A stretch of 64,000 nt of DNA, taken from NCBI GenBank assembly GCA_026129865.1, contig JAHCHG010000003.1:186001-250000 (forward strand), read 5' to 3'. The notes beneath the pieces were generated by a model. That model was not told the DNA's origin. It made no database searches and saw only the letters and a list, made by a program, of their open reading frames with translations. A program made the position numbers and the translations under genes. Position 1 is the first letter of the stretch, and every line of letters starts with the position of its first letter. This document shows, piece after piece, positions 1 to 64,000 of this stretch. Origin of the DNA: Pyrinomonadaceae bacterium (GTDB lineage Bacteria > Acidobacteriota > Blastocatellia > Pyrinomonadales > Pyrinomonadaceae).

Positions 1-843
1 GCAACTATTGAATCTATCCGAAGGAACAAAGTAGCGCTGAAAGGTCCGCTGACCACGCCTATCGGCAAGGGTTTTACTTCGGTAAACGTCGGACTTCGGA
101 AAGCGCTCGACCTTTACGCAAATGTCCGCCCGGTAAAGGCGCTGCCGAACGTTCCGTGCCGATATCCCGAACTCGATCTGGTGATCGTTCGCGAAAATAC
201 GGAAAGTCTTTACGCCGGACTCGAGCATATCGTTGTTCCGGGAGTCGTCGAATCGTTGAAGATCATTACCGAAAAAGCTTCGACGCGGATCGCGCGCTAC
301 GCGTTTGAATACGCCGTTAAAATGGGTCGCAAAAAGGTTACGGCGATGCATAAAGCGAACATCATGAAATTGTCCGACGGACTTTTTCTCGAATGTTTTT
401 ACAAGATGGCGAAAAATTTCCCGCAGATCGAAGCCGACGATAAGATCATCGATAACGCATGTATGCAGCTTGTTATGCGTCCGGAACAATTTGATGTGAT
501 GGTTATGGAAAACCTTTACGGCGACATTGTTTCCGATCTTTGCGCCGGTCTGATAGGCGGTTTGGGATTGGCGCCGGGAGCGAATATCGGCGAACAGGGC
601 GCGGTTTTCGAAGCGGTCCACGGCAGCGCACCGGACATTGCCGGACAGGGAATTGCAAATCCCACGGCGATAATGATGTCGGCGATCTTGATGCTGCGTC
701 ATTTAGACGAAATGGAAGCGGCGGACAGGATGGAAACGGCTCTGATGTCTGTCTTTAGCGACACCGACGTCCGCACGCGCGACCTCGGCGGAACGGCTTC
801 GACCGCAGATTTTGCTTCGGCGATCATCGAAAAGTTGAGCTAA
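1..843 (+). CDS. NAD-dependent isocitrate dehydrogenase, 3' part
   Basis: The reading frame is open from base 1, so the start lies before the window. Bases 1-180 encode TPIGKGFTSVNVGLRKALD and on to RYPELDL, joining without a break to VIVRENTESLYAGLEH. The visible product belongs to the isocitrate/isopropylmalate dehydrogenase family, which oxidatively decarboxylates a 2-hydroxyacid using NAD(P). The substrate-side motif RENTE.LYAG, the lysine/Asn segment HKANIMKLSDG, the metal-binding segment ENLYGDIVSDL and the nucleotide-site segment EAVHGSAPDIAG.GIANPTA are all present. The TPIGKG and VRPVKALP segments favour NAD-isocitrate dehydrogenase over LeuB; this choice is an inference from family resemblance. 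A hairpin terminator follows directly. Confidence 0.88.
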   Translation, partial: ATIESIRRNKVALKGPLTTPIGKGFTSVNVGLRKALDLYANVRPVKALPNVPCRYPELDLVIVRENTESLYAGLEHIVVPGVVESLKIITEKASTRIARYAFEYAVKMGRKKVTAMHKANIMKLSDGLFLECFYKMAKNFPQIEADDKIIDNACMQLVMRPEQFDVMVMENLYGDIVSDLCAGLIGGLGLAPGANIGEQGAVFEAVHGSAPDIAGQGIANPTAIMMSAILMLRHLDEMEAADRMETALMSVFSDTDVRTRDLGGTASTADFASAIIEKLS

Positions 844-863
844 CCGGCGTTTTTATTCGAATT

Positions 864-905
864 GGCGGAATGACGGAATGCGAATTCCGCTTTCCGCCTT
901 TTTTT
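864..905 (+). terminator. Rho-independent terminator after isocitrate dehydrogenase
   Basis: The arms GGCGGAA (864-870) and TTCCGCC (892-898) enclose a second stem CGGAAT/ATTCCG (874-879 with 884-889). A run of seven T follows at 899-905. It lies about 20 nt after the stop codon of the + strand gene. Confidence 0.85.
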
Positions 906-1079
906 AATAGCGCCGGAACGGCTCGCTGAAACGACCGGCTCGCAGTCTTCTTTTCGGCTGAACGCAGGCAGCGGATCGCGAAAACGTGCAGAAGTTATCC
1001 AAACGAGGCGGGCATGCGGTTTGAAGTTTTTTCCGAAAATTCGTAGATCGCGAAATTATCCGGACAACTGCTTAATACA

Positions 1080-1679
1080 TTAATTATTCTTTGCTTCAAA
1101 TTCCGCCGGTGCTTCGAGGGCATGAGTTTGCGTTTCGCCGCGTGCTTTTTTTTCTGCCAAAAACTTGTTAAATTCGTCCGAACGACCGCGCGGAACGCTC
1201 AGCGTTTTCCACGCTTTGGAACGAAAATGTTTTGCCAGAAACGTGATCTGTCCGATGTGATATGCGTAATGAGTCAGTTGCCGGTTGATCGCTTCGCAGA
1301 TAGAATGCGGTTCGCCGCGAATCGCCACGGTTTTCGAAAAATCCTCAGATTTTAACGGCTCGATCGCGTTGAAAAGTGTTTGCCACCCTTCTTCCCATCG
1401 TTCCATTAACGACGCCCGCGTTTCATCCATCAACTCAAATTCGGTGTCGCGTTTTCGATCCGCTTTCTCGCCGTCGCTTGTTAAAAAATCGGTCCAGCGC
1501 GAACGAAGATTTCCCGCAATATGTTTTACGATAACGGCGATCGAATTCGCCTCTTCGTCGAGCGCGCGAAAAAATTCCTCATCGGAAACCTGCGCCATCG
1601 CCTTTTCCGCCATCGATTTATAATTGCGGAACGATTTAATCGAATCCGAAAGATAATTTTCAATAATTTCTGAAGTCAT
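1080..1679 (-). CDS. DinB-like / DUF1572 family protein
   Basis: A 199-residue cytoplasmic helical protein. The pattern of three spaced histidines, H53 (VKHIAGN), H137 and H141 (LTHYAYHIGQ), is the divalent-metal triad typical of the DinB/YfiT four-helix bundle. DUF1572 members have the same SRW.DFL segment after the first His. Members are often thiol-dependent S-transferases or of unknown activity, so the substrate cannot be named. The gene stands alone between the isocitrate dehydrogenase terminator and the kelch gene on the same strand, 8 nt from the latter's stop codon, so it is probably transcribed from the kelch side. The start ATG at 1679 is preceded by AAGGGAACAA, a usable ribosome binding site. 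Confidence 0.8.
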   Translation of the reverse strand: MTSEIIENYLSDSIKSFRNYKSMAEKAMAQVSDEEFFRALDEEANSIAVIVKHIAGNLRSRWTDFLTSDGEKADRKRDTEFELMDETRASLMERWEEGWQTLFNAIEPLKSEDFSKTVAIRGEPHSICEAINRQLTHYAYHIGQITFLAKHFRSKAWKTLSVPRGRSDEFNKFLAEKKARGETQTHALEAPAEFEAKNN

Positions 1680-1687
1680 TTGTTCCC

Positions 1688-2812
1688 TTAGATCTTAAAT
1701 ATCCAAGCCTGATCGGTACTTGTCGGTTCACCGCTTGCGATAAATTCGTATCCGCCGATTATCAAAACGCGCCCATCCGTTAGGCGTGTTGCCGACGAAT
1801 AATGAAGCGATTTGCGGACAGCGCCGGAAACGGTTGAAAATGAGAGCGTTTTCGGGTCGAATATTTCCGCCGAGGCGCTGCCGCCGGCGATCAAAACCAT
1901 TCCGTTTTCAAGCAAAACGGAAGTCGAACCGATCTTGAACCGCGGAGACAGCATGTCTTTCGTTTTCGTAAAAGTCTGTTTCGCGGGATCAAAGATCTCG
2001 GCGCTTTTCAATTTGCCGCGAAAGTCGCGGTGGTCCGAACCGCCTGTTACGAGTACTTTTCCGTCGCCCAACAAGATCGAGTCATGCTTATATCGCGCGT
2101 CGCTCATTTTTGCTTTCAGCACGGAGAAACTGTTTGTTTCGGGCGAAAAGATCTCCGCCGCCGCAGTCGTCTCGCCGCGGCGAATTTCGCCGCCGGTAAA
2201 AAGGATCTTTCCGTTTTTTAGCAAGGTCGCGGAATGCACATTTATCGGAGTTGAAAGTCTTCCGACCGTTGTGAATGAATCGGTTTTCGGGTCGAAAATC
2301 TCAGCAGTATCCAGAATTCTTTCACCGTCAAAGCCGCCTGCGATCAAAACTTTTCCGTTGCCCAAAAGCGTTGCCGAATGTCCCGACCGTCGAAACGAAA
2401 GATCGCCGACCTTTTGAAATGTTTTCGTTTCGGGCATAAATATTTCCGCCGTCTTTTCAGGATTTGAGCCCGAAGACCAACCGCCTGCGATCAACACACG
2501 ACCGTCCGGCAATAAGGTCGCGGTATGGCTGACGCGTTTTTTCGATAATTTAGAATCGATCTTTTCAAAGCGATCTTCGGACGGAATAAAGAGCGCCGCA
2601 TCATCGATTAGAACGCCGTCGCGTTCCATGCCGCCGGCAACCAGAACGGTGCCGTCGCGCAGCAAAGTAGCGGAATGCGCGGCGCGCGCCTTGCTTAGCG
2701 AAGCGATCCCGGTCAAGTTTTGCGAGATGTTATCCGTAACGAGTGATTGTCCCCCGCAGGCGGTCGTCAAAATCGAAACGAAAAAAGCAACTATCAGGAA
2801 TTGAACTTTCAT
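1688..2812 (-). CDS. Kelch-repeat lipoprotein
   Basis: The start is taken at the ATG at 2812, not at the upstream in-frame start at 2878, because AGGAG (2821-2825) precedes it and the protein then opens with a lipoprotein signal (MKVQFLIVAFFVSILTTACGG, Cys at about residue 19). The rest is about seven kelch-type blades, each with the pattern HSATLL.DG.VLIAGG followed by A.IFDP.T..F. It should form an extracytoplasmic beta-propeller anchored to a membrane by lipid. Such propellers usually bind partners or carbohydrates. There is no galactose-oxidase copper domain, so an enzymatic role is not supported. The secreted hydrolase gene lies upstream on the same strand. Confidence 0.8.
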   Translation of the reverse strand: MKVQFLIVAFFVSILTTACGGQSLVTDNISQNLTGIASLSKARAAHSATLLRDGTVLVAGGMERDGVLIDDAALFIPSEDRFEKIDSKLSKKRVSHTATLLPDGRVLIAGGWSSGSNPEKTAEIFMPETKTFQKVGDLSFRRSGHSATLLGNGKVLIAGGFDGERILDTAEIFDPKTDSFTTVGRLSTPINVHSATLLKNGKILFTGGEIRRGETTAAAEIFSPETNSFSVLKAKMSDARYKHDSILLGDGKVLVTGGSDHRDFRGKLKSAEIFDPAKQTFTKTKDMLSPRFKIGSTSVLLENGMVLIAGGSASAEIFDPKTLSFSTVSGAVRKSLHYSSATRLTDGRVLIIGGYEFIASGEPTSTDQAWIFKI

Positions 2813-2918
2813 AATTTTTTCTCCTATTTGCTGTAAACACACCGCGAAAACAAAATTAGTGACGACCGCCGCCGCCACTAATTAAAAAAAATCAAACAAA
2901 GATCAAACGAATATCGAC

Positions 2919-4280
2919 CTACGGCTGAACCAGCGGCGGAGGAACAAATGAATTGTCAAACCCGAGTGCTTCCGGGAAATTCGCGCTGGTCGGTTTCGTT
3001 CGCGTTGCAATCCAATTGTCGAGCGTTGTTATCGCAGTTATCAGCTGTTCTCCGGTAAAGCTGCAATGCCCGTTGCCGTTCGTGTAGGTTTGATAAAGAA
3101 GATCGGTTCTTCGCAAGAACGATCTCGGATCATAAACTCCGCCGGGACTATTTCGCATTGAAATAAACCAGTTCGGACGTCCGGCGGCGGCGACCGTGTT
3201 TTGATAAGCCCATTCCTGCGAAACCGTTACAAGCGGATCGATCTTCGTATGCATCGTCAAGACCGGACTGCGTATCGCGCCGTTGTAATTTGCATTCTGC
3301 CGCAAGTAATTTCGTGCAGATTCCGGCGCGTTGAAAGTCCGCCGATTATTCATTGCAGAAATCCAAGCGTCGATCTGAGCATTTGGAACCCCGAGACCGT
3401 TTAAATAAAGGCGTTCATTTGCGGTCAGATTGTAATTTCGGTCAAGATTCTGCACGACCGCACCGCCCGCACGACGTTCGAGTTCGGACCGCGCTTCGGT
3501 TGTAAAGAACATGTCCGTAACGACCCAACCGGGATAAAAACTCGGCGGTGCCGGCGGATTTATTCCGCGTCCGGGCGTTCCGACGACGAGACGCATAAAT
3601 TCAAATCCGGGAAAATTCGCAGGACTGTTAAGTTCACTGCTCAATTTTGGAAAAACTTCCGTTTCAAAATCGATATCGTCGCGCAGATCGCCCGGATTTC
3701 CCCAGGTTGCCGTCATTCCGAAAACGGTATCGTATGCAAGAAGAAGATCGCCCGCGCCGTCCCAGGAACTCGTCGCTCCGGCGCCGACCGCGCATCCGCA
3801 CATTAAACCGTCAAAAACAGATGACGTTTCCGCGAGTTTGAAACCGATCACGGAACCCATTGAAAATCCCCAGTAAAGCGTCCGGTTCGGAGTGCCGACA
3901 TTTGCCTTGAAATAATTAACAAGCGACAGAGTGTCGTTGTAACCTTCCTGAACCGCCCAGCCGTTATCGGCGTAAGCGGAACCCGCGAGCGCATATCCCT
4001 GACCGGTCAAAACCGAGATCAGCGCCGGGTCGGGCGCAATGTCCGGATTGCGGTTGTTCGGCTCGCCCGGATGGTCGGCTTTGTCGCGGTAACCGTGCCC
4101 GTAAACGATCAGAGTTCCGTTCCACGAAGCCGGTCGTACCAAACGAAACGGCGCGCCGTTTATTTCGCCGGTGATATCTATTCCGCCTGTTCCTGCGTCG
4201 GATTTTTCCTTTTGTGCAAAAGCGGCAAGGTTTAAGAGCAAAGCAACTAGAAGTACAAGGACTATTCGTGATCTGTTCAT
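2919..4280 (-). CDS. Secreted alpha/beta hydrolase
   Basis: A 453-residue protein with a clear signal peptide (residues 1 to about 22, ending AAFAQ). The fold signature is an oxyanion-side GHGYRDK at about 61, the nucleophile elbow GFSMG with Ser140, an acid Asp348 in HTKIDPLV and a His405 in NGHCSFTG. These are the three catalytic residues in the right order. A long insertion (about 190-330) would form a lid. The natural substrate cannot be told from sequence; an esterase or peptidase of the exported S9/tannase-like groups is possible. GGAG stands about 10 nt before the ATG. The following kelch gene is on the same strand about 100 nt on. The stretch upstream of the start (4281-4564) shows no gene. 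Confidence 0.8.
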   Translation of the reverse strand: MNRSRIVLVLLVALLLNLAAFAQKEKSDAGTGGIDITGEINGAPFRLVRPASWNGTLIVYGHGYRDKADHPGEPNNRNPDIAPDPALISVLTGQGYALAGSAYADNGWAVQEGYNDTLSLVNYFKANVGTPNRTLYWGFSMGSVIGFKLAETSSVFDGLMCGCAVGAGATSSWDGAGDLLLAYDTVFGMTATWGNPGDLRDDIDFETEVFPKLSSELNSPANFPGFEFMRLVVGTPGRGINPPAPPSFYPGWVVTDMFFTTEARSELERRAGGAVVQNLDRNYNLTANERLYLNGLGVPNAQIDAWISAMNNRRTFNAPESARNYLRQNANYNGAIRSPVLTMHTKIDPLVTVSQEWAYQNTVAAAGRPNWFISMRNSPGGVYDPRSFLRRTDLLYQTYTNGNGHCSFTGEQLITAITTLDNWIATRTKPTSANFPEALGFDNSFVPPPLVQP

Positions 4281-4564
4281 CGGATTTTCTCCAAAAGTTT
4301 AGGGTAAAAGAGGGAATTTTCTCCCGAAACGTTCGAATTCAGTAAAAGTGCGTTTCGGGAAAAACTTTCTATTGCCGGTCAAGATCACGGTCTATCAACG
4401 TGCCCGGCAAATCATTTTATGTTTCAGCTATTTAATATGAAACGCGCGATAAATACAAGCTTTTTCCGATTTCTAATGTTCGTTCGGGTTGATCGGAAAC
4501 GAATTGACGAACGGTCGTGAACCAGTGAAAAATTGGTCGCGATCTGATCCGAACAAACCTTTAC

Positions 4565-5989
4565 CTAGATATGGCTGTGGGCAAGTTCCCTCGAAACGAC
4601 GGTTTCCTCGCCGCTTTCGAGGTTTTTGATCTTCACTTTGTTCTCGGCGATCTCTTCTTCGCGAATGATCAGGAGTTTCTTTATCCCGAGCGAATCGGCG
4701 TATTTGAATTGTTTCCCGAGCTTGTCCGCTTCGGGATAAACGAGCACGCGCAAGCCTTTTTCACGGAGTTCCGACGCCGCTTTCAGCGATTCGGCTGAGG
4801 TTTCTTCGTTCCAGATCGTGACCATCACGTCGGCGGTTTCGTTCTTGATCTTACCTTCCGCGATGAGCGTATCGAACATTCCGCGCTCTTCCATGACATA
4901 AATTATCCGCTCAAGTCCCAACGAAAATCCGACTGCCGGAATTTGTTCCTTTCCGAACATTCCGATCAATCCGTCATATCGCCCGCCGCCTCCGATGCTT
5001 CCGGCAAAATCGCCTTTTGTTAGGGATATTTCAAAGATCGCGCCGGTGTAATATGAAAGTCCTCGCGCGAGATCAATGGAAACCAAATTTTTTAACTCAA
5101 CGGATACATTAGGGATGAATTTGAAGATTTCCTCCAATGAATTTAGAGCATTGTTACCTTGCGCTTCCGTCCCAAGGAAGTTGCGAATTTTTTGAATCCG
5201 CTTTCGATTAATATCTCGCAGGTCTTCAATCGTCATTGATCTGTCGCTGCGGGTTACGTTTAATGAGTTTTGGTCCAATTCAACCAGTAATTCCCAAAAC
5301 AGCTCTGCTCTCGGTAAAAAACCCGCGGAATGCATTTCATCTACAAAAGCTTGATTGCTTAGTTTGTCTCTTTTGTCGAGAAGTATCAGAAAATCCGAGC
5401 GGCGATTCTCGTCAATATTACATTCATTAAGCAGTCCATTGAGAAGCTCGCGGTGATTGATTTTGATGTAAAAATCTTCAAACTCCAACCGTTCCAAAAT
5501 CTCACTAACGGCAGAAATCAATTCCGCCTCAACAACCGTCGATTTCGACCCGATCGCATCGACGTCGCACTGATAAAATTCTCTATATCTGCCTTTTGCC
5601 GGACGGTCGGCGCGCCAGACGGGTTGGATCTGATAGCGTTTGAAGAATTTCGGCAGATCGTTTTTGTAATTTGCAACGACGCGCGCCAGCGGAACCGTCA
5701 GGTCGTAGCGCAGCGCTAGATCGGAGAGCTGATTTTCGGACGTGATCTTGCCTTCTTCGAGTTCCTGCTGCAGTTTTTCGCCGCGTTTCAGGATCTTGAA
5801 CATCAGCTGATTTCCTTCGTCGCCGTATTTGTTCGTCAGCGTCTCCAGGTTTTCGACCGAAGGAGTTTCAAGCGGTTCGAAGCCGTATTTTTCGTAAACT
5901 TCTTTAATTATGCCGATAACGTAATTGCGCTTTCGCACATCGGCGGGAAGAAAATCGCGCATTCCGCGCGCGGGGTTTGTGTTGCTCAT
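4565..5989 (-). CDS. hisS: Histidyl-tRNA synthetase
   Basis: Charges tRNA-His with histidine in the cytoplasm. The start is set at the ATG at 5989 (MSNTNPARGMRDFLP), because the longer open frame to 6124 would run into the antiporter gene and lacks family similarity. Class II features are visible: the N-terminal ARGMRDFLP, motif 2 region (FKRYQIQPVWRADRPAKGRYREFYQCDVD), the histidine-specific GLSYYTGAIFEI, and motif 3 GGGGRYDGLIGMFG followed by GFSLGLERI. A C-terminal anticodon-binding domain begins near TADVMVTIWNEE. At 474 residues it is somewhat longer than the common 420-430. It lies 58 nt downstream of the KefB-like gene on the same strand. Confidence 0.95.
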   Translation of the reverse strand: MSNTNPARGMRDFLPADVRKRNYVIGIIKEVYEKYGFEPLETPSVENLETLTNKYGDEGNQLMFKILKRGEKLQQELEEGKITSENQLSDLALRYDLTVPLARVVANYKNDLPKFFKRYQIQPVWRADRPAKGRYREFYQCDVDAIGSKSTVVEAELISAVSEILERLEFEDFYIKINHRELLNGLLNECNIDENRRSDFLILLDKRDKLSNQAFVDEMHSAGFLPRAELFWELLVELDQNSLNVTRSDRSMTIEDLRDINRKRIQKIRNFLGTEAQGNNALNSLEEIFKFIPNVSVELKNLVSIDLARGLSYYTGAIFEISLTKGDFAGSIGGGGRYDGLIGMFGKEQIPAVGFSLGLERIIYVMEERGMFDTLIAEGKIKNETADVMVTIWNEETSAESLKAASELREKGLRVLVYPEADKLGKQFKYADSLGIKKLLIIREEEIAENKVKIKNLESGEETVVSRELAHSHI

Positions 5990-6047
5990 AACATTTGAAA
6001 GTTTAAACGCGGCGAGGCAAAAAAGTGAAAAGGAAGCGGGCGATTTT

Positions 6048-7928
6048 TTAAGAAGAACCGCCGGCTCCGCGCACAAGCGGTTCGCTGTCCCACGCGTGAT
6101 CGAGGATATCTTCACTTGTTCCAAGGTCGCGCTGAATTACATCTTCCTGATATTTTATCCGGGCGCGGGCTTCCGAAATATATTTCTTTTCATCATGCCG
6201 GTGTTCGGCAAGCTGCCACATTGCTTCTTCGTCGTTTTGAAGAAAACTCAATCCCGCGCGGCGCGACGTGTACGCGCGGCGACCGAGTTTGCGCAGCACG
6301 TCGACGCCTAAACGCACGGATGTATCGAGACTTTCGCGATAGATATTTTTTACGCCCATATCGATAAATTCATATGCGTCATAACGATTCCGGGCGCGCA
6401 TCATGATCTCCAGATGCGGAAAATGCTTTTGCAGAGTTTCGACGAGTTCGTAATTTTCTTCGGGCGATGCAAGCGCCGAGACGAAAACCTTTGCATCGTT
6501 CGCACCGGCGGCAAGCAGAAAATCAGCCCGGGTCGCATCTCCGTAATAGACCTTAAAACCCATCCGGCGCAGAAAATTTACCTGATCGGCGTCGTTGTCA
6601 ACATAAGTTGCCTCGATGCCGTTTGCACGCAAAAACCGCCCGATGGTGCTTCCAAACTGCCCAAATCCCGCTATGATGACGGCATTTTTTTCTTCGACAG
6701 CATCGGCGGCGCGTTCGTCTGCAAAGACGGTTCCGCTGCAAAGCCGCGGCTGGATCAATTTTTCGTTAATAATGAAAAGCAGCGGCGTGATCGTCATACT
6801 CAAAGCGACGACAGCGATGCCGAAATTTAAGGTTTCCGGCGTTGAAATTCCCAATCTTCCGACAAATGAAAAGATGACAAAAGCGAATTCGCCGGCTTGC
6901 GCCAACGCGAATGCGAAAAGAAAGTTTTGCCCGATCGAAAACCGGAAAAACCTGCCGATCGCAAAGAGAATGCCGAATTTAAGCGCGATCAGTGAAAAGG
7001 TTAAGAACGCGACCGTTCCGGGATTTTCCGCGATCAAACGAAAATCGATCGAAGCGCCGACGGCGATGAAGAAAAGTCCCAAAAGCAGACCTTTTATCGG
7101 TTCAAGATCGCTTTCGAGTTCGTGGCGATATTCGCTGTTCGCCAAAATTACGCCCGCGAGAAAAGTCCCTAGCGCGGCGCTGAGTCCGACAAGCTGCATC
7201 AGATAAGCGATCGAAACAACGATCAGAAGAGCGGTTGCAGTAAATAGTTCGCGAACGCGGCTGTTTGCAATTATGCGAAGCAGCGGAGCGATCAAAAAGC
7301 GTCCGGCAAAAACAATAACGGCGACGGCGGCGAGCACGGCAAGCGTCTGCAAACCGACCGGAAGATCGCTGAAAAACGTTTTATCGCCGGAAGCTGCTGC
7401 AGAATTTACCGCTAGCAGCGGCAGGATCGCGAGGATCGGAATGACCGCAATATCCTGAAAAAGAAGGACGCTGAACGAGTTTTGCCCGCCTTCGCTCTGC
7501 ATCAGATCTTTTTCATTCAAAGTTTGCAGGACGATCGCGGTCGATGAAAGGGACAACGCAAGTGCAACTGCAAGCGAACTTTGCCAGGAAAGGTCCAAAA
7601 ACAAGCATGCGGCGAAGATCAATCCAGCCGTTGTAACCACCTGCGTCATTCCAACGCCGATGATAGAACGCCGCAAACGCCAGAGCTTTTCCGGCTCGAG
7701 TTCTAGCCCGATCAAAAACAGCATGATGACGACGCCGAATTCGGCAAAATGCATAATTTCTTCGCTCTCGTTCGTGATAAATCCCGCAACGAAAGGACCG
7801 ATCAGCATTCCGGCGATCAAGTATCCGAGCACGGAACCGAGTCCTAAGCGTTTCGCGATCGGAACGCAAATCACCGCCGCTGCGAGAAAAACGGTCGATT
7901 GTAGTAAAAAATTGCTTTCGGCTGCCAT
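6048..7928 (-). CDS. KefB/KefC-like cation:proton antiporter
   Basis: An inner-membrane CPA2 antiporter of 626 residues, predicted to exchange K+ (or Na+) for protons. Residues 1 to about 380 form 12-13 membrane helices, with family segments such as FLIGLELEP, SLSSTAIVLQ and AGEFAFVIFSFVGR. A Rossmann TrkA-N domain follows at about 410 (IIAGFGQFGSTIGRFL, then YVDNDADQV and YYGDATRAD), which binds nucleotide and gates transport. The C-terminal tail is charged and helical. A KefF/KefG-type quinone reductase gene lies just upstream on the same strand, the usual partner of glutathione-gated KefB/KefC systems. That partnership supports an efflux role in electrophile defence, which is an inference. 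Confidence 0.88.
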   Translation of the reverse strand: MAAESNFLLQSTVFLAAAVICVPIAKRLGLGSVLGYLIAGMLIGPFVAGFITNESEEIMHFAEFGVVIMLFLIGLELEPEKLWRLRRSIIGVGMTQVVTTAGLIFAACLFLDLSWQSSLAVALALSLSSTAIVLQTLNEKDLMQSEGGQNSFSVLLFQDIAVIPILAILPLLAVNSAAASGDKTFFSDLPVGLQTLAVLAAVAVIVFAGRFLIAPLLRIIANSRVRELFTATALLIVVSIAYLMQLVGLSAALGTFLAGVILANSEYRHELESDLEPIKGLLLGLFFIAVGASIDFRLIAENPGTVAFLTFSLIALKFGILFAIGRFFRFSIGQNFLFAFALAQAGEFAFVIFSFVGRLGISTPETLNFGIAVVALSMTITPLLFIINEKLIQPRLCSGTVFADERAADAVEEKNAVIIAGFGQFGSTIGRFLRANGIEATYVDNDADQVNFLRRMGFKVYYGDATRADFLLAAGANDAKVFVSALASPEENYELVETLQKHFPHLEIMMRARNRYDAYEFIDMGVKNIYRESLDTSVRLGVDVLRKLGRRAYTSRRAGLSFLQNDEEAMWQLAEHRHDEKKYISEARARIKYQEDVIQRDLGTSEDILDHAWDSEPLVRGAGGSS

Positions 7929-7957
7929 TTGTAGTTAGTCCGGAATCTCGGATTTGG

Positions 7958-8012
7958 AGTTCGGAGTCCGGGCTCCGAAGTTCAAGGTTCAAGGTTTAAT
8001 TTTCAACGTTCG
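7958..8012. repeat. Small hairpin and TTCAAGG duplication between kefF-like and kefB-like genes
   Basis: TTCGGAG (7960-7966) pairs with CTCCGAA (7973-7979). It is followed by the tandem TTCAAGGTTCAAGG, a short reiterated sequence. Neither looks like a terminator. The stretch may be a remnant of a short intergenic repeat. Confidence 0.35.
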
Positions 8013-8058
8013 CTGGTCAACGTTTAATCTTTAAAGATCGGAGGGTTAACCCGTTAGT

Positions 8059-8643
8059 TCAAACCATTTCGTTCAAAAACTGCTTCGACGATGCTTTTTT
8101 TATGTCGAAATCGGTTTTGCTGATATTTGTCAGCAGCTTACCGTAATTATCCGCGGCACGTTCGATCTGTGCTTCGGTCATCCGGTGCGTTCCCATTACG
8201 GCAAACGGCGGGAGATATTCCATTAAACAAAGCCGCGCAGTTTGTTCGAAAGGGTGCATGAAATCCTTGATCGTAAAGCAGTTATATCCCTGCGGGCAAT
8301 AGGCGTCGGCATTTCCTCCGGTGGTTATCGCGTTGAAAACGATCTTATCTTTCAGCTTATCGCCGCCGGTTCCGTAAGCCCAACCGTATTCCAAAACCAT
8401 ATCGATCCATTGTTTAAGAAGCGGCGGCGCGGAGTACCAGTAAAACGGATGATGCCAGATTATTACATCGTGATTTTCGAGCAGCGATTTTTCGCGCGCT
8501 ATATCGACGTTAAAATCCGGATAGCATTCGTAAAGGTCGTGAAATGTAATGTTTTCAAGCGGCGGAATGCTCTGAACCAGACGGGAATTTATCCTTGACT
8601 TTTCAAGCCGCGGATGCGCAAAGATGATTAGCACTTTGTTCAT
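8059..8643 (-). CDS. Flavodoxin-fold NAD(P)H:quinone oxidoreductase, KefF/KefG type
   Basis: A 194-residue cytoplasmic FMN enzyme. It opens with a flavodoxin-like strand and phosphate loop, KVLIIFAHPRLEKSRIN, typical of the NQO1/KefF/MdaB group. HPFYWYSAPPLLKQWID and LEYGWAYGTGG are hallmark segments of KefF/KefG. KefF binds KefC and both raises its K+ efflux and reduces quinones; this is known for E. coli and transferred here by similarity and by the adjacent antiporter gene. Its ATG overlaps the stop codon of the carbonic anhydrase-like gene (ATGA, 8640-8643), so the two are translationally coupled. Confidence 0.87.
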   Translation of the reverse strand: MNKVLIIFAHPRLEKSRINSRLVQSIPPLENITFHDLYECYPDFNVDIAREKSLLENHDVIIWHHPFYWYSAPPLLKQWIDMVLEYGWAYGTGGDKLKDKIVFNAITTGGNADAYCPQGYNCFTIKDFMHPFEQTARLCLMEYLPPFAVMGTHRMTEAQIERAADNYGKLLTNISKTDFDIKKASSKQFLNEMV

Positions 8644-9200
8644 GATCGGGGTAATTTCAAATTCTGCTGACTTTTTCTAACCTGCGAATTATTCCCGCTG
8701 TAAATTTCGTTCATTTCTACATAACCGCGCCAAAAACGTTCCAGGTCCGTAACCTCTTCATCAGAGAGCGGTCGTTTGACCTTTGCCGGAGCGCCCATAA
8801 CAAACGACCTTTCGGGAATGACGGTGTTTGGGGTAACTAAACTTCCGGCGGCGATCAAAGAATTTCTACCGATGCGCGCTCCGTCCAAAATTATCGCACC
8901 GATGCCGATCAGCGATCCGGTTTCGATATAACATCCATGGATCGTTGCGCTGTGTCCGACAGTTACTTCGTGTTCGATGATCGTCGGAAACTCGGCGCCG
9001 CGTGAAACATGTATGATCGTTCCGTCCTGAATATTCGTCCGGTCGCCGATGCGGATGAAATTTACGTCGCCCCGTAAAACGCAGTTGTACCAGATGCTCG
9101 CATCGGAGCCGATCACGACGTCGCCGATGATGACGGCGTTCTCAGCGATAAATGCGGAAGGATCGATCACCGGAGATTTTGAACGGAAATCCTTTATCAT
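8640..9200 (-). CDS. Gamma-carbonic anhydrase-like hexapeptide protein
   Basis: A left-handed beta-helix protein of 186 residues. The start is the ATG at 9200 (MIKDFRSKSPVIDPSAFIAENA), where family similarity begins; no strong ribosome binding site is seen. Successive hexapeptide turns run from VIIGDVVIG to RIGRNSLIAAGSLV. The metal ligands of the gamma class are kept: His in GTIIHVS and two in VGHSATIHG. The family (PaaY, YrdA, CaiE, archaeal Cam) interconverts CO2 and bicarbonate or has lost activity. The catalytic Glu loop of Cam is not obvious, so activity is uncertain. It is the first gene of the three-gene operon with kefF-like and kefB-like. Confidence 0.85.
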   Translation of the reverse strand: MIKDFRSKSPVIDPSAFIAENAVIIGDVVIGSDASIWYNCVLRGDVNFIRIGDRTNIQDGTIIHVSRGAEFPTIIEHEVTVGHSATIHGCYIETGSLIGIGAIILDGARIGRNSLIAAGSLVTPNTVIPERSFVMGAPAKVKRPLSDEEVTDLERFWRGYVEMNEIYSGNNSQVRKSQQNLKLPRS

Positions 9201-9320
9201 AACGAGTTGGCTGAATTGGTTAAATGTTAGCTTCTCACAAAATAAACCACAAGAGCGGTTAAGTTTTCGGACAGCTTTTGCAGCTGTTGACACAAAAATC
9301 TATGTTTCCGCGGAAAACTT

Positions 9321-9329
9321 TGGTATTTT
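9321..9329 (+). promoter_or_regulatory. Possible extended -10 box before the GltD-like gene
   Basis: TGGTATTTT at 9321-9329 fits an extended -10 (TGn plus TATTTT). The same nine bases occur at the promoter proposed before the branched-chain dehydrogenase gene (47002-47010). A TTGACA lies at 9287-9292 but is too far away to be its -35. If real, it implies that translation starts at the GTG at 9371. Confidence 0.3.
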
Positions 9330-9370
9330 GTAGAAACTGTCTGAATTCTACCAAAACCAGAGAAAAAAAC

Positions 9371-11167
9371 GTGAAACCGACTGATATTTCCGATCCTGAA
9401 TATTTCCACAAAGTTGTTGACTGCCAATACGCTTGTCCGGCGCACACTCCCGTTCCCGAATATATTCGGCTCATTGCGGAAGGAAAATATACGGAAGCAT
9501 ATATGATCAATTGGGATTCCAATGTCTTTCCGGGAATCTTGGGCAGAACGTGTGACCGTCCGTGCGAACCTGCGTGTCGTCGCGGGCGCGTTGAAGAAGA
9601 GCCGGTGGCGATTTGCCGTCTGAAGCGCGTTGCGGCGGATAATAAAAACGATGTGAAAAGTCTGATGCCGCAGGGACCGTTTGCGCCGAACGGGAAAAAG
9701 ATCGCACTGATCGGTGCGGGACCGGCTTCGTTGACTGTTGCACGCGATCTTGCGCCGCTTGGCTATGAAATTCATCTTTACGACGATCAAAGCAGAGGCG
9801 GCGGATTTATGGTTACGCAGATTCCCGCGTTTCGTTTGCCCGTAACGGTTTTGGATGAAGAGGTAAATTATGTTCTCGATATGGATGGAATCCATACTCA
9901 TTTCAATCAATATGTCGAGAGTCTAAAGGAAATTTTGGATAAAGATTACGATGCGGTTTTTATCGGAACGGGCGCACCTCGTGGAAAGGATTTAACGAAA
10001 CTGCCGGGACGTTGGGATACGGATAAAAATATACATATCGGAATTGATTGGCTGGCGAGCGTTGCTTTTGAACATACGACTTCGATCGGGAAAAAAGTGA
10101 TCGTTGTCGGCGGCGGAAATACGGCGATGGATTGCTGCCGAACTTCGCGTCGGATCGGCGGCGAAGATGTCAAAGTCGTTGTTCGAAGTCCTTTTGAAGA
10201 TATGAAAGCGTCGCCGTGGGAAAAAGAAGACGCGATGCATGAAGACATCCCGATCCTTGATAACCACAATCCGAAATCCTTCGTCGTCGAAGACGGCAAA
10301 TTAAAAGGAATGACCTTTGAAAGAGTCGAACCCGTTTATGATGAAAACGGCAGACGCAAATTAGTTCCGACGGGCGAACCGGATGTTTTTATCGAAGCGG
10401 ACGACGTAATTATGGCAATCGGACAAGATAACGCTTTCCCGTGGATCGAAAAAGACATCGGCATCGAATTCGGCGAATGGGATATGCCGGTCGTTGATAA
10501 GGTCACGTTTCAAACCACTCATCCGAAAGTTTTCATCGGCGGCGACGCGGCTTTCGGTCCCGAAAATATCATCACAGCGGTCGCACACGGACATCAAGCG
10601 GCGGTTTCGATTCACCGTTTGTGCAGCGGCGAAGATGTTCACGACAGACTCGCGCCGTTCGTCAATCTGCAAAGTCAGAAAATGGGCATTCACGAATGGG
10701 CTTACGACAGCGAGATCGCGCACGATCCGCGTTACATCGTGCCGCAAGCCGATAAATCGATCACCTTAAAAGACCGCAAACAGGAAGTCGAACTCGGATT
10801 TGACCGTTTGGAAGGTTTCAAAGAAGCGCAACGCTGTCTGAATTGCGACGTGCAAACAGTTTTCACCGAATCGAAATGTATCGAATGCGATGCCTGTGTG
10901 GACATTTGTCCGACGGCTTGCATCACTTTTACGGGAAATGAAGAGGAAGAATTGGATCTGCGGGCGAAATTAAAAGTTCCTGCGCTCAATGAAACCCAAG
11001 ACCTTTACGTTTCCGACACTCTACCGCAAACGGCGCGAATAATGGTCAAAGACGAAGACGTTTGCCTGCACTGCGGTTTATGCGCCGAACGATGTCCGAC
11101 AGCGGCGTGGGATATGCAGAAGTTTTTCTACAATGTGACGAAAACTTATTCTGGATGTGAAAAATAA
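9371..11167 (+). CDS. GltD-like NAD(P)H flavoprotein with ferredoxin domains
   Basis: The product (598 residues from the GTG at 9371; the frame is open back to 9278) is a glutamate synthase small-subunit-like oxidoreductase. Its parts, in order, are: an N-terminal Fe-S region with CQYACPAHTPVPEYI and GRTCDRPCEPACRRG; an FAD site LIGAGPASLTVARDLA; an NAD(P)H site VIVVGGGNTAMDCC; and two C-terminal 4Fe-4S motifs, CIECDACVDICPTAC and CLHCGLCAERCPTA. It should pass electrons between NAD(P)H and ferredoxin-level carriers. KorA and KorB genes follow on the same strand, so it likely serves the 2-oxoacid:ferredoxin oxidoreductase as its electron outlet. The partnership is inferred from position. Confidence 0.85.
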   Translation: MKPTDISDPEYFHKVVDCQYACPAHTPVPEYIRLIAEGKYTEAYMINWDSNVFPGILGRTCDRPCEPACRRGRVEEEPVAICRLKRVAADNKNDVKSLMPQGPFAPNGKKIALIGAGPASLTVARDLAPLGYEIHLYDDQSRGGGFMVTQIPAFRLPVTVLDEEVNYVLDMDGIHTHFNQYVESLKEILDKDYDAVFIGTGAPRGKDLTKLPGRWDTDKNIHIGIDWLASVAFEHTTSIGKKVIVVGGGNTAMDCCRTSRRIGGEDVKVVVRSPFEDMKASPWEKEDAMHEDIPILDNHNPKSFVVEDGKLKGMTFERVEPVYDENGRRKLVPTGEPDVFIEADDVIMAIGQDNAFPWIEKDIGIEFGEWDMPVVDKVTFQTTHPKVFIGGDAAFGPENIITAVAHGHQAAVSIHRLCSGEDVHDRLAPFVNLQSQKMGIHEWAYDSEIAHDPRYIVPQADKSITLKDRKQEVELGFDRLEGFKEAQRCLNCDVQTVFTESKCIECDACVDICPTACITFTGNEEEELDLRAKLKVPALNETQDLYVSDTLPQTARIMVKDEDVCLHCGLCAERCPTAAWDMQKFFYNVTKTYSGCEK

Positions 11168-11168
11168 G

Positions 11169-11891
11169 ATGAAAAAAAATGTTTCTTTGAAAAATTCGAG
11201 TTTTATTGCATTAATTATTCTGATTTTCTTTGCTTTAGCCTGTGTAAATTCAGGGAATCGAAACTCTCAATCATCTACACTGACTGGTTCTAATAATTCT
11301 TTAGCCAATTCTAATTCCACTAATCAAAGTAGTTCTGACGCAACTTCTTCGCTGAAAAATTTTGCTGTAAGCACTATTTGCTCAATTCCAAAAGAAATCG
11401 CACCAAATACTCCATACGCAAATCTTGGCGGAGGAAATTGGGGAAAATGGAATGACTCCGGCGGTAATTTGGATTATGGATGTAACGGCGGAAAAGATTC
11501 AGTAAAAGTTAAAGGAGATGACAACGGGGACGTTACAGCAGAATACGGTGCAATTGGTGATGCGGATGTTGTCCATTATGTTTCAGCAGAATACATGGCA
11601 ATGCAATACACAGGATTAACTCCAACTGAAAAGAAATTCAGACAAGAATACGCAGATTTCTGCGACAAATTGGCGTTGAAGTTTTACGGCGTAAAACTAC
11701 CTGAAAAATTTAGAAAACGATTATTAGATGAATCAACTTATTCTACATCTGGAACAGCCAACGAATATAGTGAAAAAGTTGGAGAAGGTTACGTTAATTT
11801 GTCTTCAAATAAAAATAAAAACGTAATGGTCTTGCTAGATGTTCATTACTTCTCCAGCGAGGAAGAATTCAAAAAATATAAAGATTCTTAG
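11169..11891 (+). CDS. Hypothetical lipoprotein
   Basis: I do not recognise the family. The ATG at 11169 is preferred over the GTG at 11157, which overlaps the preceding gene. The product then begins MKKNVSLKNS with a hydrophobic core and a lipobox FALAC (Cys at about residue 25), followed by an Asn/Ser-rich linker typical of lipoproteins. The mature part has YANLGGGNWGKWNDSGGNLDYGC and a lysine-rich C-terminus. The local base composition is clearly more A+T rich than the neighbouring enzyme genes. It separates the GltD-like gene from korA, so it may be a later insertion. Confidence 0.6.
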   Translation: MKKNVSLKNSSFIALIILIFFALACVNSGNRNSQSSTLTGSNNSLANSNSTNQSSSDATSSLKNFAVSTICSIPKEIAPNTPYANLGGGNWGKWNDSGGNLDYGCNGGKDSVKVKGDDNGDVTAEYGAIGDADVVHYVSAEYMAMQYTGLTPTEKKFRQEYADFCDKLALKFYGVKLPEKFRKRLLDESTYSTSGTANEYSEKVGEGYVNLSSNKNKNVMVLLDVHYFSSEEEFKKYKDS

Positions 11892-11935
11892 ATAGTTTTC
11901 AAGGTATAATTTTTAACTTGAAAACGTATTTTTCA

Positions 11936-11980
11936 GCCCGTGAAACGGGCAATTGCATAAAGCCCGGCGCGACAACGCCG
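11936..11980. repeat. Intergenic palindromes of REP type
   Basis: GCCCGTGAAACGGGC (11936-11950) is a perfect 5-bp stem with a 5-nt loop. It is followed by CGGCG/CGCCG around 11965-11980. The pair lies between the lipoprotein gene and the DUF433 gene. It looks like a two-hairpin repeat unit and lacks a T-run, so it is not a typical terminator. Confidence 0.5.
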
Positions 11981-12014
11981 AATACAGTTACGAGGAGTTT
12001 TCTTTAACGTAAAC

Positions 12015-12362
12015 GTGATAAACAAATTTGGTATGAGCGTTACATCAACATACGAAATAAATTTAACGAAAACAAAAGGCGGCGTTTTACGAATCGGCAA
12101 GACTCGCGTATCGCTCGATTCGGTAATTACGGCGTTTAATCAAGGCGCAACACCGGAACAGATTGTTTATGATTTCGATACTTTAACTTTATCCGAAGTT
12201 TACGCCGCGATCAGCTATTATCTGCAAAATCGTGAAACGGTAGATTCGTATTTGGCGAAAAGAGCGAAGCAAAATGATAAATTGCGCGAGGCGAACGACG
12301 CGCGTTTTGAGCATCAGGGAATCCGCGAAAAACTTTTAGCCAGACGGCGCAAAGCGGCTTAA
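12015..12362 (+). CDS. DUF433 antitoxin-like protein
   Basis: A 115-residue protein (109 if the ATG at 12033 is used). GGVLRIGKTRVSLDSVITAFNQGATPEQIVYDF followed by TLSEVYAAISYYL is the DUF433 winged-helix signature. DUF433 proteins form pairs with PIN-like DUF5615 proteins and act as antitoxin and DNA-binding repressor by analogy with other type II systems. The stop codon lies 8 nt before the DUF5615 gene, consistent with an operon. GGAG at 11994-11997 is 17 nt from the GTG at 12015, so the exact start is uncertain. Confidence 0.82.
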   Translation: MINKFGMSVTSTYEINLTKTKGGVLRIGKTRVSLDSVITAFNQGATPEQIVYDFDTLTLSEVYAAISYYLQNRETVDSYLAKRAKQNDKLREANDARFEHQGIREKLLARRRKAA

Positions 12363-12370
12363 TTCACTCT

Positions 12371-12721
12371 ATGAAACTTATCGCCGACGAAGATTTTAAC
12401 GGCAGAATCGTGCGCGGTTTGCTTCGCCGGTTTCCGCCGCTCGATCTGGTTCGCGTTCAGGATGTCGGATTGATAGAGAAACACGATACGGAAGTTCTTG
12501 CTTGGGCGGCTGAAGAAAATCGTCTGGTTTTGACGCACGATTTCGCAACGATGATTGATTTTGCAAATAACCGCGTCGCCGAAGGTTTAAAGATGCCGGG
12601 AATCATCGCCGTGCCGCAGGATTTAGCGATTGGCGAAGCTATAGAAGAGATTTCATTGCTGATCGAATACAGTCTTGAAAATGAATTGGAAAAACAAATT
12701 GTTTTTATTCCCTTGAAATAG
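12371..12721 (+). CDS. DUF5615 PIN-like toxin
   Basis: A 116-residue protein of the PIN-like DUF5615 (Mut7-C related) family. The acidic residues expected at the nuclease site are visible: D7 and D9 in LIADEDF, the QDVGL segment, and the D of LTHDFATM. These proteins are probable RNases neutralised by the DUF433 partner encoded directly upstream. The function is inferred from the family and pairing. The pair sits between the GltD-like gene and korA, within what should be one metabolic gene set. Confidence 0.82.
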   Translation: MKLIADEDFNGRIVRGLLRRFPPLDLVRVQDVGLIEKHDTEVLAWAAEENRLVLTHDFATMIDFANNRVAEGLKMPGIIAVPQDLAIGEAIEEISLLIEYSLENELEKQIVFIPLK

Positions 12722-12734
12722 TAAAGAAAAACTA

Positions 12735-12855
12735 ACCACAGATGTACACGGATAAACACAGATTAAACCGAATAGATTTTGATTTATCAAATTTATTTTG
12801 GTTGAGTTTTATCTCTTAATAATCTTAAAAAATCTGTGTCCATCTGTGATTAAAA
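12735..12855. repeat. Inverted repeat of the CACAGATG family
   Basis: The left arm reads CCACAGATGTACACGGAT then AAACACAGATT (from 12735). The right arm reads AATCTGTGTCCATCTGTGAT (from 12831), which is close to its reverse complement. The A+T-rich centre is about 70 bp. Repeats with this wording are scattered through many bacterial genomes. It fills the gap between the DUF5615 gene and korA and probably holds the korA promoter region. Confidence 0.6.
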
Positions 12856-12866
12856 ACTCTTATATA

Positions 12867-14663
12867 ATGAGCGAAAATAAAACCAACGATTTTGTGATCA
12901 GATTTGCCAACGTCAACGGTACAGGTTCGGCGAGTGCGAATTCGCTTTTTACGAAATCTATTTTTCGGATGGGAATTCCGGTTACGCCGAAGAATATTTT
13001 TCCTTCAAATATTCAGGGATTGCCGACCTGGTATGAAGTTCGCGTTTCGGAAAAAGGTTTTCTCGGGCGGCGCGAAGGCATTGATCTGATGGTCTGCGTC
13101 AATCCGCAGAGTATGGCGAAAGATGTTCAGAGCGTGAAATCCGGCGGTTATTTTCTTTACGACAATTCCAAACCTCTGCATTCACAGTTTATCCGCGAAG
13201 ATATAAATTACATCGGAATTCCGATGACGAAACTCTGCAACGACGCTTTTACAGATGCGCGGCAACGCCAGCTTTTCAAAAATATCGTCTATGTCGGTGC
13301 GCTTTCCGCGCTTTTCGAAATCGAATTCGAAGTGATTGTTTCACTTTTGGGCGAACAATTTAAAGGCAAAGAAAAATTGATCGAACCGAATATAAAATCG
13401 CTCAAAATGGGCGTTGATTACGTTCACGAAAATTTTGAATATCCGCTCGATATTCGCGTGGAAAGACGCGATTTGGTTGGCGACAAGATAATGATTGACG
13501 GGAACACGGCGTGCGGACTCGGCGCGGTTTATGCAGGCGCGACGGTTGCGGCTTGGTATCCGATCACGCCTTCGACTTCCGTGGTCGAAGCGTTCGGAAA
13601 ATACGCTAAGAAACTGCGCGTTGATAAAGAAACGGGCAAAAATAATTTTGCGATAGTTCAGGCGGAAGACGAACTTGCCGCTATCGGAATGGTTATCGGC
13701 GCAAATTGGAACGGTGCGCGTTCATTTACGGCAACGAGCGGTCCGGGCGTTTCTTTGATGAATGAATTCTTAGGTTTGGCATATTTTGCCGAAATTCCGA
13801 CCGTTTTAATTGACGTTCAGCGAACCGGACCTTCGACCGGAATGCCGACTCGGACGCAGCAATCCGACATTTTTGAAGCCGCCTACGCTTCGCACGGCGA
13901 CACGAAACATGTTTTGCTTTTTCCGGCTTCGCCCAAGGAATGTTTTGAAATGACGGCTGATGCGTTTGATCTAGCCGAGCGTCTGCAGACGCCGGTTATC
14001 CTGATGACCGATCTCGATCTGGGCATGAACGATCATGTTACATCGCCTTTCGAATGGGACGATTCACGAAAATACGATCGCGGAAAGGTTCTGGACGAAG
14101 CCGGGCTGGAAGCTTTGGAAAGATACGGAAGATATCTTGACGTAGACGGCGACGGAATTCCGTTTCGGACGATTCCCGGAACTCATTTAACAAAGGGCGC
14201 CTTTACTACGCGCGGCACGTCGCGCGACGAATATGCCGTTTACACCGAAGACGGCGGCGCGTATAAACGGAACGTCGATCGATTGATCACAAAATTCAAC
14301 ACGGCAAAAGAACTCGTGCCGAAACCGGAGTTCTATCAATCAGAAAACGCGTCCGAAAACGGCGTAATCTTTTTCGGTACTTCTACTTATGCCGCGGAAG
14401 AAGCGATCGAATTGCTAAAAGACGAACAAATTCCGCTCGACGCAATGCGCGTTCGCAGTTTTCCGTTCGGAAAAGAATTCGAAGACTTTGTAAATTGGCA
14501 CGAAAAGATCTTCGTGATCGAACAAAACCGCGACGCGCAATTTAAGAGTCTGATGATGATCGAATTGGGCGTAAATCCTGAAAAACTCGATTCGATTCTA
14601 AATTACGATGGAACGCCGATTACGGCTGATAATATTTTGAATCAAATAAAATCAGAGTTGTAA
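12867..14663 (+). CDS. korA: 2-oxoacid:ferredoxin oxidoreductase, gamma-alpha fused subunit
   Basis: The start is the ATG at 12867 (MSENKTNDFVIRFANVNGTGSAS); the in-frame extension upstream lies in a repeat. At 598 residues it holds two modules. Residues 1 to about 190 are the gamma module (GTGSASANSLFTKSIFRMG, YEVRVSEKGFLGRREGIDLMV). The alpha module starts near GNTACGLGAVYAGATVAAWYPITPSTS and continues through TATSGPGVSLMNEFLGLAYFAEIPTVLIDVQR. This fused arrangement is typical of KorA-type subunits that oxidise 2-oxoglutarate to succinyl-CoA while reducing ferredoxin. The KorB gene follows 1.3 kb later, with other genes between, which is unusual. Confidence 0.9.
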   Translation: MSENKTNDFVIRFANVNGTGSASANSLFTKSIFRMGIPVTPKNIFPSNIQGLPTWYEVRVSEKGFLGRREGIDLMVCVNPQSMAKDVQSVKSGGYFLYDNSKPLHSQFIREDINYIGIPMTKLCNDAFTDARQRQLFKNIVYVGALSALFEIEFEVIVSLLGEQFKGKEKLIEPNIKSLKMGVDYVHENFEYPLDIRVERRDLVGDKIMIDGNTACGLGAVYAGATVAAWYPITPSTSVVEAFGKYAKKLRVDKETGKNNFAIVQAEDELAAIGMVIGANWNGARSFTATSGPGVSLMNEFLGLAYFAEIPTVLIDVQRTGPSTGMPTRTQQSDIFEAAYASHGDTKHVLLFPASPKECFEMTADAFDLAERLQTPVILMTDLDLGMNDHVTSPFEWDDSRKYDRGKVLDEAGLEALERYGRYLDVDGDGIPFRTIPGTHLTKGAFTTRGTSRDEYAVYTEDGGAYKRNVDRLITKFNTAKELVPKPEFYQSENASENGVIFFGTSTYAAEEAIELLKDEQIPLDAMRVRSFPFGKEFEDFVNWHEKIFVIEQNRDAQFKSLMMIELGVNPEKLDSILNYDGTPITADNILNQIKSEL

Positions 14664-14678
14664 ACTTTTTTATAAAAC

Positions 14679-14975
14679 ATGCGTTACGATTTTGAATGGG
14701 ACATCCGAAAAGCTCAAAGGAATGTTCGTAAACATAAAATTAGCTTTGAAAGAGCGACTACAGTCTTCCGCGACCCGAATCTTCTTTCAGTCTCCGATGA
14801 AGAACATAGCGAAAATGAGCAAAGATGGCTGACAATGGGATTAGACGAAAACGGAATTCTTTTAGTGATTTCGCACAAATTTGAAAATTTGAGCCCTGAA
14901 GTTAGTCGAATCAGATTAATATCGGCACGCAAAGCGACCAAATCAGAGGAAGAAAAATATGAAGAAGGAATATGA
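14679..14975 (+). CDS. brnT: BrnT-family toxin
   Basis: A 98-residue protein beginning MRYDFEWDIRKAQRNVRKHKISFERATTVF, the standard BrnT opening (FEWD..KA..N..KH.ISFE.A..VF). It ends with RIRLISARKATKSEEEKYE. BrnT is an RNase with a RelE-like fold that halts translation and is bound by BrnA. The toxin gene precedes its antitoxin and overlaps it by 17 nt, the usual order for brnTA. It begins 15 nt after the korA stop codon. Confidence 0.88.
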   Translation: MRYDFEWDIRKAQRNVRKHKISFERATTVFRDPNLLSVSDEEHSENEQRWLTMGLDENGILLVISHKFENLSPEVSRIRLISARKATKSEEEKYEEGI

Positions 14976-15153
14976 TTTTTCAAAGGGCATAAGAGGCAGA
15001 TTTTACAACCCTGATGGCGAATTTAATTTGCCAATCTACCTCGAGCCTGAAATAGCCGAATTCGTGCAAAAATTGGCAGAAGAGAAAAACGTTGACCGCA
15101 GCCAGATCGTCAACCGACTTTTAGAAAAGGATAAGGAAATTATTGAGTTATAG
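14959..15153 (+). CDS. BrnA-like antitoxin
   Basis: A 64-residue protein. KKEYDFSKGIRGRFYNPDGEFNLPIYLEPEIAEFVQKLAE is the N-terminal and ribbon part seen in antitoxins paired with BrnT. The C-terminal half (VDRSQIVNRLLEKDKEI) resembles the helix of a ribbon-helix-helix DNA-binding fold. It should bind and inhibit the upstream BrnT and repress the operon. The assignment rests on pairing and on this motif. Confidence 0.8.
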   Translation: MKKEYDFSKGIRGRFYNPDGEFNLPIYLEPEIAEFVQKLAEEKNVDRSQIVNRLLEKDKEIIEL

Positions 15154-15182
15154 ATATGACTTAAATGTTTTGAATTCTCAAA

Positions 15183-15938
15183 ATGTGGAAAATTGAAAAT
15201 CCAAAATTTGAAGAAATAACTTTGGACTTCTCGAGTTCAGAACAAGGAAAATTTCCGGCAACGTGGCTTGTTTCAGAAGGTGTTGAAATAATTAACGCCA
15301 TTGAATTAATAGAGTGGGAAGACAACGTAATTCAAGTTTTCGTTTGCGATCATTGCGGCACTGTCAGATGTGCATCAGGCGGTTGGATCACGCTTCGATC
15401 TTCAGGAGATTTGGTTTTATTGATGCCCGCCTATGAAGCAATGAACGAAGATAGTTGGAGTCAAACGGAATTCAGTCCGCCGTATTTCATTAGAAAAAAC
15501 GGAGCCGCGTATTTTGATAAACAAATTTACGAATCCCTGCGTGAACAAATTACCGAGTTGCCGAAGTTTGAAAAAATAAAGCCGTTACAGATGCGAGAAG
15601 CGATGTGGCTTGTGCAGCTAAATGCGCCCTTACAAATCTTAGGCGAACCGTCAACTCTCGAAATAGATCGTCGCAAATTTGATTTTGCGGTTGGCGCATC
15701 AGAAGGTGAAGCGAAAGAAATTATAAAGGAAGCAGAACAATTATTACGGGCAAATTTTGAAAATCAATCATCTGCTTATTTGCGACGATTATCGCAGAAT
15801 GAAGAATCCATTTGGCTGTTTTTGGACGCGGCAGAATTTATAGATTGGCAAGTAGTAACTTTATCGCCAGGAAAGTATAAATTCGTATTAGATAATGAGT
15901 TTGTAATAGAAAACGGAGACTTTCCAAATTCAGATTAA
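15183..15938 (+). CDS. Hypothetical protein, possible zinc-binding motif
   Basis: A 251-residue protein that I do not recognise. It has no signal peptide or membrane helix. A Cys/His cluster CDHCGTVRC (C55, H57, C58, C63) could bind zinc or be redox active. The N-terminal part is beta-rich and acidic; the C-terminal half is helical with charged residues (EGEAKEIIKEAEQLLRANFENQ). The base composition is A+T rich relative to the neighbouring korB. It lies 29 nt after the BrnA-like gene and 22 nt before korB, so it may belong to the same inserted segment as brnTA. No function can be assigned. Confidence 0.6.
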   Translation: MWKIENPKFEEITLDFSSSEQGKFPATWLVSEGVEIINAIELIEWEDNVIQVFVCDHCGTVRCASGGWITLRSSGDLVLLMPAYEAMNEDSWSQTEFSPPYFIRKNGAAYFDKQIYESLREQITELPKFEKIKPLQMREAMWLVQLNAPLQILGEPSTLEIDRRKFDFAVGASEGEAKEIIKEAEQLLRANFENQSSAYLRRLSQNEESIWLFLDAAEFIDWQVVTLSPGKYKFVLDNEFVIENGDFPNSD

Positions 15939-15960
15939 TTTAATTGTAGAAAACTAAAAT

Positions 15961-17013
15961 ATGTCATACGTCCGCTCAAAATTTCGCCATCCGGCGCTGC
16001 CAAAGAACGATTTGGGTTACACGGTCGATTATTATGAAGGCTCGATCTCGACTCTTTGCGCGGGCTGCGGGCATGATTCGATCAGTGCGGCGATTGCCGA
16101 GGCTTGTTTTGAACTCAACATCGAACCGCACAAGGTCGCTAAACTTTCGGGAATCGGCTGTTCTTCAAAAACGCCGGCATATTTTTTGAACAGTTCGCAC
16201 GGGTTTAACAGCGTTCACGGGCGAATGCCGTCGGTCGCGACGGGTGCGAATTTGGCGAATAAAAAGCTCAGATACATCGGAATTTCCGGCGATGGCGACA
16301 CGGCTTCGATCGGGATGGGACAATTCGTTCACGTCATCCGAAGAAATCTCAATATGGTTTACATCGTGATGAACAACGGCTGCTACGGTCTGACCAAAGG
16401 ACAGGATTCGGCGACCGCGGATGCAGGTTCGAAGAATAAATCGGGAAACGTGAACCTGTTTGAATCGATCGATCTTGCCAGCCTTGCCATCGAACTCGGT
16501 GCGACGTTCGTCGCCCAAAGCTTTTCGGGCGACAAGGAGCAGCTGATCCCGCTCCTAAAAGCCGCGATGAACCATCAGGGATTTGCGTTCATAAATGTCA
16601 TAAGCCCATGCGTTACGTTTAACAACAATGTCGGCTCTACAAAATCTTACGATTATGTTCGTGAACATATGGAAGCGACCGCGACGTTTGATTTTGTGCC
16701 GATCTCGAAACAGATCACGGCAAATTATGAAGAGGGAAGCATCGAAGCCGTGAAAATGCACGACGGTTCGCAAATTTTGCTTCACAAAATAACGCCCGAC
16801 TGGGACCCGCTTGACCGTTTGAAAGCGACGGAAGCCGTTCGTCAGGCAAAGCGAAAGAACGAGATCCTGACCGGTTTGCTTTATCTGAATTCCGACGCTA
16901 TAAATCTTCATGGACTTCTTGAGACCAGCGATACACCATTGAATTCGTTGCGAGAAAACGATCTCTGTCCCGGTTCGGAAATCTTAGAAGGAATCAATGA
17001 AAGTTTTCGCTAG
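15961..17013 (+). CDS. korB: 2-oxoacid:ferredoxin oxidoreductase, beta subunit
   Basis: A 350-residue thiamine-diphosphate subunit. Early Cys motifs (LCAGCGHDSISAAIAEA, then KLSGIGCSSKTP) bind the iron-sulfur cluster in this family. The TPP/Mg2+ motif is GISGDGDTASIGMGQFVHV through NMVYIVMNNGCYGLTKGQ. NVISPCVTFNN follows, as in KorB and PorB. With KorA it forms the complex that decarboxylates 2-oxoglutarate (or another 2-oxoacid) and reduces ferredoxin. No clear ribosome binding site precedes the ATG (AGAAAACTAAAAT). A perfect inverted repeat begins 4 nt after the stop codon. Confidence 0.9.
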   Translation: MSYVRSKFRHPALPKNDLGYTVDYYEGSISTLCAGCGHDSISAAIAEACFELNIEPHKVAKLSGIGCSSKTPAYFLNSSHGFNSVHGRMPSVATGANLANKKLRYIGISGDGDTASIGMGQFVHVIRRNLNMVYIVMNNGCYGLTKGQDSATADAGSKNKSGNVNLFESIDLASLAIELGATFVAQSFSGDKEQLIPLLKAAMNHQGFAFINVISPCVTFNNNVGSTKSYDYVREHMEATATFDFVPISKQITANYEEGSIEAVKMHDGSQILLHKITPDWDPLDRLKATEAVRQAKRKNEILTGLLYLNSDAINLHGLLETSDTPLNSLRENDLCPGSEILEGINESFR

Positions 17014-17017
17014 CGCC

Positions 17018-17118
17018 GGAGCGCAGGCTGCCAGCCTGCGTGTCTGAAAGTCTCGGGACATCCGAAATTCGAAGTAAATTTAACCTAATTTTTGACGCAG
17101 GCTGGCAGCCTGCGCTCC
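17018..17118. repeat. 101-bp element with perfect 24-nt terminal inverted repeats
   Basis: The arms at 17018-17041 and 17095-17118 are exact reverse complements (24 of 24). Each arm also folds on itself (GCAGGCT/AGCCTGC). A run of six T follows at 17120-17125, so on the + strand it can also act as a terminator for korB. The threonine aldolase ATG begins right after the T-run at 17126, leaving no room for a normal ribosome binding site. Its outer bases GGAGCGCA match the outer part of the element at 58161-58294. Confidence 0.8.
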
Positions 17119-17125
17119 CTTTTTT

Positions 17126-18157
17126 ATGATCGATCTGAGAAGCGACACAGTTACCAAACCGACGCCGGCGATGCGCAAAGCGATGGCGGAAGCCGAGGTC
17201 GGCGACGATGTTTACGGCGAAGATCCGACCGTGAATCGTTTGCAGGAACGCGCTGCGGAACTATTTAGTAAGGAAGCTGCTCTCTTCGTACCGACCGGTT
17301 CGATGGGGAATCAGATTGCCGTTAAACTTCACACGAAACCGGGCGATGAAGTCGTTATAGAAGAGCGCGGGCATATCTTTAACTGGGAAATGGGAATGCC
17401 GGCGATCGCTTCCGGTGTTACGATCCGTCCTGTTCGCGCAGCCCGTGAAAGCGGAATGCTGACCTGGGCTGAAATAGAATCGGCTTTGCATATCAACATG
17501 CCGTATTATGCATGCCCGACGGGACTCATTTGCCTCGAAAACACGCATAATTTCGGCGGCGGAAGCGTAATGAACGCGGCGGAAACGGATGAGATCTGCG
17601 AAAAAGCGCATCAATTAAATTTGCCGGTTCACTTGGACGGCGCGAGAATTTTTAATGCGTCGGTCGCATTAAATGAACCGGTGGCAGATATGACAAGATC
17701 GGTCGATTCGGTCCAATTTTGTCTTTCAAAGGGTTTAGGCGCGCCGGTCGGTTCGCTGCTTTTGGGTACGAAGGATTTTATTGCGGAAGCAAGAATTTGG
17801 CGAAAACGCTTCGGCGGCGGAATGCGCCAAGCCGGAATTCTTGCTGCGGCAGGATTGATCGCACTGGAAGAATCTCCCGCAAAACTCGCGACCGATCATG
17901 AAAATGCGAAAAAACTAGCCGAAGGCGTCGCTCAAATAAAAGGCGTTTCGATCGATCCTAAAAAAGTCGTTACAAACATCGTGATATTCGACGTTTCCGA
18001 AACCGACAAATCTTCGAGTGATATCTGCCAACGGCTGAAACATGACGATATTCACGCGATTCCGTTCGGAAATTCGATTCGGATGGTAACGCACTGCGAT
18101 GTTTCAAGTGCCGACATTGATAAAACGCTCGAATCGTTAGAAGATATGCTCGGCTGA
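17126..18157 (+). CDS. ltaE: Low-specificity threonine aldolase
   Basis: A 343-residue PLP enzyme that cleaves threonine or allo-threonine to glycine and acetaldehyde. It has the family's standard opening [34 protein letters not shown], so the ATG at 17126 is right even though no ribosome binding site precedes it. Other landmarks are ENTHNFGGG, the [10 protein letters not shown] segment with the cofactor-binding Asp, and [14 protein letters not shown] with the PLP-binding Lys. The preceding 24-nt inverted repeat seems to have replaced the usual leader. cmk follows 29 nt later on the same strand. Confidence 0.93.
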
Positions 18158-18186
18158 AAGTGATTTGAGATCCTAAATTTTACGAA

Positions 18187-18879
18187 ATGATCATAGCCAT
18201 AGACGGACCTTCGGGCGCGGGTAAATCCACGCTCGGCAAGATGTTAGCAAAAAAACTCGATCTGCTTTATCTCGACACGGGTGCGATGTATCGTGCCGTC
18301 GGACTCGCCGTCATCAATGCTGGAGCCGAACTCGAAAACGAAACGGAAGTCGGCAAGATCGCTTCACAGGCATCGATCGAACTGATCGGCGAACCGGACG
18401 CGCTTTTTGTAAAATTAAACGGCGAAGACGTTTCGCAAAAGATTCGAACTAACGAGATCGGTCAGGCGGCGTCGATCGTTTCGACGATCTCGGAAGTTAG
18501 AAAGATACTGGTTGAAAAGCAGCGAATTTTGGGAAATCTTTCGAAGAAAGGTGCGATCCTAGACGGAAGAGACATCGGAACGGTAGTTTTTCCGAAAGCT
18601 GACGTTAAGTTTTTCCTGACCGCTAAACCCGAAGCGCGGGCGCGAAGACGGTTCGAGGAAGACTCTGAAAAAGGTCGCGCAGTTTCCTATGAAACTACAT
18701 TTGAAGAGATCAGAAAGCGCGACGAACGCGACGTTTCGCGCGAAGATTCGCCGCTGCATATTGCTGAAGACGCGATAGTTATCGACACGAGCGAACTCGA
18801 TCTGGGTGAAGTTTTTGAAAAGATGATGTCAGCAGTTGCGAAATTTGAACGCGAGAAAACGTCCGCCGGATTTAGATAA
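18187..18879 (+). CDS. cmk: Cytidylate kinase
   Basis: A 230-residue cytoplasmic kinase that phosphorylates CMP and dCMP with ATP. The P-loop IAIDGPSGAGKST is at the very N-terminus, followed by LLYLDTGAMYRAVGLAV. LDGRDIGTVVFPKADVKFFLTA and RDERDVSREDSPL are the CMP-binding and lid regions of bacterial Cmk. The length is normal. It lies just upstream of the tRNA-Arg gene and downstream of ltaE on the same strand. Confidence 0.95.
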   Translation: MIIAIDGPSGAGKSTLGKMLAKKLDLLYLDTGAMYRAVGLAVINAGAELENETEVGKIASQASIELIGEPDALFVKLNGEDVSQKIRTNEIGQAASIVSTISEVRKILVEKQRILGNLSKKGAILDGRDIGTVVFPKADVKFFLTAKPEARARRRFEEDSEKGRAVSYETTFEEIRKRDERDVSREDSPLHIAEDAIVIDTSELDLGEVFEKMMSAVAKFEREKTSAGFR

Positions 18880-18956
18880 CGTGTATCGTTCAATCGAATA
18901 GATTGTTTGACTAAACTTTCGCCAGTGGCTAACATCTAAATTTGCTTTTTTGATAC

Positions 18957-19030
18957 GCTCCCGTAGCTCAGTTGGATAGAGCAACAGCCTTCTAAGCTGT
19001 GGGTCGCACGTTCGAGTCGTGCCGGGGGCA
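18957..19030 (+). tRNA. tRNA-Arg (anticodon TCT)
   Basis: A full cloverleaf can be drawn. The acceptor stem is GCTCCCG with CGGGGGC (one T-G pair) and discriminator A. The D arm is GCTC/GAGC, the anticodon stem ACAGC/GCTGT with loop CTTCTAA giving anticodon TCT, and the T arm GCACG/CGTGC with loop TTCGAGT. CCA is not encoded. T-rich sequence follows. It reads AGA codons. Confidence 0.95.
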
Positions 19031-19033
19031 TTT

Positions 19034-19669
19034 TTAATTTTTTGAAGGATCGAAAGTCAGTTCGCGGCTTTCGATTTTTTCGTTTTTAAGCGGATTCGCG
19101 ATCAAGATGTCGATATCGACCGGAACTACGCGTTTGAATTTAAATATCGATTTTTTGAACTTCCCAAATACAAACACTCTGCCGGTTACGCGCCATTTCG
19201 GTCTCGAATCCCTCACTTCGTTAAGCAATCCTTTTGCGGCAGACGGTGTCGATAAAAAGATCTCAAACGGCTTTGGCAGCTCAACGGGTTCGTTTTTTTT
19301 GAATTCAAACGAATGTTGATATTCTGCGATGTCGACATTGAGCCCGTTTACGCGAAAATCGTGAAATGTAAGGAAATCGACTGTGCCTGATTGGTCGGCG
19401 GACGAAATAGAGCCGCTGAGTTCGAACATAATTCCCGTCAGCGACACTTTTACAAGCTGCGGATCGTCGATCTTTACTAAGGTTTCGGCTGAACCGTTTT
19501 TTTCCTCAGTTCCTTCGGTTTTTACTATGATCTTTGCTTTATGAACCTTGTAACCGCGAATCTTGTCGGGAAGTTTCTGAGCAAAAACAGTTTGTTCTGC
19601 AGAACCTGCAAAGACGGCTGCCACGAAAACCAAAATTCCGAAAACTTTCAGATCAATTAAAGCAATCAT
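19034..19669 (-). CDS. Hypothetical secreted protein
   Basis: A 211-residue protein of unknown family. It has an N-terminal signal peptide with likely cleavage after VFAQ (about residue 31). The mature part is beta-rich and includes VKIDDPQLVKVSLTGIMFEL and VTGRVFVFGKFKKSIFKFKRVVPVDIDI, which suggests an extracytoplasmic beta-sandwich. It begins 5 nt after the CheA-like gene's stop codon, so it is the last gene of the ribH-nusB operon. Its stop codon is only 4 nt from the 3' end of the convergent tRNA gene. Confidence 0.6.
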   Translation of the reverse strand: MIALIDLKVFGILVFVAAVFAGSAEQTVFAQKLPDKIRGYKVHKAKIIVKTEGTEEKNGSAETLVKIDDPQLVKVSLTGIMFELSGSISSADQSGTVDFLTFHDFRVNGLNVDIAEYQHSFEFKKNEPVELPKPFEIFLSTPSAAKGLLNEVRDSRPKWRVTGRVFVFGKFKKSIFKFKRVVPVDIDILIANPLKNEKIESRELTFDPSKN

Positions 19670-19674
19670 TAGAA

Positions 19675-20868
19675 TTATTGTACCGGCAAAATTATCTCAA
19701 ATCTGGTTCCGTTTCCGGGTTCGCTTTGGACCGAGATCGTTCCGCCTGAATTATTGACAATTTCTCTGACGGCATTGAGTCCAAAACCACGTCCCGATGT
19801 TTCCGTGACGCTTTTTGCTGTGGTGAATCCGGGTTCGAAGATCAACTGAAGCGCGGCGGAGTCAGTTATCGCCTCGTTTTCCGCAATGATCTTTAATTCT
19901 CTCGCCGATGCGATCAATTGAGCCGCGTTTATTCCGATTCCGTCATCCGAGAACAAAATCTTCAGATCGCCGCCGGACTTTGATAGATCGATCGTAACCT
20001 CGCCGGAATTTTCGAACGCATGGTCGATCGAATTTCTAATAAGATGCACGAGCGCCGAGAACAATGCTCTAAATTTCTCGTCGCCGATCAATTCGACCGC
20101 AGCCAAAGTACGAAACTTTATACTTTTTCCGGCGAGCCGCGCGAGTTTTTCGCCATCAAGCTTCAAAATCTGCAGCATTTCTTCAATGCTGTTTAGCGCG
20201 GTTGAATGGATCAATGAAAAGCCGGCGCGGATTATCTCGTCGCGCTTCATCGCCACCTCTTTTTTACCTTCCGCCGAGTCGTCTTTGCGGCTTTTTAAGA
20301 GAAAATCGAATGCAATAGAACCGGCAGAAGCTGGTGTAAATGAGGGAAATGCAGCGATGATCTCGCCGAATGACTCAAGTATTTTCCGCCGTTTTGGAAG
20401 CTCGTTTGCGAACGCGGATATTTCAAATTCCCCGCGGTAGATCTCAAAATATGTTCTATCCGATATACCGCGTTCGAGGCTGGCGAGTTCGCTTGCGGAC
20501 AATCGGGAAAGATATTGGTGGGGTAAAGCGGGCAAATTATGATCCGCAAAATCCTTTACTATGACCGACCGCCGCGGGTTGCGAGTTTCGAAAAACTCGC
20601 CGGTTTCCAAACCTTTCCTTAGCGAAATTAGTTCTCCGATTAATTCTTTGTTCGCGACGGCAGTCTGAAAACCGCTCTCGATCTCATGTGCCAGCCGCCC
20701 GGCATCTTCCAAGCCAAAGGTCTGCGCGGTTCCCTTGATCGTATGGAGCGTTCGGAGAATGTGATCCCTGTCAGCGTCGGAGAGAATGTTTTCTCGGGAG
20801 AGGAGTTTGATCAACTCGGACAACTTGCCGGCAGAATCTCGAAGAAAATGTTTCCGCAAGTCGTTCAT
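19675..20868 (-). CDS. CheA-like Hpt-ATPase protein without coupling domain
   Basis: The 397-residue protein starts with a histidine phosphotransfer domain, with His42 in LHTIKGTAQTFG. It ends with a GHKL ATPase: N-box HLIRNSIDHAFE, G1 FSDDGIGI, G2 SGRGFGLNAVREI and a final GNGTRFEIILP. A diverged segment lies between them (about 100-230). No CheW-like regulatory domain, receiver or membrane helix is present, and there are no chemotaxis genes nearby. It may autophosphorylate and pass phosphate to an unlinked receiver. The gene lies 29 nt downstream of nusB. Its partner is unknown. Confidence 0.78.
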   Translation of the reverse strand: MNDLRKHFLRDSAGKLSELIKLLSRENILSDADRDHILRTLHTIKGTAQTFGLEDAGRLAHEIESGFQTAVANKELIGELISLRKGLETGEFFETRNPRRSVIVKDFADHNLPALPHQYLSRLSASELASLERGISDRTYFEIYRGEFEISAFANELPKRRKILESFGEIIAAFPSFTPASAGSIAFDFLLKSRKDDSAEGKKEVAMKRDEIIRAGFSLIHSTALNSIEEMLQILKLDGEKLARLAGKSIKFRTLAAVELIGDEKFRALFSALVHLIRNSIDHAFENSGEVTIDLSKSGGDLKILFSDDGIGINAAQLIASARELKIIAENEAITDSAALQLIFEPGFTTAKSVTETSGRGFGLNAVREIVNNSGGTISVQSEPGNGTRFEIILPVQ

Positions 20869-20897
20869 TTGTTGGAAAAGTTTAGTTGTTTAGGTGA

Positions 20898-21374
20898 TTA
20901 ACTGGAAGAAGCCCGGCTTTTTTCCGATAGGTTTTCGGAATCAGTCGTTTTTTTTCCCTTCGCCTTCTGCATGTCCTGCTTGATAGCGTCGAGAATTCCG
21001 TTAATGAACTGCGTCGCTTCAAAGGTCGAAAAACGGCGGGCAATTTCAAGCGCTTCGTTGATAACAACCGTGTGCGGAGTTTCTTCGAATAAGAACTCAT
21101 AAACCGCCAGACGAAGAACGTTTCGATCGACGATCGCCATTCGCGGAATTCGCCAATGTTCGGCACGTGTTCGGATCTTTTCGTCGATCTTTTCGATCTC
21201 GCGCAGGGTTCCTTCGGCAAGCCCGTTGGCGAATTCACGGGTAGATTCGTCCAACTCCGGATCGCCGAGCTCGTCCCAGTAATATCTTGTCAAAGCGCTT
21301 CCGGTCGTCTTTGCGACGTCCGCGGCAAAAAGAATCTGCAATGCGCATTCACGTGCTTTACGCCGTGTTCCCAT
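20898..21374 (-). CDS. nusB: Transcription antitermination factor NusB
   Basis: A 158-residue all-helical RNA-binding protein that with NusE (S10) joins boxA-bearing transcripts for antitermination of rRNA operons. The N-terminal RRKARECALQILFA and C-terminal VINEALEIARRFSTFEATQFINGILDAI are diagnostic. A short charged tail follows the core. It starts 12 nt after ribH, the common ribH-nusB order. Confidence 0.95.
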   Translation of the reverse strand: MGTRRKARECALQILFAADVAKTTGSALTRYYWDELGDPELDESTREFANGLAEGTLREIEKIDEKIRTRAEHWRIPRMAIVDRNVLRLAVYEFLFEETPHTVVINEALEIARRFSTFEATQFINGILDAIKQDMQKAKGKKTTDSENLSEKSRASSS

Positions 21375-21386
21375 AATCCTTGATTT

Positions 21387-21908
21387 TCAAACGACGTGCG
21401 GAAATGCTTTTTTCTTTGCGTCCGAAGCATCTTTTCCGCCGTCCATACCTTTATATAAATTTACCAATTCAACCGCCGACATCGCGGCTTCAAAACCTTT
21501 GTTTCCCGATTTAACTCCCGACCGGTTGATCGCCTGTTCGAGCGTGTCCGTCGTGATCACAGCATTTAAGACGGGAATTCCCGTTTGAAAAGATGCCTGC
21601 GCAATTCCTTTCGAAGCTTCGCCTGCAACATAATCAAAATGCGGCGTCTCGCCCCGAATGACAGCGCCGATGCAGATAATAGCGTCAAATTTTCCGCTCT
21701 TTGCAACCTTTAGCGCGGTCAGCGGCAATTCGATCGATCCCGGAACTTTGAAGATTTCGACAGCGTCGTCATCAAGTCCCAATCTTTGCAAGCCGTCAAG
21801 CGCGCCTTCGATCAGCTTTGAAGTTAAAAAATCGTTCCACCGCGCGGCGACGATCGCAAAGCGAAATCCCAACGCATTTAACATTCCCTGATGAATTTTA
21901 GGCTGCAC
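21387..21908 (-). CDS. ribH: 6,7-dimethyl-8-ribityllumazine synthase
   Basis: A 173-residue riboflavin biosynthesis enzyme that joins the ribityl-aminouracil intermediate with dihydroxybutanone phosphate. The substrate loop VPGSIELPLTALKVA, the catalytic segment CIGAVIRGETPHFDYVAGEASKGI (with the catalytic His) and GIPVLNAVITTDTLEQAINRSG are intact. The start is a GTG at 21908; an ATG at 21884 is a possible alternative. A Lys-rich tail ends the protein. No FMN riboswitch is seen in the leader. Confidence 0.95.
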   Translation of the reverse strand: MQPKIHQGMLNALGFRFAIVAARWNDFLTSKLIEGALDGLQRLGLDDDAVEIFKVPGSIELPLTALKVAKSGKFDAIICIGAVIRGETPHFDYVAGEASKGIAQASFQTGIPVLNAVITTDTLEQAINRSGVKSGNKGFEAAMSAVELVNLYKGMDGGKDASDAKKKAFPHVV

Positions 21909-22030
21909 TTATAGATCTCCCGCAAAACTCAATTTGACAGCCTACAAGTATAAAGACGGTTCCGCAATAATGCAATGGAAAAATAATTATTGACCGAATG
22001 CAAAAATCGGGCAAAATATTGCCTTTTCTG

Positions 22031-23098
22031 CTAGCGCAGCCTGGCGAATTCCTTGATCGAAAGACCGCGTTTTGCTATCAGAATCAGCCCGATCGTCGTC
22101 CAAAAAATGATCCGCCCTTTTCTGATAATGGCAATCGTCACGCCGACGCCGGCGCCGATCGCTAAAGTTTCCGTTACAAACTGGGCACCGGCTTCGTCAA
22201 CGCCGATGACGAACGGGACAAACTTAAAAAATATAGTTATCGCGCGGCTGATAGATTCAAGAAGAAACGCAGTGTGAATGCTCGGGATCATATCGCGAAC
22301 GCGGCTGAGAATGAACCAGGCTTCGGCAATTCCGAGCAGATGATATGAAACCTGGCAAAGAAATATCGGCAGGAAACGTTTCGGATACTGGCGATAGAAC
22401 CCGTAGATTAGATTTTCAAAAAGACGAACCTGCAGCCGACCGCTTTCTAAAAAACGCGTTGCAATATTGCGGTTGTAAAGCCATTCACAAAACTGGCTGG
22501 CAAAATGCCATTGTTTGATAACGATAAAAACGATGAATGCGATCAGCGCCAGCGTAGCGACGATAAGCAGGTCGATGGTGAATATCCAGCTTTCCGAAAG
22601 ATCGAAGCTTCTCAGGAAAGTAAAACTTCCCAGACAAATAAAAATACCCGTAATTACCGAATAAAACAGATTTTCCGTCGCGATCGACGAAAGCCCGACG
22701 ACGAGCGGCACGCGGTGTCTGACCGCGATCGCTTTCGACGTACCGCTGACCAGAATCCCGAGCGGGATCATGCTGCTCATTGCTTCGCCGATGATAACAG
22801 CCGGAAGCGTATCTTTCGTGCCGAGCTTATACGGCGCGTAAACCGATAATCGCCAGGCAGTTGCGCGAACGGTTATGCGGAGAAAATAGATCAGTTGAAG
22901 AACGATAAATCCGGAAATTCCAATTCGAGCGATTCCGTCTAAAACATTTTCGAGCCCGACCGAATAGATCAAATAGACGAAGAGGACGACGCCGAACATC
23001 GTAAAAACCGCGACAAAAATTTTGAAGCGGTTCAGATTTTTGCCTGAAGAGGTTTCTGATTCCGGTTCCGGACTTTCGGTGATTGATTCTGGGCGCAC
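22031..23098 (-). CDS. Membrane protein of the lysylphosphatidylglycerol synthase / flippase-like family
   Basis: A 355-residue integral membrane protein with about 8 helices, of the AglD/HpnL/MprF N-terminal group (UPF0104). Family landmarks are FLRITVRATAWRLS, GEAMSSMIPLGILVSGTSKA and the late KFVPFVIGVDEAGAQFVTETLAIG. Members move lipid-linked substrates or hopanoid precursors across the membrane, but the cargo here is unknown. The start is a GTG at 23098 without a clear ribosome binding site. It stands alone between ribH and the lipoprotein island. Confidence 0.78.
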   Translation of the reverse strand: MRPESITESPEPESETSSGKNLNRFKIFVAVFTMFGVVLFVYLIYSVGLENVLDGIARIGISGFIVLQLIYFLRITVRATAWRLSVYAPYKLGTKDTLPAVIIGEAMSSMIPLGILVSGTSKAIAVRHRVPLVVGLSSIATENLFYSVITGIFICLGSFTFLRSFDLSESWIFTIDLLIVATLALIAFIVFIVIKQWHFASQFCEWLYNRNIATRFLESGRLQVRLFENLIYGFYRQYPKRFLPIFLCQVSYHLLGIAEAWFILSRVRDMIPSIHTAFLLESISRAITIFFKFVPFVIGVDEAGAQFVTETLAIGAGVGVTIAIIRKGRIIFWTTIGLILIAKRGLSIKEFARLR

Positions 23099-23231
23099 AA
23101 GATTCGTCTTAGTTCGATTTTCGTAACTCTGATGCTAGCGCAGTCAAATTTGTTCGGCAAATTGAACGAACAAAACAAAAAATGCCGACCAATGGTGAGA
23201 TTGGTCGGCGAAACCGGATATTTATTGAGTT

Positions 23232-24155
23232 TTAATTTGCAAAAACGTCGCCAAAAGCGACGGCTTCGTCTTCGGACGCGTTCTCAAACTTTATCCAAAC
23301 CCGTCCGATGTTTGAATCGACCTTGCTTACGGTTCCTTCCTTAAAACTTCCGTAGCGGGTCGCTTTTACCTTGTCGCCAGTTTTTACATTCGGTTTCACC
23401 GGAACGGCTTTGGCGTCGGATTTCGGAAAGACGCCCGTTTTGCCGGCAAAAAGCACGACAAAGATCTTGTCGCCTTCCGTTCGAATCACCTGCCCGTGTT
23501 TCATATCGGTACCGAGCGCGACCGATGTGCCGGGCTCAAAATCATTTTTGATGACGACGAAAGTATCCGGTTTGATCTGTTCATCCATTTGTCCGATCGT
23601 CGTTTTTCCGTCGCGCGATTTCGCCGGATTATCATAGTCCAGATCGAGATATCGAACAGTCGGCGCTTTCGGATCGGCATCGTCCGTGACGATCGCGCGC
23701 TGCATCCCCGAACCGCTTTGCCACCAGGTAAGCAAAATATCGTCCTTCTTGGCAGTTTGTCCGGCAGGGATCGGAACGATATAAGCGTTCGGAACCTTTT
23801 TCACCTCGCTCATAAATTTTACCTGCGACATCTCATCGCCCGGTTCTTCCATTTTCTGGGCATACCAGATCATCGTCGTTTTGTCCGCGCCTTTCTGCAT
23901 CGCGTCGACAAGCCAGTTGTACGACGGAACAAGAACGTGTTCGCCCTTTTTTGCGGATGTTGGCGAAGTCGGGAAGTCATACGGAAATTTCACATCGCCC
24001 GTAAATTCAGCTTGTTCTTCAACCTTCTTTTCAGCGGTTTCATTTCCCGTTTTATTACCGGCTGCCGTATTGTTGTTTACGGTCGATTCTTCCGAACCGC
24101 ACGCCGCCGTCAAACCGATGGTCAAACTTATTAGAAATATCAAGATCTTGTTCAT
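23232..24155 (-). CDS. Hypothetical lipoprotein with Tudor/KOW-like C-terminus
   Basis: Two ATGs stand in tandem (24158, 24155). AGGAGGA is 3 nt from the first and 6 nt from the second, so 24155 is preferred. The product starts with a lipoprotein signal (LTIGLTAACGSEES) and an Asn/Glu-rich linker. The C-terminal third (TGDKVKATRYGSFKEGTVSKVDSNIGRVWIKFENASEDEAVAFGDV) looks like a small SH3/Tudor barrel, preceded by another (PDTFVVIKNDFEPGTSVALG). I do not recognise a named family. Its gene is 8 nt downstream of the small Cys-rich lipoprotein gene. Confidence 0.65.
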   Translation of the reverse strand: MNKILIFLISLTIGLTAACGSEESTVNNNTAAGNKTGNETAEKKVEEQAEFTGDVKFPYDFPTSPTSAKKGEHVLVPSYNWLVDAMQKGADKTTMIWYAQKMEEPGDEMSQVKFMSEVKKVPNAYIVPIPAGQTAKKDDILLTWWQSGSGMQRAIVTDDADPKAPTVRYLDLDYDNPAKSRDGKTTIGQMDEQIKPDTFVVIKNDFEPGTSVALGTDMKHGQVIRTEGDKIFVVLFAGKTGVFPKSDAKAVPVKPNVKTGDKVKATRYGSFKEGTVSKVDSNIGRVWIKFENASEDEAVAFGDVFAN

Positions 24156-24165
24156 CATTTTCCTC

Positions 24166-24588
24166 CTATTTTCTACAATTTACTTCAAGCGTATGCTTTC
24201 CTCTGTTCGCCTCGTTAACACAACGCTGCGCACAGTTTTTAGTTACATAATCAAGCAATTTCTTATCTTCCATCATCGCGTCATGCTTCGAAGGCTTTTT
24301 GCCGTGTAATTCTTCCAAACCTTTTGCTTTCGCGGAAGTCAGCCAGATTGCGTACATCGCTTCAAATTCAGGATCTTCTTCGCTGCAAAATTTGTTGCAG
24401 GAATTAAGCGCCGCTTGTTTTTCCGTTTTTGAAGCTCCTACAAAAGTTTTACCGTCCGCTTTTAACCTTCCGGTGCATCTGTCAGAATCTGCGCCTGGTC
24501 CCAAACATCCGAGCGTTGCCGCCAGCAGAATCAGAATTATCAGACTAGAGTTAAATCTATTGGGTTTTTCTAAACGACGTTTAAACAT
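24166..24588 (-). CDS. Small cysteine-rich lipoprotein
   Basis: A 140-residue protein. The signal sequence runs to the lipobox AATLGC (Cys at about residue 28). The mature region has six or so further Cys (DRCTG, NSCNKFCSEE, KNCAQRCVNE, EVNCRK), suited to disulfides outside the cytoplasm. GAGGG precedes the ATG at a normal distance. The next lipoprotein gene starts 8 nt after its stop codon, so the two are probably co-transcribed. The family is unknown to me. Confidence 0.6.
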   Translation of the reverse strand: MFKRRLEKPNRFNSSLIILILLAATLGCLGPGADSDRCTGRLKADGKTFVGASKTEKQAALNSCNKFCSEEDPEFEAMYAIWLTSAKAKGLEELHGKKPSKHDAMMEDKKLLDYVTKNCAQRCVNEANRGKHTLEVNCRK

Positions 24589-24793
24589 ACGCTACCCTCT
24601 GCGATCTAAAATATGTGGCTGCATTCTTTTAGCGAAAAATCGAACACGGCGGTTCCTTTGATATTGCGGTCGATCGCTGCAAATTCACCTTTCCTTGAAC
24701 ACTTTGAATTCATTAAAAATTCACCAGCCATTATCGGCGAGCGGTCCGCCGGTTTATTTACGACAGCGAAGTCGAAATCGAGCTGAAGAATGT

Positions 24794-25183
24794 TTATTGA
24801 CCGTTGAACGCTTTATCGTAAGCGATCGCCATGCTGCCCCAATAGCCGGCTACTTTCCTTTCTTTCATGCTAAATGAATGTTTTCCGATATGTCCTGCCG
24901 CCATCATTCTCAGTTCACTGTAACTTCCTTTTCCGATGTTTTTAACAGTATCGACAAAATCGGGCAGAGTTTTGTTTTTATTGAGGGAACTCGAAGCTTG
25001 TTCATATGTGTAAACACTTGCTTTTTCAAGTCCCATTTCAACTATTTCCTTAGTTCCCATGGTCGGATCAAGATCCGGTATCAACAAGATAAAAGGGCTT
25101 GCCAGGACAAATCTTTGAAGCCACCAAAACTGATCGGTAACGTAGTGCATATTTTCCAGGTTCTTTATACAGCAATCATCCAT
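24794..25183 (-). CDS. Hypothetical protein
   Basis: A 129-residue protein with no recognisable family. It opens MDDCCIKNLENMHYVTDQFWWLQRF, followed by one hydrophobic stretch (FVLASPFILLIPDL). It is not a normal signal peptide because it begins near residue 25 and is short. AAGGAG lies about 8 nt before the ATG, which supports real translation. The 205-bp gap to the next gene (24589-24793) shows nothing clear. Confidence 0.5.
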   Translation of the reverse strand: MDDCCIKNLENMHYVTDQFWWLQRFVLASPFILLIPDLDPTMGTKEIVEMGLEKASVYTYEQASSSLNKNKTLPDFVDTVKNIGKGSYSELRMMAAGHIGKHSFSMKERKVAGYWGSMAIAYDKAFNGQ

Positions 25184-25263
25184 CTTAATTTCTCCTTAAT
25201 TATTGGTTTGTGGTTTCAAGTTCTTTTCCGAATTTCGTTTTGAGAAACTTTATGTTTCTTTCC

Positions 25264-25325
25264 CGAGACAGATCTTGAGCGAAAAGAAGGCTGGAGACCG
25301 GATATTTCCGCTCAAGATCTCTCGG
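25264..25325. repeat. Long-arm hairpin
   Basis: AGATCTTGAGCG (25270-25281) pairs perfectly with CGCTCAAGATCT (25309-25320). The outer bases CGAGA/CTCGG extend the stem. The 27-nt loop and lack of a T-run argue against a standard terminator. It lies in the gap after the carboxypeptidase-regulatory-like gene. Confidence 0.6.
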
Positions 25326-25337
25326 ATTTGGGGGAAT

Positions 25338-25919
25338 TTAATTCACATTTTTCGCCGGTAATTTAGCCGAAAGTTCTTTTGCTTCAACTCGCATTTGCAT
25401 TTCATTCATGGGCGAAAAGTATAGATCGCTGATATCGTCCTGCACGTTAAAAACATGCGGAGCAAACAAAAAACCTTTCGCGAAAACTTGGAAAATGTAT
25501 GTTTGTCCGACTTCGACATTTTCGAACCGAAAATAGCCGAACGTGCTTGTTCGTGCGGTTTTGATATTTCCCAAACTGTCTGTGTAACTGACGATCGCTC
25601 GCGGCATTCCACTTCCATTTAATAGCAAAACTCTGCCAGAGATCGTCACGGACGCGGCGGTTGGAGCGAAAACGGGTGTCCAGAATCCGCTCAGAATCTG
25701 ATAAGTTCCGCCCTGCGGTGAAGCGTTTGAAACTGTCTGTCCCGAAGTGCTTTCGAGGGTGAAGTTTCCGCCCGAACTCGTATTTCCGCCGGAAGCTGTG
25801 ACAGATTTTTCGATCTCATAAGTTCCGCCCGTTTGTGAAAATGCCGTGATCGAGATCATTGTTAAAATGATTGCCGAAGAAATCGTTAAAAACCACATTT
25901 TTGATTTATCTTTGCTCAT
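25338..25919 (-). CDS. Secreted carboxypeptidase-regulatory-like domain protein
   Basis: The start is the ATG at 25919, with GCAGGAGAAAAATC before it; the upstream in-frame start has none. The 193-residue product has a signal peptide ending ITAFSQ. A Gly/Ser-rich repeat region (KSVTASGGNTSSGGNFTLESTSGQ) ends with GGTYQILSGFWTP. The second half is a carboxypeptidase regulatory-like beta-sandwich (SVTISGRVLLLNGSGMPRAIVSYTD, TSTFGYFRFENVEVGQTYIFQV). Such proteins are exported or cell-surface and have no known enzyme activity. It follows the gene at 25963 on the same strand. Confidence 0.72.
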   Translation of the reverse strand: MSKDKSKMWFLTISSAIILTMISITAFSQTGGTYEIEKSVTASGGNTSSGGNFTLESTSGQTVSNASPQGGTYQILSGFWTPVFAPTAASVTISGRVLLLNGSGMPRAIVSYTDSLGNIKTARTSTFGYFRFENVEVGQTYIFQVFAKGFLFAPHVFNVQDDISDLYFSPMNEMQMRVEAKELSAKLPAKNVN

Positions 25920-25962
25920 GATTTTTCTCCTGCTCAAATCCATATAAAAATCCCGATTCGAT

Positions 25963-26835
25963 TTATTTCGGCACCATTACCCAGCCGGAAACGCGATGGT
26001 TATTTTCAATTGCCGGACCAATATTTTTGACACAAAACCCGACCGTATGCGTTCCGACAGGAAAAACGGTCGTTCCGCTATAAGCAAATGGACTTCTAGA
26101 TGAATTAACTGTAGAAAGAAGAAAATCCGAATCAAATGGAGTTATCGTTCCGCTGCCGTTCGTTTGATAACACATTGCGAAATGTATCACCGCACTTGAC
26201 GGCGAAAATGTTGCGAGAGCGGCACTTGCCGAACCGGTTACGCGGTTGCCCGCCAAAGATGAGATGGTTACGCTTGTGGTCGGTCCGGCGAAAACAAAAG
26301 GAACTCCGGGTCCGGCAGGAATGTTGGCGATCGATCCCGAAAAAAAGTAAGTATTTACTATTCCGGCTCCCGTTCCCGGCGAAACATTCGCTTCATCCAC
26401 ACATTCGTTACAACTGAGATTGTTAGCAGTACTCGCAACCGCCGCAATATTCGCGTTAAAACTTTGTGAAGCAAACGGAGAACTGGTAATTTTCTGACGC
26501 GGCGAAAGAATTGTCGGCGTATCTGAATTTCCCGCCGGACGAATAGCTATTTGCAAAAATCTCTGTGAAACCGTTACGAACGGTGCGTGTGTAAAATCCA
26601 ATTCGACCGAGAAAATCCCGTTCGCAACCGATACATTATTTATCGTCAAGGTCGAACCGACCTGCGTTCCCGCATTCACATCGTCAAAGAGCCGAAACGC
26701 CATATCGTAATTACCGTTCGCCGCTGTTCCGCCGTCATTCAATTTCCCTTGAAACGTAAACGCCGAATCTTGTTGTGCGACACAAACGCCCGTGCCGATC
26801 ATCATCGAGATAAATATCGTTAATAATTTTTTCAT
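25963..26835 (-). CDS. Secreted beta-rich structural protein, phage-tail-collar-like context
   Basis: The start is the ATG at 26835 (MKKLLTIFISMMIGTGVCVAQQ, signal peptide) with AGAAGAAG just before it; the frame runs open back to 26973. The mature region has FTFQGKLNDGGTAANGNYDMAFRLFDD, then VANGIFSVELDF and LSPRQKITSSPFASQS. This pattern recurs in exported proteins of this bacterial group. The C-terminal half (about 140-290) has no known domain and contains two Cys pairs. Function unknown. It heads a pair with the carboxypeptidase-regulatory-like gene. Confidence 0.65.
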   Translation of the reverse strand: MKKLLTIFISMMIGTGVCVAQQDSAFTFQGKLNDGGTAANGNYDMAFRLFDDVNAGTQVGSTLTINNVSVANGIFSVELDFTHAPFVTVSQRFLQIAIRPAGNSDTPTILSPRQKITSSPFASQSFNANIAAVASTANNLSCNECVDEANVSPGTGAGIVNTYFFSGSIANIPAGPGVPFVFAGPTTSVTISSLAGNRVTGSASAALATFSPSSAVIHFAMCYQTNGSGTITPFDSDFLLSTVNSSRSPFAYSGTTVFPVGTHTVGFCVKNIGPAIENNHRVSGWVMVPK

Positions 26836-26878
26836 CTTCTTCTTTTTCTGCGGTTTGAAAGTCATCCTCACTTCAAAA

Positions 26879-27070
26879 TAAGCCGTTGAAAACGGCAACA
26901 TACTTGTAGCCCACGGTGCAAACCGTGGGAACGGATGCGAATGAAATTTCCAGCGGTTGAATAACCGCGACATACAATTTATGTCGCCATTTTCAATGGC
27001 TTAAATCATATTCATTTCAGTCCCACAGTTCGCACAGTGGGCTACAAATTTAACGTCGGTTTCACCGACT
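26879..27070. repeat. Nested hairpin cluster of the TAGCCCACGGT family
   Basis: Hairpins are TAAGCCGTTGAAAACGGC near 26879 with partner GCCATTTTCAATGGCTTA near 26985, TAGCCCACGG.../CCGTGGGA, TCCCAC...GTGGGCTA near 27020-27045, and GTCGGTTTCACCGAC near 27056. The two GTGGGCTA-type units face each other and the ATTCATTTC segments also pair. The cluster fills the gap upstream of the gene at 25963. Confidence 0.6.
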
Positions 27071-27086
27071 AGAATCGCGTTTCTGT

Positions 27087-28484
27087 TTAATTCGCCTTGG
27101 TTGACGGAACAGGATAAGGATTTCCGACTTTCGGAACTCTTGCCGCCTTTGCTTTGCCTTCTGCGGTCGTCCACGGGATTCCGTAAAACAAACCCATTTC
27201 CGGCATCGGCATTAGACGAAAATCAATCGGGCTTCCGCCCGTTGGGATTTCCATATCGATCATCGCGGCATCGTAATATAGATTGATGTTGCCGTTTTGC
27301 TGTTCGGGGTGTTTGACGATTTTGCCGTTCGCAACTTCCCAACGAAATATGCGGTAAGTTTCGCCTTTTGCGATAACCGAACATTCCCATTTGCCGGGAT
27401 GATCCAATATATTCATCTCACGCGGTTGGTCGTATTGCGATTTTTCTATATACAGCGGCATTGCAAATTTCAACTCCATAAACTCAATGTGATCTTTGTA
27501 TGGCGAACCGCGTTTATATTGCGGAGTTAATCTATCCAGATAGATACCGATCTCCTGACGGTCGCCACCTTCGGACATACCAACAGCGTCGTAATCCAAA
27601 TTGATTCGCCTGCCATTGACCGAACAGCGGGCAAACGAGCCGGAAACATTGAATGACTTTTCATTTGGAGAATAAGTTGTGTAAATAGTGAGTTTGCGAA
27701 CAGGTATATTGGCACCAGTGGCAACAGGCTTGTCAGATTGATAGTTACCAAAGAAAGCAAATGCGATTGCCGCTTCAGCGTGGCGTTGGATGTAATAATC
27801 CGCAACATCCGGTTGCGGATTGGAAGCCGCACCGCGAACTTTTGTCGCTTTGTGAACATCAACTTGATATGTGCGAACAAGCGTTTCGGCATCCGTGTCG
27901 CCGTCAATAAAATAAACCTGTATGTTCACCTTTCCGATCTCTTTATTGACCGCTGTTTTATCAAGACATTTGAAGTCTACGTGCATAAAATCTTCGAAAC
28001 TTAGATCTCTCCCTTCGCGGTCTCGCGGACGAGTCAGACCACTGTCTTCAGATTTTTTATAGACTTTGTAGGGTTCACAACGAACGATTGAAAGCTGTTT
28101 TCCGTTTTTTACGACAGCTATCCGAAAAGCACTTCGTTTCGGAAAAGTTCCCATCAGCCGCAAACGTGATTCCAAATACCACCCGACATCTTTGTTCAAA
28201 CTAACTTTTGAATCATATTCCTCGACAGGTTCAGCTCCAAAAAATGCGTAACCGTCGTCCATCACCATTTGCCGTGTCTGTGAAAATTGCGGATTTGTAT
28301 TATTTGCAACGGAATTATTGGTCTGATTCGGTTGCATTGGAATATTGGCTGGCTGCGGCGTACTTTGCGTTTCCGGCTGTTCGATCTTTGGAACTTTTAT
28401 CTTCGGAATCTTGATCGGAAATTGTGCGTCCGCCGCGATTGCCGTTGTGATAAAAATAATTAGTAATAATGTAATTTTTTTCAT
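27087..28484 (-). CDS. Hypothetical secreted protein
   Basis: A 465-residue protein with a signal peptide (cleavage after AADAQ), then a Pro/Gln/Asn-rich linker (about 25-65). The mature portion is a mixed alpha/beta domain with repeated beta motifs (FRIAVVKNGKQLSIVRCEPYKVYKK, VNIQVYFIDGDTDAETLVRTYQVDVHKA). I know of no named family. AGGAG lies about 10 nt before the ATG. It is probably exported and may act at the cell surface. A repeat element (28551-28745) lies in its upstream region. Confidence 0.6.
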   Translation of the reverse strand: MKKITLLLIIFITTAIAADAQFPIKIPKIKVPKIEQPETQSTPQPANIPMQPNQTNNSVANNTNPQFSQTRQMVMDDGYAFFGAEPVEEYDSKVSLNKDVGWYLESRLRLMGTFPKRSAFRIAVVKNGKQLSIVRCEPYKVYKKSEDSGLTRPRDREGRDLSFEDFMHVDFKCLDKTAVNKEIGKVNIQVYFIDGDTDAETLVRTYQVDVHKATKVRGAASNPQPDVADYYIQRHAEAAIAFAFFGNYQSDKPVATGANIPVRKLTIYTTYSPNEKSFNVSGSFARCSVNGRRINLDYDAVGMSEGGDRQEIGIYLDRLTPQYKRGSPYKDHIEFMELKFAMPLYIEKSQYDQPREMNILDHPGKWECSVIAKGETYRIFRWEVANGKIVKHPEQQNGNINLYYDAAMIDMEIPTGGSPIDFRLMPMPEMGLFYGIPWTTAEGKAKAARVPKVGNPYPVPSTKAN

Positions 28485-28550
28485 TGTTCTACTTCTCCTT
28501 TTTCCAAATAATCAACTGACATTTATACGAAAGTCATTTTTTATTCTGAT

Positions 28551-28745
28551 GAATTGCCGTCGGTTTTAACCGACGGACGTGCTTTGCATCAAAATTTCCG
28601 GCTTAAGCCGAATTTATAAAATCGGCTTTATTCCTTTTATAGCTTTAACTAAAGCTGATCGGATGATTGATATTTTTTTAATGTTCGGCTAAAGCCGTTT
28701 TTCCCATATTTGATCTAATCCGTCGGTTGAAACCGACGGCAATTC
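28551..28745. repeat. 195-bp element with 27-nt terminal inverted repeats
   Basis: The arms at 28551-28577 and 28719-28745 are reverse complements at 26 of 27 positions, each containing CCGTCGGTT..AACCGACGG. Between them are three more palindromes (CCGGCTTAAGCCG, ATCGGCTT...AAAGCTGAT, TTCGGCTAAAGCCG). The 316-bp gap 28485-28801 holds nothing else visible. No coding capacity. Confidence 0.75.
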
Positions 28746-28801
28746 ACGAAGAAACACACAAAATGCGTAACGACATTAAGTTTTCCTTTAATCGGCTACG
28801 A

Positions 28802-29386
28802 TTATTTGACCGATTTATGCCCGTTCGCGGAAAAACTTCCTTTAACGGAATTTTTGCCGTCGGTTACGTCAATCTCGCCTTTGACGGTCGTTCCTTCGAC
28901 GCTCTTTATCGTCAGGTTTCCCTTCATAGATTTTTCATCTAAACCCGTCGAAACTTCTTTTCCGTCAGCAAAGTGAGAAATCGAAACGCTTCTGATCTTG
29001 TTGAAAATGTCGCCTTCCGCCGGATAATCGCCCCTTTTGATCGGTGTGTCCTGATTCGTTCCTTTTTCGCCTAAAAAATTGATACTGATTTTGTATTCTT
29101 CCGGTTTTTCAATTTTTCTTTTGTTAATCGAAATGAAAGCACTTGAAGTATCCAATTCAAAATTGGCTAAAACTATCGTTGTCGAAGACGATACGGAACT
29201 TTCGCCGCCTGCCGAATATGTAAATGCCGTGTGATACGCCCAAGTCGTCTTCGGCTCGAACTTCTGCTCTTTGCCGTCCACATTAACGGTTATTTCCTTG
29301 CTTGCCGATGTTCCGGTTCCCGCCGACGAACACGCCGCCAGAAACACTGCGATTGTTACGGCTATTAAAATTATTGTATTTTTCAT
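28802..29386 (-). CDS. Hypothetical lipoprotein
   Basis: The start is the ATG at 29386, where a lipoprotein signal begins (MKNTIILIAVTIAVFLAACSS, Cys about residue 19) and AGGAG lies upstream. The mature 175 residues are beta-rich and Lys/Ser/Thr-rich, ending in paired strands (GNLTIKSVEGTTVKGEIDVTDGKNSVKGSFSANG). The pattern suggests a small beta-barrel or sandwich. Family not recognised. It follows the membrane protein gene at 29481 on the same strand. Confidence 0.62.
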   Translation of the reverse strand: MKNTIILIAVTIAVFLAACSSAGTGTSASKEITVNVDGKEQKFEPKTTWAYHTAFTYSAGGESSVSSSTTIVLANFELDTSSAFISINKRKIEKPEEYKISINFLGEKGTNQDTPIKRGDYPAEGDIFNKIRSVSISHFADGKEVSTGLDEKSMKGNLTIKSVEGTTVKGEIDVTDGKNSVKGSFSANGHKSVK

Positions 29387-29480
29387 TGTCTTATTTCTCC
29401 TGTTTGTCTTTGTCCGTAAATTTGCCGTCCGCGAAGTTCGAGATATTTGCACAGTGCTTCCAAATAAGTTCTTGACATAC

Positions 29481-29879
29481 TTAATGCCTGATTCTGTTTA
29501 ACACTGAAAATGAAAGGCGTAAGAACGACGGGAACGACGCACATAAAAACAGTCCGAACGGCACGGCAAACTTCCAATAAGCCCAGAGTCTGCGTTCCGG
29601 CACGATGCGTGAGGTTCCGGCATCAACGGCTTCGACCCGGTAAAAGAAATACTGTCCGCCGCGAATCACGAAATGGGAATTTCCCTGCTCGATCAGTTTT
29701 GTCCCCGCCAGATTGCTGACATAATCGAACCTCACGACCTTGCCGTAAATATCGTTGTTTAACTCCACAAAATTCTTCGTCCATTTAGGATCGCTCTGAA
29801 AAATTTGCAGTATTTGTCTGAAATCCGCGCGAAAATATGCAAATTCGTTTTCGCCTTCGATTTTGTAAAAATTTGACAT
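29481..29879 (-). CDS. Hypothetical membrane protein
   Basis: A 132-residue protein, cytoplasmic at first (MSNFYKIEGENEFAYFRADFRQI), with a beta-rich middle (GTKLIEQGNSHFVIRGGQYFFYRVE). One hydrophobic segment near the C-terminus (YWKFAVPFGLFLCASFPSFLRL) could be a membrane helix. GGAG precedes the ATG by about 7 nt. No family recognised. Confidence 0.5.
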   Translation of the reverse strand: MSNFYKIEGENEFAYFRADFRQILQIFQSDPKWTKNFVELNNDIYGKVVRFDYVSNLAGTKLIEQGNSHFVIRGGQYFFYRVEAVDAGTSRIVPERRLWAYWKFAVPFGLFLCASFPSFLRLSFSVLNRIRH

Positions 29880-30037
29880 ATTAGTCTCCGGCTTCCCAAA
29901 GATACTCCCGAGTTTTCAGCCGTCCGATTTACCGTCGCTTTTTCCATATATTTTTCCCGTAAAACACCTTTCAGAAATCCTTATTTATTCATAGTGATTT
30001 TCGAGGCAAAAACATTTCAGACTAAAGCATTAACCGA

Positions 30038-30226
30038 CTATAAATTGGGGTGATAAAGACCTTTTTCTTTGAGATAATCTTTCGCTTTATCACCGCTTAA
30101 ATCCGGCAAAGATTTTATTTTCTTTTCCGCCGAAACATTTTCGCTTCTCGAAACGGCGGAGAATAAAATCGCTCCGCAAAGAATGATAAATATGAAAAAT
30201 CGTCTGAATTTTGTTGGTGTTTTCAT
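30038..30226 (-). CDS. Small secreted peptide, hypothetical
   Basis: A 62-residue product from the ATG at 30226 (four residues longer if a TTG/ATG upstream is used). A basic N-terminus and hydrophobic core (FFIFIILCGAILFSAVS) form a signal peptide or anchor, followed by a short charged tail (KIKSLPDLSGDKAKDYLKEKGLYHPNL). No clear ribosome binding site is seen. It is downstream of the CHAT gene on the same strand but beyond a terminator. Coding status is uncertain. Confidence 0.42.
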   Translation of the reverse strand: MKTPTKFRRFFIFIILCGAILFSAVSRSENVSAEKKIKSLPDLSGDKAKDYLKEKGLYHPNL

Positions 30227-30334
30227 TTTTTTTGTCAATTTCGGCTAAAGAATAAACTTCCTCTTTTAAACTGAAACTTTTTCTCCGTTTTAATGTTTTT
30301 TTTCGGCATTTATCAGAAGTGTCGAAACACAAAA

Positions 30335-30373
30335 AAACATTTCACTTTCTTGAAAAAAGAAAGTGAAATGTTT
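30335..30373. repeat. Perfect 17-bp stem-loop
   Basis: The arms at 30335-30351 and 30357-30373 are exact reverse complements around a 5-nt GAAAA loop. The stem is A+T rich (AAACATTTCACTTTCTT). It lies downstream of the CHAT gene terminator. Confidence 0.7.
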
Positions 30374-30415
30374 AAAAGAGGAGCGCCGACACTCTTGTCC
30401 GTTTCTTGAACTTCT

Positions 30416-30442
30416 TAAAAAACGCGGACAGAAGTGTCCGCG
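30416..30442 (-). terminator. Rho-independent terminator after the CHAT gene
   Basis: On the - strand CGCGGACA and TGTCCGCG pair around a 4-nt loop (30423-30442). Six T follow (A run at 30416-30421 on the + strand). It lies 8 nt past the stop codon of the CHAT gene at 30450. Confidence 0.85.
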
Positions 30443-30449
30443 TTCCGAT

Positions 30450-33305
30450 TTATTTCCAATCGCCGAGAAGCGTGAAGGCACTCCAATAATAAGGCGATCT
30501 GTAACGCGGGATTTTTTGCATTTCGATCTTTGTCAGTCGCAAGGATTCGGTTGCGGATAAACCTTTTTGCAGATGAAACGCGTAAAACCGCTTCATGAAT
30601 TCGGCAGTTGCGGCGTCGTCAACTTTCCAGAGGCTCGCCATAATCCGCTTCGAACCGGCGTAGAGAAAACCTCTCGACAAACCGATCAAACCTTCGCCGC
30701 GAACGTCTTTGCCGAGCGCGGTTTGACAGGCGGAAAGCACGACGAGTTCGCTGTTCAAATCGAGATTATAGATGTCGTTTAAACCCAAAAAACCGTCTTG
30801 TTTATTGCCTTTTTCGTCATAAAGCGAGAAAACCAATCCCGATAATTCGGGACGCGAGGAATTTAACAAACCGTGCGTCGCAAAATGCAGAATTTTGAAA
30901 TCTTCGAGATTCGCCGTTTCGATATTTCGGACGCTCGCCGCGAAATCCGTTCGAACGACCGCCTTGTTTTTATCAATTAAATTCGCAATATTCTTTGCTT
31001 CCTGCCGCGAGGCGAGCAGACGCGGCAGCGTTTCGCCCAAACGAAAATCGCGCAAAACTCCGGCGATCGAATCGTTTTTCTCGATCGAATCTGCATTTTT
31101 TGAAATCCGCGCATCTTCCGCGTCGAAAACCGGATCGGCGAAAATTGCGATGGTTTTATCGTTCTGTTTTGAATTATTCGGATTTGTTCTCAATTGAGCC
31201 AAAACAGAAGCGGACGGCAAAATCACAATTTCGTTTGTTTCGATTAAAAGTTGATCTTTGACTTTTGGACTCGCGAGAGCCGAAAACGGCGTGTATTGCA
31301 AAACGCCGTCGGCGACGATGGCAATTCGTTTATGTTCAATTTTTTCGGCGACTGGCGACAGTAGAATTTCGCTCAAATCTTTTGAAAGTTCGAGCGTTTT
31401 TGCTTGTTCATTTTTGTCTTTGCTGATTATCGAATTGTAAAAGACGACGGCTTTTTCTTCGATCTTTTGGCGTTTCGGAAGTTCAAAAAATTCGATCGAG
31501 TCTTTCGTCACAAACCACCCGAAACTACGCTTTTCACCGAGTTTATACTCGATCAAAACGGTTTTTTCATCGAGCAGTTTTTGCACATCTTTTGCCGCCA
31601 AAGGTTTGCCGCTCAGCAAACCGGCGTAACGCGGACTTGCCTGACCAATTTTCACATTTACGGTTTCCGCTTCGATTTCAAGCGCGTTTATCTCGGCGTT
31701 GATCTTATCTATCTCTTCGGGTTTCGATTTTCTTCTCAAAAGGTCTTCGCGCAGACCATATTTATTATTGAGTTCGTCCGTCAAAGCTCTTTGTTTTTCG
31801 AGCAATTCCGCACCGATTCCGGTTTGCAGATCAACCTTCGCTTCCTGCAAAAGATCTATCAAACTCCGCGAACGCGAACGCTCGCTCATCTCGAAAGCGA
31901 GCGCGACATCGTTTGAATTCTTATCTTTCTTTGAACGTTCGATCAAAAGATCTGTGTAAAGTTCGTAGAAATTCTGCACGGTCGAAAAATAACCAGTTCG
32001 CAAATCCTTGTTCCTGATCTCGCCGCGAATTTTTTCGATCAGGCGCAAACCGCTTTCGAGTTTTTCGATCGCTAAGGCAAGATTTCCGCGCCGGCTTTCG
32101 ACGAGAGCGAGATTATATAGAGCCTGCACTTCATATCTCTGCGTACCTGTTTCTTTCGATAAAGCTTCGGCTCTTTGGAAAAGTTGAAAAGCCTTTTCCG
32201 ATTCGCCCGTCGCCAAATATGCTTTCCCTAACTCCAGATAAAAAGGCGGCGAATCTATAAATGAACCTGCGGTTTCCTGGAGTTCGAGCGCGGTTTTGAG
32301 ATCTTCAATTCCTTTCGGGTAATTGCCCGAAGCGATGTTTGCCCGACCGAGATCGCGCAGAACCGTCGCTTTAAAAATTAAAAATCTATCGTCGCCGAAC
32401 AATGACAGTGCTTCTTCAAAATAGACAATCGCCGTTTCGATCTGACCGAGCGCGAGATATGACAATCCGATGTTGCTGAGTGCGACCGCTTCATTTGATC
32501 TGCTTTCGATCTCGCGGGTGAGCGTCAAAACTTCCTTGTTTTGAACGAGTGCCCTTTCGTATTCGCCGCTTTGATACCAAATACTCGCGATTCTTCCCGC
32601 TACGATCAATTCCATCCGGCGATTTTTCTGCTCGCGCCACATCTCCAAAACCTGCAGATTAACGTCGAGCGCGGGCTGAATTTCCCCGAATTTCTGCAGC
32701 AGATTTCCTATCGAATGCAATGCTCTGGCTTCGGAAACCTTATCCTGTTTGATCTTTGAAAGTTCGACAACCTTTTTCCATTTTTCGATCACTCTGCGAT
32801 ACGACGCAATATCTTCATCATCGCGAAGTTCTTCGATTTTGTATGTAAGATCCGTAATTTCCTTCGCGGCTCGATTTTTACTTCGATCTTTGTCCGTGGT
32901 TTCGCGGATTTCGGTGTTTTTTATGACAAATTTTCCCGCCATCGCGTGGCGGTTTCCGGCTGAAACCTCGACGATGTATTCGCCGGAATTTTCGGCGATC
33001 ACGAGAATCGTTTCTTTCCCGACGCGACCGAGCGGCAATCCCCATTCGAGCATTTTTTTGCCCGACGTGTCGTAAGACGTTAAAGTAACATCGGTTTCCG
33101 ATTGGTCAACCTCGACCGCCGCCGTCTGACCGGCAGATAAATAAATATTAAAAATTTTAGGCTTGCCGTCCGTAAGCTCTGAAGATACAGGGGTGTTTAG
33201 CGCAAGAGCGGACGCGGATGTTTGCGCGCGATTGCCGGAAGCGAGTAAAAAAACAAACGCGAGGATCAAGAGGGCGGCGGTGGAATTTCGAATTTCAAAA
33301 TTCAT
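30450..33305 (-). CDS. Secreted CHAT protease-like protein with TPR repeats
   Basis: A 951-residue protein from the ATG at 33305. A signal peptide (to about residue 29) is followed by a pre-peptidase C-terminal-like beta-sandwich (about 30-125: FNIYLSAGQTAAVEVDQ...GEYIVEVSAG). Residues about 150-420 are TPR repeats (ARALHSIGNLLQKFG, AVALSNIGLSYLALGQIE, ATVLRDLGRANIASGNY). A charged helical linker follows. The CHAT caspase-like domain ends the protein with the His/Cys pair His811 (LHFATHGLL) and Cys860 (VVLSACQTALG). It is expected to cut or bind partner proteins outside the cytoplasm; the target is unknown. It is the last gene of the sigma / anti-sigma-like / CHAT set. Confidence 0.85.
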   Translation of the reverse strand: MNFEIRNSTAALLILAFVFLLASGNRAQTSASALALNTPVSSELTDGKPKIFNIYLSAGQTAAVEVDQSETDVTLTSYDTSGKKMLEWGLPLGRVGKETILVIAENSGEYIVEVSAGNRHAMAGKFVIKNTEIRETTDKDRSKNRAAKEITDLTYKIEELRDDEDIASYRRVIEKWKKVVELSKIKQDKVSEARALHSIGNLLQKFGEIQPALDVNLQVLEMWREQKNRRMELIVAGRIASIWYQSGEYERALVQNKEVLTLTREIESRSNEAVALSNIGLSYLALGQIETAIVYFEEALSLFGDDRFLIFKATVLRDLGRANIASGNYPKGIEDLKTALELQETAGSFIDSPPFYLELGKAYLATGESEKAFQLFQRAEALSKETGTQRYEVQALYNLALVESRRGNLALAIEKLESGLRLIEKIRGEIRNKDLRTGYFSTVQNFYELYTDLLIERSKKDKNSNDVALAFEMSERSRSRSLIDLLQEAKVDLQTGIGAELLEKQRALTDELNNKYGLREDLLRRKSKPEEIDKINAEINALEIEAETVNVKIGQASPRYAGLLSGKPLAAKDVQKLLDEKTVLIEYKLGEKRSFGWFVTKDSIEFFELPKRQKIEEKAVVFYNSIISKDKNEQAKTLELSKDLSEILLSPVAEKIEHKRIAIVADGVLQYTPFSALASPKVKDQLLIETNEIVILPSASVLAQLRTNPNNSKQNDKTIAIFADPVFDAEDARISKNADSIEKNDSIAGVLRDFRLGETLPRLLASRQEAKNIANLIDKNKAVVRTDFAASVRNIETANLEDFKILHFATHGLLNSSRPELSGLVFSLYDEKGNKQDGFLGLNDIYNLDLNSELVVLSACQTALGKDVRGEGLIGLSRGFLYAGSKRIMASLWKVDDAATAEFMKRFYAFHLQKGLSATESLRLTKIEMQKIPRYRSPYYWSAFTLLGDWK

Positions 33306-33401
33306 ATTCTGCAAAGCTTTTCTTTTTGTTTTACAGAAATACTTTTATTTAAATATGAATTTGAGTCAAATTTTCTTGCGCCCGCCAAACCGCTCAGAGT
33401 A

Positions 33402-33436
33402 ACGCCTTCAGGCGTGAAGTTCGCGCCTAAAGGCGC
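33402..33436. repeat. Two short hairpins in the CHAT/anti-sigma gap
   Basis: ACGCCTTCAGGCGT (33402-33415) and GCGCCTAAAGGCGC (33423-33436) are perfect stems with 4-nt loops, arranged in tandem. Neither has a following T-run in either direction. They are typical of a REP-like unit in the 149-bp gap. Confidence 0.55.
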
Positions 33437-33454
33437 AACTCTTAACGAGAGAAT

Positions 33455-34420
33455 CTATTTTTTCACCCGGAATTGAAAATCTGCCGCCGATTCGGTTTCT
33501 CCCGCTGCATTGTATCCGGAAAGTTTTATCATGTAATCACCGGTCTTTAGTTTTTCGGCAGGAACAATGAAATTTATCGCAGATCTTTCAGCTTTTAATT
33601 TGTTCTGACGGTGCAGAACTTTTCCGTCCGCGTCGGTCAATTCCGCCAGATAGACACTGTACTCCCGATTTTCGAGATTGAGAATAAATTTTGCCGAGAC
33701 AGCCTTGTCCGTAAGCAGCAACACCTGATTTTTCCCTTCCGAGCGCTGAGTACCCGAAAACAAAGCAAGCACGGGATTCGGCGGCGGCTTCGAAACCGGC
33801 GTTTGTAACGGAATCGGAGAAGCTTCGATCGGAGCTTCGTCATGTTCCGGCGTGTTATCTGCATCTTTCTCGGGCGGTTCTTCGATTTTCGCGGGCTGCG
33901 TAACTTCGGGAACAGGGAGAGATCCGGGGGAACTCGGCGCTTGTTCTTCACTTGAATCCGTGCGATTTTGCACAGATTCCGGAATATTGTTAACAAAATT
34001 TCGGTAGATCAGCCAACCGCCGAGGATCGAGATCAAGAGCACCGCTGCCAATGCAAAACCGTGCTTCAGAATCAAAAACCAGCCCCGCGTTTTTTCCCAA
34101 AATGAAAAACCAGGTGCATTTACGATCAAATCATCGCCAACCGATTCCCTCCGCTCGTCGAGGTTTGCAACGAGATTTCGAGCAAATTCTATTCTTTCGC
34201 GGCGCTTTTTTGTCGTCAGAAAACTATTTTCGAATCGTGCTCTTGAATCGGGATCCATCCATCCGCGAACGTACTTTTCGATCAGATCATCTTCAAAAGC
34301 TTTGATCTCTTCAAACAGGTCGGCATCGGCGGCAAAGCGATCTTCAAATTCAGATCGCTCCTTTGCCGTCATTTCGCCAAAAAGAAAAGCCTCGATAATT
34401 TTTTTATTGTCCGATTTCAC
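33455..34420 (-). CDS. Membrane anti-sigma-like protein with extracytoplasmic Ig-like domain
   Basis: The start is the GTG at 34420 (VKSDNKKIIEAFLFGEM), preceded by AAAGGA; the frame is open to 34492 but the extra part lacks sense. The cytoplasmic N-terminus (1-120) is helical and acidic. It resembles the sigma-binding domain of anti-sigma factors without the zinc HxxxCxxC motif. One membrane helix lies at about 121-139 (GFALAAVLLISILGGWLIY). A Pro/Glu-rich linker (about 155-225) leads to a C-terminal beta-sandwich outside (LLLTDKAVSAKFILNLENREYSVYLAEL...GDYMIKLSGYNAAGE). It lies right after the ECF sigma gene, which argues for an anti-sigma role. That role is an inference. Confidence 0.72.
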   Translation of the reverse strand: MKSDNKKIIEAFLFGEMTAKERSEFEDRFAADADLFEEIKAFEDDLIEKYVRGWMDPDSRARFENSFLTTKKRRERIEFARNLVANLDERRESVGDDLIVNAPGFSFWEKTRGWFLILKHGFALAAVLLISILGGWLIYRNFVNNIPESVQNRTDSSEEQAPSSPGSLPVPEVTQPAKIEEPPEKDADNTPEHDEAPIEASPIPLQTPVSKPPPNPVLALFSGTQRSEGKNQVLLLTDKAVSAKFILNLENREYSVYLAELTDADGKVLHRQNKLKAERSAINFIVPAEKLKTGDYMIKLSGYNAAGETESAADFQFRVKK

Positions 34421-34495
34421 AAAAGATTTTTCCTTTACCCGTTTGAAGTGTAAAAACGATCGAAAACCTTTCAGCAAATTTATAAATAGCACCTT

Positions 34496-35080
34496 CTAAC
34501 CAGTTTTTTGCTCCGAACAACACTCTTTTGTACATTTTTCCAACTTTGATTTGAGTCTGCTCACACGTATCCGGAGCGTATTGAGATTGATACCCAACCG
34601 GTGTGCCAACGATTTTCTCGCCGGAATCATCGTTTTTTCGTCCGAATTGAAATATCGGATCAGCAGTTTCCGTTTCTCGTCCGGCAGTTCCCGCAGGCAT
34701 TGATTCAAACAATCAAATCTTTGCTGCCGGATCTGCTCGTCAAACACATCTTTATCCAAATTATCCATGCTCAGGTCGCGTGAATTTTCGTCGAGTTCAG
34801 CGGTCTGAAAAGTTTCGCGGCGGTTTTCCATCAAGACAAATTTAGCGACCGTTATCGAAAAAGCCTCGGCATTCTGTATTTCTGCACCTTCCTCGATCTT
34901 TTTAAGGACGCGGTCAAATACAATATCTGTTAATCCCTCTACATCTTCGCAGTTGCGCCACTCGAAAAATCGCTCGAGCCTTTCGCGAAGCGCGAGATAT
35001 TTCTCCGCCGCCCGGACTCGGTCAGCGTCAAGTGATCTTAGGAATTCGTTAAAACTATCTGAAATTAAACCGTCTCGCAT
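34496..35080 (-). CDS. ECF-type RNA polymerase sigma factor
   Basis: A 194-residue protein. The region 2 part is diverged: VEGLTDIVFDRVLKKI then ISITVAKFVLMENRRE-like residues (AFSITVAKFVLMENRRE). Region 4 is clear: CLRELPDEKRKLLIRYF, then helix-turn-helix SLAHRLGINLNTLRIRVSRLKSKLEKC. The final tail has Cys residues (CTKECCSEQ). The membrane anti-sigma-like gene begins 76 nt after its stop codon and the CHAT gene follows. It probably drives this set in response to an envelope signal, as many ECF factors drive their own operon. Confidence 0.82.
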   Translation of the reverse strand: MRDGLISDSFNEFLRSLDADRVRAAEKYLALRERLERFFEWRNCEDVEGLTDIVFDRVLKKIEEGAEIQNAEAFSITVAKFVLMENRRETFQTAELDENSRDLSMDNLDKDVFDEQIRQQRFDCLNQCLRELPDEKRKLLIRYFNSDEKTMIPARKSLAHRLGINLNTLRIRVSRLKSKLEKCTKECCSEQKTG

Positions 35081-35365
35081 TGATCGTTATGCAGTAACGT
35101 CGGGCTGGCGGCAGCGCTTTTTAGGATAATAGCAAACTAGTGATCCTTTAGGGTATAACTTGAGCTGATCTGACCGAACGCTTCTCAAGCAAAGGCATAA
35201 ATTCTAACTATTTCGCTTGGTTGCAGAGCGGTTTGCTGCAGCTGGCAGAATTCGAGCAGATCGGACGTCCCATTTGCCCGGTGCCGATTGCCGAACCACT
35301 GCAGATTTCTTATGATTGAGTCAAATTAGAATATATTAATGAGCGAAATTTGAGGTAAAAATATT

Positions 35366-36547
35366 ATGAACGCAGCAGCTTTAGAAACAGAAAATTTAAG
35401 ACCGGCGTTAACACACCTATCCGAAGAAGAAGAACTTTTTCGCAGCAGTTTCCGCGAATTTGCCGAGGGAGAAGTGCGTCCGCGCGTCGAAGAAATGGAA
35501 AAAGCAGGAAAACTCGATCCCGAACTTATCAAACAATGTTTTGAAATCGGTTTGATGGCGATCGAAACGCCCGAAGAATACGGCGGCGCGGGTTCGACGT
35601 TTTTTAACGCAATACTGGCGATCGAAGAATTGGCGCGGGTTGACGCTTCAACGGCGGTTTTTGTTGATGTGCAAAACACTTTGGTAACAAACGCATTTAT
35701 TCGTTGGGGAAGCGAAGATCAAAAGAAAAAATATTTAGCGCAAATGGCTGAATCGAAAGTCGGCGCGTATGCTTTGAGCGAAGCCGGAAGCGGTTCGGAC
35801 GCTTTTGCTTTGAAAACTCGCGCGGTCGAAAAAGACGATCATTATGAAATTACGGGACAAAAACTCTGGATCACAAACGGCAACGAAGCCGAAATTTTCA
35901 TTGTTTTTGCAACCGTTGATCCCGAAGCCGGCTATCGCGGAATCACGGCATTTATCGTCGAAAAAAGTTTTGAAGGCTTTTCGGTCGGCAAAAAGGAAGA
36001 CAAACTCGGCATCCGCGCAAGTTCGACGACTGAATTGATCTTAGATAACTGCAAAGTTCCGAAAGAAAATGTTTTAGGCGAAGTCGGCAAAGGTTACAAA
36101 GTTTCGATTGAAACATTAAACGAAGGCAGAATCGGAATCGCCGCGCAAATGGTCGGCATCGCGCAAGGTGCTTATGAAGCCGCACTTGCTTACACAAACG
36201 AACGCGAACAATTCGGCAAAAGATTGGACGAGTTTCAAGCAATTCAATTCCAATTAGCGGAAATGGCAGTCGAACTCGAAGCCGCCAGACTTTTAACTTA
36301 CAACGCCGCGCGTCTAAAAGATGCCGGAAAATCATTTTTGAAAGAAGCCGCCATTGCCAAACTTTATACTTCAAGAGTTGCCGAAAAAATTTCTTCAAAA
36401 GCCATCGAACTTTTCGGCGGTTACGGCTACGTCAAAGATTATCCGGTCGAAAAATTCTGGCGCGATTCCAAGATCGGCGCGATCTACGAAGGCACTTCAA
36501 ATATGCAATTGCAGACGATCGCAAAATTGATTACGGGCGGGAAGTAG
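35366..36547 (+). CDS. Acyl-CoA dehydrogenase
   Basis: A 393-residue FAD enzyme that forms the 2,3 double bond in acyl-CoA. Landmarks are LSEEEELFRSSFREFAE, EAGSGSDAFALKTRA, WITNGNEAEIF, GKKEDKLGIRASSTTELILDNCKVP, ALAYTNEREQFGKRLDEFQAIQF and ELFGGYGYVKDYPVEKFWRDSKIGAIYEGTSNMQ. The Glu of YEGTS is the catalytic base. The last 78 nt, which encode this Glu, recur at 37182-37259 and in shorter form at 38043-38099 (see array). The gene itself looks intact. The 285-bp gap upstream (35081-35365) holds only divergent promoters, with nothing else visible. Confidence 0.93.
   Translation: MNAAALETENLRPALTHLSEEEELFRSSFREFAEGEVRPRVEEMEKAGKLDPELIKQCFEIGLMAIETPEEYGGAGSTFFNAILAIEELARVDASTAVFVDVQNTLVTNAFIRWGSEDQKKKYLAQMAESKVGAYALSEAGSGSDAFALKTRAVEKDDHYEITGQKLWITNGNEAEIFIVFATVDPEAGYRGITAFIVEKSFEGFSVGKKEDKLGIRASSTTELILDNCKVPKENVLGEVGKGYKVSIETLNEGRIGIAAQMVGIAQGAYEAALAYTNEREQFGKRLDEFQAIQFQLAEMAVELEAARLLTYNAARLKDAGKSFLKEAAIAKLYTSRVAEKISSKAIELFGGYGYVKDYPVEKFWRDSKIGAIYEGTSNMQLQTIAKLITGGK
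36470..36547 (+). repeat. Repeat copy R1 (acyl-CoA dehydrogenase 3' end)
   Basis: 78 nt from the Lys codon to the stop codon of the intact gene. It encodes K-I-G-A-I-Y-E-G-T-S-N-M-Q-L-Q-T-I-A-K and the final LITGGK. A 26-nt stretch within it (36494-36519) is identical in R1, R2 and R3 and contains the 10-bp palindrome TGCAATTGCA. Confidence 0.9.
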
Positions 36548-36553
36548 ATAACA

Positions 36554-36584
36554 GATGCGGAGATTGCTTAAAAATCTTCGCATC
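36554..36584 (+). terminator. Hairpin after the acyl-CoA dehydrogenase gene
   Basis: GATGCGGAGATT (36554-36565) pairs with AATCTTCGCATC (36573-36584) with one G-T pair. The T-run is weak (TCTTAT). An equivalent, stronger hairpin follows R2. It should end the acyl-CoA dehydrogenase mRNA and insulate the cassette. Confidence 0.7.
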
Positions 36585-36589
36585 TCTTA

Positions 36590-36598
36590 TGTTAAAAT
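36590..36598 (+). promoter_or_regulatory. Extended -10 box for the VapBC-like cassette
   Basis: TGTTAAAAT fits TGn-TAnnnT. Only 6 nt separate it from the ATG at 36605, so a transcript begun at the usual distance would start at or very near the start codon. The same nine bases occur before the second cassette at 37315-37323. No convincing -35 is seen. Confidence 0.5.
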
Positions 36599-36604
36599 TT
36601 GTCC

Positions 36605-36802
36605 ATGAAAACGTATACGATCGAAATTCTAGAACCAAGAGCAAAGAAATTACTTGAGGATTTGGCAAACTTGAATCTAATCAAATTTCAAGAAGAAGAA
36701 CCGAAAAGAAAAGAACGCAAATTCGGCAGTATGAAGGGTTTGGTTAAGCATATTGCTGATGATTTTGATGCGCCGGTAGAGGATTTTAAGGATTATATGT
36801 AA
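36605..36802 (+). CDS. VapB/Phd-like antitoxin
   Basis: A 65-residue protein from the ATG at 36605 (MKTYTIEILEPRAKKLLEDLANLNLIKF). The helical N-terminus would bind DNA and dimerise. The C-terminal GSMKGLVKHIADDFDAPVEDFKDYM is the toxin-wrapping tail seen in antitoxins of PIN toxins. Its stop codon overlaps the toxin's ATG by one base (TAATG), a sign of translational coupling. No ribosome binding site is visible, in line with a leaderless message. Confidence 0.78.
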   Translation: MKTYTIEILEPRAKKLLEDLANLNLIKFQEEEPKRKERKFGSMKGLVKHIADDFDAPVEDFKDYM

Positions 36803-37182
36803 TGCAATTGTTGATTGACGCGCATATTTTGATCTGGTTTCTCGAAGGCAACAATTCGCTTATTGAATCAAGGCGGCAAATTATTGCTGATCCGCAGAAT
36901 GACGTTTTTGTCAGCATTGCTACTCTTTGGGAAATTGCGATAAAAATAAGCATCGGCAGATTGTCCCTTGCTGCACCGCTCGCCAATGTCTTTAAACAAA
37001 TCGGCACTGAAAATTTTGAAATTTTGCCAATTTCGCCGGAACATACTTTGCAGGTTTCAACATTGCCGTTTTATCATCGCGATCCATTTGATCGAATTAT
37101 TATCGCTCAGGCACAGGTTGAAAATCTGCTGATTATGACTGACGACGACGAGTTTGGTAACTATACAATTGAAGTTTTGTAA
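36802..37182 (+). CDS. VapC-like PIN-domain toxin
   Basis: A 126-residue PIN ribonuclease. Its acidic site residues are in LLIDAHILIWFLEG (Asp near residue 5), SIATLWEIAIKISIGRL (Glu) and HRDPFDRIIIAQAQVE (Asp residues). This is the subgroup with the D-A-H-...-W opening. It would cleave RNA when free of its antitoxin. The stop codon TAA abuts R2, whose first codon AAA shares its last A. Confidence 0.85.
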   Translation: MQLLIDAHILIWFLEGNNSLIESRRQIIADPQNDVFVSIATLWEIAIKISIGRLSLAAPLANVFKQIGTENFEILPISPEHTLQVSTLPFYHRDPFDRIIIAQAQVENLLIMTDDDEFGNYTIEVL

Positions 37183-37259
37183 AAATCGGCGCAATTTATG
37201 AAGGAACTTCAAATATGCAATTGCAGACGATTGCAAAGTTGATTACGGGCGGGAAGTAA
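37182..37259 (+). repeat. Repeat copy R2 (78 nt, synonymous variant)
   Basis: It is aligned without gaps to R1 and differs at eight bases. All eight are silent: Lys AAG/AAA, Ala GCG/GCA, Ile ATC/ATT, Tyr TAC/TAT, Gly GGC/GGA, Ile ATC/ATT, Lys AAA/AAG and stop TAG/TAA. It carries the same YEGTS coding segment but no upstream gene. Confidence 0.9.
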
Positions 37260-37279
37260 TTTTCAATTTTGTTTTTTAG

Positions 37280-37313
37280 AATGCGAAGATCTCTAAAAAT
37301 CTTCGCATTTTTT
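37280..37313 (+). terminator. Terminator after R2
   Basis: AATGCGAAGAT (37280-37290) and ATCTTCGCATT (37299-37309) form a perfect 11-bp stem, followed by six T. The stem is related in sequence to the hairpin after R1. Confidence 0.85.
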
Positions 37314-37314
37314 G

Positions 37315-37323
37315 TGTTAAAAT
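37315..37323 (+). promoter_or_regulatory. Extended -10 box for the nucleotidyltransferase cassette
   Basis: TGTTAAAAT, identical to the box at 36590-36598. It lies 10 nt before the ATG at 37334, which leaves only a few bases of leader. Confidence 0.5.
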
Positions 37324-37333
37324 ATTACCCATT

Positions 37334-37576
37334 ATGCCGATTAAAGAAGCAAAATATATAGACAAAAACAATCGCGTCGTAATGTCGCAATTAACAACGA
37401 TTGAAGAACAGGGAAATCGTTCTTTTGACATAGAATTCTGGCAGCGTTTGACTGATGAACAAAGAATGCAAGCGGTTTGGGATTTGGTTGTTTTTGATTA
37501 CGAATTAAAAGGAAAAAATCTCAATGAACTCCGACTTCAAAGAACTGTTGAAAATCTTCGCCGAAGAGAAGGTTAA
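37334..37576 (+). CDS. Small partner of nucleotidyltransferase, antitoxin-like
   Basis: An 80-residue protein (MPIKEAKYIDKNNRVVMSQLTTIEEQGNRSFDIEFWQRL...) with a C-terminal helix of the pattern LNELRLQRTVENLRRR. Small proteins with this ending sit next to DUF6036-type nucleotidyltransferases in many bacteria. It overlaps the nucleotidyltransferase gene by 53 nt in another frame, which suggests coupled translation. Toxin or antitoxin role is not known. Confidence 0.62.
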   Translation: MPIKEAKYIDKNNRVVMSQLTTIEEQGNRSFDIEFWQRLTDEQRMQAVWDLVVFDYELKGKNLNELRLQRTVENLRRREG

Positions 37577-38012
37577 ATATCTTATAATCGGCGGATATGC
37601 AGTCGCCAAACACGCTGAACCGCGCTATACAAAAGACCTCGATATTTGGATCGACAATTCAAGTGAAAATGCCAGACGAGTTTTTTCGGCTTTGAAACAA
37701 TTCGGCGCGCCTTTAACTAATATGACGATTGAAGATTTTACGATTCCGACACTTCTTTTCCAAATCGGTATCGAACCTTCGCGCATAGATATTTTGATGG
37801 GTTTGAAGGCTTTGAACTTTGACGAATGTTGGGAAAGACGTGCAACTTCCCTGATCGGCGAAACTGAATTTCATTTTATCTCGCTTGACGATTTGATTTT
37901 CAATAAAAAACTTGCCGGAAGACCGCAGGATTTGCGCGATGCCGAAAATTTGGAGTTAAAAAAGCGCGAACAGTCCAAGATTGAGCGACCCTTTCCAAAT
38001 AGCGATCAGTAG
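37524..38012 (+). CDS. Nucleotidyltransferase (DUF6036/AbiEii-like)
   Basis: A 162-residue protein of the polymerase-beta superfamily. The nucleotide-binding signature is YLIIGGYAVAKHAEPRYTKDLDIWID, with GG and the two Asp of DLD. RIDILMG provides the third acidic site. ISLDDLIFNKKLAGRPQDLRDAENL is the C-terminal family block. Members of this group take part in toxin-antitoxin or phage-defence modules in which the enzyme adds nucleotides to tRNA or to its partner; which applies here is unknown. Its ending is followed by R3. Confidence 0.78.
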   Translation: MNSDFKELLKIFAEEKVKYLIIGGYAVAKHAEPRYTKDLDIWIDNSSENARRVFSALKQFGAPLTNMTIEDFTIPTLLFQIGIEPSRIDILMGLKALNFDECWERRATSLIGETEFHFISLDDLIFNKKLAGRPQDLRDAENLELKKREQSKIERPFPNSDQ

Positions 38013-38042
38013 TTTCATTTTTGAATTGTGCTAATTTGCTAT

Positions 38043-38099
38043 GGAACTTCAAATATGCAATTGCAGACGATCGCAAAGTTGATTACGAGCGGGAAGTAA
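38043..38099 (+). repeat. Repeat copy R3 (57 nt)
   Basis: It encodes GTSNMQLQTIAKLITSGK and a stop codon in the same reading order. It differs from R2 at two bases (ATT/ATC, GGC/AGC), of which the second changes Gly to Ser. Its left end lacks the YE codons. No hairpin or TGTTAAAAT box follows, so it looks like the right end of the array. Confidence 0.85.
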
Positions 38100-38115
38100 T
38101 TTAAGTGAATTCTAT

Positions 38116-38171
38116 ACAGGATATCCAGGGTTATTAGGATAAAGTTTTTCTGTAAATCCTGTTTATCTTGT
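38116..38171. repeat. Short inverted repeat of the ATCCTGT family
   Basis: ACAGGATATCC from 38116 faces TGTAAATCCTGTTTATC (38151-38167). Words of this kind (ACAGGAT/ATCCTGT) form a common short repeat in bacterial intergenic DNA. It lies between R3 and the GNAT gene. Confidence 0.45.
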
Positions 38172-38179
38172 TTGTTTTT

Positions 38180-38707
38180 ATGTCCGAAATCAGAATCCGC
38201 AAAGCCGCAATTGAAGATGCCGAAATGCTTGCCGAATTGTCTTATCAAACATTTTGGGATGCGTTTCACGAACATCCAAAAAACGCGCCGGAAGATCTGG
38301 CGGATTATATGGAAAAGGCGTTCAGCCTCGAACAAACGCGCCGGGAGCTTCTTGAAGAAAATTCGATTTTTCTGATCGCTGAAATCGAAGATAGAGCAGC
38401 CGGTTATGCGAAGGTTACGCTCGGAAATATCGAAGACGGAATTTCTGCCGAAAATCCGATTGAACTAAACAGGCTTTATTCGCACCAGAAATTCCTAGGC
38501 AAAGGCGTCGGCGCGGCGCTGATGGACGAATGTTTCGAAATTGCGAAGGAAAACGCCTGCGACGTAATGTGGCTCGGCGTTTGGGAATTCAATCCGCGAG
38601 CGCAGGCGTTCTACAAAAAATACGGATTTTACGAGGTCGGAAAACATATTTTCCAGCTCGGCTCCGATCCTCAGATCGACATTCTCATTCAGAAAGACCT
38701 CGACTAA
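38180..38707 (+). CDS. GNAT family N-acetyltransferase
   Basis: A 175-residue acyltransferase using acetyl-CoA. The start is the ATG at 38180 (MSEIRIRKAAIEDAEMLAELSYQTF). The acetyl-CoA loop is FLGKGVGAALMDECFEIA, and the late motif VWEFNPRAQAFYKKYGFYEVG is typical of GNATs close to ribosomal-protein or spermidine acetylases. The substrate is unknown. It lies right after the R3 repeat and converges on the FG-GAP gene, 4 nt between the stop codons. Confidence 0.85.
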   Translation: MSEIRIRKAAIEDAEMLAELSYQTFWDAFHEHPKNAPEDLADYMEKAFSLEQTRRELLEENSIFLIAEIEDRAAGYAKVTLGNIEDGISAENPIELNRLYSHQKFLGKGVGAALMDECFEIAKENACDVMWLGVWEFNPRAQAFYKKYGFYEVGKHIFQLGSDPQIDILIQKDLD

Positions 38708-38711
38708 CTCA

Positions 38712-41700
38712 TCAAGGTACGAATACGTTCGGGACCGGTCTATCGCCCGAAACTCCGAATTCAGTAATTAGAAAACCGGCGCTTGAACGATTGATGAACC
38801 ACGTTCGCGTCGAAGGTCTAAAGACCGCGGGGTCGATCTTGCCGTCGCCGTCGTAGTCGCCCGCTGCCGAAAGATCGCCGACGGTGCCGAACGGAAATGA
38901 ATAGAATGAACCGTCTTCGCTGCGCTGTATAAACCATTCGCCCGTCGATGGGCGAAATATCGCGACGTCAGCGCGCCCATCGCCGGAGTAATCTCCCTGA
39001 ACCGGTTTGTCGGTCGAATTTCCAAACTGGAACGCGGCGACGCTTTCGTCCGTGCTGCGTTTGATCCACCATTCTCCGCTAGCAGGTCGAAATATGGCGA
39101 TGTCGGCTTTGTTATCGCCGTCGTAATCTGCAACCACGGGTTTATCGCTCGAAGATCCAAACTGCGTGATGATCGTGCCGCCGGAAGATTTTAAGATATA
39201 CCAGGTCAGCGCGGAAGGACGAAAAACTCCCGAATCCGCTTTGCCGTCGCCGTCAAAATCGCCTACCACCGGAATATCGCCTGCCGCGCCGAACGGATAG
39301 GAATAAAACGAGGAATCTTCCGAACGCAGAATGAACCATTCACCCGAACTTTCGCGCCAGATGGCAACATCGGTTTTGCCGTCGCCGGTGAAATCGGCGG
39401 GAACGAGTTTGTCGCTTGATGTTCCGAATTGAAATGCGCGATTTCCTCCGTCGCTGCTGCGCGAAAGCCACCATTCACCCGCCGCCGGGCGAAAGATCGA
39501 GATATCCGTTTTTCCGTCTCCGTCAAAGTCAAAAGGTCTTTTCCTTGCCGCCGGCTGCGCTTGAGTCGTGTTGAAAAGAACCTTTACATAGCCGTCGAAC
39601 GATGTAGTGTAGCCAGCCAAAAGATCGATCTTTGAATCGTTGTCAAGATCCGCGAGAGCGAGGCTTCGCATTTCGACCCCGCCGCTCCAGATCGTTTCAC
39701 GTCCAAGGGCGCCCGCGCCGTTGTTCAATAAAACCGTGATCGAATTTGTGCCGGAAAGCAGCGCCGCGTCGGGTTTTTGGTCGCCGTCGAGATCGCTGAC
39801 AATTATGCCGAACGCTCGTTCCTGAGAGATCGGATAGTTCGAAGCGGGTTGAAAAGTGCCGTTACCGTTTCCGCGTAAAACGGTCGCGCCGTTTGATCTT
39901 GAACCGATCAGATCGTTGATTCCGTCGGAATTCATATCCGCAACCGCGACGCCGCTCAATCCGCCGCTGACGGACGGATTCGCAGGATTCGTAAACCCGC
40001 CGCTGCCGTTGTTCAGCAAAATCGCGAAGTTCGAATTATTGGTCGATCCGGCAAGGTCGGGTTTTGAATCGTTATTTAGATCACCGGCGACGATACGAGC
40101 TACCGAGGCGTTGGGTAAATAACTGGCAGACGCCTGAAAAGTTCCGTTTCCGTTTCCAAAATACACCGAAACACCAGCCGAACTGATAACCGCCAGATCG
40201 AGTTTGCCGTCGGAATTAAAATCAGCCGCGGCAGAATCAAAATTTTCGCTAGCTCCGAGAGCAAAATAAAATAATGAAAATGTCCGGTTTCCCTGATTTC
40301 TCAGCAACAAGGCATTCTGTCCGCCGCTGATAGCGCGTCCGAAGACGACGATGTCCGATCTTCCGTCCTGTGTGAAATCGCCCGTTACGACCGAGTTGGG
40401 GTCGATCAACAGATTGCCGCCGAGATTCAGTTCGTCATTCGGATTTATCGTTTCGCCCGCAAACGTCTTGTTGGCGGAGCGCGCCGCGGTTTGAAAAACG
40501 ACGACGACATTTCCGCCCGAACCGCCGCCGCCGCGGTCGACTACGACAAAATCCTTGAACTGATCGTTGTTAAAATCGTCGACTGCTATATCGATCGTCC
40601 CGCTCGGTGTTTCGAGCGCAAAAGCCGATTCGAAAAATCCGTTTTGCAGATTTTTCATTACGAAAAAACTGCCCGAACCCGGAACCGCAAATTCCGTCGG
40701 CTGAGCGCCGACAATATCGAGCCATCCGTCGCTATCGACATCGGCAACGGATGCCTCGCCGTTTCCGCCCTCGGCGTAAACGCTTGGCGAAGAAAACGTT
40801 CCGTTGCCCGAGCCGGTTCTCACAAACGTTTTATTGTATGCGTTGAAGATCAGATCCGCCTTTTGATCGTTGTTGATGTCAGCTATTTCCTGCAGAAATA
40901 TCCGGTCGCTTGCGTCGATCTGCATATCGTCGCCCTCGGTAAAGCTCAAATTCGCCGAGCCGAGCCAGATCGTCATCCACGGATTAAACGTTCCGTCCGT
41001 CGAAACCACGTCCGCAAAACCGTCGCCGTTAAAATCGGCTGCGCCGGCAAGCGTAACGTACGGATCGATGTTTATGGTCTGCGGCATTCCAAACACGCCG
41101 TTATTGTTAAGCAAAACTTTGTGAAGGGCATTGGTCGTGAACAGGATATCGGGGAGCGAATCATTATTTACCCTGGCAATTATCGGCTGAACCGCGTATT
41201 GCGTAGATATTTGCTCGACGAACGTAAAAGTTCCGTCGCCGAGACCGCGATAATGAGAAAGAAAATTCCCGCCGTCATTTCCGCCGCCGATAAGATCAAG
41301 CTTGCCGTCCGCATTAAAATCCACCGCTTCCATGTATGCCGGGATCGACGGACCGGAAATTAAGATCGGCGAGGAAAAAGTCGAATCAGAATTCCCGAGA
41401 TAGATTCTCAGCGATCCAGCGAATTTGACCGCGATGTCGCTTCTGCCGTCACCGTTGAAATCGCCTGCAGCCGGAAACAACGGGTTGCTGCTCCCGTGGG
41501 CGAGGACGATTCGATGCGAGGGAAATTCGCCGCTGCCGTCGCCGAAATAGACCAATATCTCGTTAAGACCTGAGATCAGCGTATCGATCCTTCCGTCTCC
41601 GTTGAAATCGCCCGGCTTGACCACGTAAAACGCCGAACGGTTTCCGCTGAACGCCTTGGCGGCGAAAAAATCGACCGCGGCAGTCACTGACGAATTCATG

Positions 41701-41759
41701 AAAAGCGCGCCGATAAAAAACGCGGACACAAAAAACGATACAAAAAATTTCTTTTTCAT
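38712..41759 (-). CDS. Secreted FG-GAP/VCBS-repeat protein
   Basis: A 1015-residue exported protein with a signal peptide (to about residue 28, AAVDF). The whole mature part is a series of FG-GAP repeats with Ca2+-binding loops (DFNGDGRID, DFNADGKLD, DVDSDGWLD), forming one or more integrin-like beta-propellers. The last third is made of about seven 33-residue units, D.DGDGK.D.AIFRP..GEW..., alternating FQFG and PFG. These are typical of this bacterial group. The likely role is adhesion or matrix binding; there is no enzymatic motif. The gene lies in a single-gene transcription unit. Confidence 0.85.
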   Translation of the reverse strand: MKKKFFVSFFVSAFFIGALFMNSSVTAAVDFFAAKAFSGNRSAFYVVKPGDFNGDGRIDTLISGLNEILVYFGDGSGEFPSHRIVLAHGSSNPLFPAAGDFNGDGRSDIAVKFAGSLRIYLGNSDSTFSSPILISGPSIPAYMEAVDFNADGKLDLIGGGNDGGNFLSHYRGLGDGTFTFVEQISTQYAVQPIIARVNNDSLPDILFTTNALHKVLLNNNGVFGMPQTINIDPYVTLAGAADFNGDGFADVVSTDGTFNPWMTIWLGSANLSFTEGDDMQIDASDRIFLQEIADINNDQKADLIFNAYNKTFVRTGSGNGTFSSPSVYAEGGNGEASVADVDSDGWLDIVGAQPTEFAVPGSGSFFVMKNLQNGFFESAFALETPSGTIDIAVDDFNNDQFKDFVVVDRGGGGSGGNVVVVFQTAARSANKTFAGETINPNDELNLGGNLLIDPNSVVTGDFTQDGRSDIVVFGRAISGGQNALLLRNQGNRTFSLFYFALGASENFDSAAADFNSDGKLDLAVISSAGVSVYFGNGNGTFQASASYLPNASVARIVAGDLNNDSKPDLAGSTNNSNFAILLNNGSGGFTNPANPSVSGGLSGVAVADMNSDGINDLIGSRSNGATVLRGNGNGTFQPASNYPISQERAFGIIVSDLDGDQKPDAALLSGTNSITVLLNNGAGALGRETIWSGGVEMRSLALADLDNDSKIDLLAGYTTSFDGYVKVLFNTTQAQPAARKRPFDFDGDGKTDISIFRPAAGEWWLSRSSDGGNRAFQFGTSSDKLVPADFTGDGKTDVAIWRESSGEWFILRSEDSSFYSYPFGAAGDIPVVGDFDGDGKADSGVFRPSALTWYILKSSGGTIITQFGSSSDKPVVADYDGDNKADIAIFRPASGEWWIKRSTDESVAAFQFGNSTDKPVQGDYSGDGRADVAIFRPSTGEWFIQRSEDGSFYSFPFGTVGDLSAAGDYDGDGKIDPAVFRPSTRTWFINRSSAGFLITEFGVSGDRPVPNVFVP

Positions 41760-41875
41760 TGATATTTACTGCTTCAGATTTTATGAAAAGGGGTGAAAAA
41801 TGTAGATTAAATTTCTCTCTGCGAAAACGCAAAGTCCCGACATCAGTTGACGTCGTTCAGCTAAGCTCCGAATTA

Positions 41876-43699
41876 CTATTTGTTCTTCTTTTTCCTGCCT
41901 TTTGAAAACTTTGAGAAGGCGTTCTTTCCAGGTTTTTCCTTAAAACTTTTCTTCGGTTTTCTTTTCGGCGTCCGGCTTCCGGGATCGGCGGGGTTTGCGT
42001 TTTCTCGGCGAAACTGCTTTTTCTTCGACGGATGATGTTCGGAATCGACTTTCTTATCACGCCGTGGTTCGGATTTCGGACCGGTGTCGATTCCGGCAGC
42101 CAAACGTAAATTCATTCGCTGTTTGCGAATCTTGCTTTGCTTCATCTTCGTCAAAACTCGTTCGACGAACTGCGACGGAATATCAACCAATGTATACCGA
42201 TCATTCACATCGATCGCGCCGATCGCTTTGCCGGGAATATCGGCTTCATTGGCGATCGCGCCCACGATGTCGCCCGGATTTATACGGTGCTGACGACCGA
42301 TGTCGATAAATAGACGTACCATTCCATCTTCAGAGAAGGAAAATTGTTCCGGTTCCGGTTCGACCGCCACCTCGAGACGTTTTTCGCCGACTGCCAGGAA
42401 GGTCGCTGCTGCGGCGATCTCGGAAATGTCGAACATCGTTTCGTCTGCCATATTTTCAACCAGCGACAGGTAAAGCTCCAGATCCTGCTCGGTCAATGTG
42501 GCGATGATCTTGTCTTTGAGCAATGAAACGCGCCGCGCCGCGACGTCGGCTTTTGTCGGAAGCTTGAGCGGTTCGATCTTTTGTTTCGTGTACCTTTCGA
42601 TGTCGCGCAGCATCCGCTGCTGGCGAGGCGTAACGAATAATATTGCTTTGCCCTCGCGCCCGGCGCGTCCTGTTCGTCCGATGCGGTGGACATAGGATTC
42701 GGTATCGGAAGGCATATCATAATTGATGACCGCGGTGATCTGTTCTACATCCAAACCGCGAGCCGCGACATCCGTCGCAACGACGATCTCGACCTTGCCG
42801 TTCTTCAATCGTTTAATTACATTTTCGCGCTGTTTTTGGTTCATGTCGCCATGCATCGCTTCAGCCGCGTAACCGCGCGCCTGCAGCTTGTCGGTCAGGT
42901 CCGCAGCGCCGAGTTTTGTCCGGTGAAAGATCAGAACGGCTTCGCCCTGGGTCGATTCGGCTTCGAGAATTCGCGTCAAAACGTCGGTTTTCTGACGCTC
43001 GGAAAGATTGATATAAAACTGGCTTACGGTCGGAACGGTCAATGTTTTCCGTTCGATCTGAACATTTACGGCGTCTTTCAAATGCCTTTCCGCTATCCGT
43101 TTAACCTCGCGCGGCATTGTTGCGGAAAAAAGAGCTGTTTGACGCGTTTCGGGCGTGTGGCTCAAGATCCATTCTACATCTTCGATAAAACCCATTCGAA
43201 GCATTTCGTCGGCTTCGTCCAAAACCATCAATTTGAGATTGTCGATTTTAACGGTCTCGCGCCGGATGTGATCCATAATGCGTCCCGGCGTTCCGACAAT
43301 TATTTGAACACCGCTTCGAAGATGCCGTATTTGCTGGCTGATCGATTGCCCGCCGTAAACCGGCAGCACGCGAACGCCGCCAAGATTTTTAGCGTACGAA
43401 TGGATTGCTTCAGCCACCTGAATCGCCAGTTCGCGTGTCGGCGTCAGGATCAGCGCCTGGACCTGTTTGCTTTTCGGGTCGATCTTTTCCAGCAAAGGCA
43501 GCGAGAACGCCGCGGTTTTGCCCGTGCCGGTCTGAGCCTGACCGATTATGTCTTTTCCCTCTAAAATTAAGGGAATCGTTTTTTGCTGAATCGGAGAAGG
43601 CGCTTCATAGCCGAGATCATGCACCGCGCGTGTGATCTCGCGATTTAATCCGAAATCGTCAAATGATAATTCTTTGTCGTCTGTTTCTTGTAAAGTCAT
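41876..43699 (-). CDS. DEAD-box RNA helicase (CsdA/DeaD-like)
   Basis: A 607-residue protein from the ATG at 43699 (MTLQETDDKELSFDDFGLN); the frame beyond it is a shadow. Helicase motifs are all present: Q motif (F..FGLN..I..A), AQTGTGKT, PTRELAIQ, DEAD, SAT, and HRIGRTGRAG. After the core come a dimerisation-like segment and a DbpA/CsdA RNA-recognition domain (FSEDGMVRLFIDIGRQHRINPGDIVGAI). The tail is Arg/Lys-rich. It unwinds RNA in ribosome assembly or cold adaptation. It faces away from the SPL-type gene. Confidence 0.93.
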   Translation of the reverse strand: MTLQETDDKELSFDDFGLNREITRAVHDLGYEAPSPIQQKTIPLILEGKDIIGQAQTGTGKTAAFSLPLLEKIDPKSKQVQALILTPTRELAIQVAEAIHSYAKNLGGVRVLPVYGGQSISQQIRHLRSGVQIIVGTPGRIMDHIRRETVKIDNLKLMVLDEADEMLRMGFIEDVEWILSHTPETRQTALFSATMPREVKRIAERHLKDAVNVQIERKTLTVPTVSQFYINLSERQKTDVLTRILEAESTQGEAVLIFHRTKLGAADLTDKLQARGYAAEAMHGDMNQKQRENVIKRLKNGKVEIVVATDVAARGLDVEQITAVINYDMPSDTESYVHRIGRTGRAGREGKAILFVTPRQQRMLRDIERYTKQKIEPLKLPTKADVAARRVSLLKDKIIATLTEQDLELYLSLVENMADETMFDISEIAAAATFLAVGEKRLEVAVEPEPEQFSFSEDGMVRLFIDIGRQHRINPGDIVGAIANEADIPGKAIGAIDVNDRYTLVDIPSQFVERVLTKMKQSKIRKQRMNLRLAAGIDTGPKSEPRRDKKVDSEHHPSKKKQFRRENANPADPGSRTPKRKPKKSFKEKPGKNAFSKFSKGRKKKNK

Positions 43700-43829
43700 C
43701 GTTTGTATATCGTATTTTTGATAAACAAGCAGTATAAACGCGTTCGCCGGGTAAAGTAATTGCCGAATGTCGATTTGCGTTGATGTCCGGCTCTTGAATC
43801 GCGCCCGTCGATGCATTATTGTTTCATGT

Positions 43830-44825
43830 ATGCGATACGTCGAAAATCCTCCGAATCCTTTCGAAAAATATTCTTCCGAATTTTTGGGCGAACCTTCGCC
43901 GGCAAAACTCGAGGTTTACGAGGAAAAAACGACTAAAAAAATAATCACAAAAGCATGGTCGTCGGATTTTGGCAGCCGGTTTACGGTAAATTGTTATCGC
44001 GGCTGCATGCACGCCTGTACCTATTGTTTTGCGCGGCGATATCATGAGTTTCTAGGCTACGGATCGGGAACGGATTTTGAAACGAAGATCGTTGTAAAAG
44101 TAAACGCGCCGGAAGTGCTTCGCGCGGAATTGAAACGAACGAGACAAAAGATGCCGCATCTCGATTTTTCATTTGCGACGGATCCTTATTTGCCGCTCGA
44201 AGCGAGTTACGAATTGACCAGAAATTGTTTGAAGGTCTGCCGCGAAATGCGAATTCCGACCCTCATCGTAACAAAATCGCCGCTTGTAACACGCGATATC
44301 GACATTTTAAAGGATCTGAACGTAACGGTAATGTTTTCGATCCCGTTTCTGACGAAGGAAAAGTCGAACCCGTTGGAACTCTACACACCGAACCCCGACG
44401 TCAGGTTTCGGGCAATGAAAACCTTGAGCGATGAAGGAATCAAGGTCGGGATCGGTGTCGCACCCGTTATTCTCGGCTACAACGAATCGGACATTCCGAA
44501 ACTCCTTGAAAAAGCAAAGGAAAACGGTGCGTCAAAAGCATTTATGTCGCTTGTCCATTTTGATTCCGAATCGATCCTCGATTATTTCACCAAACGGCTG
44601 CAAGAAAAAATTCCGACAAAGGCAGATAAGATCCTAAATACAATGCGGCGCGAACGCGGCGGCAAATTGCTTCATAAATCTTATAAAGAAAGGGTTTCGG
44701 GAACGACCGAGCAATGGGAAACGGCGAAAAAGATGTTCGACATCCATTTCAAGCGGCTCGGGTTCGATCGTTCTGAAAAATCCGAAACCGTCGAACGAGT
44801 TCCGGTTCAGCGTTCGCTGTTCTAA
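43830..44825 (+). CDS. SPL-family radical SAM protein
   Basis: A 331-residue protein from the ATG at 43830. Its radical SAM motif is CMHACTYC within NCYRGCMHACTYCFARRYHEF, a Cx3Cx2C cluster binding 4Fe-4S. Other conserved segments are SFATDPYLPLE and TKSPLVTRDIDIL. The group is related to spore photoproduct lyase and to Rv2578c-like proteins; sporulation is not suggested. The true reaction is unknown; it may repair or modify nucleic acid. The TPR gene follows 62 nt later. Confidence 0.85.
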   Translation: MRYVENPPNPFEKYSSEFLGEPSPAKLEVYEEKTTKKIITKAWSSDFGSRFTVNCYRGCMHACTYCFARRYHEFLGYGSGTDFETKIVVKVNAPEVLRAELKRTRQKMPHLDFSFATDPYLPLEASYELTRNCLKVCREMRIPTLIVTKSPLVTRDIDILKDLNVTVMFSIPFLTKEKSNPLELYTPNPDVRFRAMKTLSDEGIKVGIGVAPVILGYNESDIPKLLEKAKENGASKAFMSLVHFDSESILDYFTKRLQEKIPTKADKILNTMRRERGGKLLHKSYKERVSGTTEQWETAKKMFDIHFKRLGFDRSEKSETVERVPVQRSLF

Positions 44826-44887
44826 GATGAATGTTACCGGTAATTGCCGGTTTTCGCTTAAAACCTGTAAGATTCGAAATAAAAATT

Positions 44888-45202
44888 ATGTCAGAAAGAA
44901 TAGAAGTTTTTCAGCAGATGCTCGAAGCTGACCCCGAAAATACGATGGTCATGTTCGGGTTGGCAAAGGAATATGAAAAATCGGGCGACGACGAACGTTT
45001 GATCGAAATTTTGGAAAAATATCTTTCAATGTCGGATGACGAGGGAAACGCTTACGGAATGCTCGCACGCGCATTTGTCCGACGCGGTGAAACAGTGAAG
45101 GCGAAATCTGCGTATAAAAAGGGAATCGAAGTTTCAAACGCGCACGGTCATCCATCGATGGCAATGGAATATCAGGAAATCCTGGAAATGGATTTCTCTT
45201 GA
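44888..45202 (+). CDS. Small TPR protein
   Basis: A 104-residue helical protein from the ATG at 44888 (MSERIEVFQQMLEADPENTMVMFGLAKEYEKSG). Two to three TPR units (DDEGNAYGMLARAFVRRGETVKAKSAYKKGIEVSN) show the usual A/G/Y positions. It lacks a signal peptide, so it is a cytoplasmic scaffold of unknown partner. It lies between the radical SAM gene and the M1 peptidase gene on the same strand. Confidence 0.75.
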   Translation: MSERIEVFQQMLEADPENTMVMFGLAKEYEKSGDDERLIEILEKYLSMSDDEGNAYGMLARAFVRRGETVKAKSAYKKGIEVSNAHGHPSMAMEYQEILEMDFS

Positions 45203-45260
45203 TTTTTGCCGTCTTCAGATTAATTCTTACGGTCCGAATCTAAGGAATTTTGCAAAAGTT

Positions 45261-46946
45261 ATGAAAATTGCTGCTAAGAGTCTTTTCGCCGTCGTACTTA
45301 TCGTCTTTTCTACGAATTTTGCTTATTCGCAGCGCGAACTAGGTTCGCGACCGACCGAATCGGGCGGAACTCTGACGCGTGAACAAGCCGCATTTGATGT
45401 GAAAAGCTACGATATTTCGGCGCGAATCTTTCCCGACCGAAAATTTATCACGGGCGAAACGATCATTTCGGCTGAAATAGTAGTCCCGACAAATGTGATC
45501 CGCTTAGATCTCGACACGCCTTATGAAGTTTTAGGTGTCGCCGAAGTCGGAGGCATGAATGTAAAAAATCAGCTGGACTTCAAACGTGTCGACGGAAAAA
45601 TTTTTGTAACGTTCCCGATGACGAAGCAGCCCGGAGAGATGTTTAAAGTTGCGGTGATGTACGAAGGAAATCCGCGTGTCGCACCGCGTGCGCCGTGGGT
45701 TGGCGGTTTTATGTGGGAAAAGACAGCGGACGGCAGCGACTGGATCGCGATCGCGCAGCAGAACGACGGTTCGGACATCTGGTACCCGAGCAAAGATCAT
45801 CCGTCTGACGAAGCCGATTCGGTTTCGCTCCATATTACAGTTCCGAAAGATCTATATGTGGCGACAAACGGAAAACTTCAGACCATTCAGGATAATGAAG
45901 AAGATTCCCGGACGTTTAACTGGCTGATGTCGAATCCGGTGAATAACTACAATGTCGTTTTGAACATTGCGCCGTATAAATTGATCGAAGATTCGTATAA
46001 AAGCATTGCCGGTGAAACTTTTCCGATAATCTTCTATGCACTGCCGGAAAGTGCTGAAAAAGCAAAGGATATAGTTGAACAAACCAAGAAGTTTCTTGCG
46101 TTTTATGAAAAATTTGTCGGTCCTTATCCGTATCGTGCAGAAAAATTGGGGATCGCGGAAACACCGCATCTTGGAATGGAACATTCGACGATAATTGCGT
46201 ACGGGAACAAATTTAAGAACAACGACGACGGTTTTGACTCTCTAATGCTTCACGAGCTCGGTCATGAGTGGTGGGGAAATCTGGTAACCGCGTCCGACTG
46301 GCGCGATTTTTGGATCCACGAAGGGTTCCAGTCGTTTATGGACACGCTTTATCTTGAACAGATAAAAGGCAAGAAAGCGTATCTGGATGCAATGAAACGG
46401 CGCGCCGAAAACACGCGAAACATGCAGCCCGTTGCGCCGCGCGATGAAAAGATCGCTTACCAGGTTTATATGGCGGAGCCGGACTATTTAAAAAGCGACG
46501 GCGATATTTACGGAAAAGGTTCGGTAGTGCTTCATACCTTGCGGTATCTGATCGGCGACGAAGCTTTTTTCCGCGCGCTTCGAAGAATGGCTTACCCGAC
46601 CAAAACGATGGAAAAGATCACGACCGGAAAACAATCGCAATTTGTAACGACCGACGATTTTCGCACTATTGCCGAAGAGGAATCGAAAATGAAACTCGAC
46701 TGGTTTTTCGAAGTTTACCTCCGCCAGCCAAAATTGCCGAACCTCGTGATCACGGATGCGGGCGGCAAGTTTGAAATGCGTTGGGACACACCCGGCAGCC
46801 TGCCGTTTCCCATGCCGGTCGAGGTTGAGATCGGCGGACGGCTTACAAAAATTCCGATGACTGACGGAAAAGCGGAATTAAATGTCGAAAAAGGCGAAAC
46901 ACCGCTGATCGATCCTAACGGCTGGATTCTAAAACGGATGAAGTGA
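45261..46946 (+). CDS. Secreted M1-family metallopeptidase
   Basis: A 561-residue zinc aminopeptidase-like protein with a signal peptide (cleavage after AYSQ, residue 24). The zinc site is HELGHEWWGN (H331, E332, H335) with the third ligand E354 in WIHEGFQSF. The usual substrate motif GxMEN appears as GMEHS (residues 305-309), a change of Asn to His. A beta-rich N-terminal domain comes first, as in other M1 enzymes, and a short C-terminal domain ends it (LVITDAGGKFEMRW). It should remove N-terminal residues from peptides outside the cytoplasm. Confidence 0.88.
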   Translation: MKIAAKSLFAVVLIVFSTNFAYSQRELGSRPTESGGTLTREQAAFDVKSYDISARIFPDRKFITGETIISAEIVVPTNVIRLDLDTPYEVLGVAEVGGMNVKNQLDFKRVDGKIFVTFPMTKQPGEMFKVAVMYEGNPRVAPRAPWVGGFMWEKTADGSDWIAIAQQNDGSDIWYPSKDHPSDEADSVSLHITVPKDLYVATNGKLQTIQDNEEDSRTFNWLMSNPVNNYNVVLNIAPYKLIEDSYKSIAGETFPIIFYALPESAEKAKDIVEQTKKFLAFYEKFVGPYPYRAEKLGIAETPHLGMEHSTIIAYGNKFKNNDDGFDSLMLHELGHEWWGNLVTASDWRDFWIHEGFQSFMDTLYLEQIKGKKAYLDAMKRRAENTRNMQPVAPRDEKIAYQVYMAEPDYLKSDGDIYGKGSVVLHTLRYLIGDEAFFRALRRMAYPTKTMEKITTGKQSQFVTTDDFRTIAEEESKMKLDWFFEVYLRQPKLPNLVITDAGGKFEMRWDTPGSLPFPMPVEVEIGGRLTKIPMTDGKAELNVEKGETPLIDPNGWILKRMK

Positions 46947-46981
46947 TCGCGGATAGCGGATATTTGTAAAATTTGGCGAAA

Positions 46982-47010
46982 TTGCTCACATTCCGCATCT
47001 TTGGTATTTT
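46982..47010 (+). promoter_or_regulatory. Promoter before the 2-oxoacid dehydrogenase E1 gene
   Basis: TTGCTC (46982-46987), a 17-bp spacer, and TATTTT (47005-47010) preceded by TGG. The ATG at 47065 has AGGAA at 47051-47055. The TGGTATTTT also occurs at 9321-9329. Confidence 0.45.
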
Positions 47011-47064
47011 ATAAGTTATCCTTTTAATACTATAAAAATTCATTTATCACAGGAACTTATAAGA

Positions 47065-49365
47065 ATGGCAATTGCAGCAAAAAAAACAGATACAAAAAAA
47101 TCCGCGGCAAAAAAGAGTTTAGAAAAAGACAAACCGGGCAAATTAAAAACCGTCAAAGCGTCGAAAGCTTCGCAAGCCGACGGCACCTCGAGCTCGGCGA
47201 AGCCGCGAAAAACTGCCAAGACGACAGCCTCAAAAGCGGTAAAAAACAATAAAAGAACAAAATCGAACAAGGACCATCAGGGTTTCGACAAAAAAGCGCT
47301 CGTCGATATTTATCGGAATATGTATCTTTCGCGCCGGATCGACGATAAAGAGATCCAGTTGAAAGGTCAGAACAAGATCTTCTTCCAGATATCGGGCGCG
47401 GGTCACGAAGCTTTTTTAACCGCCGCGGGTTTGGCGTTAAAGCCCGGATACGATTGGTTTTTCCCGTACTATCGCGACCGCGCTTTGATGCTGCAGCTCG
47501 GCATGACGGCGCAGGAAATGCTTTATTCCGCAGTCGGCGCTGAAAAAGATCCGAATTCGCACGGTCGGCAAATGCCTTCGCATTGGGGACACAAAGATTT
47601 AAATGTTCCGTCGCAATCAAGCTGTACCGGCTCACAGGCTCTGCACGCGGTCGGAGCCGCTGAAGCGAGCTATCGCGCATCGCTTGTTGAAGAATTGCGG
47701 GACAAAATCACCGGTTTTAAAGGCGATGAAGTTGTTTATATGTCGATCGGTGACGGAACTTCGAGCGAAGGCGAATGGTGGGAAGCGCTGAACACTGCTT
47801 CAAATTTAAAACTTCCGGTAATATTTGTCGTCGAAGATAACGGTTACGCGATCTCGACGCCGGTTGAGGTCGGCGTTGCAGGCGGCGATATCGCGGCGCT
47901 TGTTTCGGGTTTTCCGGATCTTTTCATTCAGAAATGCGACGGCACAGACCCGCTCGAAAGCTACGAAACGATGAAAAAGGCGGTCGAATATTGCCGCGAG
48001 CGAAAAGGTCCTGCGTTTGTCCATACAAAAGTGATCCGCCCGTATTCGCATTCTTTGTCGGACGATGAAAAGCTTTATCGACCGGAAGAAGAACGTCAAA
48101 AAGACGCCGAACGCGATCCCATTAAAACATTTGCCGAATTTCTGATGACCGAAGGAATCGCGTCGTCGGAAGACCTCGAATCGCTCCGAAAATCGGTCGA
48201 TAAAGAAGTTAACGAAGCCGCGGATATCGCCGTTGAAACGCCGCAGCCGGCGCCGGAAACTGCGCTCAGAAACGTTTATTCGCCCGATGTCGATCCGACA
48301 TCGAAGGAATTTGACACAGAGGACGGTGCGGAACTTTCGGGAAATGCGGGAACGATGGTCGATCTGATAAACCGCTGCCTTCATGACGAAATGGCGCGCG
48401 ATCCCCGCATTGTCGTTTTCGGCGAAGACGTTGCAGATGTTTCGCGCGAAGAATATCTCGATCTGGTAAAAGGCAAAGGCGGAGTTTTCAAGGTAACGGC
48501 AAATTTGCAGAGGGAGTTTGGTTCGGCGCGTGTTTTCAATTCGCCGCTTGCGGAAGCAAACATCGTCGGTCGCGCCGTCGGGCTTGCATTGCGCGGCATC
48601 AAACCGGTCGTCGAAATTCAATTTTTCGATTATATTTTCCCGGCATTTCACCAGATCAGAAATGAAGTTGCCGTAACGCGCTGGCGGTCGGACGGCGAAA
48701 CCAAATGCCCGTTGGTCATAAGAGTTCCGGTCGGCGGTTATCTAAAGGGCGGAGCGGTTTATCATTCGCAATCCGGGACAACACTTTTTGCGCACACGCC
48801 CGGGCTTCGCATCGTTTATCCGTCAAATGCCCTCGACGCCAACGGGCTTTTGCGGACTTCGATTCGCTGCGACGATCCGGTTATGTTCCTCGAACATAAG
48901 CATTTATACCGTCAGGTTTATAATAAATCGCAGTATCCGTCTTCGGAATTTATGATCCCGTTCGGCAAGGCGAAAACGATTCGCGAAGGTTCCGATGTTA
49001 CGATCGTAACCTTCGGCGCTCTGGTTCACCGTTCGAATGAAGCTGCAAAACGGCTTGAAAAAGACGGTGTTTCGGTAGAAATTATCGACCTTCGTACGCT
49101 CGTTCCGTACGATTGGGAAGCGATCGCCGAAAGTGTAAAACGGACGAACCGCGTTATCGTCGCGCATGAAGATTCGATATCATACGGCTACGGCGCTGAG
49201 ATCGCGGCGCGGATCTCGGACGAATTGTTCGAATATCTCGACGCTCCGGTTAGAAGAGTCGGTGCGACGGATACTTTCGTCGGGTACGCGCCTCAGCTCG
49301 AAGATTTTATCCTTCCGCAGGTCGAAGATGTCGAAGAAGCTCTGCGAGAATTGATGAAATATTAG
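47065..49365 (+). CDS. Fused branched-chain 2-oxoacid dehydrogenase E1 (alpha-beta)
   Basis: A 766-residue thiamine-diphosphate enzyme joining both E1 chains. Residues 1-70 are a Lys/Ala/Ser-rich, apparently disordered tail ([18 protein letters not shown]). E1-alpha runs to about 400, with the TPP motif [17 protein letters not shown]...VEDN and HVH-like segment [18 protein letters not shown]1-beta starts near [32 protein letters not shown] and ends with [24 protein letters not shown]. It decarboxylates branched-chain 2-oxoacids in the dehydrogenase complex. E2 and E3 genes are not in the window. Its stop codon is 7 nt from an inverted-repeat element. Confidence 0.9.
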
Positions 49366-49372
49366 AAGGTCT

Positions 49373-49619
49373 CTCAAAAATCGGATAAAAGCCGCGTGAG
49401 CGGCACATTGATTTTAGCCATGGAATTCATTCCACGGTCAGGGTGGAGCGAACGATCACGTCGCGTCAGCGACAATTGAATATTTTCTACAATTTTCAGT
49501 CGTCGCTGACGCGACGCTGAACCTTTTATTAAATTACCTTTTATTAAATTACCGTGGAATGAATTCCACGGCTAAATTCATTTTATCGCTACGCGATTAA
49601 ATGCTCTGCGATTTTTGAG
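49373..49619. repeat. 247-bp nested inverted-repeat element
   Basis: Outermost pair: CTCAAAAATCG (49373-49383) and CGATTTTTGAG (49609-49619). Next pair: CCATGGAATTCATTCCACGG near 49419-49438 and CCGTGGAATGAATTCCACGG near 49552-49571. Inner pair: GTCGCGTCAGCGAC near 49460 and GTCGCTGACGCGAC near 49502. Inside is a perfect 15-bp tandem duplication (49521-49535 and 49536-49550). The 409-bp gap 49366-49774 holds this element and, after it, no other clear gene. Confidence 0.75.
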
Positions 49620-49774
49620 TTATCTTCTAGATCGATCAAATCATCGCCAAAAGCGCACAGCTCGTTTGAGTCGTGCGCTTTTTAATTTGGATAATCCGCC
49701 AAATTGTTTCGATTCGTCCAAATTTTCCGTTTATAATGTTCGAAATTTTTTGATCCCATTATCTTGCTTTGAAC

Positions 49775-50362
49775 ATGATCGGACCATTCGTCCATAATAT
49801 CGACCCGATAATTTTCTCGATCGGCGGTGTTCATATCTGGTTTTACGGGCTGAGTTTTACGCTCGGGTTTTTGAACGCGCATTTGTTTTTGCGGCGAAAT
49901 CGCGAACGTATCGGACTTTCGCTCTCTAAGGTTTATGAACTGACGCTTTTTCTCGCTGTCGGCGTTTCGATCGGAGGGCGCGCACTCGTAGTTATAAACA
50001 ACGAATGGGATTTTTACCGCGAATATCCAAATACTCTTTTCGGAATGCCGAACGGGCAGGCGTGGAATTTGATGACCGTCGCTCTCGGGATTATCTTGCT
50101 GGCAATTAACCTTTTGCGGTCACGAAAAGTTGCAGATGTTAACGATCAAAAGGCGAAATCAACGAACTCAAATACCGAAAATCCGGGCTGGCGGCGAGCT
50201 GCGCTTTTTGTCGTTTGTCTAATTCCGCTCGTGATTCCGAGCGATGCGACGCGCGATGTTCCGGTCTCATACGGCGAACGGCATCCGGCACTCGAACATT
50301 CCTGGATGTACCCGCCGATCGCGGATCAGCTCGAAAAACACGCTGAAAAGATCGAACATTAA
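49775..50362 (+). CDS. Internally shortened Lgt-like protein
   Basis: A 195-residue membrane protein from the ATG at 49775. DPIIFSIGGVHIWFYGLSFTLGF matches the first membrane helix of prolipoprotein diacylglyceryl transferases, and VGVSIGGRALVVINNEWDFYREYP the second. It then jumps to YPNTLFGMPNGQAWNLMTVALGIILL, which resembles the C-terminal segment of one Lgt subgroup. The HGG and RxGNF catalytic core that should lie between is missing. The tail DVPVSYGERHPALEHSWMYPP is as in that subgroup. A true lgt gene lies at 60120. Probably inactive as a transferase. Its stop codon touches the ATG of the glycosyltransferase gene. Confidence 0.62.
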   Translation: MIGPFVHNIDPIIFSIGGVHIWFYGLSFTLGFLNAHLFLRRNRERIGLSLSKVYELTLFLAVGVSIGGRALVVINNEWDFYREYPNTLFGMPNGQAWNLMTVALGIILLAINLLRSRKVADVNDQKAKSTNSNTENPGWRRAALFVVCLIPLVIPSDATRDVPVSYGERHPALEHSWMYPPIADQLEKHAEKIEH

Positions 50363-51634
50363 ATGCATTTCATAAAGTTTATGAAGGATTCAAACTCAGC
50401 TAACCGGTCCCGTTTTCAATTCTCGCTACGGAGCGAAGCGGCGGTCTTCGTCGCTATTTTGGTCGCCGCGTTCGTTTTGCGCGCCGCGCTTGTCTGGCTG
50501 CAGTGGAATTCGCCGGTTATGAATTTTGGCTTTTTCGGTGCCGATTCAACAGGTTACGACGCGATCGCGCAAAGTCTCGTTTCCGGCGGCGGATTTGCGA
50601 TCGATGGCGAGCCGACGGCGTTTCGAACACCTGTTTACCCGATGTTTCTGGCGGCGGTTTATTCGCTTTTCGGCAGAAATTTTATCGTATTAGGTGTAAT
50701 TCAATCGATCCTCGGGGCGGCGGTTTGTTATTTCACATATAAAACCGCGATCTTGATTTTTGGTCGCGCATCGGCGGTCGCAGCGGCGGTTTTTGTCGCC
50801 TTATCGCCGGATCTGATCATCTGGACATCAGGCTATGTTTTGACTGAGCCGGTCTATATTTTTCTGCTATCGGCTGCAGTTTACGCCGCGGTTAAACTGA
50901 TCGAAGCGGAATCTATAGAGTTGTCGGATAAGAAAAATATAGGATTGGCGGCTTTGACAGGTCTTTTGTTCTCGCTGACGGCGCTGACGCGTCCGGCTTT
51001 TCTATATTTCGCGATCATCGCATTCGTTTTTCTTGCGTTAAAGATCGACAGAAGAAAACTGATCTTGATGATCGCGGTTTTTTTAATACCGGTTTCGATT
51101 TGGACGGTGAGAAATTATGCGGTATTTGACGAAGTGATTCTGACGACGACCGGCGGCGGTTACGTTTTGTATGAATATCATAATCCGATCACGACCTCCG
51201 AAAACGGCGGTTACGATCCGATCGATCATCATCCGCCGCCGCCCGAGGGAGCGACAGCGTCCGAAGCCGACGATTTTTATAAAGCGAAAGCGGTCGAATT
51301 CATTTTGGAAAATCCCGGGCGCGAGATGCGTCTGACGATTAACCGTTTCTGGAATGTCTGGCGTCCGGCGCTTGCGGAATCTTCGCCGCGAAACGCGGTC
51401 ATTACATCGCTTTCATATATTCCCGTCATTCTCTTTGCATTACCCGCGATTCTTATTTTCGGTTTTCGCGATCCGAAAACTAAGTTTCTCGTGATCCTGC
51501 TCGCGTTCTTTTTCGTGTTTCATGTACTGGTCGCGGGCGAAATGAGGTTTCGATATCCTCTAATGCCGGTGTTTTCGATCTTTGCCGCGGCGGCGGCGGT
51601 TGAATTGATTAAAAAGATTAGATCAAACTCCTAG
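50363..51634 (+). CDS. Glycosyltransferase family 39-like membrane protein
   Basis: A 423-residue protein with about 10 membrane helices. The opening loop FGADSTGYDAIAQSLVSGGGFAIDGEPTAFRTPVYPMFLAAVYSLFG is the PMT/ArnT-type extracytoplasmic loop with the acidic pair expected for lipid-linked sugar transfer. Similar enzymes use polyprenyl-phosphate sugars to glycosylate proteins or lipid A. The exact acceptor is unknown. The ATG at 50363 follows the preceding stop codon directly; the ATG at 50381 is an alternative. Its stop codon overlaps that of the convergent DUF5916 gene (CTAG). Confidence 0.8.
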   Translation: MHFIKFMKDSNSANRSRFQFSLRSEAAVFVAILVAAFVLRAALVWLQWNSPVMNFGFFGADSTGYDAIAQSLVSGGGFAIDGEPTAFRTPVYPMFLAAVYSLFGRNFIVLGVIQSILGAAVCYFTYKTAILIFGRASAVAAAVFVALSPDLIIWTSGYVLTEPVYIFLLSAAVYAAVKLIEAESIELSDKKNIGLAALTGLLFSLTALTRPAFLYFAIIAFVFLALKIDRRKLILMIAVFLIPVSIWTVRNYAVFDEVILTTTGGGYVLYEYHNPITTSENGGYDPIDHHPPPPEGATASEADDFYKAKAVEFILENPGREMRLTINRFWNVWRPALAESSPRNAVITSLSYIPVILFALPAILIFGFRDPKTKFLVILLAFFFVFHVLVAGEMRFRYPLMPVFSIFAAAAAVELIKKIRSNS

Positions 51635-54021
51635 AAAGATTTCCTGAAAAGATAAGATGCGCGGATAAAGAAGCTTCGTCCATCCCGGCGTAATCCTTCG
51701 TCAAATCTGCCGGTATAAGGATTGAACCCGCGATAGAGCAGATTGTCGTTGTAGCCGATATAAAAAGCCGTTCCCGGGCTCGGGTTCCAGCCGATCAATG
51801 CCTGTCCGTTGAGCGTGTTGTCGATCGTCTCATAGTCCCAGCGAGTTCGCACAAAGATAAAACGAGTAAACTGATAAGTCGAACGGATAGTAAGAATATT
51901 CGCGTCAAACGCCGTCAAATCGGTATCGTGCCGCGTTAATTTTGTCCGGTCGTAGCTGAACCGGAGGTTCCACGGATCGGTCGGCTGAAAATTAAGCCCG
52001 AGCTCGTAGCGCAATCGAAAACCTTTACCGGGATCGGGCGGCGGAGGCGCAAGTGTCGGATTTGTCCGCACATCGATCAAATACTGCAAATATGCCGGAC
52101 TGACACGCGGATATTTTTCCGAAGCGCCGAAATCGAGATCGAAATCGTTTTGCGTGAAACCGACCTCAGTGTCGAACGAAAATCTTTTCCCGAAAGATTT
52201 ATTGACGCCGATCTCGCCGTAATATCGAAACGTTCCGCGCTGCGGTTCGCCGAAAAACGCGCCTGCCTGAGATGCATTTCGCCGCGGACCGAATTCGTCT
52301 TCGTAAAGTCTTTCAAAACCAACGCCGAACTCGCCGTCGATAGTTAGCTGATCTTGGAAATTTAATATAGCGCGAACATTTGAATTTCCGTTTTGCAGGC
52401 GACCTCGACCGTCCATGCTTATCCCGCCAAAACCGCGGGTTACTATTCCGATTAACTGATTATCAGGTTTCGGCTCGGTCTGAAGCCGCCAGCCGAACTC
52501 AGCGGAATGCGTGTCCGTGCGGCGCGTGAATCCCACAAGCGCACGATATTTCGCCGTTCTGCCGTTTAAACTGGCAAACAAACCGCGATTTCTGCCGGTG
52601 TAATCGTATGTAAAACGATATGCGGCGCCGTTACCCGTTCTATAATTTCGCGAATTCGTATCCGGATCGTAGAAAAATTGTCGCGTGTGAGTTCCGACGA
52701 CCTGAAAATCGAAAACGGTCCGGTCGTCGATCTGATATTTTCCATCAACTCCCAAAACGCTGTTATGACGTTTAGCGCCGAAATGATACTGCGTGGCGAA
52801 CATGCCGATATTCGAACGGGCGCCGACGTCGCGGCGCAAACGAAGAACGCCGACGTACGCTTTTGTATCGGTATTTGGAAAACGGTCGACGGCGCTCAGC
52901 AAACCGAACGTGTTTTTTCCGATCTTTCCGGTAAGCTTAACGGCGACATCGGGATCGGCGATGGTTCGCGTGTTGACAAGCTGCAGCGGCGAGCTGAAAT
53001 AATCGATTCCCTCTAGAAAAAACGGACGTTTTTCCGCAAAAAATATCGGAAAACGTTGATTTGCCCGGACGACCGGTGCGTCGGATTCGACTTCGGCAAA
53101 ATCCGGATTGATCGCTGCGTCGAGCGTGATGTTCGGCGTGATCTGATATTTCAGCGAAACGCCGACCTCGGTTTTTACAGGCGAATTAAGAATTCGCGAC
53201 ATCTTGCCGGGGATATTCGGATCGCCTATTCGTTCGCCGCTTTCGGAAAACGTAACGCTCGGCGTGACCTCAATGGTTTGCCCGGTGCTGATATCGTCAA
53301 AACCGGTTATCTTACCGAGCTGAGAAAGCTCGGAAACGCCGCGCTCCATCGGCATCCAGCCGTCGATCTCGCGGTTAAATCGATCGATCCGCCGCCAAAA
53401 ATCGACACCCCACGTTTTGTCTTTTCCCGATTTGTAACGCAGCGATTTAAAGGGAATTTTTACCTCGACGGACCAGCCGTTCGGGTGAATTGCGCCTTTC
53501 GATTCCATTACGATATCGACGCTGAAATCCGAACCCTGGCTACCGGCGGTTTTTATACCGTCCGCCTGAATTCCAAGCGGATTAAACTGCAGAATATAGG
53601 CGCGGCGCTGGTCGTCAAAAGTGTCGAGGAAAACGCCGACATAATCTTCGCCGCCGACCGCGTCGCGTTTTGCGACCGTTGCACGTATCTTGTCGGGTTC
53701 GTCAAAACAGAAAAATGCAATATAAAGATGCTTCGAATCGTAACCCATATAGGCGATCGTTTCGCGCGAGGGCGGCAGAAGGTCGCCGGGTTCGGTTTGA
53801 ATGAAATTTTCGAATTTTGCCGCGGTTTTCCAAACCGATTCGTCCAGAACTCCGTCAATCACCGGCGGTTCGTCAAACCGCGGGATGTTTACAGGCGACG
53901 CTTTTTCCGGCGGAATCACGATTTTCGCGCGTGTAGTTTGCTTACCGGTTTCATCCTGAGAAAAACAGAAGGTCGCGGCGAGCGCGATAGCGACTAAAAG
54001 TTTGACTAATGTATTGAACAT
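51631..54021 (-). CDS. DUF5916 outer-membrane-type protein with CBM9-like domain
   Basis: A 796-residue protein from the ATG at 54021 (MFNTLVKLLVAIALAATFCFSQDE, signal peptide). Residues about 45-230 form a carbohydrate-binding family 9-like sandwich (FDEPPVIDGVLDESVWKTAAKFENFIQ...ETIAYMGYDSKHLYIAFFCFD...FNREIDGWMPMERG). The remainder is the DUF5916 region, with alternating strands and the final ASYLFRKSF, a typical outer-membrane beta-barrel end with aromatic Phe. It may bind sugars at the surface and form a pore. The gene overlaps the stop codon of the GT39-like gene in convergent orientation. Confidence 0.85.
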   Translation of the reverse strand: MFNTLVKLLVAIALAATFCFSQDETGKQTTRAKIVIPPEKASPVNIPRFDEPPVIDGVLDESVWKTAAKFENFIQTEPGDLLPPSRETIAYMGYDSKHLYIAFFCFDEPDKIRATVAKRDAVGGEDYVGVFLDTFDDQRRAYILQFNPLGIQADGIKTAGSQGSDFSVDIVMESKGAIHPNGWSVEVKIPFKSLRYKSGKDKTWGVDFWRRIDRFNREIDGWMPMERGVSELSQLGKITGFDDISTGQTIEVTPSVTFSESGERIGDPNIPGKMSRILNSPVKTEVGVSLKYQITPNITLDAAINPDFAEVESDAPVVRANQRFPIFFAEKRPFFLEGIDYFSSPLQLVNTRTIADPDVAVKLTGKIGKNTFGLLSAVDRFPNTDTKAYVGVLRLRRDVGARSNIGMFATQYHFGAKRHNSVLGVDGKYQIDDRTVFDFQVVGTHTRQFFYDPDTNSRNYRTGNGAAYRFTYDYTGRNRGLFASLNGRTAKYRALVGFTRRTDTHSAEFGWRLQTEPKPDNQLIGIVTRGFGGISMDGRGRLQNGNSNVRAILNFQDQLTIDGEFGVGFERLYEDEFGPRRNASQAGAFFGEPQRGTFRYYGEIGVNKSFGKRFSFDTEVGFTQNDFDLDFGASEKYPRVSPAYLQYLIDVRTNPTLAPPPPDPGKGFRLRYELGLNFQPTDPWNLRFSYDRTKLTRHDTDLTAFDANILTIRSTYQFTRFIFVRTRWDYETIDNTLNGQALIGWNPSPGTAFYIGYNDNLLYRGFNPYTGRFDEGLRRDGRSFFIRASYLFRKSF

Positions 54022-54079
54022 AAAACTGCAAATCCGCAAAAATGCACGAATTTGCAGTTTAACAAACGAGAGATGGTTG

Positions 54080-54901
54080 TTAAATTTGCAAATCAAGGTT
54101 TTTCAAACTATATACGCCGGTTTCGATTCGATCTGCAAAACCTTCATCGACAAGGCGGTGGTTCGCTTTTCCGGCTTCGCGCCGGTTGAAGCCGAACGCC
54201 CTGGCGAGATCTCCCGGAAGCGTCAAACCGCATAGCCCAAGATATGCCTTTGCGATCTCAAAAACCGCATCGTCGCGGCTGATGGTCTTGGACATCTCTT
54301 TCGGAAACCGCGCTTCGGGAAGTGTCCAGATATAGGTAAACTTCGGCTGATAAAGAACTTCCTGCGGAATTACCTTCAGCGCTTTCTGAAGTTTTTCAAT
54401 CTCTTTTGTCAGGATCGAACGGTTTCCTATCTTTGCCGCTTCGCGCAGATCGGCGGTTCCCATTTCCCACTCTTTTCTTAAAATTTTGAGGATCTTTAAC
54501 GCGTCCGGCGAGAAATGATCTTTTTCAACGCGTTTTCGAACACCCCAGACCGCGTTGAACGCGGGAACAAGACGCGGCGCCACGAACATTGCCCGACCTT
54601 TTACCAGTTTTCCATAATAAACGTTGCCGCGCATCATCACTTCGTCCTTGAGCGTCCATGCGAGGCTCGCCTCGTAATCTTTCTGCACATTGCGCGGCAT
54701 ATGCGCATCGCGCCTGCCGCAGACGGCGATATAAACGCTTGGGAGCGGCGTTCGAACGTCCGTCAGGGCGAGCAAAAAGCCGAGTTCTTCGACCAGCGTT
54801 TCCACCTGCGGCGCAGTTTCGATCTTCAGAGCCTCTTCGCGCCGCCATTTTTTGTCGCGGTAGCGCTCGATCTCTTCGGGAAGTTCGGAAATTATGTTCA
54901 A
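54080..54901 (-). CDS. Winged-helix protein, possibly related to HTH_42/YcaQ
   Basis: A 273-residue cytoplasmic protein. A central region (KILRKEWEMGTADLREAAKIGNRSILTKEIEKLQK) and a C-terminal region (LPGDLARAFGFNRREAGKANHRLVDEGFADRIETGVYSL) look like two winged-helix units. The N-terminal part has SLAWTLKDEVMMRGNVYYGKLVKGRAMFVAPRL. The arrangement recalls the HTH_42 family, which includes DNA-glycosylase-like YcaQ, but the QxQ catalytic motif is not seen. The assignment is weak. It lies 58 nt upstream of the DUF5916 gene on the same strand. Confidence 0.5.
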   Translation of the reverse strand: MNIISELPEEIERYRDKKWRREEALKIETAPQVETLVEELGFLLALTDVRTPLPSVYIAVCGRRDAHMPRNVQKDYEASLAWTLKDEVMMRGNVYYGKLVKGRAMFVAPRLVPAFNAVWGVRKRVEKDHFSPDALKILKILRKEWEMGTADLREAAKIGNRSILTKEIEKLQKALKVIPQEVLYQPKFTYIWTLPEARFPKEMSKTISRDDAVFEIAKAYLGLCGLTLPGDLARAFGFNRREAGKANHRLVDEGFADRIETGVYSLKNLDLQI

Positions 54902-54926
54902 AATTTTGATCTATCTCAGAAGTTTA

Positions 54927-55083
54927 TGCCCGCGGAATACGCGGAAATCGCGGAAAAATGTTGAATGTAATTGATTTTCTTTCAATACACAAGGCTTATT
55001 AATCAGACAATATACGGAAAATTAACCAAGTCCCGTTCAGATTTCAAAATTTCTTTCCGCGTATTCCGCGATTTCCGCGGGCA
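54927..55083. repeat. Repeat with CGCGGAA-type arms facing each other
   Basis: The left arm begins TGCCCGCGGAATACGCGG (54927). The right arm, read on the - strand, begins TGCCCGCGGAAATCGCGG (from 55083). Each arm has both ATACGCGG and AAATCGCGG words, in swapped order. The centre is A+T-rich. It lies in the 186-bp gap between the winged-helix gene and the GH92 gene. Confidence 0.6.
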
Positions 55084-55087
55084 ATGT

Positions 55088-58000
55088 TTATTTAATAAAG
55101 ATCTCGTCCACAAAGATAAAAGCATCGGAACCCGCGCCCGGATGCCACGCGGGAATTTTGCCCAAATTGTAGGCTTTGACGCGAACGAAACGCGCTTTAG
55201 TCGGCGCAATTTCTGCAAAATAATCCTTTATCTGCAGCTTCATATCTTCAGGCGCAACGTCCGTTTTTATCTCGGCGACTTTTCTAAAATCTTCGCCATC
55301 ACTCGAAATTTCAAACTCAATGCGCGTCGGCATCCAGATCCACGGTCGCGCGTCCTGAAGAAATCCGCCGCCTAACTTTTTAATTTCGGTTTCCTTTTTC
55401 AGATCGATGACGGCGACAAGATCTTGACCCTGATAACCCTGCCATTCGCCCGAAGCCCAATTGAGCGTGCCGCGAATGCCGTCGATCAAACCTTCATCGC
55501 CGCCGCCCGTGTACTGGCGATTGTATTTCGAGAACAATTTGACCGACCAGTCGTTCGGCTTTTGAACAAATGCGGCTTCAGCGATGTCGCTTTTGTTTCC
55601 TTCGCGGTCAACAGCGATTGCTTTGACCGTCGTCGATCCGCCGACTGTAAATGTTCCGGAATATTTTTTCGATTCAGCGGTAGGCGTAGAACCATCCACC
55701 GTGTAAAAAATGGAAGCTTTATCAGTTATCGTTCGTAAAGAAATTTTGGCGGTCCCGAAAAACGAACGGTCGGCGCCTTCAATGATCGGAACGGCGACAA
55801 AATTGTCCGCCGCGGAATTTATGCGGTCGACGAAATCGTTTCGAAAACGTCCGAAAGCATCCTTGACCGGCGCATCAGCCATCTCAAACACTAGTGTTCC
55901 GCCGCGTCTAATATCGTCGTGCGTTATTACTGCACGATTCAATCGGTCACCGTTAAGAGTCGCCGATCTGACATAAATATTTTTAGCGGACACATTGGGA
56001 GCCTTGATCGTGAAAGTTTTACCGTTTTCAAGATTGTACTTGACCTCAGGAAAGATAGGAGTGCCGAGCACATAAACCGAAGTGTTCGGCGAAACGGGAT
56101 AAAATCCGCTCGCGCTCAAAATATACCATGCCGACATCTGACCGCAGTCTTCGTTTCCTATCAGACCGTTTGGTTCAGGGCGATAAAATTCGTCCAGAAT
56201 TTTTCTAATATATTTCTGAGTTTTCCAAGGCTCATCTACGTAATTATATAAATAAGCAATGTGATGCGAAGGTTCGTTGCCGTGCGCGTATTGACCGATC
56301 AAGCCTGTGATATCAGGTTGAAAGCGTCCCGATAGCGGAACTTTTGTCGTAAAAAGTTCGTCGAGCTTTGCCGCAAATTTCTGATTGCCGCCCATCAGAT
56401 CGATCAGCCGCGGAATATTATGCGGAACGAAAAACGTGTAAACCCAGGAATTTCCTTCGGTAAAATGAAACGAGACTTCCTGCGGCTGAAAATTATCGAG
56501 GAATCCGCCGTTTTGGCGCGGACGCATAAAACCCGTTTCCGGATCGAAAAGATTTTCAAACGACCGCGAGCGCCGGTCGAATTTTTCGGAAAGAGCTAGA
56601 TAATCGTTGAATTTTTTCATCTCCGCCTGGTTTTCAGGCTTGAGATGTTTTACCGATAAAAGCAGCGCCATCTGCGAAATGCACGCGTCGTCATATGCGT
56701 ATTCGAGCGTTTTCGAGACCGATTCCTGCTCGTCTTCCATCGAGATATAGCCGCGCCGCCTGTAAGCTTCGAGACCGAAATGATTCAAATTTGCCGAATG
56801 AACCGCCGCTTCGAACGCCTTTTCATAATCGACGCCCGGAATATCCTTGATCATCGCGTCGGCAATGACCGGAACCGCGTGATAGCCGATCATCGTGTCG
56901 GTTTCGTTTGCCGCAAGTTCCCAAACGGGAAGTCTGCCGCCTTGTTGGTAATGGCGGATAAATGTATTGATAAAATCCGCCGTTCGCTTTTCATCTATGA
57001 TCGTGTAAAGCGGATGCGCGGCGCGGAATGTGTCCCAGAGCGAGAAAATTGTATAGTTATCGGAAGGTTTTTGATCTTTGGTTTTAGGTCTTTGATCTTT
57101 AATATTAAGGATCTTCCTATCCATTCCCAAATAATTTCCGTCAACATCCTGAAAAATATTCGGCGCGATCATCGTGTGATAAAGCGCGGTGTAAAAATTC
57201 GTCATTTGATCAGAAGTTCCGCCGGAAACTTCGATTTTTGAAAGCTCTTTGTTCCATTTCGCTTTTGCGTCACTGCGAACTTTTTCAAAATTCCAATCGG
57301 GAATTTCCGCCGCTAAATTTTTTCGTGCGCCTTCGATGCTGACGGGCGAAATAGCGACTTTTAGTAAAATTTGTTCATTTTTTTCAGTATTAAAACCAAA
57401 AGCAACTTTTATGTCATGGCTTTCACTAACTAAAAATTTCTTGTTGCTCCATTCTTGATCTTTATTCTTTTCACTTCCTTCAACATAGACATTTTTAATA
57501 GGTGAAGAAAATTCCGCGACGAAATAAATAATTTGATCTTTTGCCCATGATGAAGAACGACGAAAACCTTCAATTTTATTTCCTTCGATTTTTAACTTAG
57601 AATTTTCAACTTTGTCTCGCCACTTTAAATCTAAAATAATATTCGCTTCGTCCGTTTTCGGAAAAGTGTAGCGGTGAAATCCGACTCTTTCCGTCGCCGT
57701 CATTTCGGCGAAAATATTATCGTCGTTTAGCTTTACAGAATAATATCCCGGCTCGGCTTTTTCGTTTTCGTGGGAAAATTTTGAAGCGTAGCCATTCACA
57801 TTTTTTTCGCCTTCTTTCGCTTCAAATTGCGGTTCGCCGATTGTCGGCATAAATAAAATATCGCAATAATCGGGAATGCCCGTGCCGCTCAAATGCGTGT
57901 GTGAAAAGCCGTAAATAATTGAATCGGAATAATGGTAGCCCGAACTTCCGTCCCAGTTGTCAATGCGCGTGTCGGGCGAAAGCTGAACCATTCCGAACGG

Positions 58001-58138
58001 CACGGTCGCGCCTGGAAACGTATGCCCGTGTCCGCCCGTGCCGATAAACGGATCGACGTATCGCGTAAAATCCTTTTTTTGAGCGGATAAGTTTACGCTT
58101 AATATAAAAGCCAAAAAAATTGCGCTAAGCAGTTTCAT
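55088..58138 (-). CDS. Secreted GH92 alpha-mannosidase-like protein
   Basis: A 1016-residue protein with a signal peptide (to about residue 19, NLSAQ). Residues about 25-720 form the GH92 fold: YVDPFIGTGGHGHTFPGATVPFGMVQLSPDTR, SHTHLSGTG, YHTMIAPNIFQDVDGNYLGMD, LWDTFRAAHPLYTII and EDCGQMSAWYILSASGFYPVSP with the acid/base residues. GH92 enzymes are Ca2+-dependent exo-alpha-mannosidases. A chitobiase-C-like domain (ASIFYTVDGSTPTAESKKYSG) and a discoidin-like domain (GEWQGYQGQDLVAVIDLKKETEIKKLGGG) complete it. It would release mannose from glycans outside the cell. A 134-bp inverted-repeat element lies 22 nt before its start. Confidence 0.9.
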   Translation of the reverse strand: MKLLSAIFLAFILSVNLSAQKKDFTRYVDPFIGTGGHGHTFPGATVPFGMVQLSPDTRIDNWDGSSGYHYSDSIIYGFSHTHLSGTGIPDYCDILFMPTIGEPQFEAKEGEKNVNGYASKFSHENEKAEPGYYSVKLNDDNIFAEMTATERVGFHRYTFPKTDEANIILDLKWRDKVENSKLKIEGNKIEGFRRSSSWAKDQIIYFVAEFSSPIKNVYVEGSEKNKDQEWSNKKFLVSESHDIKVAFGFNTEKNEQILLKVAISPVSIEGARKNLAAEIPDWNFEKVRSDAKAKWNKELSKIEVSGGTSDQMTNFYTALYHTMIAPNIFQDVDGNYLGMDRKILNIKDQRPKTKDQKPSDNYTIFSLWDTFRAAHPLYTIIDEKRTADFINTFIRHYQQGGRLPVWELAANETDTMIGYHAVPVIADAMIKDIPGVDYEKAFEAAVHSANLNHFGLEAYRRRGYISMEDEQESVSKTLEYAYDDACISQMALLLSVKHLKPENQAEMKKFNDYLALSEKFDRRSRSFENLFDPETGFMRPRQNGGFLDNFQPQEVSFHFTEGNSWVYTFFVPHNIPRLIDLMGGNQKFAAKLDELFTTKVPLSGRFQPDITGLIGQYAHGNEPSHHIAYLYNYVDEPWKTQKYIRKILDEFYRPEPNGLIGNEDCGQMSAWYILSASGFYPVSPNTSVYVLGTPIFPEVKYNLENGKTFTIKAPNVSAKNIYVRSATLNGDRLNRAVITHDDIRRGGTLVFEMADAPVKDAFGRFRNDFVDRINSAADNFVAVPIIEGADRSFFGTAKISLRTITDKASIFYTVDGSTPTAESKKYSGTFTVGGSTTVKAIAVDREGNKSDIAEAAFVQKPNDWSVKLFSKYNRQYTGGGDEGLIDGIRGTLNWASGEWQGYQGQDLVAVIDLKKETEIKKLGGGFLQDARPWIWMPTRIEFEISSDGEDFRKVAEIKTDVAPEDMKLQIKDYFAEIAPTKARFVRVKAYNLGKIPAWHPGAGSDAFIFVDEIFIK

Positions 58139-58160
58139 CGTAAAGAAAAAATCAGCGAAA

Positions 58161-58294
58161 GACTGGAGCGCAAGCGTCCCGCTTGCAATGAGCGCGAAAG
58201 CGCGAACGCACTTCGCATTTGTAAACCTTCTTCGGCAGCGAGAAAATTTCCGCCGCTTTGCGACGGCTGCAAGCGGGACGCTTGCGCTCCAGTC
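58161..58294. repeat. 134-bp element with perfect 27-nt terminal inverted repeats
   Basis: The arms at 58161-58187 and 58268-58294 are exact reverse complements (27 of 27), containing GGAGCGCAAGCGTCCCGC. Each arm folds on itself (GCAAGCG/CGCTTGC). Inside, GCGCG and CGCGA flank AAAG near 58192. It lies upstream of the GH92 gene. The outer GGAGCGCA is shared with the element at 17018-17118. Confidence 0.8.
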
Positions 58295-58337
58295 GTGCCG
58301 GCTCTCTTGCGGTTCAGAAGATCGAATTGTGAATAAC

Positions 58338-59321
58338 TTAAAGCAATTTTAGCAGATCGGTTAATTCTTTCGGCAGCGGCGCGGTCAGATCCATTTTTTC
58401 CTTGGTTACCGGATGTTGAAAGACCAGTCTTTCCGCGTGAAGAAAAAACCTGCCCAAATTACCGATCGCGCGTTTTATCTCCGCGTCGTTTACCGTATTG
58501 TCGCGACCTTCATTATAGGTTTCGTCGCCGACGATCGGGTGATTTATCGAGGCAAGATGAACGCGGATTTGATGAGTTCGACCGGTTTTGATCTCGACAT
58601 CGACAAGCGTGAATTTTTCGTAATTCTTACGGACTTTCCAGAGCGACAGCGCGTTTCTTCCATCTTTTGAAACCGCCATTTTTACTCGATTATAACGGTC
58701 GCGCCCGATCGGATGATCGACTTTACCTTTGCTGCCGCGCATAGCGCCGTGAACCAGCGCGACGTAGGATTTATAAACTCTCCGGTCGTGAAAATATTTC
58801 GATAAAGTTTCGTGCGTCCGGTCGTTTTTTGCGACAAGGATCAAACCGGAAGTGTCTTTATCGAGCCGGTGAACTATCCCAATCCTGTTCTGGATCTTTG
58901 AACGCGGCTCGGCTCCGGAATCGGTTTCCGGTATTTTGAAATTAAAGTGATAAGCTATTGCATTTGCAAGAGTTCCGCTCGGAACGCCGGCGCCCGGATG
59001 AACGACCATCCCAGCAGGTTTATTGATAACAGCTAAGATCTCGTCTTCGAATATAATATCGAGCGGAATATTTTCAGGTTCGAAATTGTCGGTCGGCGCT
59101 TCCGTGAGTTCGACCTCGATCTCGTCCGATTCGTTTAATTTGTAAGAAGATTTCGCCTTCTTTCCGTTAACGGTTATGTCTTCGTCATCGATCAATTTCT
59201 GCAGGCGCGAACGCGACCAGCCTTCGATCTTTTCGGAAAGATAAAGATCCAGGCGCTTTCCAGCGTCTTCCGCGGTAGAAACGAAATTCATCATTTCTGT
59301 TTCATTCGTTTCATTTTTCAT
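58338..59321 (-). CDS. rluD: RluD-family 23S rRNA pseudouridine synthase
   Basis: A 327-residue enzyme that isomerises uridines in helix 69 of 23S rRNA. The S4 RNA-binding domain is at the N-terminus (AGKRLDLYLSEKIEGWSRSRLQKLIDDEDITVNGK). The catalytic Asp lies in IGIVHRLDKDTSGLILVAKN, and the later GRTHQIRVHLASINHPIVGDETY is diagnostic. The first residues (MKNETNETEMM) may not be part of the true start; an internal ATG (59291) is possible. It overlaps the small gene at 59311. Confidence 0.9.
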   Translation of the reverse strand: MKNETNETEMMNFVSTAEDAGKRLDLYLSEKIEGWSRSRLQKLIDDEDITVNGKKAKSSYKLNESDEIEVELTEAPTDNFEPENIPLDIIFEDEILAVINKPAGMVVHPGAGVPSGTLANAIAYHFNFKIPETDSGAEPRSKIQNRIGIVHRLDKDTSGLILVAKNDRTHETLSKYFHDRRVYKSYVALVHGAMRGSKGKVDHPIGRDRYNRVKMAVSKDGRNALSLWKVRKNYEKFTLVDVEIKTGRTHQIRVHLASINHPIVGDETYNEGRDNTVNDAEIKRAIGNLGRFFLHAERLVFQHPVTKEKMDLTAPLPKELTDLLKLL

Positions 59322-59553
59322 TTTTAGTTTTGCGTTTTTCGAAAAAATCGTCGGGCAGATGTTCGCCGTAGGTTCTAAAATAAATTTGGCGAGTCCTTTC
59401 TCGTTCAGAAAGGTGCTGCGGCAGAGACGCGATGACAGCTTTTCTTGCAGTCGAAAACATCCCGAACATAAAGCGCGCGCGCTCTTTTACAGAACGTTTC
59501 ATCCAAAGTTCGTTTTGCAGTTCTTCTACATCACGTGTCGTGTCCATCAACAT
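59311..59553 (-). CDS. Small helical partner protein
   Basis: An 80-residue charged helical protein (MKRSVKERARFMFGMFSTARKAVIASLPQHLSERERTRQIYFRTYGEHLPDDF). It resembles short proteins encoded beside nucleotidyltransferases. It overlaps the nucleotidyltransferase gene by 23 nt at one end and rluD by 11 nt at the other, so translation is likely coupled. Function not known. Confidence 0.6.
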   Translation of the reverse strand: MLMDTTRDVEELQNELWMKRSVKERARFMFGMFSTARKAVIASLPQHLSERERTRQIYFRTYGEHLPDDFFEKRKTKNEK

Positions 59554-60118
59554 AATTTTGATCTAAAAGCGTGTAACACTCTTGCAGCAGTTCCGAAACA
59601 CCGAGTTTCTCCGCCCAACTTTCGACATATGTTCTGTCGAAACCATTCCGAATAATGTTAGCTACGTCCCGCAATTGCATTTCAGACCGGCTGGGTTTCG
59701 CCCAATTGAGCTTCGAAAGTATTAAATCATCGCGGTTTACAATCCAAATATCAAAATCGGTAAACTTAATTCTGCGGCGGTTTGCAAACGCCGTCTGCTG
59801 AAATTCATCGTTCTTTAGAATAACGCAGTCGACTTTAACGATTTTTGTGAGGTGCAACATGTTAAACATTCGCCTTCGCTCGACCGCGTTTCTAACGCGA
59901 ATGTCCGCGAGATAATAATCGGATTGAAATTCTTTGACTATCTTTTTGTCGTCTCCGGCGGAGGCATCAATGACGATATCGATATCATTCGTCATTCGCA
60001 TAATAGCGTAAGAAACCATAGCCATCGAGCCGGACAACATATAGGGAATTTCAAGGGATTCAAAACGCCGGCAAACGTCTTTCAGAACTGATTCCTGATC
60101 TTCAAACGGCACGGGCAT
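59531..60118 (-). CDS. Nucleotidyltransferase-like protein
   Basis: A 195-residue protein with the polymerase-beta-type signature PYMLSGSMAMVSYAIMRMTNDIDIVID, with a Gly-Ser step and the DID metal pair. VDCVILKND holds the third acidic residue. FDIWIVNRDDLILSKLNWAK matches the DUF6036-type group, although it shares little beyond motifs with the protein at 37524. It begins 1 nt after the lgt stop codon, and its small partner gene overlaps it at the 3' end. A toxin-antitoxin-like role is possible. Confidence 0.72.
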   Translation of the reverse strand: MPVPFEDQESVLKDVCRRFESLEIPYMLSGSMAMVSYAIMRMTNDIDIVIDASAGDDKKIVKEFQSDYYLADIRVRNAVERRRMFNMLHLTKIVKVDCVILKNDEFQQTAFANRRRIKFTDFDIWIVNRDDLILSKLNWAKPSRSEMQLRDVANIIRNGFDRTYVESWAEKLGVSELLQECYTLLDQNYVDGHDT

Positions 60119-60119
60119 C

Positions 60120-60923
60120 TCAATTTACCTCGCTTACCTTTTTCGCTTTCAACCTCCAAACCATAAAAACGACCGCAATTACTGCCACAAGCAAGCTGAT
60201 GATCTGCGAGGTCGAAATGCCGAGTGCGCTGGTCAATCCCATCAGATCGCCGCGCGGATCGTCGCGGAAAAATTCGATGGTAAAGCGTATGATCGGATAA
60301 AGGATCATATACGCTATCAAAACCTGACCGTTAAATCGTTTTTTTCGATGAAGATAGATCAAGATGCCGAAAACGATGAGCATTGCGAACGACTCATAAA
60401 GCTGCGTCGGATGAAGAAAAAGATCTTCGCCCGAAGCGCCGTAGATCGGAACACCGGTGTTTTCATGCGCGGCTTCGGTAAAATGAACGCCCCACGGCTG
60501 ATAACACACATCGCCCCAACAGCAGCCCGCGGAAAAGCATCCCTGACGACCGAAAAATTGCCCGATCGCGACGCCCGGCGCAAATGCGTCGGAAACCTTC
60601 CAAAAATTAAGCTTATAAAGCGGTATCAGGATCGCGGCGGCGAGCAGTCCGCCGAGGAAACCGCCGTAATAAACTCCGCCGGAGCGCAGAAAATCGAGCG
60701 AAAAAAGATTTACGTTCGGCTCGGTGAAATACATCAGGATCTTAGAACCGAGCAAACCTCCGATGATCGTCCAAAGCCCGAGGTCGTAAATTCTTTCTTT
60801 CGGCAAACCGTCGCGTCCGGCAAGCTGCGCTGCGGTATAAAGCGCGATCAGCAGACCGACCGCGAGCAAAATTCCGTATGTGTTGATCGGAAAATTTCCG
60901 ATCCTAAATAATTCGGGATACAT
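60120..60923 (-). CDS. lgt: Prolipoprotein diacylglyceryl transferase
   Basis: A 267-residue inner-membrane enzyme that moves diacylglycerol from phosphatidylglycerol to the lipobox Cys of prelipoproteins. Helix 1 has FRIGNFPINTYGILLAVGLL, helix 2 GLWTIIGGLLGSKILMY. The usual HGG motif appears as VYYGGFLGG, with Tyr in place of the His, a variant I have not verified in other genomes. FFGRQGCFSAGCCWG and HPTQLYESFAM fit the Lgt core. It lies just upstream of the nucleotidyltransferase pair and downstream of the GNAT gene. Confidence 0.9.
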   Translation of the reverse strand: MYPELFRIGNFPINTYGILLAVGLLIALYTAAQLAGRDGLPKERIYDLGLWTIIGGLLGSKILMYFTEPNVNLFSLDFLRSGGVYYGGFLGGLLAAAILIPLYKLNFWKVSDAFAPGVAIGQFFGRQGCFSAGCCWGDVCYQPWGVHFTEAAHENTGVPIYGASGEDLFLHPTQLYESFAMLIVFGILIYLHRKKRFNGQVLIAYMILYPIIRFTIEFFRDDPRGDLMGLTSALGISTSQIISLLVAVIAVVFMVWRLKAKKVSEVN

Positions 60924-60929
60924 TAATTC

Positions 60930-61400
60930 TTAGTTGTCATCGGTCAATGCGCGGTTGTCGCCGGTTTTAAAATCAAAACGCATAACGATCTCTGTGCCGT
61001 TAAGTTCGCCGGTCCTCGCAAAGCCGATCTGTTCATAAAGTTTTTGGGCATTCGTATTCTCGGGTGCGACGCTGAGATAAACGGCTGTGCAGTCTTCAGC
61101 TTTCCGCAAGCTATTTATGACCGCGAGCGTCGCGGCTCTGCCGAAACCTTTTCCCTGAAATTTCCGATCGATCATCAGCCGTCCCAGATAATAGCGGTCG
61201 TCATCGGTATCTAACCCGAACATTACAAATCCAACCATGTCGTCGCCGAAATAAACCGCACGGACATTATAAGTAGGGTAAAGGCTCGCTTGCGCGATGG
61301 AATAAACGTTTGGCGCGACGAACGTTTGTTGTTTTTCGCCCACCGAAAGTTTTATGGTTTCTTCAAAATTTTCAGGAGTTATCTCGCGAAATGTGATCAT
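60930..61400 (-). CDS. GNAT family N-acetyltransferase
   Basis: A 156-residue GNAT from the second ATG (61400; first at 61403). It opens with MITFREITPENFEETIKLSVGEKQ and has VGFVMFGLD, then the acetyl-CoA loop FQGKGFGRAATLAVINSLRK, and ends with LYEQIGFARTGELNGTEIVMRFD. It resembles the spermidine N-acetyltransferase-like group (SpeG/PaiA-type) but the substrate cannot be assigned. It overlaps the 3' end of lspA by about 30 nt in another frame, so it is co-expressed. Confidence 0.82.
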   Translation of the reverse strand: MITFREITPENFEETIKLSVGEKQQTFVAPNVYSIAQASLYPTYNVRAVYFGDDMVGFVMFGLDTDDDRYYLGRLMIDRKFQGKGFGRAATLAVINSLRKAEDCTAVYLSVAPENTNAQKLYEQIGFARTGELNGTEIVMRFDFKTGDNRALTDDN

Positions 61401-61923
61401 CATTCTTTCCCGAACCGCTTGTTTTATTGTTCGGCGGATCTTTTCGTAAAAACATATCCAGGATCAATATTCCCGCGCCCATTACGATCGCCATATCCGC
61501 CACATTGAAGGTCGGATAATGCCAGCTGCCGAATTGCACATCGATAAAATCGATAACAAAGCCGAGCCGCACGCGGTCGACGACGTTGCCGACTATTCCC
61601 GCAAGCAGCAGAGCAAGCGCGCCAAGAATTCGATCGTCCGAACGCGGCGTTTTCCAGAAAAAATAAAGCACCAAAACGGACGCGATAAATGCAACGCCCG
61701 ACAAAGCCCAACGTCCGCTGTCGCCGCCGTCGTCGAACATGCTGAACGCAACTCCGGTATTCTGAGCGTAGGCAAAGTTCAAAAATCCCGAAATGACGGG
61801 AATGTCGTCGCCGAAGCGAAGTTTTCTGATCGCCCAGGCTTTTGTCGTCTGATCGATCATGAAAACCGCACCGGCGGCGATCAAATAACCTAATTTCCAG
61901 AAAAAACTTCTCTTGTCCATCAC
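61372..61923 (-). CDS. lspA: Lipoprotein signal peptidase
   Basis: A 183-residue four-helix inner-membrane aspartyl protease that removes signal peptides from lipidated prolipoproteins. The substrate-binding segment is AYAQNTGVAFSMF, and the two catalytic Asp residues lie in GIVGNVVDRVRLGFVIDFIDV. The C-terminal helix contains MAIVMGAGILIL. A basic tail of about 20 residues follows. Having both lspA and lgt in one cluster suits the many lipoproteins encoded in the window. Confidence 0.93.
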   Translation of the reverse strand: MMDKRSFFWKLGYLIAAGAVFMIDQTTKAWAIRKLRFGDDIPVISGFLNFAYAQNTGVAFSMFDDGGDSGRWALSGVAFIASVLVLYFFWKTPRSDDRILGALALLLAGIVGNVVDRVRLGFVIDFIDVQFGSWHYPTFNVADMAIVMGAGILILDMFLRKDPPNNKTSGSGKNDDHISRDNS

Positions 61924-61947
61924 TTCAAAATACCGTCAATCGGAAAA

Positions 61948-62391
61948 TTATTCCGTGTAAGGGAAAATTCGCTTTGGCGCTTTGTGGTCATTCCACCACG
62001 TTGCGTAGCAAACATCGGTGCAGCCGATCGCGTATGTGACAACCTTCCATTTTCCGCCCGATTTTTTCAAAAGCGCGAAGAAATTGTTGTCGAACATATC
62101 TGCATCTATCGCTTCCTGATATTCCGTACCTTTGTAATTCGGGCGTTCGCCGTTTGTGTTTTGCGGTTCGCCGCTGACAAACGCCCAATTTCCGGAAACG
62201 TTGAAATTATCTATCGAAAACTGAATTTTATGCTTCAACTCCTTTTCAACCGGAGTGCGCAGAGCGTCAAGAATCGCTTTTCTTTCCGCCGAACCTTTTT
62301 CAGGTGTGTAAACTTTCTGTCCGAAAGCCGCAACCGACAACAGTGAAATGCAAAATGCACCAAATAGTAAGTTTACAAAAGTTTTGTTCAT
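61948..62391 (-). CDS. Hypothetical secreted protein
   Basis: A 147-residue protein with a signal peptide (cleavage after AAFGQ). The mature part, VYTPEKGSAERKAILDALRTPVEKELKHKIQFSIDNFNVSGNWAFVSGEPQ, looks like a small cystatin- or NTF2-like fold; two Cys near the end (IGCTDVCYATWW) may form a disulfide. Its function is unknown. It lies 24 nt upstream of lspA and downstream of ileS on the same strand. Confidence 0.65.
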   Translation of the reverse strand: MNKTFVNLLFGAFCISLLSVAAFGQKVYTPEKGSAERKAILDALRTPVEKELKHKIQFSIDNFNVSGNWAFVSGEPQNTNGERPNYKGTEYQEAIDADMFDNNFFALLKKSGGKWKVVTYAIGCTDVCYATWWNDHKAPKRIFPYTE

Positions 62392-62464
62392 ATTTTTATC
62401 AACAGATCGCCTGCAGCAAACGAGCTATCAGCTCTAATCTATGATCTTTCAGCTATCAGAAAAT

Positions 62465-64000
62465 TTAAGCTGACGCGCTTTGTTCGATTTCCGACAAAGC
62501 CGCGACGCATCTTTCGCAAACGGTTGGATATTTTTCCGATTCGCCAACGCGAACAGAGAAATTCCAGCAGCGTTCGCATTTTTCGCCGTCGGCTTTTTGG
62601 ATCTCGACCTTCATCGCGTCGCCTTCGTGAACTTCCGTCTGCGATACGATGAAAATGTAGCGCAGATCTTCATAAAAGGGGAGCAGAAACATCATCGTTT
62701 CTTTATCAACCGTCAAAATAACTTTCGCCTGCAAAGATGAGCCGATCTGTTTTTCGTTTCGCGCCGTTTCGAGTTCTTTTAGAACGACATCGCGAATGGT
62801 AAAAATCTGTTCCCAATTCGCTTTTAATTCGGAATTATCCGCGCCCGAAACTTTTGGAAATTCCGCCAGATGAACCGACGTTAATTGTTGATTCGGCAGA
62901 TTTTCCCACGCTTCGTCCGCCGTAAATGCGAGAACCGGCGCGAGCAGACGGCAGAGTTTATCCGTGATCTCGTAAAGCGCGGTTTGCGCGGAACGCCGCT
63001 CGACGGAATTCGGTGCGAAAATATAAAGCCGATCTTTGATGATGTCGAAATATCGCGCCGAAAGCGTGACGGTTACAAAATTATAGACGGTTTGATAAAC
63101 GCTCTGAAAATTGTAAGTTTCGTAGCCTTTTATAACTTTTTCCGTAACTTCGTCCAAACTCGCCAGCGCCCAACGGTCAATTTCGAGCATTTCAGAAAGC
63201 GCGAGTTTTTCGGTTTCGTAATTAAATCCGTCGAGGTTGCCGAGCGCATAACGCAAAGTATTTCTGAATTTACGATAGGCATCAATGACGCGGTTCAAGA
63301 TCTCGTCCGAACATCGTACGTCTTCGGTAAAATCAACCGCCGCCGCCCACATCCGCAGGATTTCCGCGCCGGATTTGTCGATTATTTCCTGCGGCGCGGT
63401 CACGTTTCCGACCGATTTCGATTGCTTTTTGCCTTCGCCGTCAACGACCCAGCCGTGCGTCAAAACCGTCTTATACGGTGCGGTGTCATGCGCGGCGAGT
63501 CCGCACATTAAAGACGAATTAAACCAACCGCGATATTGATCGCCGCCTTCAAAATAAACGTCCGCCGGAAAACGTAAGTTTTCGCGTGTTTCCAGAACGG
63601 CAACGCAAGACGAACCCGAATCGAACCAAACGTCCAGAATGTCTGTTTCTTTTGTAAATTCCTCGCCGCCGCATTTCGGGCATTTATAATTTTCCGGCAG
63701 CAGATCTTTCGCCTCCCGGTTATACCAGGCGTCGGCGGTTTCCTGCAAAAAGATGTCGGCGACATGATCCACGATCTTCGGATCGGCGACCGCTTCATCA
63801 CAACCCGCGCAATAAAAAACGGGAATCGGAACGCCCCACGAACGCTGGCGCGAAACGCACCAATCCGGGCGACCTTTGAGCATATTCGCCATTCTGCCTT
63901 CGCCCCAATTTGGATGCCATTTGACGTTTTGGACTTCCGACAGAGAGTTTTCGCGCAGCGAAATTTCTTCGCCCGTTTGCGCCACCGCATCCATCGAAAT
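62465..64000 (-). CDS. ileS: Isoleucyl-tRNA synthetase, C-terminal part
   Basis: The frame is open to base 64000, so the N-terminus lies outside the window. The visible 511 residues have WCVSRQRSWGVPIPVFYC, a CPKCG zinc pair, DVWFDSGSS, the KQSKSVGN form of the KMSKS motif, and the anticodon-binding helical domain. The C-terminal zinc site CERCWNF...CERC is intact. It charges tRNA-Ile. The order ileS, lspA, lgt/rluD is a common housekeeping cluster. Confidence 0.94.
   Translation of the reverse strand: MSMDAVAQTGEEISLRENSLSEVQNVKWHPNWGEGRMANMLKGRPDWCVSRQRSWGVPIPVFYCAGCDEAVADPKIVDHVADIFLQETADAWYNREAKDLLPENYKCPKCGGEEFTKETDILDVWFDSGSSCVAVLETRENLRFPADVYFEGGDQYRGWFNSSLMCGLAAHDTAPYKTVLTHGWVVDGEGKKQSKSVGNVTAPQEIIDKSGAEILRMWAAAVDFTEDVRCSDEILNRVIDAYRKFRNTLRYALGNLDGFNYETEKLALSEMLEIDRWALASLDEVTEKVIKGYETYNFQSVYQTVYNFVTVTLSARYFDIIKDRLYIFAPNSVERRSAQTALYEITDKLCRLLAPVLAFTADEAWENLPNQQLTSVHLAEFPKVSGADNSELKANWEQIFTIRDVVLKELETARNEKQIGSSLQAKVILTVDKETMMFLLPFYEDLRYIFIVSQTEVHEGDAMKVEIQKADGEKCERCWNFSVRVGESEKYPTVCERCVAALSEIEQSASA

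Follow-up and report, generated by a model that had tools for sequence, protein, structure and literature searches.

Why should a gene of the Lgt family keep an open reading frame once the part that carries its catalytic residues has gone? The question is posed by an Lgt-like ORF of 195 codons on the forward strand of the window (the whole stretch of 64,000 nt that was analysed), which runs from an ATG at 49775 to a TAA at 50360-50362 and, as the initial annotation had described, is uninterrupted by internal stop codons.

An Lgt-like paralogue with its catalytic middle gone

The only convincing matches to this ORF in Pfam and NCBIfam were Lgt models, which rules out its belonging to an unrelated family. 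Residues 11-92 matched PF01790 (LGT; E 2e-8), but the match takes in no more than profile positions 1-80 of 240, and on this stretch the ORF passes the curated Pfam cut-off (34.3 bits against 24.9); it falls below the cut-off of the NCBIfam equivalog model lgt, TIGR00544 (38.1 bits against 118.9). The full-length relative in genome G013 is also slightly under the latter threshold, at 112.2 bits, and members from Bryobacterales and Desulfobulbaceae exceed it, at 133.5 and 144.2 bits respectively. When 60 related genomes were searched, the proteins of G013 and G008 (80% and 73% identical to the ORF over residues 1-85) aligned to it in two pieces, comprising query residues 1-85 and then 78-191 or 78-187; the sequence between the two pieces is present in both relatives and absent from the ORF. 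This two-piece match, together with the alignment, bears out the proposed membership of an Lgt subgroup. The N-terminal part of the gene (49775-50017, forward strand) is composed of 81 codons covering TM1 and TM2 as far as WDFY, with 66 of the 81 positions identical to G013, and the C-terminal part (50018-50359, forward strand), identical at 59 of 111 positions, encodes REYP, TM7, an extra helix and a tail extending from SDATRDVP to HSWMYPP.

Alignment with full-length relatives revealed a single large gap, in frame, which measures 136 residues against every one of the 15 members compared. The deleted block corresponds to codons 82-217 in G013 numbering, and 408 nt are missing when the loss is read at the DNA breakpoints in seven of the full-length relatives. 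The large internal in-frame deletion postulated from the ORF is therefore present, but the original estimate of about 150 residues was too high. The count of 15 excludes G090 (a frameshift at a contig end), G062 (a contig edge) and G164 (which has a deletion of its own), as well as four loci that seem to be the same genes as those of G013, G088, G008 and G061, one that seems to be the same as that of G090, and the distant Lgt matches L050 and L060-L062.

Residues were mapped through the match to the E. coli Lgt structure 5azb, in which the chain numbers are one above the published numbering. The equivalents of H103, R143, N146, G154 and R239, at G013 positions 99, 139, 142, 150 and 211, all lie in the deleted block, although R239 falls in the second stretch of the match, which is weak (i-Evalue 0.011). 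The equivalents of Y26 (Y24) and R246 (R218) are kept. According to PMC13251419, E. coli Lgt has an absolute requirement for Y26, H103, R143, N146, G154 and R239; the short form retains only the first of these six, and the HG motif, the GRIGNF signature and the R239 equivalent have gone, in agreement with the suggestion that the catalytic core was removed. H103 and N146 do vary in some Lgt proteins, and E243A is functional in the strain used there (both from PMC13251419). PMC4728403 reports that no H103 mutant complements, that the R239, E243 and R246 mutants tested fail, and R143 is proposed there to be critical for catalysis. In the same paper H103 stands at the beginning of TM3 and R239 within TM6, and hence the lost block spans TM3-TM6. 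Judged from its sequence, the short form is very unlikely to carry out diacylglyceryl transfer, since the core is lost; the product, if made, would keep TM1, TM2, TM7, the extra helix and the tail, and should not be a diacylglyceryl transferase.

Relative to known Lgt proteins (PF01790; E. coli structures 5azb and 5azc), the short form shares the N-terminal 80 of 240 profile positions, the order of elements and, at the junction, an arginine equivalent to R246. It differs in lacking TM3-TM6 with the five residues that these helices carry, and in having an extra C-terminal helix and tail that PF01790 does not include. We therefore regard the ORF as confirmed to be an Lgt-like paralogue with its catalytic middle gone.

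Breakpoints and origin of the deletion

The breakpoints, taken from the codon alignment, coincide with short similar words. G013 carries CGCGAACATC at the 5' site and CGCGAATATC at the 3' site; the second of these is found once in the short gene, forming the deletion junction at 50018-50027 (forward strand), with 5'-type sequence before it and 3'-type sequence after it. CGCGAA-N-ATC is common to both breakpoints in G013, the nearest relative, giving 9 of 10 nt (6 + 3 around one mismatch), and the homology is weaker in the other relatives. Over 15 nt, the two G013 sites match at nine positions, a level equalled by 356 of 37675 same-phase site pairs of that gene (0.94%); those of G088, G008 and G061 match at just eight, which about 3% of site pairs reach. 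At the protein level, the REYP-like words that had been proposed on both sides of the lost segment are similar but not identical, the 5' word in relatives being mostly YRxH-like (YREH, YRDH or YRGH) and the 3' word REYP or RDYP.

These observations support the earlier proposal of recombination between similar short words as a likely cause: a single deletion between two such words, through replication slippage or short-homology end joining, would have removed codons 82-217. An origin by short-homology deletion is thus likely but not strongly proven, because the ancestor of the window gene itself is not at hand. Deletion between short direct repeats is a general process of bacterial gene decay. 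The present case resembles it in the similar words at the breakpoints, the loss of the intervening segment and the redundancy of the gene, and differs from it in being in frame and in having no further lesions.

A sporadic, tail-bearing subfamily and an intact Lgt

Beyond PF01790, the full-length relatives continue into an additional hydrophobic helix at the C-terminus and a tail (for example, helix and tail at about 2300-2493 of locus L033), and of the Pfam and NCBIfam models that matched at E<=0.001 none extends to the end of this region. In G013 the tail, SDATRDIPATYGDRHPGLKHSWMYP, lies outside the LGT domain. The tail residues PS, T, P, RH and YP are invariant in 15 of 15 full-length members and are kept in the short form, which has the same N- and C-terminal sequence as the rest of this subfamily, tail included, and differs from the 15 full-length members aligned in lacking their 136-residue core. 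By eye, no conserved neighbouring genes were seen in the ORF lists of five of the eight loci identified as relatives by a scan of contigs (L043, L045, L046, L048 and L049).

The distribution of the tail-bearing paralogue is sporadic. With G013 as the query (E<=1e-25) it was detected in nine of 119 genomes of the taxonomic family, that of the window included, and when a Bryobacterales member served as the query, 1e-25 was passed by 13 of 396 phylum genomes taken from a larger group; of these 13, three have distant Lgts at 34-36% identity and one is that of the window itself. Among the named carriers are Pyrinomonadaceae, Blastocatellia, other Acidobacteria and Bryobacterales MAGs, and one Desulfobulbaceae MAG. 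In a tree of 16 rows the window gene falls in a clade of five rows with G013, G088, G008 and G061 (support 100/100), the branching order within which the tree does not resolve. The end branch of the window gene is 0.39 long, compared with 0.21-0.24 for G013, G088 and G008; we attribute this to the absence of the core, which is more conserved, although faster change could also account for it.

The search sets of 60, 119 and 396 genomes, which overlap and hold one genome per species, contained no second short form, and no other genome of the window's genus was found. Neither did the scan of contigs (47 stretches, eight relatives, with both search patterns lying within the N-terminal part) yield another; viral contigs gave two stretches and no relative, and plasmids gave no match. 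The short form is consequently not widely conserved among the genomes searched, and the idea that it represents a widespread family of its own was rejected for want of a second example there.

The genome has one other PF01790 gene, an intact single-domain Lgt at 60156-60917 on the reverse strand, with the signature GRQGCFSAGCCWG, a match to profile positions 1-240 (E 9e-58) and no stops. As PF01790 matches were found in 116 of the 119 family genomes, and in all 69 of those of good quality, it appears that the single-domain Lgt serves as the housekeeping copy, with the tail-bearing paralogue as an occasional extra. The presumed housekeeping protein has the motif GR.GCF.AGCCWG in the window copy and in 30 of 30 loci (L071-L100, the 30 best-scoring matches), which by motif gives Cys where the E. 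coli enzyme has N146 and E151. Distant Lgt proteins with C replacements are mentioned in PMC13251419, along with an M. smegmatis N146C homologue presumed there to be of low activity.

A second loss is seen within the subfamily itself. In genus g70 the paralogue is intact in G188 and G429, whilst that of G164 lacks 476 nt relative to both (locus L059, about 1480-1975, reverse strand), shifting the frame; the G188 and G429 sequences at this place read TGGTGGTACGG at the 5' site and ATGGGGTACC at the 3' site. From its sequence this is an independent deletion and, if the assembly is right, a clearly destructive one. Taken with the sporadic occurrence of the subfamily, it points to the paralogue being dispensable. 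The frameshift in G090 is near a contig end and may be a sequencing error. Two further contigs (G103:C63 and G133:C189) each contain one partial Lgt match, to profile positions 1-117 and 1-77 respectively, in open frames of 130 and 109 aa, which may reflect contig edges or truncated genes.

Remnant or retained protein

Our preferred reading, with a probability of about 0.68, is that the ORF is an inactive, recently deleted and non-essential second Lgt whose frame is open by chance. The frame would most likely have survived through the deletion happening to be a multiple of three, and the event would be recent relative to the split from the known relatives; recent loss is favoured because the short form is found in one genome and the gene is redundant. 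What can be set against such a remnant is that the remaining sequence is without decay (an omega of 0.14, and nearly all invariant residues kept), just as a retained protein would appear. Outside the gap, the short form keeps 31 of the 32 residues invariant in the 15 full-length members (17 of 18 in the N-terminal part and 14 of 14 in the C-terminal part), and its identity to G013 in the two parts resembles that of the intact pair G013 and G088 (64/81 and 57/111).

A codon model was fitted to 183 codons in five of the 16 aligned sequences, using two tree shapes. Omega was 0.139 on the window branch against 0.085 elsewhere, which is not significantly different (p 0.41) and is distinguishable from an omega of 1 (p 0.021); the second tree shape gave p values of 0.35 and 0.026 respectively. 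Hence, although the catalytic residues are lost, this low-power model detects no significant relaxation on the window branch. On the intact branches omega was 0.028 for G013 (significantly low, p 0.034), 0.157 for G088 and 0.074 for G008. If the last part of the window branch is allowed to be neutral, the fit is best at a share of 0-0.05 and loses 1.9 log units at 0.5 and 2.35 at full neutrality. The test is weak, because the ingroup branches, with 1.3-1.5 changes per codon, are close to saturation at synonymous sites. Its weakness shows in the intact control G088, which has an omega similar to that of the window gene and tolerates neutrality better, a fully neutral branch costing it only 1.7 log units. 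A neutral share of 0.3 would leave 3.2 expected stops, and none is seen. The sequence thus fits either a recent deletion or a constrained protein and does not separate the two.

Structure prediction provides a rough view of what a product could look like. The AlphaFold2 model of G013, from three rows, has a pLDDT of 48 and serves only as an approximate helix count; at this low confidence, four long helices are predicted in the lost block (90-116, 120-156, 170-191 and 196-217). For the short form (pLDDT 69, pTM 0.58) long helices are predicted at 23-41, 50-76, 94-123 and 138-153, and its best Foldseek match is 5azb (E 0.063, rmsd 12.7), with none of 84 matches reaching E<=0.001. The windows of a Kyte-Doolittle scan overlapped and did not yield a clear number of helices. 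As the number of predicted helices removed is even, topology would be preserved, with both ends left on the sides of the membrane where the full-length protein has them.

These features are what might be expected were the short protein in use, as the initial annotation suggested it may be, and retained as a four-helix membrane protein with a non-catalytic role, such as binding a lipid or a partner. The open frame, the complete set of invariant C-terminal residues, the omega that is not significantly raised, the conserved tail and the parity of the four long helices lost in the models all accord with this, but the short form is confined to one genome, the codon model leaves room for a neutral share as large as about half the branch, the absence of stops bounds that share only to about 0.3, and fold confidence is moderate with a loose match to Lgt; we consider such retention rather unlikely. 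Somewhat less probable still is that it is a new and used, catalytically dead four-helix Lgt derivative that displays the tail and perhaps modulates the intact Lgt or lipoprotein traffic. Alternatively, the frame could be kept only through translational coupling to the gene downstream, an in-frame remnant being tolerated where a frameshift would not be. That gene, at 50363-51634 on the forward strand, resembles a PMT_2-type glycosyltransferase (PF13231, E 3.2e-6), and begins with an ATG immediately after the stop codon of the short gene, in a TAAATG junction at 50360-50365. However, it has another possible ATG at 50381 and is itself sporadic, matching at E<=1e-30 in the window genome and one other of the 119 family genomes, and coupling of this kind seems improbable. 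Least probable is an assembly or sequencing artefact joining two sites of an intact gene. The assembly is in 21 contigs, and the deletion is observed in assembled sequence rather than reads; but the word shared by the two sites is at most about 10 nt in relatives, which usual assembly word lengths exceed, the junction is internal to a contig that is 250 kb long or more, and no full-length copy of the paralogue was found elsewhere in the assembly.

Most likely, then, the locus records an event of an ordinary kind, cleanly preserved: a dispensable gene starting to decay. It offers a clean natural case in which a single step removed the entire catalytic core of an enzyme paralogue, with the frame, the ends and probably the membrane topology staying intact despite that loss. 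It also highlights a subfamily of Lgt whose members have an additional helix and a conserved tail, whilst leaving knowledge of lipoprotein processing unchanged.

Three sigma-70-like matches were detected in 49300-50500, against 1.7 (sd 1.4) expected, which constitutes no evidence for a promoter. A hairpin at 49649-49682 (forward strand), an inverted repeat with 15 nt arms that are 87% complementary, has a T run within its 3' arm and beyond it, and is possibly the terminator of the upstream gene; it was not among the predictions of a terminator scan. Between the short ORF and a putative 2-oxoacid dehydrogenase-like gene is a 267 nt nested palindromic element (49363-49629) with arms of 21, 40 and 26 nt. 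It has partial similarity to three other places in the genome, and looks like a small non-coding repeat element.
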